Positions 1-25,308 of a stretch of DNA of 25,308 nucleotides are shown one piece after another (the stretch's first letter is position 1; each line of letters begins with the position of its first letter). Location of the stretch: the IMG/VR virus record IMGVR_UViG_3300048838_000719, positions 1-25,308 of that record; one strand, written 5' to 3'. Below the pieces are notes generated by a model. That model had not been told where the DNA came from. It saw only the letters and a list, made by a program, of their open reading frames with translations, and did not search any database. This DNA comes from a virus. A program made the translations under genes and the position numbers.

Positions 1-9
1 ACTTGCAGG

Positions 10-16
10 CTCCTTT
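10..16 (-). promoter_or_regulatory. Shine-Dalgarno for a gene starting just left of the window
   Basis: The minus strand reads AAAGGAG here, a few bases from the window edge and pointing left. This suggests that the leftward operon continues with another gene whose start codon lies just outside the window. The start itself cannot be seen. Confidence 0.35.
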
Positions 17-24
17 GTGTTGCT

Positions 25-125
25 GCACAACTGTCGGTTCAAGCGGAGTGCCCACGGCGTTCAGCTTGGTCTTGTTTCTCGGGCTGTAGTGCCGCCGTGG
101 TCACCCGCTTAACCTGGCGTTAGGC
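25..125 (+). other. attC site 1
   Basis: R'' GCACAAC (25-31), spacer TGTCG, L'' GTTCAAG (37-43), left arm 44-59, loop of about 33 nt, right arm 93-107, L' CTTAAC (108-113), spacer CTGGC, R' GTTAGGC (119-125). The arms pair almost fully, both ending in CCACGGCG when read 5' to 3' on opposite strands. The left L box carries one unpaired C. This is the polarity of classical attC sites such as that of aadA cassettes, with the cassette boundary at G^TTAGGC. Confidence 0.9.
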
Positions 126-133
126 CCTTGAAT

Positions 134-826
134 TCAGCATGGCCAGTGGCTCAAGCCAAGATCGTTCGGGCTCATGTCTTCAGCCTTGCGCAGCGGCGCT
201 GCTGTCTCGATCTCTGCATCTACCCGCCCCAGTAGGCACCCGGATTCATGCGGCTCGCCATCATCGGCTCCGCAGTCCGGGCACGCGCCGTCTTCTGTTG
301 CGCACTCCCAGCGGTTTGCAGAAACCTCGCGCAGCAGTGCGCGCAGCCGGTCCGCCTGCGCCCCGTGTGCGCCCGCGATGTCGGCCCAAGCAGAACAGCG
401 ATCATCGGCCTCTCGAATGCGCTCGGCGCAAGCTGCCTCGGCAGATCCAAAAGCCATCGACCACGCTTCCCACGACGCTTGCGTCTGCATCAAACGGTAG
501 CCTTCACCGCTGCGCTCGATGGCGTTTGGCCACTTGTAGGCATCGCTGGCCCACGCCTCGAACGATTCACGCGCGAATGGCTTGCGGTATGGCGCCAGAA
601 CGGCGGCCTTGGCCGCCAAGTCCTTCGCCGCTTCCTGCATCTGTAGCAGGCAGGCGATCGTGGTGGCAGTTGCTCGCGCAACCTCGCCAGCGGCGTATTC
701 GCGCATCTGCTGGTCGGTGTATCCGTAGTCCCAGCCCAAGGCCGTTTTGGGCGGCAGCGGGCCTAACTGGTCGCTCAACGGGACTGCCAACGGCTTGTCT
801 GGCTCGCTGCGTTCGCTTGTCGTCAT
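134..826 (-). CDS. Hypothetical phage/cassette protein with C-terminal Cys/His cluster
   Basis: A 230-residue protein of unknown function. Its N-terminal part contains the stretch GYTDQQMREYA (residues 36-46), a style common in small early proteins of beta-proteobacterial phages. The middle is Ala/Glu-rich and probably helical. Near the C terminus Cys175, Cys182, Cys185, His193 and Cys197 form a possible zinc-binding knuckle (CPDCG...HESGC). The ATG at 826 is preceded on the minus strand by GGAAGGAAG at good spacing, so this start is preferred. It lies inside the loop of attC 2, and about the first 22 residues are translated from the attC arm. The gene stops 9 nt short of the R' box of attC 1. 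It fills a cassette whose attC points the other way. Confidence 0.7.
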   Translation of the reverse strand: MTTSERSEPDKPLAVPLSDQLGPLPPKTALGWDYGYTDQQMREYAAGEVARATATTIACLLQMQEAAKDLAAKAAVLAPYRKPFARESFEAWASDAYKWPNAIERSGEGYRLMQTQASWEAWSMAFGSAEAACAERIREADDRCSAWADIAGAHGAQADRLRALLREVSANRWECATEDGACPDCGADDGEPHESGCLLGRVDAEIETAAPLRKAEDMSPNDLGLSHWPC

Positions 827-879
827 GGTTCGCTTCCTTCCGTTCGGGCCGTTGTCAGCCCGTTAGCTCTGCGTTATGG
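761..879 (+). other. attC site 2
   Basis: R'' GCCTAAC (761-767), spacer TGGTC, L'' GCTCAAC (773-779), left arm GGGACTGCCAACGGC, large loop, right arm GCCGTTGTCAGCCC, L' GTTAGC (862-867), spacer TCTGC, R' GTTATGG (873-879). The arms pair with one or two mismatches and the extra C is again in the left L box. The loop holds the ribosome-binding site and ATG of the leftward gene 134-826. Confidence 0.85.
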
Positions 880-927
880 CGCCCGGCACCATCGCGGCAC
901 GCCCACGAAAATAGTTCATCGCACCCA

Positions 928-956
928 TTGACAGGCTGTGCGCAGTGTCCTACATT
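928..956 (+). promoter_or_regulatory. Strong sigma70-type promoter with overlapping operator
   Basis: TTGACA (928-933), a 17-nt spacer and TACATT (951-956) form a near-consensus promoter reading right into the three-gene operon 1008-1654. An inverted repeat flanks and overlaps the -10: TGCGCAGTGTCC (939-950) and GGACATGCGCA (959-969). Its position over the RNA polymerase site suggests repression. The obvious candidate binder is the HTH protein encoded as the third gene of the operon. The binding itself is inference. Confidence 0.75.
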
Positions 957-1007
957 ACGGACATGCGCAGGGCAATCAGGCCCGCGCAAGTTGGCAAGGA
1001 GGCCACG

Positions 1008-1247
1008 ATGTCGCAGCAAATCAACCCCGCCTGGGTCCACCACAACAACCTGTACAACGAGGGCGGCGAAGGCTTCAACCCGCACCCCAAGTACATCAGC
1101 GCCGCGGCGGTCACCAAGGCCCCTGCCCGCATGATCGCCGGCAAGATGCGCACGCAAGCCGACGCGCTCAAGTTTGCCCGCACCTGCCTGTCGGGCGAAC
1201 AGCGCAAGGCTTTCGAGGCCGAGGTTGCGCGCGCCTTTGGAGCCTGA
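1008..1247 (+). CDS. Small unknown protein, first gene of cassette operon
   Basis: A 79-residue protein not recognised as a member of a known family. The N-terminal third is rich in Asn, His and aromatic residues (NPAWVHHNNLYNEGGEG), followed by a helical basic/acidic segment ending in FEAEVARAFGA. The ATG at 1008 is chosen over an in-frame ATG at 945 because AAGGAGG lies just upstream, and 945 would fall within the promoter. It is the first gene of a plus-strand operon driven by the 928-956 promoter, separated by 3 nt from the next gene. It sits in the only cassette of the cluster with genes in the classical polarity. Position and size fit an anti-defence (acr-like) candidate, but this is context only. 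Confidence 0.8.
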   Translation: MSQQINPAWVHHNNLYNEGGEGFNPHPKYISAAAVTKAPARMIAGKMRTQADALKFARTCLSGEQRKAFEAEVARAFGA

Positions 1248-1250
1248 GCC

Positions 1251-1439
1251 ATGCGCTACGTCACCTACACCCGCACCGCCGATGGCATCGTGTCGCGCAC
1301 CCACGGGCGCGTCGTCATGCCAAGCCGCGAGCGCGCCGCCGATTACCCGCACCGCGAGCGGCTGCAAGGCTGGCCGGAGCGCTCGGTGTACTGGACGCGC
1401 AGCACCGGCGCTGCTCTGGGTCTGGCGCCTCTGCGATGA
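1251..1439 (+). CDS. Small unknown protein, second gene of cassette operon
   Basis: A 62-residue basic protein with no recognised domain. It opens with MRYVTYTRTADGIVSRTHGR, which could form a short beta-hairpin, and continues Arg-rich. The ATG follows the previous stop by 3 nt, with GGAG about 8 nt upstream. Its stop overlaps the next start (ATGA), so the three genes are probably translationally coupled. No function can be assigned. Its place between a small unknown gene and an HTH gene under a private promoter makes it a second acr-like candidate. Confidence 0.75.
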   Translation: MRYVTYTRTADGIVSRTHGRVVMPSRERAADYPHRERLQGWPERSVYWTRSTGAALGLAPLR

Positions 1440-1654
1440 GCCGGCTGCTTGTCGAGTGCGGAGAGGCCCTCTACGGGCCGCAGTGGCAGTCCGCGCTGGC
1501 CCGCGATCTGGGCGTTGCCGACCGCACGATGCGACGCTGGGTTGCGGGCACAACCGACGTGCCATCTGGCTTGTATCCCGACCTACTGCGCCTGACGCAA
1601 GAGCGGGCAGCAGTGCTCGACGCACTCGCTCCACGGCTGCGCACGGCGCCATAA
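1436..1654 (+). CDS. Small HTH DNA-binding protein (Aca-like candidate)
   Basis: A 72-residue protein with a clear helix-turn-helix: the segment ALARDLGVADRTMRRWVAG (about residues 18-36) reads as helix, turn and recognition helix. It is followed by VPSGLYPDLLRLTQERAAVL. Small HTH proteins of this look occur in phages and cassettes. It is the last gene of the operon from 1008 and the likely autorepressor acting on the inverted repeat at 939-969 (inference). The start overlaps the previous stop as ATGA. The stop TAA lies inside the R'' box of attC 3 (CCATAAC), as in classical cassettes. Arrangement and size match anti-CRISPR-associated regulators, but homology to any Aca family was not tested. 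Confidence 0.75.
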   Translation: MSRLLVECGEALYGPQWQSALARDLGVADRTMRRWVAGTTDVPSGLYPDLLRLTQERAAVLDALAPRLRTAP

Positions 1655-1742
1655 CACGTCGCTCGAAATGACCCGCGCCGGCATACGTCGGTGCGAGTCG
1701 TTGCATTTGTGCGGGCGCGGTCATTTCAGCTTTGCGTTAGGC
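1649..1742 (+). other. attC site 3
   Basis: R'' CCATAAC (1649-1655), spacer ACGTC, L'' beginning GCTCGAAATGACC, loop, right arm ending GGTCATTTCAGC, spacer TTTGC, R' GTTAGGC (1736-1742). The arms pair well and the left L box has the extra C. It terminates the operon 1008-1654, whose stop codon is in the R'' box. Confidence 0.8.
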
Positions 1743-1744
1743 CC

Positions 1745-2095
1745 TCAAGCCAGGGTCATCAGCGCGCACTGCAAACCTTCGCGCGCCCGCCGGTCCTCGT
1801 CTTCCAACGCCAGCAGCCGGCGCAGCAGGTCGCCACGCTCGCGGCAGTTCAGCGCAAGCCAGGCGGCGCACTCGTCGCGCAGCTTTTCCACGGCTTCGCG
1901 CTGCGTCCTGAAATGCGTGTTCACGTAGCAGGTGTCGCCCTCGCTGTCTTTGGCTGGCCACGGGCCGCCGCGCACGGATCTCACTTGGCAGGTGGTGGTG
2001 TCCACCTTCCAATACGTGTCGGCCAGCGCCGGGCCTATCATGGCGGTCGAGCAGACCGCTTCCGGCGTGGCGTTCGTTGCTTGGTCAGTGCTCAT
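1745..2095 (-). CDS. Hypothetical protein starting inside attC 4
   Basis: A 116-residue protein of unknown function. The N-terminal 30 residues are low in conserved features and largely encoded by the degenerate attC 4. They are followed by a likely folded part (TYWKVDTTTCQVRSVRGGPW) and a helical C-terminal half rich in Arg, Glu and Leu (CRERGDLLRRLLALEDEDRR). The ATG at 2095 overlaps the end of the upstream frame that stops at 2085, so coupling is likely; a weak GAGGTAAG lies about 10 nt upstream. The stop is 3 nt from the R' box of attC 3. The protein-like composition of this frame, against the low-complexity opposite strand, supports it as real. Confidence 0.65.
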   Translation of the reverse strand: MSTDQATNATPEAVCSTAMIGPALADTYWKVDTTTCQVRSVRGGPWPAKDSEGDTCYVNTHFRTQREAVEKLRDECAAWLALNCRERGDLLRRLLALEDEDRRAREGLQCALMTLA

Positions 2096-2121
2096 CGCGT
2101 CTGCTTACCTCTGCGTTTGGC
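2033..2121 (+). other. Degenerate attC-like site 4
   Basis: R''-like GCCTATC (2033-2039), L'' GGTCGAGC (2045-2052), arm AGACC, loop, arm GTCTGCTTACC with L' GCTTACC (2103-2109), spacer TCTGC, R'-like GTTTGGC (2115-2121). The outer boxes each deviate from consensus, but the L boxes pair (GGT-GAGCAGAC against GGTAAGCAGAC) with one extra C on the left, in the same orientation as its neighbours. The TCTGC spacer is shared with attC 2 and attC 9. It is probably a decayed or weak site. Confidence 0.5.
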
Positions 2122-2426
2122 CCCAATGCCTTACGCAGCGCGTCTACATGCTCGTCCATGAGGCCGTTGGGGTCCCACACGCCGCCGCGCACCACGGTCC
2201 ACGCGGTCACGCAGCGTTGCGCAGTTCGGCGCCAGCTTCTGATCTAGTTGGTCAGGCGCGCGTTCTCGGCGTGCAGCCGCTCCATCTCGGCCGCAGCCTC
2301 GTCGTACAACTCTCCGCTGCCCCACGCAACGGTGTAGTCGTCGCCCGCCTCTTGCAGTCGCTCCAGTAGCGGCCTAACTGTCGGTTCAACCGGACCCGCC
2401 ACGGCGGGCTGCGTTGTCTCATTCAT
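2085..2426 (-). pseudogene. Small cassette gene interrupted by an in-frame TAG
   Basis: The frame opens at ATG 2426 (preceded by AAAGGAC on the minus strand) and encodes 60 residues, including a probable coiled-coil ending HAENARLTN. It then meets TAG at 2244-2246. The same frame continues open for another 52 codons with protein-like sequence (VRGGVWDPNGLMDEHVDAL) and ends KALGPNAEVSRRDEH at 2085. That end overlaps the start of the next gene by 11 nt. This fits a 113-residue gene with an amber mutation. A frameshift pair is an alternative, because the +1 frame after 2246 also reads plausibly (DQKLAPNCATLRDRV). The N terminus is translated from attC 5, and the C terminus crosses attC 4, where GPNAEVS matches the GPNARLT encoded by attC 5 in the gene upstream. 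Confidence 0.5.
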
Positions 2427-2473
2427 CGTGCGTCCTTTGCGCCGTGTCGGGCGCGGTTAACCTGGCGTTAGGC
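2372..2473 (+). other. attC site 5
   Basis: The best-formed site of the window. R'' GCCTAAC (2372-2378), spacer TGTCG, L'' GTTCAAC (2384-2390), left arm to CACGGCG, loop of about 30 nt, right arm CGCCGTGTCGGGCGCGG, L' GGTTAACC (2455-2462), R' GTTAGGC (2467-2473). The arms pair over more than 20 bp with three mismatches and one extra C in L''. It closely resembles attC 1. The loop contains the stop of the gene 2419-2730 and the start of the frame at 2426. Confidence 0.92.
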
Positions 2474-2730
2474 CCCGCAATGCACTCTGCCCTGCGCAGC
2501 AGCATCTTCAATGCTCCTGCTGAGTCGCCCGCTTCTAGTTGCGCGATGGCGGGCGCCAGCGTTGCAAGTTCTGCCGCCATCCGCACGCGCAGCGCCTCTC
2601 GCACTGCTGCCTCTGCGGCGCCCAGCTTCCCGGTCGTGTCGTCCCCCGGCCTGGCGCCGTTCCATTCGCGCATCTCTCCGTACTCGTCAACCAACGCCAT
2701 CAGGGCCGTCACGTCGTCTTCAATGCCCAT
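2419..2730 (-). CDS. Hypothetical acidic helical protein crossing attC 5
   Basis: A 103-residue protein with no recognised family. It opens MGIEDDVTALMALVDEYGEMREW, then is Ala/Glu/Arg-rich and probably helical. The ATG at 2730 is preferred over an in-frame GTG at 2748 because GAGGAAA lies 5 nt upstream. Its last about 18 residues, GPNARLTAPDTAQRTHDE, are encoded by the right arm and loop of attC 5. The gene therefore spans the predicted cassette crossover at 2467/2468. Its stop overlaps the next start (ATGAATGA), giving translational coupling within the attC loop. Confidence 0.7.
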   Translation of the reverse strand: MGIEDDVTALMALVDEYGEMREWNGARPGDDTTGKLGAAEAAVREALRVRMAAELATLAPAIAQLEAGDSAGALKMLLRRAECIAGPNARLTAPDTAQRTHDE

Positions 2731-2755
2731 GTTTTCCTCGCTTGCCACCAGCGTG

Positions 2756-2843
2756 GCCTAACCTGTCGCTCAACCGGAGCGGCAACGGCATGGGTGGCTA
2801 CTGGCCGGCATCGTGCGCCGCCCGGTTAGCTCCCACGTTATGC
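2756..2843 (+). other. attC site 6
   Basis: R'' GCCTAAC (2756-2762), spacer CTGTC, L'' GCTCAAC (2768-2774), arm CCGGAGCGGC, loop, arm GCCGCCCGG, L' GGTTAGC (2824-2830), R' GTTATGC (2837-2843). The inner arms pair with one offset, and the extra C is in the left L box. The stop codon of the leftward gene 2838-3098 lies within the R' box. Confidence 0.8.
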
Positions 2844-3098
2844 GCTGTCACGCTCGGGCCTGCACTCGCTGGCGTGGCACACGCCGCAGCAAAACCACGG
2901 GTCACCCAGCGGCCCCAGGTGCGTGAAGCGCCACTTGTGGCCTAGCCTGCCGCATGCTTCGCGCATGTCCTTCAGGTTCGGGTAGTAGTAACGCTCGTCG
3001 AAGTCGCGCATCAGTTCGCGCATAGCATCGCGGCGTTCTTTCTCGATTCCGCGCACCGCGTCGGCAATCTCGTCGTGCGTCGCCAGGTCGTTGCTCAT
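2838..3098 (-). CDS. Hypothetical phage protein with Cys/His C-terminal motif
   Basis: An 86-residue protein. The N-terminal half is charged and helical (EIADAVRGIEKERRDAMREL). The C-terminal half contains GHKWRFTHLGPLGDPWFCCG and VCHASEC, a Trp/Cys arrangement that could bind zinc and is reminiscent of small phage early proteins. The ATG at 3098 is preceded by AGGAG and overlaps the stop of the upstream gene (ATGA), so longer upstream frames are rejected. The TAA stop is inside the R' box of attC 6. Function unknown. Confidence 0.75.
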   Translation of the reverse strand: MSNDLATHDEIADAVRGIEKERRDAMRELMRDFDERYYYPNLKDMREACGRLGHKWRFTHLGPLGDPWFCCGVCHASECRPERDSA

Positions 3099-3316
3099 CG
3101 TCGCTCCTGTGTGGGCGCAAGCTTCTTCCTGCGGAGCTTCCCGTCTGCCCCCCAACTGACCTCAGTGAACTCCAGCCGAAGCGATCCGCCGTCCTGCGCG
3201 TACATGCCTAGATAGTGGTACGCCTCGCGCTCCGAATCCGCCTTGTCCGCAGCAGATCCGGCGGCCACCTTCATCTTGGCTGGGAGTTCGTATAGCGCCC
3301 ATTCGTAGCGAATCAT
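3095..3316 (-). CDS. Hypothetical protein, coupled to 2838-3098
   Basis: A 73-residue protein of unknown function. It begins MIRYEWALYELPAKMKVAAG, followed by an acidic-basic helix (DKADSEREAYHYLGMYAQDG) and a possible beta-hairpin (LRLEFTEVSWG) with a lysine/arginine tail. The start has AGGAGCAACAG just upstream, and the stop overlaps the next ATG by 4 nt. Together with 2838-3098 it occupies the cassette between attC 6 and the attC 7 remnant. Confidence 0.7.
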   Translation of the reverse strand: MIRYEWALYELPAKMKVAAGSAADKADSEREAYHYLGMYAQDGGSLRLEFTEVSWGADGKLRRKKLAPTQERR

Positions 3317-3325
3317 CTGTTGCTC

Positions 3326-3376
3326 CTAAGTTCCCGGCCTAACAGCCGCAGCAATCGCTTTCCGCTTCTCAACCAT
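3326..3376 (-). other. 16-codon micro-ORF in the attC 7 region
   Basis: The minus strand reads ATG followed by 15 codons (MVEKRKAIAAAVRPGT) and a stop 9 nt before the start of the gene at 3316. Its last part is read through the R'' box GCCTAAC (encoding AVRP), just as the frame at 2426 reads TVRP. It may be a leader peptide, or the start of a former cassette gene left after rearrangement. No strong ribosome-binding site is seen. Confidence 0.25.
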
Positions 3377-3398
3377 AATGGCTAATCCTACGTTCGAG
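3337..3398 (+). other. Possible attC remnant 7
   Basis: A clean R'' box GCCTAAC (3337-3343) is followed about 40 nt later by GGCTAAT-CCTAC-GTTCGAG, which has the L'-spacer-R' spacing of the other sites. The inner arms do not pair convincingly. It marks the right edge of the cassette cluster and may be a decayed site. Confidence 0.25.
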
Positions 3399-3744
3399 GC
3401 GACGGGCAACAGCCGCCGCTCTCCTCGCGCAGCACCACGACGCGTTCACCCGGGGAGAGCCACGCACCCGCGTCCACCCAATCGCGCAGGCCGTCATCAC
3501 GGCCGTATGTGGCGAGGACCTCAGCGTCGGCGATCTGTGCGCGTAGCCGCTCGATCTCTTCTTGGTCGATCTCGCGCTCCCGTTCGTAGCTGATCTGCTG
3601 ACGCTCCAGCGTGGCGCGTAGCCGCTCGATCTCGTCGGCCATACGCTGGATCAGACATTCCGGGTGGGCGCGCTCGCAGCCCTCCCAGTGCGTGCGCTGG
3701 GTGCCGTCGATGCGCTGGCGGGCGATTTGCACGAGGTCACTCAT
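3388..3744 (-). CDS. Hypothetical coiled-coil phage protein
   Basis: A 118-residue protein of unknown function. It starts MSDLVQIARQRIDGTQRTHW, then has CERAHPECLIQRM followed by a heptad-like region (about residues 35-75: IERLRATLERQQ, EEIERLRAQIAD) that should form a coiled coil. The C-terminal part is LSPGERVVVLREESGGCC. The start overlaps the stop of the upstream gene (ATGAGTGA). It is the last gene of the leftward operon before the attC cluster. Short coiled-coil proteins like this are common in early phage regions and have no fixed function. Confidence 0.75.
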   Translation of the reverse strand: MSDLVQIARQRIDGTQRTHWEGCERAHPECLIQRMADEIERLRATLERQQISYEREREIDQEEIERLRAQIADAEVLATYGRDDGLRDWVDAGAWLSPGERVVVLREESGGCCPSPRT

Positions 3745-3985
3745 CCTTGCCTCCCGCCCGCTCTGGCTGGCACAGCGGGATCATTTGATCGATCGTGTCG
3801 CGCAGCGCTTGCCATTCGTCCGGGTTGATCTGGATTTTCCCGATGTCGACCCTGCCATGCTGCACGACTTCGACGAACTCGCCGCCACCCTCGTCGACGA
3901 TCCGCACGTGCGTCGTCAACTCACTGGTCAGCATCTCGTGCTCTGGCACGACTGCGATTTCGGTCACGCGGGTGATGTACTTCAT
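3737..3985 (-). CDS. Hypothetical phage protein
   Basis: An 82-residue protein with likely beta structure: MKYITRVTEIAVVPEHEMLT at the N terminus, VRIVDEGGGEFVEVVQHG in the middle, and a C-terminal INPDEWQALRDTIDQMI helix. The ATG at 3985 overlaps the end of the upstream gene (stop at 3982-3984) and is preferred over longer low-complexity extensions. The fold resembles small phage proteins of unknown role that sit among early genes. No catalytic motif is visible. Confidence 0.7.
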   Translation of the reverse strand: MKYITRVTEIAVVPEHEMLTSELTTHVRIVDEGGGEFVEVVQHGRVDIGKIQINPDEWQALRDTIDQMIPLCQPERAGGKDE

Positions 3986-4200
3986 GCGATCTCCCACGCC
4001 GGCACCGTCGCTGGCGCCTGCCTCACGTTTGCAACTGGATCGAGCGCCATGGGCCGCGTCGCGCACTGCTCGCGCTCGTGCAGCTCTTCCCACAGCGCGA
4101 CCATCAGCTCGCGCCTGGTGCGGCGCAGCCCGAAATAGTCCTCCAGCGCGCACAGCGCCTCGCGGCCGTGCAGCTCACGCGCTTCTCCGGCCGGGATCAT
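3982..4200 (-). CDS. Hypothetical phage protein
   Basis: A 72-residue protein opening MIPAGEARELHGREALCALE, with a helical centre (YFGLRRTRRELMVALWEELH). The ATG at 4200 overlaps the stop of the upstream gene (ATGA), which makes it the likely start; longer versions to 4287 would fully overlap the upstream gene. Function unknown. It belongs to the tightly packed leftward operon. Confidence 0.65.
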   Translation of the reverse strand: MIPAGEARELHGREALCALEDYFGLRRTRRELMVALWEELHEREQCATRPMALDPVANVRQAPATVPAWEIA

Positions 4201-4418
4201 CGCGACCCCAGAAACTCGTGATGCCATCCGCCTGGCCCCTCGCAGCGGCTGACTACCTTGCCGGTGCCCTCGCTCACCATCCGCCATTTAGCGGGCCGCT
4301 TCTGGTCGTCGAGATCGCCGAGCACCTCGACCGCCTCGCACGCTCGCCGCACAGCGGCCTCGTCCAGCCCGCGCAGCACGACGCGCCATGAGCCGTTCGT
4401 GTTCAGCTCGAGCTTCAT
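4197..4418 (-). CDS. Hypothetical phage protein
   Basis: A 73-residue protein. The first half suggests a beta strand followed by a helix (MKLELNTNGSWRVVLRGLDE, then AAVRRACEAVEVLG), and the C-terminal half contains KWRMVSEGTGKVVSRCEG. A GGAGGC ribosome-binding site precedes the ATG at 4418, and both ends overlap neighbouring genes by 4 nt. Its role is unknown. Confidence 0.7.
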   Translation of the reverse strand: MKLELNTNGSWRVVLRGLDEAAVRRACEAVEVLGDLDDQKRPAKWRMVSEGTGKVVSRCEGPGGWHHEFLGSR

Positions 4419-4909
4419 CGCTGCTGCCTCCGCGCCATCCAGTCCTCCGTGATCGCCCCACGTCCGGCGATGGACGGGTCGGCCGTGTAGCGCGGGTCGG
4501 CGGGAAACGGTGCGTAGGTGTAGCGCGCCGTCTCCGGCACGATCACCTCGCCGCCAGGCGGCAGCGCCAGGCGCGCTTTGGCTACCGTCGTCGTTTTCGC
4601 CGCGCGGTCGTTGATGACGGCCGCCGGCTTGCGCTTCGGCAGCGGCTTGGTGACCGATGCCGGCGGCGCGTGCTCCCGCAGATACCAGCGCTGGTCGTGA
4701 TAGCTCAGCACGCGCCGCACGACGTGCCCGTAGGCCGCCAGGCGCGCCATGCTGCTAGCCACGCTGCTGATCTTGACGCCGCGCCGCTCGGCGATTTCCG
4801 ACACCGTGGCGCCGCGGCCGCCGGCGCGCTCCAGGATGTCCAGCACCGCGTTCATCCCGCTCTTCCACGGTTGCGCGGGGATGTCGCTGACGGGCGCGCG
4901 GCGCGTCAT
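4415..4909 (-). CDS. Winged-helix DNA-binding protein
   Basis: A 164-residue protein with a probable winged helix-turn-helix at about residues 18-65 (AVLDILERAGGRGATVSEIA, RRGVKISSVASSMARLAAYG), ending in a wing around HVVRRVLSYHDQRWYL. This resembles MarR- or replication-initiator-type winged helices. The C-terminal part is Pro/Ala-rich and less ordered. The ATG at 4909 is chosen because it overlaps the upstream stop as ATGA and the domain begins soon after. In this position it could be an early regulator or a DNA replication accessory factor; which one cannot be decided from sequence. Confidence 0.7.
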   Translation of the reverse strand: MTRRAPVSDIPAQPWKSGMNAVLDILERAGGRGATVSEIAERRGVKISSVASSMARLAAYGHVVRRVLSYHDQRWYLREHAPPASVTKPLPKRKPAAVINDRAAKTTTVAKARLALPPGGEVIVPETARYTYAPFPADPRYTADPSIAGRGAITEDWMARRQQR

Positions 4910-5250
4910 GCCGGGCTCCGCGTGATGCGCACCACGGCCGGCGTGCCGCTGGCCTGGTCCTGCCACCGCACCACCTCGAGCAGGCCGCGCCACACGCCGT
5001 AGGCGATCGCCTCGCGCACCATGTCGATCGCCTCGTCGCAACTTTCGCGGGGGTCGAGCATGTGCCGCACGTCCCACAGGCGCTCGGAGTCGGGCCGGAT
5101 GCGCACAGCCTCGCATTCGATGTCGGCGACGACCAAACGGTCGGCCATGCGGTAGGCCAGCAGCGTCATCGGCTCGTCGGCGATGTCGGGCGCGGCGTCG
5201 GCGGATGCCTGGGCCAGGATCGTGCAGGGCGGGGGCGGGTCATAGCGCAT
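4906..5250 (-). CDS. Hypothetical phage protein
   Basis: A 114-residue protein of unknown function. It contains TLLAYRMADRLVVADIECEA and SCDEAIDMVREAIAYGVWRG, a beta-alpha pattern without known catalytic residues. The start overlaps the end of the HD-domain gene by 11 nt and the stop overlaps the next gene by 4 nt. It may therefore be expressed stoichiometrically with those genes. Confidence 0.7.
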   Translation of the reverse strand: MRYDPPPPCTILAQASADAAPDIADEPMTLLAYRMADRLVVADIECEAVRIRPDSERLWDVRHMLDPRESCDEAIDMVREAIAYGVWRGLLEVVRWQDQASGTPAVVRITRSPA

Positions 5251-5878
5251 CGTCGTCGTCGTCCTGATAGGTGTCTGTGGGGTGGGCGCGGCAAGCGGCC
5301 TGCAGGCCCGCGTGCTGCTGGCGGAACTGGTCGCGCCAGTCGCGCCAGTCGAAGCTGCGCTCGTCGTAGTCGGCCAGCCAGATCTCGGCGCTGGGGGCGA
5401 TGCCGTGCAGCGCCGGCCAGTCCGGGCCGCCGGGGGGCATCAGGCAGCGGCGCTCGGTGGCGAGCATGCGCAGGTCGGCCGCGCGGATGGCGCGGCGGTA
5501 GCCGACCGACGCCACGCGCACGCCGAATCGGCGCTGCACCTGCGCGCGCACGCGCGACTCGACCCGCCGCCAGGCGCGGTCAGGGTCCTCGGCGTCCAGC
5601 GCGTCCTTGAGCGGCGTGGAGAGGTCGCCGATGTAGGCCTCGTGCGCGTCGTGCAGCAGGCCGGCCAGCAGCGCATGCGGGCTGTCGATGCCCATCTCGT
5701 CGCGCATGACGGCGACGACGTGGATGCTGTGCTCGGCGACGCTGTAGGGGCGCCGGCAGGCGCCGGTGAAGCGGTTCAGCTGCGCCAGGTGATGCGCGAC
5801 ATCGTCAATCGACAGGGCCGCTGGGTCGGCCAGGCGCAGGTCGACGCGGCGGCCGGTGGAGGTTAGGAGCCAGGTCAT
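5240..5878 (-). CDS. HD-domain phosphohydrolase, YfbR-like nucleotidase candidate
   Basis: A 212-residue protein with an HD metal-binding pattern. SVAEHS provides His50, LLHDAHEAYIGDLSTPLK provides His76-Asp77 and the downstream Glu80 and Asp85. The run HD-x2-E-x4-GD-x-x-TP-x-K closely follows the YfbR type of 5'-deoxynucleotidases. Known members of that group dephosphorylate deoxyribonucleoside monophosphates. A phage enzyme of this kind could adjust nucleotide pools or act on modified nucleotides; this is inference. The C terminus is very acidic (QDDDDDAL). It is preceded by a 61-nt gap after the ParB-like gene and is read with the downstream genes. Confidence 0.75.
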   Translation of the reverse strand: MTWLLTSTGRRVDLRLADPAALSIDDVAHHLAQLNRFTGACRRPYSVAEHSIHVVAVMRDEMGIDSPHALLAGLLHDAHEAYIGDLSTPLKDALDAEDPDRAWRRVESRVRAQVQRRFGVRVASVGYRRAIRAADLRMLATERRCLMPPGGPDWPALHGIAPSAEIWLADYDERSFDWRDWRDQFRQQHAGLQAACRAHPTDTYQDDDDDAL

Positions 5879-5939
5879 GGGGGCGCAAACTTGCCGCTGC
5901 CGCCGCGGCGGAGTGGTGCGGGCAGGGTGGGGTCTGGGG

Positions 5940-6869
5940 TCATGCTGCGCGACGGCCGGCCTGTTTGCCCATCACCTGTAGCGTCGCGATCATGTCGATC
6001 GCCTTGCTGACGTACTCCATGCGGCTCACCATCAGCGGCTCCGACCAGTCGAACTGTTCGACGAAAGCCGCGGCGTAGGCTTGTGGCGTCATGTGATGGC
6101 GATCGATCTCGTTTGCCAGCAGTTCGAGGCGCGATAGCAGCGTGCGCACCAACGGCGTTCCAGGCGCGTCCGCAGCCTGGGCGATGCTGCTGCGGGCCTG
6201 CGTGGCGCGCGCCTTCTTGCCGGCGCGGCTCTTCTTGAGCGCCGCGCGCAGCTCGTTGCGTCGTATCAGCTTGGTCGGCTGCACGGCAATGCGGCGCTGC
6301 GTGTCCTTCGGCAGGTCTGCCACCTTCGAAGCCTCGTTCAGTGTCATCGCGCCACTTTCAACAAGTCGGGCCACCTCGGGCACGGCTTTGCGCATCACGT
6401 TCTCCGCTTGGTCAATCAACTGTCCGCCCACGCCGACGGCCTTGGCTGCGTGGTCGCGGGCTCGGCCTTCCGCCAGTTCGGGTGAATTCACCCGAACTGG
6501 CGATTCACCGTGGCGCGTCTTGTTGCCGCGCCTCACGGCTTCGAGCTGCCGTTCCTTCGCGCGCATCGCATGCCACGCCTTGAGCGCAGCGCCGGCCATG
6601 GCAAGCTGAGACTTGGTAAGCTGGCGGCGCATCAGGTTCGCGCTGCAGACGAACGCTGCGGCGGCGGCATCGTCGCCCGTAAAGGCGGTGAAGCGTGGCG
6701 CGACGCCGGCCATGACGCACGCCTTGTAGCGGTGCCGGCCGTCGAGAATCTGCCCTTCGTACTCGACGATCGGGTCGCGCAAGCCATGCGCGCGGATGTC
6801 GTCGGCCAGGTGCTGCAACTCGGCGTCCGACATCGACGGCAGCAGCTCGGCGAGCTGGTGCGCATTCAT
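5940..6869 (-). CDS. ParB/Srx-fold DNA-binding protein
   Basis: A 309-residue protein with an N-terminal ParB-like domain (about residues 5-95). It shows IRAHGLRDPIVEYEGQILDG, the DGRHRY box, and N-LMRRQLTKSQLAMAG, typical of the ParB/Noc/RepB N-terminal fold that binds CTP or acts as a nuclease in relatives. A central HTH-like part follows (SGAMTLNEASKVADLPKDTQ), and a helical C-terminal region may mediate dimerisation. The start ATG at 6869 shares a base with the stop of the previous gene (TGATG). There is no partner ParA gene in the window, so a partitioning role is not supported. Regulation or DNA-end processing are alternatives. Confidence 0.8.
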   Translation of the reverse strand: MNAHQLAELLPSMSDAELQHLADDIRAHGLRDPIVEYEGQILDGRHRYKACVMAGVAPRFTAFTGDDAAAAAFVCSANLMRRQLTKSQLAMAGAALKAWHAMRAKERQLEAVRRGNKTRHGESPVRVNSPELAEGRARDHAAKAVGVGGQLIDQAENVMRKAVPEVARLVESGAMTLNEASKVADLPKDTQRRIAVQPTKLIRRNELRAALKKSRAGKKARATQARSSIAQAADAPGTPLVRTLLSRLELLANEIDRHHMTPQAYAAAFVEQFDWSEPLMVSRMEYVSKAIDMIATLQVMGKQAGRRAA

Positions 6870-7714
6870 CACTTGATCTCCGGGAATGCGTCGCCCGTGC
6901 GCAAGAACGCATTCTGGATATGGGTGATGGTGCGGCCGCCCCGGCGCGCATTCCACACGCGGATCACGGCTCCCATGGCGTGCGTGAAGTCGCCGGCCGA
7001 GTTCATCGCTTTCTGTTGCGCCTTGCCGAGCAGGCTGTTGCGCAGGCGCAGGATCATGTCCTCCGCGGCCATGTTGTCGCCGCGGTACAGGCGGGTCATC
7101 AGCAGGTCGGCCAGCTCCGGGTCACGCTTGGCCATAAAGTAGTGCAGGGCCGCGGCGGCGCTGTGCGGCATCGGCGCAGGGCGGCGCGGCAACGACTCCA
7201 TGAAGACAACGCTGTCCATCAGGTCCGGGAAGTCGTTGACGAAGCGGCGCACGGTCTGCGGCGAGAACGTCTGCGCATACGGCAGGCGCCCCTGTTTCAA
7301 GTTCAGGGCGATGCGCGACGCCGTGGCGCCGCAGCTGGCGACCCATCCTTCGTAGCCTTCGATGACGAGTACGTCGCTGGCGGTGCGGCGAGCGCCGCCG
7401 TCGATCACATCAAAGACCCCGTCGTCGACGCCCTCGACGACAAGCATGCGGATCGTCGCGCCGCTGTCGATGATGGCCTGCAGCCGGTTCTGGCCGTCTA
7501 GCAAGCGCCCCGATCGCCCGAACTGTATCGGGGTGCCTGTGACCGGCCAGTGATCCGACTTCATGTCCGCTGCGTACAGCGCGATCTTCTGTGGTTTCTT
7601 CGGCCTGTTCAGCGTGTTGCGCTTGAGCCAATCGGCTGCGATGGCGGGGCCAATATCGTGCCAGGTGGCGATCGGGTCCGTGCGGACCTCTTGCTTCGGA
7701 TTAGCTTGAGCCAT
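6869..7714 (-). CDS. ParB-like fold protein
   Basis: A 281-residue protein. It has a DGQNRLQAIIDSGATIRMLV segment (about residues 73-92), equivalent to the DGRHR box of ParB-fold proteins, preceded by a TGTPIQFGRSGRLL strand pair and followed by VFDVIDGGARRTASDVL. This combination is seen in phage proteins annotated as ParB-like or hypothetical. The C-terminal half is helical (LADLLMTRLYRGDNMAAEDM). The start has AGGAG 5 nt upstream and no upstream overlap. It is followed directly by a second ParB-fold protein (5940-6869), with overlapping stop and start. The two may act together. Catalytic activity is not inferred. Confidence 0.75.
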   Translation of the reverse strand: MAQANPKQEVRTDPIATWHDIGPAIAADWLKRNTLNRPKKPQKIALYAADMKSDHWPVTGTPIQFGRSGRLLDGQNRLQAIIDSGATIRMLVVEGVDDGVFDVIDGGARRTASDVLVIEGYEGWVASCGATASRIALNLKQGRLPYAQTFSPQTVRRFVNDFPDLMDSVVFMESLPRRPAPMPHSAAAALHYFMAKRDPELADLLMTRLYRGDNMAAEDMILRLRNSLLGKAQQKAMNSAGDFTHAMGAVIRVWNARRGGRTITHIQNAFLRTGDAFPEIK

Positions 7715-7770
7715 GTGTGCTCCTAAGTCGTCGGATAGCCCCGACGGGCTGCGCGCGGTCGTGCGCGTGG

Positions 7771-7974
7771 TCAGAAAACCTTGATCCGCTGCGCGATCTC
7801 GTCGCCCACGGTGTTCAGCTCCTCAGCCTGCCGCTGCGCCAGCTCGGCGCTCAAGCACTCCATCAGCGAGTGCAGGAGCGGCGTGCAGTCGATTGGCCGC
7901 ACGACCTGCCAGGCCTCGCGGCCGTCTTGCGCGCGGACCGGGCCGCGGACGCGGTACACGGGCGCCGTGCTCAC
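7771..7974 (-). CDS. Small hypothetical phage protein (GTG start)
   Basis: A 67-residue protein beginning with GTG at 7974, overlapping the stop of the upstream gene (GTGA). It reads as a short beta part (PVYRVRGPVRAQDGREAWQV) then a helix (SLMECLSAELAQRQAEELN). Function unknown. Confidence 0.65.
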   Translation of the reverse strand: MSTAPVYRVRGPVRAQDGREAWQVVRPIDCTPLLHSLMECLSAELAQRQAEELNTVGDEIAQRIKVF

Positions 7975-8222
7975 GGCAGCACCACGGACAGGTAACCGGC
8001 CAGCAGGCTGCAGGCCACGATGAACGCGACCAGGCCCACCGCGATCACCGCCGACATTGCGGGGCCGGGCAGGCCGGTGTCGTCGTCATCGCCGCACTGG
8101 CATGCGGCTGGCGTAGGGCACGTGCGCCGGCCCCGCTGACACGGGCCGCTGCAGCGCGGCGCGGGCACGGTGTCGGCGAACATCGGGCGGTGGCGCGGGA
8201 TGCGAGGGGGAGCGGATGTCAT
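7971..8222 (-). CDS. Small membrane protein with Cys-rich N-terminal half
   Basis: An 83-residue protein. The N-terminal part contains CSGPCQRGRRTCPTPAACQC, a compact Cys cluster of a type often seen in small phage membrane proteins. The C-terminal 30 residues are hydrophobic (VIAVGLVAFIVACSLLAGYL) and form one membrane segment. The ATG at 8222 overlaps the stop of the upstream gene (ATGA). Role unknown; it lies early in the leftward operon, so a lysis role is unlikely. Confidence 0.7.
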   Translation of the reverse strand: MTSAPPRIPRHRPMFADTVPAPRCSGPCQRGRRTCPTPAACQCGDDDDTGLPGPAMSAVIAVGLVAFIVACSLLAGYLSVVLP

Positions 8223-8410
8223 GCCATCGCCTCCCACATCCACAAGGCCAGGCCGACGCCGATGACGACGGCAAGGGCGATGTCGGCCGCGGTCTCCCAA
8301 CGGGAGGGACGGCGCGGCCAGCGCTCTATGGGGTCGAAGTCGGCGGGGCGCCACGACCGCGCCCAGGTGCACGCGTGGATCACGCGCCGGTGCTCGGGAA
8401 GGCGGTTCAT
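8219..8410 (-). CDS. Small single-TM protein
   Basis: A 63-residue protein with a basic, Trp-rich N-terminal half (ACTWARSWRPADFDPIERWP) and one C-terminal hydrophobic helix (ADIALAVVIGVGLALWMW). Start 8410 and stop 8219 both overlap neighbours by 4 nt. Function unknown. Confidence 0.7.
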   Translation of the reverse strand: MNRLPEHRRVIHACTWARSWRPADFDPIERWPRRPSRWETAADIALAVVIGVGLALWMWEAMA

Positions 8411-8739
8411 TGCGCGGCCGCCTTGACGACTGGTTTCGATGCGGCCTTGACGACGGGCTTGGCCGCGGCTTGCTTGGTCGTCGGGCGCGAGGCGATGCCG
8501 AGCTCGCCGCCCTTGGTGATGCCGATGGCGAGGTCTTCGCGCAGGTCTTCCTGCAGCTGCAGGACCTGCTGATGCCAGAACTCGGCGCGGTCTTCGGCGT
8601 CCGCGGCCAGGCCGCGCGCCTGAGAGAGCTGGTCCTCGAGGTCGTCGATCTGGTCTGAAAGCTGCCGCGCGTGGTCGCGCAGGTGCTGCAGTTCCCAGCG
8701 CTCCAGGCGCTGGCGCAGCTTGGTGAGGATCGGGTCCAT
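8407..8739 (-). CDS. Coiled-coil protein, first gene of leftward operon
   Basis: A 110-residue protein with a long heptad region (about residues 5-70: LRQRLERWELQHLRDHARQL, IDDLEDQLSQA, VLQLQEDLREDLA). A basic tail follows, made of a tandem repeat KPVVKAAS/KPVVKAAA. It has a good GGAGGC ribosome-binding site and is the first gene after the operator-bearing leftward promoter at about 8780-8807. It is thus one of the earliest lytic products. The positively charged tail may contact DNA (inference). No family recognised. Confidence 0.75.
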   Translation of the reverse strand: MDPILTKLRQRLERWELQHLRDHARQLSDQIDDLEDQLSQARGLAADAEDRAEFWHQQVLQLQEDLREDLAIGITKGGELGIASRPTTKQAAAKPVVKAASKPVVKAAAQ

Positions 8740-8778
8740 CTCGCCTCCACGCGGCCCGGGGTGGGCCGATGGGGCGAA

Positions 8779-8807
8779 GTGTCATCCCGCATCCGGGATG
8801 TTGTCAA
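8779..8807 (-). promoter_or_regulatory. Leftward early promoter (PL-like)
   Basis: On the minus strand TTGACA (8807-8802) is followed after 17 nt by TGACAC, a poor -10, or after 18 nt by GACACT. The -35 lies between two operators and the spacer is one of them, so repressor binding would block it. It would drive the leftward operon from 8739. Confidence 0.5.
8784..8799. promoter_or_regulatory. Operator OL-a
   Basis: ATCCCGCATCCGGGAT is a perfect 6-bp dyad around 4 nt. Three more copies of ATCCCG-N4-CGGGAT or close variants flank the repressor gene. It is the likely site for the 8825-9193 repressor. Confidence 0.75.
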
Positions 8808-8822
8808 TCCCGTTTGCGGGAC
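8807..8822. promoter_or_regulatory. Operator OL-b
   Basis: ATCCCGTTTGCGGGAC matches the operator consensus with one deviation at the last base. Its centre lies 23 bp from OL-a, about two helical turns, which suits cooperative binding. Confidence 0.7.
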
Positions 8823-8824
8823 TG

Positions 8825-9193
8825 TTACACTTTATTCGTCGACAGGTCCTGCGGGCGCGAGTGGGCCTGTTCGCGCAGGTCTCCCAATTCGCGCACCAGA
8901 CTGTCGATGCGGTGCCAGACCTTGCGCTCGGCCGCGCTGGTTCCGCGTACCAGGGGCGGGTTGTTCGGCTCCAACCCGTCGATGAGTAGCTGCCAGGGTT
9001 CAAGCTCGAACACCGCGGCCAGCCTCTCTAGGGTGTCGATGCTGGCACCTGCCGCGCGCCGCTGAATGCGGTCGAGCGTGCCGTTCGATGGGCCGCCGGC
9101 GGCGGCGATCTTTGGCAGCGTGTCCAGGTGCGGGCGCGCATCCCGCAAGCGACGCAGGTTGTCGGCCAAGATGTCGCGCGGGCTGCGTCCCAT
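8825..9193 (-). CDS. CI-like repressor, XRE-family HTH
   Basis: A 122-residue protein with an N-terminal HTH of XRE/lambda-repressor type. The stretch KIAAAGGPSNGTLDRIQR (about residues 28-45) contains the turn and recognition helix, followed by ASIDTLERLAAVFELEPWQL, which is typical of the fourth and fifth helices. The C-terminal part is short and helical (KVWHRIDSLVRELGDLREQA). There is no LexA-type peptidase domain or Ser/Lys dyad, so RecA-driven self-cleavage is unlikely. It is divergent to the Cro-like gene, with paired operators on each side of the gene. No clear Shine-Dalgarno precedes ATG 9193; translation may be leaderless or weak. Confidence 0.85.
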   Translation of the reverse strand: MGRSPRDILADNLRRLRDARPHLDTLPKIAAAGGPSNGTLDRIQRRAAGASIDTLERLAAVFELEPWQLLIDGLEPNNPPLVRGTSAAERKVWHRIDSLVRELGDLREQAHSRPQDLSTNKV

Positions 9194-9216
9194 GCCGTAA
9201 CTGTGACGCCGCGGCC

Positions 9217-9232
9217 GTCCCGAAGCTGGGAT
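9217..9232. promoter_or_regulatory. Operator OR-a
   Basis: GTCCCGAAGCTGGGAT matches the operator dyad with two end/half-site deviations. It is located 23 nt upstream of the repressor start and is suited to autoregulation. Confidence 0.65.
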
Positions 9233-9238
9233 GACGTT

Positions 9239-9254
9239 ATCCCGAAAACGGGAT
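9239..9254. promoter_or_regulatory. Operator OR-b
   Basis: ATCCCGAAAACGGGAT is a perfect 6-bp dyad with a 4-nt centre, 14 nt before the Cro-like ATG. It should cover the rightward promoter. The short remaining leader suggests transcription starts close to, or at, the ATG. Confidence 0.75.
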
Positions 9255-9268
9255 TACCATGTCGTCCT

Positions 9269-9514
9269 ATGGAGTCGATCATCGTCTACCTCCGGCGCCG
9301 GTTGCGCGAGGCCGGCCCTGAGGCGTGGCCCGCAATTGCGGATGCCGCCGGGGTCGCCAAGACGCTGCCGCGCAAGATCGCCTATGGCGATCGCGACAAC
9401 CCCGGCGTCGCCACGATCCAGCCGTTGCTCGATTACTTCCATGCGCTGGACCGCCGTGCGCCGCGCGGCGTGGAGGCGCCGGGCGAGCCCGCCCCGTCCC
9501 CCACCACAGCCTGA
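9269..9514 (+). CDS. Cro-like HTH protein
   Basis: An 81-residue protein, first gene of the rightward transcript. Residues about 17-40 (AWPAIADAAGVAKTLPRKIA) form an HTH, followed by VATIQPLLDYFHAL; the tail is Pro/Ala-rich. Divergent placement against the repressor and two shared operators support a Cro-type role. The ATG at 9269 is chosen because the protein pattern starts there; upstream in-frame codons would run through the operators. No Shine-Dalgarno is seen, so a leaderless message is possible. Confidence 0.75.
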   Translation: MESIIVYLRRRLREAGPEAWPAIADAAGVAKTLPRKIAYGDRDNPGVATIQPLLDYFHALDRRAPRGVEAPGEPAPSPTTA

Positions 9515-9574
9515 GCAGTTGCCGCGCTGCCCATGTACCCCATGGCCCTCCTCCCATGCGGGCAGCGCGTTCGA

Positions 9575-9606
9575 CCGGCCGGCTCGCCCGGCCGGGCTTC
9601 TTCCTC
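9575..9606 (+). terminator. Possible intrinsic terminator/attenuator after cro-like gene
   Basis: A perfect 8-bp stem CCGGCCGG (9575-9582 with 9588-9595) with a 5-nt loop is followed by GCTTCTTCCTC, a pyrimidine-rich but not pure T tail. Its place between the cro-like gene and the replication genes recalls the tR1 position in lambda. Confidence 0.45.
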
Positions 9607-9618
9607 GGAGCCCGCCGC

Positions 9619-9939
9619 ATGACGACGACACGGCCGACCTCCGCGCAAATCCTGCAGCGCTGCATCGCGCGCTGCACCAGATCCCGCGACGGCCGCGGCC
9701 GCTGGCGCGCCGAGCGCGACTGCACCGCCGAGCTGGGCGGCCGCCCGCTGGACGACCGCTGCGCCGCCGCCGCGCGCCGCATCGGCGAATGGCTGGGGTC
9801 GGCGGGGCGGTATCCGGCGCATGCCGTCATTGGGCGCCAGACGGGGCCAGACGCCGTCCCCCAGGCGGGCCGCCCCGCAGGTAGGCCCCCGTCCGCGCGA
9901 CCGCGGGCGCAGGTGAGGGTGGGTGCGAGACGCGCATGA
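9619..9939 (+). CDS. Hypothetical phage protein
   Basis: A 106-residue, very Arg-rich protein: MTTTRPTSAQILQRCIARCT followed by CTAELGGRPLDDRCAAAARR and a low-complexity basic tail. It has GGAG upstream of the ATG, and its stop overlaps the start of the primase (ATGA), which supports expression. The first 65 residues look protein-like; the tail could be disordered or nucleic-acid binding. Function unknown. Confidence 0.55.
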   Translation: MTTTRPTSAQILQRCIARCTRSRDGRGRWRAERDCTAELGGRPLDDRCAAAARRIGEWLGSAGRYPAHAVIGRQTGPDAVPQAGRPAGRPPSARPRAQVRVGARRA

Positions 9940-10901
9940 CACCCCAGGACGTGGTGGGCCAGATGCTAGCGGCCGGGCTCGACCAGCCGCCGCTGCCGCT
10001 GGACACCGGCGGGCGCATCGTGCGCTTCGGCCCGCGGAAGCGGCAGTGGTACTGCCTGCGCGAGCAGCGCACGGCCGGCGGCAGCTACGTGACGACGGGC
10101 AGCTTCGGCGACTGGCGCGGCGGCACCTGGCGCGTCGACGTGGACTGGCGCGGCATCGGCGACGACGAGCGCGCGGCGCTGCAGGCGCAGCGCGAGCAGC
10201 AGCAGGCCGCGGCGCAGCAGGCGCGCGATGCCGAGTCGGCACGCGCGGCGATGTCGGCCGCGCAGTTGTGGGCCAGCGCAGCGCGCACGGGCGCGAGCGA
10301 GTACCTGGTGCGCAAGCAGGTCGTGGGCGAGGCCTGCCGCTACCTGCCCGACGGCAGCATCGTGGTGCCGCTGCTGCGCTACGACGCGCCGCGCGAGGAT
10401 GCGCTGCGCGCGCTGCAGCGGATCTGGCCCGACGGCCGCAAGCGCTTCACCGCGGGATTCCAGAAACCCGGCGTGTGCTGCCGGCTGGGCCTGGCGGAGG
10501 TGGGCATGCCGATGCTGCTGTGCGAGGGCTACGCGACGGGCCTGACGCTGCGTCTGGCGGTGCGCCGCCGCATGCCGGTGGTCGTGGCGCTGGATGCCGG
10601 CAATCTGCGCCCGGTGGCGGAGCTGATGCGCACGCTGTACCCGGCCAGCCGCATCCTGATCTGCGCCGACGACGACTGGCGCACGCGCGGCAACCCGGGC
10701 CGCACGGCAGCGCACAAGACGGCCCGGGCGGTGCCGGACGCCGCCTACACGTGGCCCTACTTCCGCCCCGGCCACCGCGGGCCGAAGGACACGGACTTCA
10801 ACGATCTGCACGTGCGCGAGGGCCTGGAGGCGGTGCGCCGCCAGATCGCGCACGTGCTGCCGCTGATCGGGTGTTCGGATTTGTTCAATGAAGCCGCCTG
10901 A
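9936..10901 (+). CDS. Toprim-domain DNA primase
   Basis: A 321-residue protein. The N-terminal part (about residues 25-60: GRIVRFGPRKRQWYCLREQR) resembles the start of P4-type primases. A charged Gln/Ala-rich linker (78-105) leads to a Toprim region. That region has LLCEGYATGL (194-203, catalytic Glu), VALDAGNL (218-225), ICADDD (242-247, Asp pair) and KDTDFNDLH near 290. Toprim primases of this kind synthesise RNA primers for phage replication. It overlaps the helicase gene by 14 nt. Together they form a split version of the primase-helicase that is one protein in P4. Confidence 0.88.
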   Translation: MTPQDVVGQMLAAGLDQPPLPLDTGGRIVRFGPRKRQWYCLREQRTAGGSYVTTGSFGDWRGGTWRVDVDWRGIGDDERAALQAQREQQQAAAQQARDAESARAAMSAAQLWASAARTGASEYLVRKQVVGEACRYLPDGSIVVPLLRYDAPREDALRALQRIWPDGRKRFTAGFQKPGVCCRLGLAEVGMPMLLCEGYATGLTLRLAVRRRMPVVVALDAGNLRPVAELMRTLYPASRILICADDDWRTRGNPGRTAAHKTARAVPDAAYTWPYFRPGHRGPKDTDFNDLHVREGLEAVRRQIAHVLPLIGCSDLFNEAA

Positions 10902-12336
10902 CAACGTCATCCCGATGCCAGATACCCCTCCCCCCACTGATGGAGGCGCGCCTGCGCCGCCGGGGGGTGGGGGCAAGCCGCGCCGGCGCAAGACGACGAT
11001 CAACCTGGGCAACTACTCGCGCCTGATGGAGGGCTTCGCGCTGATCTACGGCACGAAGACGGCGTGGGACGAGGAGACGCACCGGATCGTGCCGATCGAT
11101 GCGCTGCGGCTGGCGATGACGGGCGACAGCGTCAAGGCGTGGCTCAACTCGCCCGGGCGGCGCATGGTGATGCCCGAGCAGCTGATGTTCGAGCCGGGGC
11201 AGGATCTCGAGCCGCCGTGCGTGCAGCTCTTCGCCGGGATGGAGCTGGAGCCGCTGCGCTGCACGCCGGCCGATGTGGCGCCGATGCTGGACCTGCTGCG
11301 CCACCTGTGCAAGGACAGCGCCGACACCCAGGCGGGGGTCGACGCGGTGGTGCACTGGGTGCTGTGCTGGCAGGCGCTCCCGTTGCAGCGGCTGGGAACC
11401 AAGATGCAGACGGCCGTGGTGATGCACGGGCCGCAGGGGACAGGGAAGAATCTCTACTGGGATGCGTGGCGCGACCTGTACGGGCGCTACGGCGTGACGG
11501 TGGGGCAGGTGGAGCTCGAGGACAAGTTCAACGGTTGGTTGTCGCAAAAGCTGGCGATCATCGGCGACGAGGTGGTCTCGCGCCAGGAGATGTACCACAA
11601 CAAGAACCGGCTGAAGCTGATCGTGACGCAGGAGACGAAGTTCCCGATCCGCGAGATCCAGCAGCCGACGCGGTGGGAGAGCAACCACTGCAACGTGGTC
11701 TTCCTAAGCAACGAGTCGCAGCCGCTGGCGCTGGAGGAGCGCGACCGGCGCTACATGGTGGTCTACACCCCGCTGGCCGACGAGGCTGGGCTGTATCTGC
11801 GGGTGCGCGACTTCCTGGCGCGCGATGGCTTGCGACGCTGGATGTACTACCTGCAGCACTACCGCACAGGCGATTTCGACGCGCACACCAAGCCGCTGCT
11901 GACGGCGGCGAAGGTGTCGCTGGTGCAGGCCGGCTGGAAGCCCGAGGAGCGGTTCGCGCACGAGTGGGCACGCGGGTATCTCCCCCTCCCTCTGCGCGTG
12001 TGTTCGGCCGAGCAGCTGTACCGCGCGTTCCGGCGTTGGTGCGACCACAACGGGGAGCGCTTCCCGCCGTCGCAGGGGCGATTCACGGAAGGGATACGGC
12101 GGTGGGTGGCCGAGCACGCTGGGGCAGGTGCCGCGCCGCCGCTGCTGGGCTACAAGGTGGTGGCGCTGCAAGAGGTGGACGGGCGCCGCGCGGTGCGCTG
12201 CTGGATTCCGCACGGCACGCAGCCGCTGCCGGGCGTGAGCGAGGGCGCATGGGCGGCCGAGAGCGTGGGCGCCTTCGAAACCGTCTTGCGCACGTACTGC
12301 CGCTCGGCAGGCGGCGGGGAGATCGACGGTGAATAG
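10888..12336 (+). CDS. Superfamily 3 replicative helicase (P4 alpha/D5-like ATPase)
   Basis: A 482-residue protein with SF3 helicase motifs. Walker A is GPQGTGKN (181-188), Walker B LAIIGDEV (222-229) and motif C NVVFLSNE (269-276), followed by an arginine-finger candidate ERDRRY. The N-terminal 35 residues are Pro/Gly-rich. The C-terminal part contains a likely winged-helix DNA-binding region (YRAFRRWCDHNGERFPPSQG). This fits the phage family with a DUF5906-like domain. With the Toprim primase it should unwind and prime the phage origin. The iteron region immediately downstream is the natural candidate target. Confidence 0.9.
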   Translation: MKPPDNVIPMPDTPPPTDGGAPAPPGGGGKPRRRKTTINLGNYSRLMEGFALIYGTKTAWDEETHRIVPIDALRLAMTGDSVKAWLNSPGRRMVMPEQLMFEPGQDLEPPCVQLFAGMELEPLRCTPADVAPMLDLLRHLCKDSADTQAGVDAVVHWVLCWQALPLQRLGTKMQTAVVMHGPQGTGKNLYWDAWRDLYGRYGVTVGQVELEDKFNGWLSQKLAIIGDEVVSRQEMYHNKNRLKLIVTQETKFPIREIQQPTRWESNHCNVVFLSNESQPLALEERDRRYMVVYTPLADEAGLYLRVRDFLARDGLRRWMYYLQHYRTGDFDAHTKPLLTAAKVSLVQAGWKPEERFAHEWARGYLPLPLRVCSAEQLYRAFRRWCDHNGERFPPSQGRFTEGIRRWVAEHAGAGAAPPLLGYKVVALQEVDGRRAVRCWIPHGTQPLPGVSEGAWAAESVGAFETVLRTYCRSAGGGEIDGE

Positions 12337-12344
12337 CCCCGCCC

Positions 12345-12536
12345 ACCGCGTTACGCGCGTTACGCGAGCCGTTACGCGCGAAACCCGCGTCGTTACGTGC
12401 GTTACGCGGTTTACGCGCCCTCGCGCGTATGCACGCATGTGCGCGCCTGCGCGTGCATGTGCGACCCCCCGTAACGGCGTAAACCGCGTAACGACGCGGC
12501 CTGTGCGCGTAACACGCGCGTAACGCGCGCGTAATT
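12345..12536. repeat. Iteron-like inverted-repeat region, candidate replication origin
   Basis: The left half holds five GTTACG units (12350, 12359, 12371, 12392, 12401), mostly extended to GTTACGCG. The right half holds their reverse complement CGTAAC (12470, 12487, 12508, 12519) plus a CGTAAT at 12530. Longer inverted matches occur: GCGTCGTTACG on the left pairs with CGTAACGACGC on the right. Between them, 12421-12464 is nearly perfect alternating purine-pyrimidine (for example GCGCGTATGCACGCATGTGC), prone to unusual DNA structure. The region follows the helicase gene. Repeats next to replication genes are typical of origins; function here is inferred. A Thr/Val/Arg-repeat frame through it (12329-12523) is treated as a by-product. 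Confidence 0.7.
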
Positions 12537-12552
12537 TCCAAGGACCATAGCC

Positions 12553-12810
12553 ATGAAAGAGAAGAAGGGATCCATGAGGGACGCGATGCCGCAGACGGCG
12601 GCTTGGATCGACGAGCTGCGCGAGGCATTCGGGCGCGAGGCGATCGATGCGGCGATCCGCGCTGGCCTGAATGCGCAGCGAGAGGCCGACCGCATCGCAG
12701 CCGCTTATGGCCCCGATGCCGCGACGCGCTGGCTGGCTGCGCAGCCGTTCCTGGACGGCAGCTTCTGGGCAGAGGAGGGCGGGGTGTCGGTAGGGGTGCG
12801 GCGACCGTGA
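12553..12810 (+). CDS. Small hypothetical helical protein
   Basis: An 85-residue protein. MKEKKGSMRDAMPQTAAWID is followed by a helical body (ELREAFGREAIDAAIRAGLN) and YGPDAATRWLAAQPFLDG. AAGGA precedes the ATG at good spacing. It lies between the candidate origin and the reversed OB-fold gene. In many phages of this type a small protein of this kind closes the replication block. Function unknown. Confidence 0.7.
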   Translation: MKEKKGSMRDAMPQTAAWIDELREAFGREAIDAAIRAGLNAQREADRIAAAYGPDAATRWLAAQPFLDGSFWAEEGGVSVGVRRP

Positions 12811-12820
12811 TCCGACGGCC

Positions 12821-13231
12821 CTACACCAGCACGCACGGGCGCAGCACGACCCCGTCGCCCACGGCGACGACCCGGCCCTTGACCTGCACGGCCGTACCGC
12901 GTGCAAGCCTGCCCGCGGTGCGCATGTCGTCCCGCGGCAGCAGGCAATCGACGTTGCGCCCTAGCACGCCGATCGACAGCACCGGCGCACCGCCGACGAC
13001 ACTGACCAAATGGACCCGACCGTGGACCTGGACCACCCGACCGTCGATCCCTGCGTGGGCCGCTGCGGGGTTGCGCGCAAACCGCGTGGCAAGGTCGCTG
13101 GCCTCGTATCGCAACGGTGTCGGCGTGTCGGCTGAGACAGGCGGCGAGAACTGCCGCCAGACAAACCACGCCAACACGGCCAGCGCCAGCAACGCCAGCC
13201 ACGGCTGTACCCGAGCGCGGAGCTCACCCAT
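12821..13231 (-). CDS. Membrane-anchored OB-fold protein, reversed (moron-like)
   Basis: A 136-residue protein on the minus strand amid rightward genes. An N-terminal hydrophobic segment (WLALLALAVLAWFVW, residues 11-25) with a basic start forms a signal anchor. The rest resembles the tRNA_anti-like OB-fold: VVQVHGRVHLVSVVGG, VDCLLPRDDM, GTAVQVKGRVVAVGDGVVL. Such proteins are probably periplasmic. Its opposite orientation and position between replication and packaging modules suit an independently expressed prophage gene that might alter the host envelope or block superinfection; this is inference. No clear promoter was found upstream. Confidence 0.65.
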   Translation of the reverse strand: MGELRARVQPWLALLALAVLAWFVWRQFSPPVSADTPTPLRYEASDLATRFARNPAAAHAGIDGRVVQVHGRVHLVSVVGGAPVLSIGVLGRNVDCLLPRDDMRTAGRLARGTAVQVKGRVVAVGDGVVLRPCVLV

Positions 13232-13380
13232 CGCCCGAAGTATGCGTCAGCCCGTGACGACGTGTTGCACCTCAGCCACACCCATCTCACAGGGTCCTTC
13301 CACGCCACCAGGAACGCAGGGGTCGCAGAGCCCGATTTTTGACTGTTCCATGAGCCCGCCTAGGGGGTTCCACGCTCGCC

Positions 13381-14019
13381 ATGGATCAGCTTGATCTGGA
13401 CCTCCCGGCCGATGAGGCCCTTGCCGACCTGGTCGAGGGCTGGTCCCGCCGCGTGCGCGCATACAAGACGATCGGCGCGGTCCACCCCCGCCGCGCCGCC
13501 TCCGAAGCGCTGCTGCGCGAGGTGCTGCCACCGACGTTCGACGAGGGCGACCACTGGCACGTCCTGTCTGCCGGCGATGTCGACGCCATGTCCTACGCCG
13601 CGCACATCCTCGCAACGCGCCGCGCAACGTACATGCTCATGAGCACATGGCACCTCGCCAAGGACGACATCGAGCGCCTGCACGCCTGGCTCACCGACGG
13701 CACCGTCGCCCACTGCGACGCCTACATCGGTGAAATCTTCCGCAACAGCTACCCGACCGAGTACGGCGCACTGTGCTCCACGCTGCGCCCCCATGGCGGC
13801 CGCGTGGCGACCTTCCGAAACCACAGCAAGGTCTTCTGTATCGATTGCGGCGCCGAGCGCTTCGTCGTCGAGTCCTCCGCCAACGTCAACACCAACCCGC
13901 GCTGCGAGAACACCGTCCTCACCAAAAGCGCCGATCTATACGCCCATCACAAACGCTACTTCGACGCCGTCCACGCCTTCAACGCAGCCGAGTTCCCAGG
14001 ATGGACGCCGCGCCCGTAG
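13381..14019 (+). CDS. PLD-like phosphodiesterase-fold protein
   Basis: A 212-residue protein. The C-terminal half contains FRNHSKVFCID, matching the HxKx4D signature of the phospholipase D superfamily, followed by RFVVESSANVNTNPRCEN, which fits the S-x-N-x-N context after the HKD motif. Only one HKD copy is seen, so an active enzyme would need dimerisation, as in single-domain PLD nucleases. It immediately precedes the terminase small-subunit gene and overlaps it by 19 nt. A nuclease role in packaging or host DNA attack is possible but unproven. Confidence 0.7.
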   Translation: MDQLDLDLPADEALADLVEGWSRRVRAYKTIGAVHPRRAASEALLREVLPPTFDEGDHWHVLSAGDVDAMSYAAHILATRRATYMLMSTWHLAKDDIERLHAWLTDGTVAHCDAYIGEIFRNSYPTEYGALCSTLRPHGGRVATFRNHSKVFCIDCGAERFVVESSANVNTNPRCENTVLTKSADLYAHHKRYFDAVHAFNAAEFPGWTPRP

Positions 14020-14741
14020 CCGCCAAGCCAACCGGCATCTCGCACGACGCCGCCGCGCGGCTGCTCGGCCTGCCGCCCGCCGATCTCGAGCGCCTGGTCA
14101 GCGCCGGCCGCGTGCGTCGCAACGACCGCAACAACTACAGCGTCCCGATCCTCGTCGCCGACTACTGCGCCCACCTGCGCGACGCTGACGCCCAGCACCC
14201 CACCCAGGCCGAGGTTGCAGCCCACCTCGACCTGTCCGACCGTTCCATCCGCGAGTACGAGCTCAAGCTCGCCCTCCCGCCCGACTACACGCGCGCCGCC
14301 TTCCGCGTCGCCTACGTCCGCCACCTGCGCGAAATCGCCGCCGGCCGCGCCAGCCAATCCGCCGATGCACTCGATCTCGCTGCCGAGCGCGCCGCACTGG
14401 CCCGCGCCCAGCGCGAGGGCATCGAAATCAAGAACGCCGCCCTGCGCGGCGAGTACGCCGCCGTAGCCCTCCTGGCCGACGTTCTCGCCACCGCCAGCCA
14501 AACCGTCGCCGAGCGGTTCGACCACCTCCCCGGGGTCCTCAAGAAAGCCTGCCCCCAGCTCGACGACGCCGGGCGCGAAGCCGTCGTCGCCGTCATCGCC
14601 GAAGCCCGCAACGAGTGGGTCCGCGCCACCGCCGAGCTCGTCCGCCAGCGCGTCGCCGACGACGACGCCCAGGACGCCGCAGACGAGCCTGAGCTCGATC
14701 TCACCGCGCCCGCCACCGATCATGAGCCGCACCCCGACTGA
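14001..14741 (+). CDS. Terminase small subunit (Nu1-like)
   Basis: A 246-residue protein. The N terminus has a Nu1-like DNA-binding pattern (GISHDAAARLLGLPPADLER, LVSAGRVRR), the middle has AEVAAHLDLSDRSIREYELK, and the C-terminal half is long and helical with an acidic tail. It recognises the packaging start site on concatemers in characterised relatives. The assignment rests on the DNA-binding N terminus, length, and its position overlapping the gpA-type large subunit by 20 nt. ATG 14001 is used; the overlap with the PLD-like gene suggests coupling. Confidence 0.75.
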   Translation: MDAAPVAAKPTGISHDAAARLLGLPPADLERLVSAGRVRRNDRNNYSVPILVADYCAHLRDADAQHPTQAEVAAHLDLSDRSIREYELKLALPPDYTRAAFRVAYVRHLREIAAGRASQSADALDLAAERAALARAQREGIEIKNAALRGEYAAVALLADVLATASQTVAERFDHLPGVLKKACPQLDDAGREAVVAVIAEARNEWVRATAELVRQRVADDDAQDAADEPELDLTAPATDHEPHPD

Positions 14742-16746
14742 AACCCAGCGCGCCGTCGTCGATGCCGCCCTGGCCGGCCTCGCGCCGCTGCGCAGCGTCC
14801 CGCCCATGACCCTCAGCGACTGGGCCGCCGAGCACTTCCGTCTGTCCGCCGAGAGCAGCCACACGCAGGGCCGGTGGCAGGCCTACCCGTTTCAGCGCGG
14901 GTGGATGGACGCCTTCAGCAACGACGACATCGAAGAGGTCACCGTACGCAAGTCCAAGCGCGTCGGCTACACCAAGACCTTGCTCGCCTTCATCGCCTAC
15001 AACGCAGCGCACCGCCGACGCAAGCAGGCCGTCTGGCAGCCCACCGACGACGATCGCGACAGTTTCGTCAAGGCCGAGGTCGACCCCATGCTGCGCGATG
15101 TCACCGCCATGGCGCCCGTCCTGCGGTCGGCCAAAGAGGACACCCTCAAGCTCAAGACATTTCTCGGCAGCGTCCTGCACACCCTAGGCGGCAAAGCCGC
15201 GCGCGCCTACCGCCGCATCACCGTCGCCGTCGCCATGCTCGACGAAGCCAGCGCATTCGACCTCATGATCGAGCGCTCCGTCGACCCCGTCGAAGGGGCC
15301 CGCGGCCGCCTCGAGGGCGCGCCCTTCCCCAAGCTCATCGCCGGCAGCACCCCGCGCCTCAAGGGACTGGACCACATCGAGCGCCGCGAGCTCGCCGCCG
15401 ACGCCATGCTGCGCTACCACATCACCTGCCCTCACTGCCAGGTCGAGCAACCGCTCATGTGGGGTGGTGAATCCGTCGCCCACGGCTTCAAGTGGGACAA
15501 GCGCGATCCCGCCAGCGTCCGCCACCTTTGCCCGCACTGCCGCGGCGCCATCACCCAGGCCGACTACCTGCGCCTGTACACCGCCGGCACCTGGGTCAGC
15601 GTCTGCGGTGACTACCGCTATGGCCAGGACAGCACCTGGCGCAACGCCACCGGCGCCCCGCGCCGCGCCCCGCGCCACGTCGCCTTCCACATCTGGACAG
15701 CCTACAGCCCGCAGCGCTCTTGGCCCGACATCGTGCGCGAGTTCCTCGAGGCCACCGACAGCGCACGCGAAGGCGAAAAGGGCCCCCTCATCACCTTCGT
15801 CAACGAAACCCTGGGCGACCTGTGGGAGGAGGTCTTCGAACGCGCCGACGAGCACGAGCTCGCCAAACGGGCAGAGCCCTACAACCTGCGCACCGTCCCG
15901 CGCGGCGGCCTGGTCCTCGTCGCCGGCGTCGACGTGCAAGAGCGCCGCTTCGAGGTCGTCGTCTGGGCCATCGGCGCCGGCGAGGAAATGTGGGCCGTCG
16001 ACTACGCCGTCCTCAACGGCAACCCTGCCGACGAGCGCGACTGGGCCGCCAAGCTCGACCCGTACCTCGGCGGCGTCTTCACCCACGCCAGCGGCCGGTC
16101 CATGCGCATCGAGGCCGTCGCCATCGACACAGGCGGCCACTACACCCACCAGGCCTACAACTACTGCCGCCACCGCGAGCAACGCAAGGTCTACGCCGTG
16201 CGCGGCGACCCGCTGCCGTCCAAGAAGGTCAAAGGCCGCGCCACCGTCCAGGACGTCAACTGGCGCGGCCAGATCCTCAAACGCGGCGTGCGCCTCTGGT
16301 ACGTCGGCACAGACACCGCCAAAGACCTCATTTATGGCCGGCTGCAGGTCCTCGAGCCAGGACCCGGCTACGTGCACTTCAGCCAGTTCCTGCCGCCAGA
16401 GTTCTACCACCAGCTCACCGCCGAAAGCCGCGTCCCCGTGCGCACCGCGCGCGGCCTGCAATTCCGCTGGACCAACACCAAGAACCGGCGCAACGAGGTG
16501 CTCGACTGCACCGTCTATGCGATCTTCGCCGCGCACGCCATCGGCCTGGACATCTATACACGCGCCATGTGGCAGCGCCTGCGCGACGCGATCGACCCCG
16601 GCACCGGCGACCTCTTCGGACCCGAGCCAGTCCAATCGTCCGACGCCGCCCATGCAGTCCCCCAACTCGCAACCGCCAAGCCGCAACCTGCGCGGCCAGC
16701 GCAGCCAACCGATCCAGCCCGCGCCGGTTTCGGCCGCCGCTGGTGA
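14722..16746 (+). CDS. Terminase large subunit (lambda GpA family)
   Basis: A 674-residue protein close to the length of lambda gpA (641). The N-terminal part has MTLSDWAAEHFRLSAESSHT and the ATPase loop KSKRVGYTK (77-85), then AMLDEASAFD as Walker B. CPHCQVEQ and LCPHCRGA make a zinc-ribbon-like pair of CxxC motifs. The C-terminal nuclease part begins near VAGVDVQERRFEVVVWAIG, with later AIDTGGHYTHQAYNYCR. The enzyme cuts concatemeric DNA and pumps it into proheads. The 3' end is Pro/Gln/Ala-rich. It is followed after 22 nt by the Mor-like gene. Confidence 0.93.
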   Translation: MSRTPTETQRAVVDAALAGLAPLRSVPPMTLSDWAAEHFRLSAESSHTQGRWQAYPFQRGWMDAFSNDDIEEVTVRKSKRVGYTKTLLAFIAYNAAHRRRKQAVWQPTDDDRDSFVKAEVDPMLRDVTAMAPVLRSAKEDTLKLKTFLGSVLHTLGGKAARAYRRITVAVAMLDEASAFDLMIERSVDPVEGARGRLEGAPFPKLIAGSTPRLKGLDHIERRELAADAMLRYHITCPHCQVEQPLMWGGESVAHGFKWDKRDPASVRHLCPHCRGAITQADYLRLYTAGTWVSVCGDYRYGQDSTWRNATGAPRRAPRHVAFHIWTAYSPQRSWPDIVREFLEATDSAREGEKGPLITFVNETLGDLWEEVFERADEHELAKRAEPYNLRTVPRGGLVLVAGVDVQERRFEVVVWAIGAGEEMWAVDYAVLNGNPADERDWAAKLDPYLGGVFTHASGRSMRIEAVAIDTGGHYTHQAYNYCRHREQRKVYAVRGDPLPSKKVKGRATVQDVNWRGQILKRGVRLWYVGTDTAKDLIYGRLQVLEPGPGYVHFSQFLPPEFYHQLTAESRVPVRTARGLQFRWTNTKNRRNEVLDCTVYAIFAAHAIGLDIYTRAMWQRLRDAIDPGTGDLFGPEPVQSSDAAHAVPQLATAKPQPARPAQPTDPARAGFGRRW

Positions 16747-16768
16747 AACAACTCCGGAAGCCGCACCC

Positions 16769-17128
16769 ATGGCCCAGCCCAACCCCGCGCGCCGCACACG
16801 GCTTGCAGTCGCTGCCACCACCGTCTGCGCGCCCGCGCGATCGGCAGAGCCCGACCTGGTCGACACCATCCTCGACTACCTGCGCGTCGCGGGCCTGCTG
16901 TCAGCCCGCGACGCCGAGCTCGACGAAATCGCCAGCGCCGTGCGCGAGGTATTCGCCGGCGAGCAGGCGTACATCGCCGCGCGCCCGGCCAGCGCCCGCC
17001 AGCAGCTTGCCGCCGACGTGCTAAGGGCTTTCAACGGCAGGAACGCGACCGAACTGGCGCGGGTGTTCTCGATCGGGCGGACGACGGTCTATCGGCTGCT
17101 CAAGCAAGCGGGGCGCAGGGCGCCATAA
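16769..17128 (+). CDS. Mor-like HTH protein
   Basis: A 119-residue protein. The C-terminal half matches the Mor/C pattern of Mu-type activators: GEQAYIAARPASARQQLAAD followed by the HTH LARVFSIGRTTVYRLLKQAG (96-115). In Mu, Mor activates the middle promoter. Here the gene sits after the terminase genes and may regulate late transcription (inference). The N-terminal 25 residues look disordered. The TAA stop at 17126-17128 falls in the R box of attC 8 (CCATAAC), so its 3' end touches the cassette boundary; whether the gene was itself once a cassette is open. GGAAG about 9 nt upstream of the ATG is the only ribosome-binding signal. Confidence 0.75.
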   Translation: MAQPNPARRTRLAVAATTVCAPARSAEPDLVDTILDYLRVAGLLSARDAELDEIASAVREVFAGEQAYIAARPASARQQLAADVLRAFNGRNATELARVFSIGRTTVYRLLKQAGRRAP

Positions 17129-17180
17129 CGCTGCCGGTAACGCGCGGCCGTAGGCCGTCGCGTTGACCGGCTTGTTAGGG
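17123..17180 (-). other. attC site 8
   Basis: Read on the minus strand: R'' CCCTAAC (17180-17174), spacer AAGCC, L'' GGTCAACG, arm CGACGGCC, loop TAC, arm GGCCGCG, L' CGTTACC, spacer GGCAGC, R' GTTATGG (17129-17123). The arms pair along nearly their full length, with the extra C in L''. At 58 bp it is short, like attC sites of aadA type. The Mor-like stop codon lies in its R' box. Confidence 0.85.
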
Positions 17181-17209
17181 CTTGGTGCCGAAGCGAAAGA
17201 AAGGAACGC

Positions 17210-17974
17210 ATGACGACAGAAGTTACCGTAGGCGAAGCGAGGCTGCTCCAGGGCGACTGCGTAGAGCTGATGGCCGATCTTGACCCGTGCAGCGTGGACG
17301 CGGTAATTACCGACCCGCCCTACATGATTGGAGCCATCTCTACCGGCGACGCGAGCGCGAAGGCCGGCGGCTGGGCCGACATGGAGAACAGCGCCTGGTG
17401 GTATGCCGAGTGGCTGAAGTTGGCGCGGCGCGCACTGAAGCAAGACGGGTTCGCGTGCGTGTTCGGGAACTGGCGCAGCCTGCCGACCCTTTTGTATGCG
17501 TTCAGCAAGATCAAGTGGCCGGTGGATTCGCTGCTGATCTGGGACAAGGAATGGATCGGTCCGGCAGGGCCACGCCAACTGCGCCCGACCTATGAGGTGG
17601 TGTTGTTTGCTGGCATGCCAAAGGCTCGCATTGACGACCGCAGTGCGAGCGACGTTTACCGCTGCCGCTGGATGGCCGGCAACAGCAAGACGACCGACCA
17701 CGCCGCCGAGAAGCCGGTGGATCTGATGCGCCACCTGATACGGCTGACGACGAAGCCGGGCGGCTTGGTGCTCGACTGCTTCATGGGCAGCGGGACGACC
17801 GGCGAGGCCGCTCACCTTGAGGGACGCCGCTTCATTGGCATGGAGCGCGAAACCGAATACTTCCACGGCATCGCGGTCCCGCGCGTGCGTGCTGCAGCAC
17901 AACAGCAACCGCTGCTTCCGCCAGCGCCGCAGCCTGTGGCCGAGCAACAAGGGTTCGATCTGGAACAGCCCTAA
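17210..17974 (+). CDS. DNA methyltransferase, beta class (N6-A or N4-C)
   Basis: A 254-residue protein with the motif order of beta-class amino-methyltransferases. Catalytic DPPY (35-38) comes first, after LLQGDCVELMADL and AVIT. Then HAAEKPVDLMRHLI (164-177) precedes the SAM-binding LDCFMGSGTTGEAA (188-201) and GRRFIGMERETEYF. It would methylate adenine N6 or cytosine N4 at an unknown site, probably protecting phage DNA from restriction. No cognate endonuclease is present, so it is an orphan enzyme. The ATG at 17210 has AAAGGA at good spacing. The TAA stop is within CCCTAAC, the R' box of attC 9. It sits in a cassette between terminase and portal genes. Confidence 0.9.
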   Translation: MTTEVTVGEARLLQGDCVELMADLDPCSVDAVITDPPYMIGAISTGDASAKAGGWADMENSAWWYAEWLKLARRALKQDGFACVFGNWRSLPTLLYAFSKIKWPVDSLLIWDKEWIGPAGPRQLRPTYEVVLFAGMPKARIDDRSASDVYRCRWMAGNSKTTDHAAEKPVDLMRHLIRLTTKPGGLVLDCFMGSGTTGEAAHLEGRRFIGMERETEYFHGIAVPRVRAAAQQQPLLPPAPQPVAEQQGFDLEQP

Positions 17975-18027
17975 CGCAGAGTGAAGGGGCTTGCGCCAGC
18001 AAGTCCCGCTTGCACGCCGGGTTAGCC
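17969..18027 (-). other. attC site 9
   Basis: Read on the minus strand: R'' GGCTAAC (18027-18021), spacer CCGGC, L'' GTGCAAG, arm CGGGACTTGC, loop TGGC, arm GCAAGCCCC, L' CTTCAC, spacer TCTGC, R' GTTAGGG (17975-17969). The arms pair well and the extra C is in L''. It shares the TCTGC spacer with attC 2 and 4 of the left cluster. Confidence 0.85.
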
Positions 18028-18046
18028 GGCAGGAAGGGCAGAAGAA

Positions 18047-18226
18047 ATGCCAGATTTTGAACGAGTAACAGACAGCCTGCGTATTTTCTCCGCAAAGGAT
18101 GCCGTGACGCGAGAGTGGGCGCGAGGCTATACGGCAGGAAAGAGCCGGGCGCGATATGAAGTTCTGGCTGTTGTTGTCGGGATTTACTTTGGAATAGCCG
18201 TCTACGGGAAACTGTTTGCCGGCTAA
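18047..18226 (+). CDS. Single-TM miniprotein in its own cassette
   Basis: A 59-residue protein, shorter than most gene callers accept. The N-terminal half is charged (MPDFERVTDSLRIFSAKDAV, TREWARGYTAGKSRARYE). The C-terminal half is a hydrophobic helix (VLAVVVGIYFGIAVYGKLFA), giving a likely N-in, one-TM topology. A purine-rich GGAAGGGCAGAAGAA precedes the ATG. The TAA stop lies in GGCTAAC, the R' box of attC 10, so gene plus attC 9 make a compact 252-bp cassette. Its AT-richer composition contrasts with the flanking late genes. Function unknown; membrane-acting anti-host or superinfection-exclusion roles are possible. Confidence 0.7.
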   Translation: MPDFERVTDSLRIFSAKDAVTREWARGYTAGKSRARYEVLAVVVGIYFGIAVYGKLFAG

Positions 18227-18340
18227 CGCCTAGCTCACCTGGACCCAACGGCATGCACGAACTTTCGACCACCCACACTGCTACCGAGCCGCCACCGCTG
18301 TTGCCTGCCGTTGGGGCTCAGGTGCAGCGCAGTGTTATGC
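18221..18340 (-). other. attC site 10
   Basis: Read on the minus strand: R'' GCATAAC (18340-18334), spacer ACTGC, L'' GCTGCACC, arm TGAGCCCCAACGGCA, loop of about 50 nt, arm TGCCGTTGGGTCC, L' GGTGAGC, spacer TAGGC, R' GTTAGCC (18227-18221). The arms pair over about 20 bp with few mismatches. The extra base is again on the R'' side. Confidence 0.85.
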
Positions 18341-19179
18341 GTGGCGCGACGGCGGCCCCGAAGCGCCCGCTGGTGCGCTACCACGGCGGCAAGTGGAAGC
18401 TGGGCGCGTGGATCATTCGCCACCTGCCTGCGCACCGCACATACGTGGAGCCGTTCGGCGGTGGCGCCAGCGTGCTGCTGCAGAAACCACGCAGCTACGC
18501 CGAGGTTTACAACGACTTGGACGGCGAGATCGTGAACCTGTTCCGCGTGGCGCGGGACCAGGGCGAAGCGCTGGCCAGCGCCTGCGAACTGACCCCCTTC
18601 GCCCGCGGCGAGTTCGAGCAGGCATACGAGCCCAGCGGCGACCCGCTGGAGCAAGCCAGGCGCACGCTGGTGCGCAGCTTCATGGGCTTCGGCAGCGCCG
18701 GTATCAGTGGCCAGGTGACGGGCTTCCGCTCCAGCGTGACGCGCAGCTACACCACGCCGGCCAGCGACTGGATGAACTACCCCGCGCACTTGCGCGCGGT
18801 GGTGCAGCGGCTGCGGGGCGTGGTGATCGAGAACCGAGACGCGCTGGACGTGATGAGCCAACACGACGGCGCCGACACCGTGCACTACGTGGACCCGCCC
18901 TATGTGCACAGCACGCGCGGCATGCGGACGCGCGCACCGGCCTACCGGCACGAGATGGACGACCAGCAGCACCGCGAGCTGGCGATCCACCTGGCGGGCC
19001 TGCGCGGCATGGTGGTGGTGAGCGGCTACCGCTGCCCTCTGTACGACGAAGTTTTTGATGGGTGGCAGCGCATCGACGCCGCTGCGCATGCGGATGGCGC
19101 GCGTGACCGAGTGGAGAGCCTTTGGCTATCGCGGGGATGCCCGCAGGCTGGGCTGTTCGACACGCATAACGCAATCTAG
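18337..19179 (+). CDS. Dam-type (D12 class) adenine-N6 DNA methyltransferase
   Basis: A 280-residue protein with the alpha-class order of D12 methyltransferases. LVRYHGGKWKLGAWI (12-26) and SAM-binding VEPFGGGASVLL (37-48) come first, then a target-recognition region, then catalytic YVDPPYV (184-190) and a final WLS-containing end. It probably methylates adenine in a short site, masking phage DNA from host restriction or affecting packaging. The ATG at 18337 lies within the R'' box of attC 10. An in-frame ATG at 18253 in the attC loop would add 28 residues with no family resemblance, but loop starts do occur in this window, so it remains possible. Neither has a strong ribosome-binding site. 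The ORF end crosses an R-like box GCATAAC. Confidence 0.9.
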   Translation: MRGATAAPKRPLVRYHGGKWKLGAWIIRHLPAHRTYVEPFGGGASVLLQKPRSYAEVYNDLDGEIVNLFRVARDQGEALASACELTPFARGEFEQAYEPSGDPLEQARRTLVRSFMGFGSAGISGQVTGFRSSVTRSYTTPASDWMNYPAHLRAVVQRLRGVVIENRDALDVMSQHDGADTVHYVDPPYVHSTRGMRTRAPAYRHEMDDQQHRELAIHLAGLRGMVVVSGYRCPLYDEVFDGWQRIDAAAHADGARDRVESLWLSRGCPQAGLFDTHNAI

Positions 19180-19196
19180 GGCGCAGTTTTGCGCCC
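19179..19196 (+). terminator. Hairpin after the dam-like gene
   Basis: GGGCGCA-GTTT-TGCGCCC is a perfect 7-bp stem starting at the stop codon of the methyltransferase gene. There is no T tract, so it may stabilise the 3' end or be a weak terminator, or belong to a decayed recombination site next to the GCATAAC box. Confidence 0.4.
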
Positions 19197-19202
19197 CTAC
19201 CC

Positions 19203-19232
19203 GGATAGTGGCGCAAGGATGCGCCACTATCC
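19203..19232. repeat. Perfect 12-bp inverted repeat
   Basis: GGATAGTGGCGC and GCGCCACTATCC flank a 6-nt loop. No T tract follows. It lies in the 177-nt gap before gpW, after the last cassette. It could be a processing or termination hairpin or a protein-binding site. The GGCGCA/TGCGCC core is shared with the preceding hairpin. Confidence 0.6.
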
Positions 19233-19356
19233 ACCAGCCCAACCGCGCCCCCGCGCAATCGTCCCACTTTTCCTGGAAATGGAACAACGCGCCCGCTACT
19301 GTTGCATGGACGCCTGACCGCCGCCCGCGCATGCTGGCGGCTCACCACTGCCGCCC

Positions 19357-19584
19357 ATGCCATTCACCAGCAACGATCTCGCGGCCGTCGACGCCGCCAT
19401 CGCATCAGGCGAGCTCGCCGTCGAGGTCGAGGGCAAGCGCGTCCAGTACCGCAGCATGGCGGACCTGCTCAGCGCCCGCCAGACCATCGTCAGCGAGCTC
19501 GCCCTCGTCGAATCCACAACCGCCGGCGCGGCAACCCGGCGCGGCACCTACAGCGTGCGGTTCGCGACCGCTCGCGGGGACTGA
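19357..19584 (+). CDS. gpW-like head-tail joining protein
   Basis: A 75-residue protein. MPFTSNDLAAVDAAIASGEL, then VEVEGKRVQYRSMADLLSAR, matches the layout of lambda gpW-type proteins: two helices and a beta-hairpin with the VxYRSxxELxxR element. gpW completes the head after DNA packaging and forms the tail attachment site. It is directly upstream of the portal gene, as in lambda, where W precedes B. Only a weak ribosome-binding site is seen. Confidence 0.8.
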   Translation: MPFTSNDLAAVDAAIASGELAVEVEGKRVQYRSMADLLSARQTIVSELALVESTTAGAATRRGTYSVRFATARGD

Positions 19585-19587
19585 TCC

Positions 19588-21480
19588 GTGGCGGCCCCCA
19601 GCATCGCACCAGGCAGCCCGCCGCCAAACCTGCTCGACCGCCTGCTCGCCTACGTCGCCCCCGACCTCGGCCTGCGCCGCATCGTCGCCCGTACCGCCCT
19701 CGCGCGCGCGTACGAAGGCGCCAGCTCGCGCGACGGCTGGCGCCCGCGCCGTGCCGGCGCCAGCGCCAACACCGACCACGCCGCCGACGCCGCCTCCCTG
19801 CGGGCCCGCTCACGCGCCCTGGTCCAGAACGTCCCGTACATCCGTCGCGGCCTCGACGCCCTCGTCGCCAACATCGTCGGCACCGGAATAACACCGCGCA
19901 GCCTGGCCGCCGCCGCCGCCACGCTCGACGCCCTCTGGGCCCAATGGGCCCCGCTCGCCGACGCCGACGGTCGCCAGGACATCTACGGCCTGCAGGCCAC
20001 CGCCTACCGCGCCATGGAGCAGGACGGCGAGGTCCTCATCCGCCTGCGCACCCGACGCCCCGAGGACGGCCTGCCCGTCCCGCTGCAACTCCAGGTCCTC
20101 GAAATCGACTGGCTCGACACCAGCAAAAGCGGCACCCACAACGCCAACACCATCGTCAACGGCATCGAGTACACCCCGCTCGGCAAAGTCGCCGCCTACT
20201 GGCTGTGGGCCCAGCACCCCGGCGAATGGTCCGGCCGCAGCCTGCGCGCATCCAGCTACCCCGTCCCAGCCGACCGCATCATCCACCTTTTCGCCCACGA
20301 GCGCCCCGGCCAGGGCCGCGGATTCCCGCGCCTCGCGCCCGTCATCGCCCGCGTGCGCGACCTCCAGCTCTACGAAGACGCCGAGCTGCAGCGCAAGAAC
20401 CTCGAGACCCGCCTCGCCGTCCTTGCCAGCGGCGACCCGGCAAACATGCCGCTCACCGAAAGCGCCAGCGCGGAAGAAATCCGCAGCACCGGCGAGCTCG
20501 GCACCCTCGCCAGCGGCGGCATCACCCAAGTGCCGGCCGGCCTCAACCTCACCGTCGTCGAGCCCAAGCCGGCCGACGGCTACGTCGACTACCTGCGTTT
20601 CAACCTCCACCTCGTCGCCGCAGGCATGGGCATCACCTACGAAATGCTCACCGGTGACATGGCCGGCGTCAACTTCAGCAGCGCCAGGGTCGCCCTGCTC
20701 GAGTTCCGCCGCAGCGCAGAGCAGACACAGTGGCTCACCATCATCCCGCGCCTGTGCGTGCCCATCTGGCGCGCCTTCGTCGATGCCGCCGTCCTCGCCG
20801 GCCGCACCCGCGTACGCGACTACGCCGTCGACTGGTCCACCCCCAAGTGGCACTACGTCAACCCCGAGCAGGACGTCAAGGCCGACCTGGCCGAAATTTC
20901 CGGCGGCCTCAGCAGCGTCAGTGAAAAGCTCCGCGCCCGCGGCTACAAGCCCGAGCTCGTCTTCGCCGAGCTCAAATCCGACTTCGAACGCCTCCGCGCC
21001 GACGGCACCCTCGACCTGCTGCTGCAGCTCCAGACCGGCAAAACCGAGGCCGCGGCCGATGGGCCCGCGCGCGCATCCCGCGCCGAGCTGGAAAACGCAA
21101 TCTGGCGCGGCATGGACGCCCAGCGCCGCGCTGCCCCACCGGCCGCGCCGCCGCAGGCCCAGGCCGCGCCGCCTGTCGTCAACAACTACGTCACCGTTCC
21201 CGAGCAGCGGCACGAGATCCACAACCACGTCGCCCCACCGGCCGCAGCCGTCGAGGTGCACAACGACGTGCACGTGCCCGAGCCCGTCGTCACCAACCAC
21301 GTCCACGTCCCCGAGCAACGCGCCGCCGAGGCGCCGCAGGTCACCGTCGTCAACCAGGTCGACGTGCAGCCGGCCGGCGTCACCGTCGTCGACAACCACC
21401 CAACTCGCGCAGTGCAGACCGTCGAGCGCGACGCCAACGACGAAATCATCCAGACCGTCACGCGTTACGAGCGCGACTGA
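19588..21480 (+). CDS. Portal protein (lambda gpB family) with repetitive C-terminal tail
   Basis: A 630-residue protein starting at GTG 19588 (GGGGA upstream). The core resembles lambda-type portals: RALVQNVPYIRRGLDALVAN, then IVGTGITP, QVLEIDWLDTSKSG, IHLFAHERPGQGRGFPRLAP and GITYEMLTGDMAGVNFSSAR. The portal forms the dodecameric DNA channel of the head. The last 120 residues are an unusual low-complexity extension of V/H/N/P/E units (VTVPEQRHEIHNHV, VHVPEPVVTNHVHVPEQ) ending ERDANDEIIQTVTRYERD. That tail is possibly a beta-structured or disordered region, as seen in some phage head proteins. Confidence 0.9.
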   Translation: MAAPSIAPGSPPPNLLDRLLAYVAPDLGLRRIVARTALARAYEGASSRDGWRPRRAGASANTDHAADAASLRARSRALVQNVPYIRRGLDALVANIVGTGITPRSLAAAAATLDALWAQWAPLADADGRQDIYGLQATAYRAMEQDGEVLIRLRTRRPEDGLPVPLQLQVLEIDWLDTSKSGTHNANTIVNGIEYTPLGKVAAYWLWAQHPGEWSGRSLRASSYPVPADRIIHLFAHERPGQGRGFPRLAPVIARVRDLQLYEDAELQRKNLETRLAVLASGDPANMPLTESASAEEIRSTGELGTLASGGITQVPAGLNLTVVEPKPADGYVDYLRFNLHLVAAGMGITYEMLTGDMAGVNFSSARVALLEFRRSAEQTQWLTIIPRLCVPIWRAFVDAAVLAGRTRVRDYAVDWSTPKWHYVNPEQDVKADLAEISGGLSSVSEKLRARGYKPELVFAELKSDFERLRADGTLDLLLQLQTGKTEAAADGPARASRAELENAIWRGMDAQRRAAPPAAPPQAQAAPPVVNNYVTVPEQRHEIHNHVAPPAAAVEVHNDVHVPEPVVTNHVHVPEQRAAEAPQVTVVNQVDVQPAGVTVVDNHPTRAVQTVERDANDEIIQTVTRYERD

Positions 21481-21505
21481 TGCGTGGCCCGACGGCATCC
21501 CAGCC

Positions 21506-21874
21506 ATGACCGACCCGCACCACACCGTCCCGCCCGACTGCCCGGCCCGCACCGGAGACATCCTGCTGCTGCGCGAACAGATGGGCGCGCTCAACGGCAA
21601 GGTGGACGACCTCAAGGTCGCGCTCGTCAAGCTGACCGACAGCATGGACAAGCTCACGCGGCTCGAAATCCGGCATGAGCAAGTCACGACCGACATGCAG
21701 ACCATGCGCGACGCCATCGGCCGCCTTGCAACCCGAGTCGACGCCATCGAGCCCGACATGCCCGCGCTGCGCGACTTGCGCAAGCGCGTCAACGCCGCGC
21801 TATGGGCGCTGGCCGGCGTGATCGGCCTGTCGCTGTTGTCGCTGGTGATGCTGCGCGGTGCAGCCGCCCTGTGA
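21506..21874 (+). CDS. Coiled-coil protein with C-terminal TM segment (holin-associated candidate)
   Basis: A 122-residue protein. A long amphipathic coiled-coil (LREQMGALNGKVDDLKVALV to AIGRLATRVDAIEPD) is followed by one hydrophobic helix (ALWALAGVIGLSLLSLVMLR) at the C terminus. This layout recalls XhlA-type membrane proteins linked with lysis. No other holin-like gene is seen before the endolysin, so it may help membrane disruption; this is inference. Confidence 0.65.
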   Translation: MTDPHHTVPPDCPARTGDILLLREQMGALNGKVDDLKVALVKLTDSMDKLTRLEIRHEQVTTDMQTMRDAIGRLATRVDAIEPDMPALRDLRKRVNAALWALAGVIGLSLLSLVMLRGAAAL

Positions 21875-21881
21875 AGACGCC

Positions 21882-22157
21882 ATGCGCTCCAACTGCCTGA
21901 TCTGGTCCGCCCGCAGATATGCCGGCCTCGTCGTCGCGTGGCTGCGCGCAGGGCGGCCGTCCGCGCGCCCCGTCTGGCGGCTGCTGCCGTCGCGCTCGCG
22001 CCCGTGGTGGTCCATGCACTGGCAGGTGGAGTTTACGGAGTACGGCGTGCGCTGGATCGAGGAGTTCGTCCCGTGCGAGCGGCGCGACGTGCCGTGGTAT
22101 CTGGTCTGGACACGCCTTGTCTTCGTCGGTCGCGTCGACCGCAGGCCAGCCGAATGA
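21882..22157 (+). CDS. Small basic hypothetical protein
   Basis: A 91-residue Trp- and Arg-rich protein (WRLLPSRSRPWWSMHWQVEF, VPWYLVWTRLVFVGRVDRRP). Start 21882 follows the previous stop by 7 nt and the stop overlaps the next start (ATGA), which supports translation. It could be peripheral to membranes. Function unknown. Confidence 0.6.
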   Translation: MRSNCLIWSARRYAGLVVAWLRAGRPSARPVWRLLPSRSRPWWSMHWQVEFTEYGVRWIEEFVPCERRDVPWYLVWTRLVFVGRVDRRPAE

Positions 22158-22384
22158 TCCAGCGCCACATCCTGCCCGACGGCGAGGCCCTGTGCCGCCC
22201 CAGCGGCCACTGCCCGCGCAAGGCGCACTGCCTGCGCTGGCTGGCCGAGCTGGCTGGCAAGCACCGGCTGCTGGCCGACTTCAATTTGTGGGCGGGCAGC
22301 GGTGAGTGCGGGCACTTCATTTCCGCCCAGACGGCCGCGCCTGAGCCTGCGCGGCCGCCCGCGAAACCATGGCCCACCGGATGA
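22154..22384 (+). CDS. Small Cys/His-rich hypothetical protein
   Basis: A 76-residue protein with CRPSGHCPRKAHCLRWL (from residue 14) and later SGECGHF, a possible zinc-binding set of four or more Cys/His residues. The start overlaps the previous gene by 4 nt. Similar small Cys-rich proteins occur in phage late operons; role unknown. Confidence 0.65.
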   Translation: MIQRHILPDGEALCRPSGHCPRKAHCLRWLAELAGKHRLLADFNLWAGSGECGHFISAQTAAPEPARPPAKPWPTG

Positions 22385-22447
22385 CCCACCCCAACCGCGC
22401 ACCCGCGCACCAGGCCGCGGTCGCGGCCGCCACTGAAAGGAGCCGTC

Positions 22448-22957
22448 ATGGCTGAGTCGAGTGTGTTCCCCGCCGGCGTCTACAACCTGGACGTCACCTA
22501 CCTGGCCGACAAGATCGCCCGCTATGCCGGCGAGGTGCAGATGTCGGTGTCCTCCAACGTCGCATTCGTCAACGAGTTCGACATGGGGCGTCTGCAGGCC
22601 TACCTGGACGACATCGACGCGGCCATCGCCTACGTCACCGCGCAGCCGCAGCTCGACCTGCCGGAGTCGCATCCGACGATGAATGCGATTCAGCCGTTCC
22701 CGGCGATGCGCGACATGGAGTCCGACGAGTGGGATCACGTCGTGCGGCTGCTGCGCAGCGGCTATATCGAGCTGGTCAACAGCCAGTCGTCGCGCCTGGG
22801 CGCCGGGCTGGTGCCGTTCGACGCGCAGCGCGTCTCGGCGCTGGTGGCCAAGACCCGCGCGTGGCTCAACGACTACGTCAGCAAGCGCAGCCCGATGGAC
22901 CTGCCGGAGACCAGCCCGCAGCAGGTGATGAGCCCGCCCGGCAAACTGGGCGTCTGA
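22448..22957 (+). CDS. Hypothetical phage protein in the late operon
   Basis: A 169-residue protein with AAAGGAG ahead of the ATG, the best ribosome-binding site among the late genes and so suggesting high expression. It opens VFPAGVYNLDVTYLADKIAR and continues helical (GRLQAYLDDIDAAIAYVTAQ, DEWDHVVRLLRSGYIELVNS). No family recognised. It could be a structural or scaffold-type protein, but no motif proves this. Confidence 0.7.
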   Translation: MAESSVFPAGVYNLDVTYLADKIARYAGEVQMSVSSNVAFVNEFDMGRLQAYLDDIDAAIAYVTAQPQLDLPESHPTMNAIQPFPAMRDMESDEWDHVVRLLRSGYIELVNSQSSRLGAGLVPFDAQRVSALVAKTRAWLNDYVSKRSPMDLPETSPQQVMSPPGKLGV

Positions 22958-22970
22958 CCGGGCCGCTGCC

Positions 22971-23768
22971 GTGGGCAAGCTCGCGCGCGTCGACGCACTC
23001 CTGGCCCGGCCGATCGACTGGCCGGTGCCACGCGAGTGCGTGCGCCTCATCGCCACCGAGGAGGACTGCCGGCTCGTCGCCTACCAGTGCACGGCCGGCG
23101 TCTGGACCTGCGGCTGGGGCGAGACCGACGGCGTCGTGCAGGGCATGGTCTGGACGCAGGACTACGCCGACGAGCGCCTGCGCCAGTCCCTTGTCGAGTG
23201 GGGCGCCGGCGTGCGCGGCATGCTCACGGCGCCCACCAACGACACCGAGCTGGCGGCCCTCGTCTCGCTGGCCTACAACATCGGGCTGCAGGCGTTCCGC
23301 CGCTCGTCCGTGCTGCGCCTGCACAACGCCCGCAACAAGCCCGCCGCGGCGCGCGCCTTCACCCTGTGGAACAAGACGCGCCAGGGGGGGCAGCTCGTCG
23401 AGTCGCCCGGCCTCATCGCACGCCGCGCGCGCGAGGCGGCGCTGTACCTGACGCCGGCAGGCGATGCGGACGCCGACATGCCCCAGGCCGTGGCGCCAGA
23501 GTCCAGCCTCGCACGCTCCCCCATCGCCCGCGGCGGCGCCGTCACCGCAAGCGTCGGCGCCATCACGGCGGTAGCCCAGGTCGCTGAGGAGGCCGAGGGC
23601 GCCGCCGCCGCGGCAAGTCCGGTGCTGGACGCGATACAGCAGACGGGCGCCGCGGTGCAGGCCGTGCTAGGCATCCCGCCCGTCGTGCTCGTCGGCGTCT
23701 TGTTGTTCGTGGTCGGATACGGCGTCGTGCGCTGGCGCTGGCGGCAGCGCGCGGAGGGCTGGGCGTGA
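22971..23768 (+). CDS. GH24 lysozyme (endolysin) with C-terminal membrane segment
   Basis: A 265-residue protein, GTG start. Residues about 27-57 follow the phage-lysozyme pattern: an active-site Glu in LIATEEDC, then AYQCTAGVWTCGWGETDGV. This fits the E-8-D/C-5-T catalytic spacing, with Cys in the Asp position. SLAYNIGLQAFRRSSVLRLH and FTLWNKTRQG are typical downstream motifs. It cleaves peptidoglycan at lysis. Unusually there is no N-terminal signal or SAR helix. The protein instead has an Ala-rich linker and a C-terminal TM helix (VVLVGVLLFVVGYGVVRWRW). Its stop overlaps the i-spanin start (GTGA). Confidence 0.88.
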   Translation: MGKLARVDALLARPIDWPVPRECVRLIATEEDCRLVAYQCTAGVWTCGWGETDGVVQGMVWTQDYADERLRQSLVEWGAGVRGMLTAPTNDTELAALVSLAYNIGLQAFRRSSVLRLHNARNKPAAARAFTLWNKTRQGGQLVESPGLIARRAREAALYLTPAGDADADMPQAVAPESSLARSPIARGGAVTASVGAITAVAQVAEEAEGAAAAASPVLDAIQQTGAAVQAVLGIPPVVLVGVLLFVVGYGVVRWRWRQRAEGWA

Positions 23769-24274
23769 GCGCGCTCGTGCTCGGCGCGCTCGGCCGCATC
23801 CCGGTGCTGGCCTGGGTGCTGGCCGCCGTGCTCGCGTGGGGCGGCTGGCAGCGGTGGCAGGCCGTGCGTGCTGCCGACGAGCTGCGCACCGTCACCGCCC
23901 AGGTCGAGGCCGCCAACGCCGCCGTCCTCGCCGCCACCGAGACCGCGCGCCGCGCCACCGCACTCCAGGAGATCGTCGATGACCAAACGCGCAAGCTCGA
24001 CCGTGCGCGCGCTGATGCTGATGCTGCCGCTGCTGCTGGTCAGCGGCTGCGGGCGCAGCTCGCTGCCTACCGTCGTACAGCCGGCCAAGATTCCACCTCT
24101 GCCGCAATCCGCTCGGCAACCGACACCGCCGCCTCAGTGCTCGCCGACGTGCTCGGCCGGTGCAGCGAGCGACGCGAGGAGCTGGCTCGATTCGCTGACG
24201 CCGCCCACGCCGCCGGACGCACCTGCGAGCGCGCCTACGACTCGTTGACGCCCGGCCGGCGCGACGTGCGATGA
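23765..24274 (+). CDS. Rz-like inner-membrane spanin
   Basis: A 169-residue protein, GTG start overlapping the endolysin stop. An N-terminal TM helix (IPVLAWVLAAVLAWGGW) is followed by a long Ala/Arg/Glu coiled coil (about 35-115), the type II topology of Rz-type i-spanins. The C-terminal part has ERREELARFADAAHAAGRTC. It would span the periplasm and join the outer-membrane partner encoded inside it (23979-24248) to fuse the membranes in the last lysis step. Confidence 0.85.
   Translation: MSALVLGALGRIPVLAWVLAAVLAWGGWQRWQAVRAADELRTVTAQVEAANAAVLAATETARRATALQEIVDDQTRKLDRARADADAAAAAGQRLRAQLAAYRRTAGQDSTSAAIRSATDTAASVLADVLGRCSERREELARFADAAHAAGRTCERAYDSLTPGRRDVR
23979..24248 (+). CDS. Rz1-like outer-membrane lipoprotein spanin, nested in Rz
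   Basis: An 89-residue protein in another frame wholly inside the Rz-like gene. AGGAG lies 7 nt before the ATG. A signal peptide (residues 1-23: MTKRASSTVRALMLMLPLLL, VSG) ends at the lipobox LVSGC, so Cys24 would be lipidated. The mature part is Pro-rich and carries IPPLPQSARQ, a typical Rz1-type segment. Embedded o-spanins are known from lambda, P2 and others. Gene callers commonly miss it. Confidence 0.88.
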   Translation: MTKRASSTVRALMLMLPLLLVSGCGRSSLPTVVQPAKIPPLPQSARQPTPPPQCSPTCSAGAASDARSWLDSLTPPTPPDAPASAPTTR

Positions 24275-24301
24275 CCCACCCAACCCTGGAGTCCCGACAT
24301 C

Positions 24302-24739
24302 ATGAGCAAATCCAACGCGTGGGAAACCGCGCTCCTCCAACACCTTTTCACCAACAGCGATGTCGCCAACGTCGGCGACGCCACCGGCCTGCGCGGCAGT
24401 TCGACGGCAGGCAGCCTGTATTTCAGCCTGCATACCGCGACGCCCGACGAGGCCGGTGACCAGACCACCAACGAGATCGCCTACACCAGCTACGCCCGCG
24501 TCGCCGTCGCGCGTTCGGGCGCAGGCTGGACCGTCACCGGCAACGCGGTCGCGGTCAACGCCGACGTGACCTTCCCCGCGGGCACTGGCGGCTCGGGCAC
24601 CGCGACCCACTGGGGCCTGGGCACCAGCCCGTCCGGCGCTGGGACGCTGCTGTACTACGGCGCGCTCAGCCTCAGCATCATTTGTGGCGATGGCGTGACG
24701 CCCAAGCTCGCGGCCGGCACCGTAGTCACCGAGTCGTGA
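24302..24739 (+). CDS. Putative virion/tail-associated beta-rich protein
   Basis: A 145-residue protein with LLQHLFTNSDVAN, SLYFSLHTATPDEAGD, NEIAYTSYARVAVARSGAGW, FPAGTGGSGTATHWGLGTS and LLYYGALS. This recurring phage family has a beta-sandwich style and is often annotated as tail fibre or hypothetical. GGAG precedes the ATG. Position after lysis genes and before another beta-rich protein supports a virion role; the exact location in the particle is unknown. Confidence 0.7.
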   Translation: MSKSNAWETALLQHLFTNSDVANVGDATGLRGSSTAGSLYFSLHTATPDEAGDQTTNEIAYTSYARVAVARSGAGWTVTGNAVAVNADVTFPAGTGGSGTATHWGLGTSPSGAGTLLYYGALSLSIICGDGVTPKLAAGTVVTES

Positions 24740-24794
24740 TCCCGTGCGCGCCATCACCAGTCCGGCCGGCAATCCCGCGCCGCGTGCCAACGTC

Positions 24795-24816
24795 CGGCGC
24801 CACGCCTGAGGCGCCG
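24795..24816 (+). repeat. Inverted repeat upstream of the last gene
   Basis: CGGCGCC and GGCGCCG flank an 8-nt loop, directly before the AAGGA ribosome-binding site of the next gene. No T tract is present; it could tune translation or stabilise the transcript. Confidence 0.4.
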
Positions 24817-24827
24817 AAGGATCCGAC

Positions 24828-25308
24828 ATGACTACCCCCAACCGGGCATATTTCGCGGTCAGCAACACCCCGAGCACCTCGGGCAATCTGACCGTCTCCA
24901 CGGCCGTCGCCGGGCCGTATCGCACGCTGACCGCAGCCGACGACGGGCTGATCTGTTCGGTCTCCATCGTCGACGGCAACGCCTGGGAGGTCCGCACCGG
25001 CTGCGTCTACACCCACAGCACGACCACGCTCACGCGCGGCACGCTGGAGGAGTCGAGCACCGGCAGCGCCATCGATCTCACCAGCTCGGCCAAGGTGATG
25101 ATCGTCGGCCAGACGGCCGATAGATACGACCGGACGCCCTACGTCATCGAAACACCCGGCGCACCTGTGCTGATCACCCCAAGCGGCACGATGGCCGCAA
25201 ACGGCGCGGTGACGTTCGGGACTGCGATCACGCTGCAAAACAGCGCCGTGCTCACAGACGGACTGTGGGCGTATTTCCCGGCCGGCGCGGTGTACGCCGG
25301 CAGTGATG
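24828..25308 (+). CDS. Putative virion protein, 3'-truncated by window end
   Basis: The first 160 residues of a protein that runs past the window. It opens MTTPNRAYFAVSNTPSTSGN, then has SIVDGNAWEVRTGCVYTHS and LTRGTLEESSTGSAIDL, a pattern seen in phage virion and tail-fibre-type proteins that begin with a conserved head domain. AAGGA lies at good spacing before the ATG. The C-terminal part is outside the window. Confidence 0.65.
   Translation, partial: MTTPNRAYFAVSNTPSTSGNLTVSTAVAGPYRTLTAADDGLICSVSIVDGNAWEVRTGCVYTHSTTTLTRGTLEESSTGSAIDLTSSAKVMIVGQTADRYDRTPYVIETPGAPVLITPSGTMAANGAVTFGTAITLQNSAVLTDGLWAYFPAGAVYAGSD

Follow-up and report, generated by a model that had tools for sequence, protein, structure and literature searches.

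Inverted attC cassette arrays in a lambda-type tailed phage and integron integrases encoded by related phage contigs

The window analyzed in this study is an entire virus record of 25,308 bases and represents a lambda-type tailed phage featuring a GpA terminase and a lambda-family portal protein. Six attC sites (S1 to S6) alternating with small genes were observed at one end of the record. The sites were scored by means of two covariance models, namely R1, which was trained on the arms of 37 bacterial attC only, and R2, which was trained on attC arms from other phages only, with the window and the contigs G002, G005 and G006 excluded.

The first array comprises attC S1 (25–125, + strand; R2 36.3 bits, E 2.9e-7; fold z −4.3), whose left R box is degenerate (GCACAAC); the contig ends just past this site. 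Cassette A encodes a protein of 230 aa and unknown function (134–826, − strand) with no match in Pfam or PHROG. The start codon of this gene is located within the loop of attC S2 (761–879, +; R2 45.7 bits, E 9e-10), which contains GGAAGG and an ATG for the − strand gene. Cassette B (945–1654, +) includes three small genes (about 1005–1247, 1251–1439 and 1436–1654), the last of which encodes a Cro/YdaS-like HTH protein. attC S3 (1649–1742, +; R2 40.0 bits, E 3e-8) is followed by the cassette C1 gene (116 aa; 1745–2095, −), which starts inside attC S4 (2033–2121, +; R2 31.2 bits, E 6.6e-6), a site with the degenerate R boxes GCCTATC and GTTTGGC. The start of the cassette C2 gene (60 aa; 2244–2426, −) lies in the loop of attC S5 (2372–2473, +; R2 45.3 bits, E 1.2e-9), and the cassette D gene (109 aa; 2419–2748, −) is flanked by attC S6 (2756–2843, +; R2 44.5 bits, E 1.9e-9; R1 21.4 bits). 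For cassettes A, C1, C2 and D, genes were called as open reading frames supported by the codon model; all four run antisense to attC.

All six sites of the first array were matched by R2 with E-values of 7e-6 to 9e-10, which are rough since the training sites were picked for paired arms and calibration was short. Over the whole window, R2 recovered S1 to S8, and R1, representing bacterial arms only, matched S6 and S7 as well as many sites in related phages. Neither model gave any match at E ≤ 1 in 98 other phage loci (1.18 Mb), and a search against Rfam yielded nothing at gathering scores. For model construction, bacterial attC were aligned by their arms only; when entire bacterial sites were aligned by MAFFT, the arms were misplaced. 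Long-loop attC were found by default cmsearch runs and missed by cmsearch with filters off.

The + strand sites of the first array read as canonical attC top strands (GCCTAAC-TGTCG-GTTCAACC...GGTTAAC-CTGGC-GTTAGGC), showing R''/R' and L''/L' pairs, one extra L'' base and a long imperfect hairpin; folding of the bottom strands as ssDNA gave z values of −2.1 to −4.3. An initial annotation based on the letters alone had described sites 1, 2, 3, 5 and 6 as full attC whose left L box contains an additional base. These sites are attC (R2 36.3–45.7 bits, E 2.9e-7 to 9e-10), the extra base is present on the + strand, and the proposed covariance-model and folding checks bore the description out, with the weak site 4 being detected in addition. 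The motif GTTRRRY by itself occurs at background level across the whole window (21 versus 21.4 expected), and the annotation was therefore right to rely on paired boxes instead of single motif matches. A further GTTAGGC at 3337 was rejected as attC, since it forms no hairpin (fold z +0.8). As it contains two or more closely spaced attC and no nearby intI, the array corresponds to a CALIN.

A second array (17123–19215), encoding two DNA methylases, sits between the terminase and portal genes of the window. Its attC sites are located on the − strand, and its genes are encoded on the + strand and are antisense to attC. The array consists, in this order, of attC S7 (17123–17180; R1 34 bits, E 3e-6; R2 36.4 bits), an N6/N4 DNA methylase gene (254 aa; 17210–17974; PF01555, E 6.6e-38), attC S8 (17969–18027; R2 26.7 bits, E 1e-4), a cassette gene of 59 aa called as an open reading frame (18047–18226) with no match in Pfam, the long and weaker attC S9 (18221–18340), which shows arm pairing only and gives no match with R1 and R2, and a gene for a D12-class adenine DNA methylase (18253–19179; PF02086, E 7.1e-19; longest open reading frame, start uncertain). 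At its end lies element E (19164–19215, −), in which a G^TTA box is separated by 31 bases from a second box, GTA(G), with a GC hairpin between the two. Judged by its place, the 31-base spacing and the hairpin, element E is a putative attI-like start of the second array. It is identical in six other viral contigs, at differing genome positions, and lies at the array end in every contig whose array was readable. Element E was also considered as a known bacterial attI; this was rejected, as only three chance-like 18-mers were found among 84,980 genomes. The second array and the orientation of the A, C1, C2 and D genes against attC polarity had been missed by the initial annotation.

The intI gene that belongs to a complete integron is absent from the window record, a 25-kb fragment, and likewise from six related records and from the sister contigs G002 and G005 (about 38 kb together). 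The integrase of L001, a sister phage represented by G002, was rejected as IntI, since it is an ordinary phage integrase with 28 bits on TIGR02249. A strict pattern for the attC subtype of the window matched 36 viral contigs and 0 of 398 Pseudomonadota genomes. Three of 34 new pattern-positive records encode an IntI above the family cut-off, among them L269. The IntI of contig G437 (P0001) is intact, comprises 365 aa, reaches 412.7 bits on TIGR02249 (cut-off 265) and carries the IntI-specific insert, as read in its sequence. G437 (55 kb) also encodes a terminase, a tape measure protein and a phage integrase besides IntI; G427 carries portal, TerL and capsid genes, and its intI is truncated where the contig stops. 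Both contigs feature IntI, attI and an attC array in order and thus a complete integron.

Scanning with the G437 IntI revealed 43 viral loci with IntI relatives. Twenty-seven phage IntI constitute one clade inside the IntI family (support 100/98), with a best identity of 56% to sampled bacterial IntI and no member among 50,697 GenBank phages (best 56%). A Phage_portal gene was found in eight and a tape-measure gene in five of the 23 intI-positive contigs tested; all intI-positive phages are metagenomic contigs, and some are without a hallmark among the few families tested. In these phages, the array is located on the attI side of intI, the attC are directed away from intI and the genes, antisense to attC, point toward it. 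A conserved phage attI precedes intI (GTTAC-hairpin-GTCGAATTSA-G^TTRGGC), in which the distance between GTTA box and R box is exactly 31 bases in most copies and 41 bases in a few. The corresponding distance is 31 bases in element E and 32 bases in attI1 of class 1 integrons, which shares the GTTA box (DR1).

Integrons are regarded as bacterial systems in which all cassettes have one orientation, since transcription proceeds from the integron promoter. In groups of at least three attC, with gene direction determined by the codon model, all 105 viral cassette genes (25 loci) run antisense to attC, whereas all 53 cassette genes of bacterial integrons (15 loci) run sense (Fisher p 2.5e-43). The codon model was used because longest-ORF calling is unreliable in GC-rich phage arrays, where it gave 15 antisense and 7 sense genes. 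L269, whose cassettes are sense (5:0) and whose IntI is of the bacterial type, is a probable host integron and was left out of the viral count. In the window, the late array and four cassettes of the first array (A, C1, C2 and D) are antisense; cassette B alone has the canonical, sense orientation, in which the gene runs the same way as its attC, as in bacterial cassettes. It is most improbable that the polarity call is mistaken and that these are ordinary sense cassettes. The attC are nearly palindromic and the call depends on one bulged base, but the same rule directs attC away from intI in intI-positive phages and, mostly, in 40 bacterial IntI flanks (taken from 398 Pseudomonadota genomes, 72 of them IntI-positive). 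Moreover, gene direction relative to intI, which does not depend on attC, also differs: array genes lie on the intI strand and head toward intI in phages, and head away from it in bacteria.

Since the genes are antisense to attC, each attC would represent the 5' leader of its gene, and the cassettes would be read within the phage operon. A Shine-Dalgarno-like site together with a start codon was found inside 24 of 76 attC of at least 85 bases versus 1 of 75 shorter ones, and the corresponding reading frames extend across the attC arm and on into the gene. The window starts at 826, 2095 and 2426 fall within S2, S4 and S5. Such loops, and the fact that phages have attC in common next to differing neighbours, would fit former attC hairpins that now serve as translation or transcription elements in arrays changing by homologous recombination without IntI. 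R boxes and a bulged L box are, however, retained across highly diverged sequences (in a set chosen for paired arms), and this explanation is considered unlikely, also in view of the genome comparisons described below and of the intact IntI and conserved attI that adjoin the same arrays in other phages.

Comparison of related phages revealed array differences between near-identical genomes. G004 and G007 are about 97% identical and collinear over nearly their whole length, with seven versus three attC. Their variable block is bounded on both sides by R' boxes, with breaks following ...GCGGGCCTAACGCT at one border and lying between ...CCC and TAACGCAATCTAGG at the other, and the two arrays contain three common cassette pieces in changed order. 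Cassette presence and absence with breaks at R' boxes, as suggested for a check in relatives, was thus found, and the R' box as array border speaks against hairpins maintained solely as expression elements. L001 shows 94–97% identity to the window across the early genes, and its early array, with five attC, is wholly unlike that of the window. L151 (G005) adjoins G002 with a 19-base overlap, and both probably derive from the same phage. L151 is 98% identical to the window except for a different late array, and the match is restored at 19167, where the R' box precedes element E. The other window/L151 break (17324) falls inside a methylase gene; like the window/L001 break (3595), also on the backbone side, it is located within a gene and away from attC. 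Such breaks within genes would also fit recombination without IntI. After removal of attC-only matches, 7 of 29 ends of longer shared stretches coincided with R' boxes versus 2.7 at random, an only modest excess, and homologous recombination therefore contributes too.

Cassettes are shared among these phages. The D12 methylase of the late array in the window is 89% identical at the DNA level to a cassette of the early array in L001. An L001 cassette recurs in the intI-positive phages L332 and L333 (92.6% across 734 bases) and L001 cassettes lie next to attI in the intI-positive L298 (86% across 356 bases) and L314 (83% across 304 bases). Relatives of S5 were detected in L312 (95% across 67 bases) and in the intI-positive G427 (77%), and L262 and G427 have an entire cassette of about 840 bases in common from R' to R'. 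The tested array DNA had no close match among plasmids or GenBank phages. The alternative of a bacterial CALIN acquired by chance from a host chromosome, on which a host IntI may still act, is in line with the fit of the window attC to the bacterial attC model, the record without intI and similar clusters reported in phages (PMC9892861). Cassettes and attC common to other phages, the missing matches among plasmids and GenBank phages, the confinement of the strict attC subtype pattern to viral contigs in the comparison with 398 Pseudomonadota genomes, and a polarity reverse to that of bacterial cassettes argue against it, and it is given little credence. The earlier proposal of a rare attC cluster using a host integrase was retained for the attC in a phage without intI and otherwise found too narrow in view of the inverted genes, the pool shared among phages and the IntI clade and attI on many contigs. 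As many phage contigs with such arrays possess their own IntI clade and attI, a bacterial host integrase need not be involved, though it may be.

Integrons and 17 CALINs were previously described in 10,705 phages by Qi et al. 2023 (PMC9892861), who showed IntI1 to be active on five of six attC from virulent phages. Like the window, these phages carry attC arrays, some with methylase genes, and their attC were recombined by IntI1 in the laboratory. In the two of these phages that were checked, attC genes were sense in 2 of 2 cases (TJE1) and in 8 of 10 (Va_90-11-286_p16). Where IntI is present in those phages, it is of the bacterial type, and inverted arrays, a phage IntI clade and a phage attI were undescribed; a search confined to open-access papers found no description of inverted cassettes or the phage IntI clade. 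In class 1 integrons, as in the phage system, attC point away from intI with attI in between, and IntI1 is placed near the phage IntI clade in the tree, with phage IntI being at most about 56% identical to sampled bacterial IntI. In contrast, class 1 cassette genes are sense and read from Pc, whereas the phage genes are directed to intI. The phage arrays resemble sedentary chromosomal integrons in their length and in their small attC-associated genes of unknown function, but the gene orientation is opposite and the phage arrays lie within a phage operon.

Based on these results, the window probably makes use of a phage-specific integron system without having intI itself, with two cassette arrays in the phage operon. 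Each cassette would comprise an attC and one or a few small genes of the phage, the gene being antisense to the attC top strand, and in long attC (about 100 nt) the hairpin loop would often provide Shine-Dalgarno site and start codon. Arrays would begin at an attI-like site. By analogy to known integrons, IntI is predicted to cut folded attC bottom strands and to insert cassettes at attI. As the polarity of insertion is set by that of attC, inverted genes would come to lie in the direction of the phage operon. Phage IntI may act on these attC sites. Since the window phage is without intI, a source of IntI in trans is required; this would most likely be a phage IntI, supplied by a co-infecting phage or a resident prophage and acting on the window phage, or a host IntI. 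Cassette excision and insertion would enable phages to exchange accessory genes, for example those for DNA methylases, which may counter host restriction.

An integron integrase of their own and inverted genes in the relatives suggest a private gene-swapping system of phages. We lean towards a separate phage integron class, whose own IntI clade and attI would circulate a phage-only pool of inverted cassettes, also to borrowers such as the window phage that possess only an attI-like site and an array. Owing to the inversion, cassettes would be expressed from phage promoters but stay silent in bacterial integrons, which would separate the two pools. If true, phages renew accessory genes by site-specific cassette exchange, among them genes for DNA methylases with the potential to weaken restriction, and a widespread phage version of the integron exists that has an integrase clade and an attI of its own and whose cassettes are oriented the opposite way. 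This would offer a handle on two questions, namely how genes acquire attC and whether phage and bacterial cassette pools are connected. The IntI contigs L296, L297 and L336 originate from the same metagenomes as relatives of the window.

Within the only cassette of the window carrying genes in sense orientation relative to attC, a small YdaS/Cro-like HTH protein is encoded (positions 1436-1654; phrog_12690, E 2e-13), a relative of which (76%) was found in the viral locus L276.

IntI-like genes were also observed outside the main clade of integron integrases encoded on viral contigs. Virus Rctr41k (KX853513.1), originating from a methane-oxidising enrichment, carries such a gene at 4725-5642, which is annotated as xerD and shares 47% identity with the phage IntI. 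Further, more divergent IntI-like genes are located on the viral contigs L327, L328, L330 and L331. Since the array accompanying the divergent gene of L330 is likewise antisense (genes 2:0), inverted arrays may extend past the main phage IntI clade. In the intI-positive phage contig G437, an AAA-type ATPase gene (PF13476/PF13175; L282:5088-7163) lies on the far side of the array and possibly represents an additional accessory gene.

Adjoining the integrase gene of the window's sister phage, the sequence GGTTCGACTCCGGGTCGCGCCTCCA (L001:13740-13880) resembles the 3' portion of a tRNA gene. This tRNA-like segment likely represents an attP core, and host identity could be readable from it. Furthermore, both ends of the viral contig G004 (L165:1-160 and the end of L166) feature a 42-base tandem repeat within a methylase gene, at which the contig probably closes into a circle.
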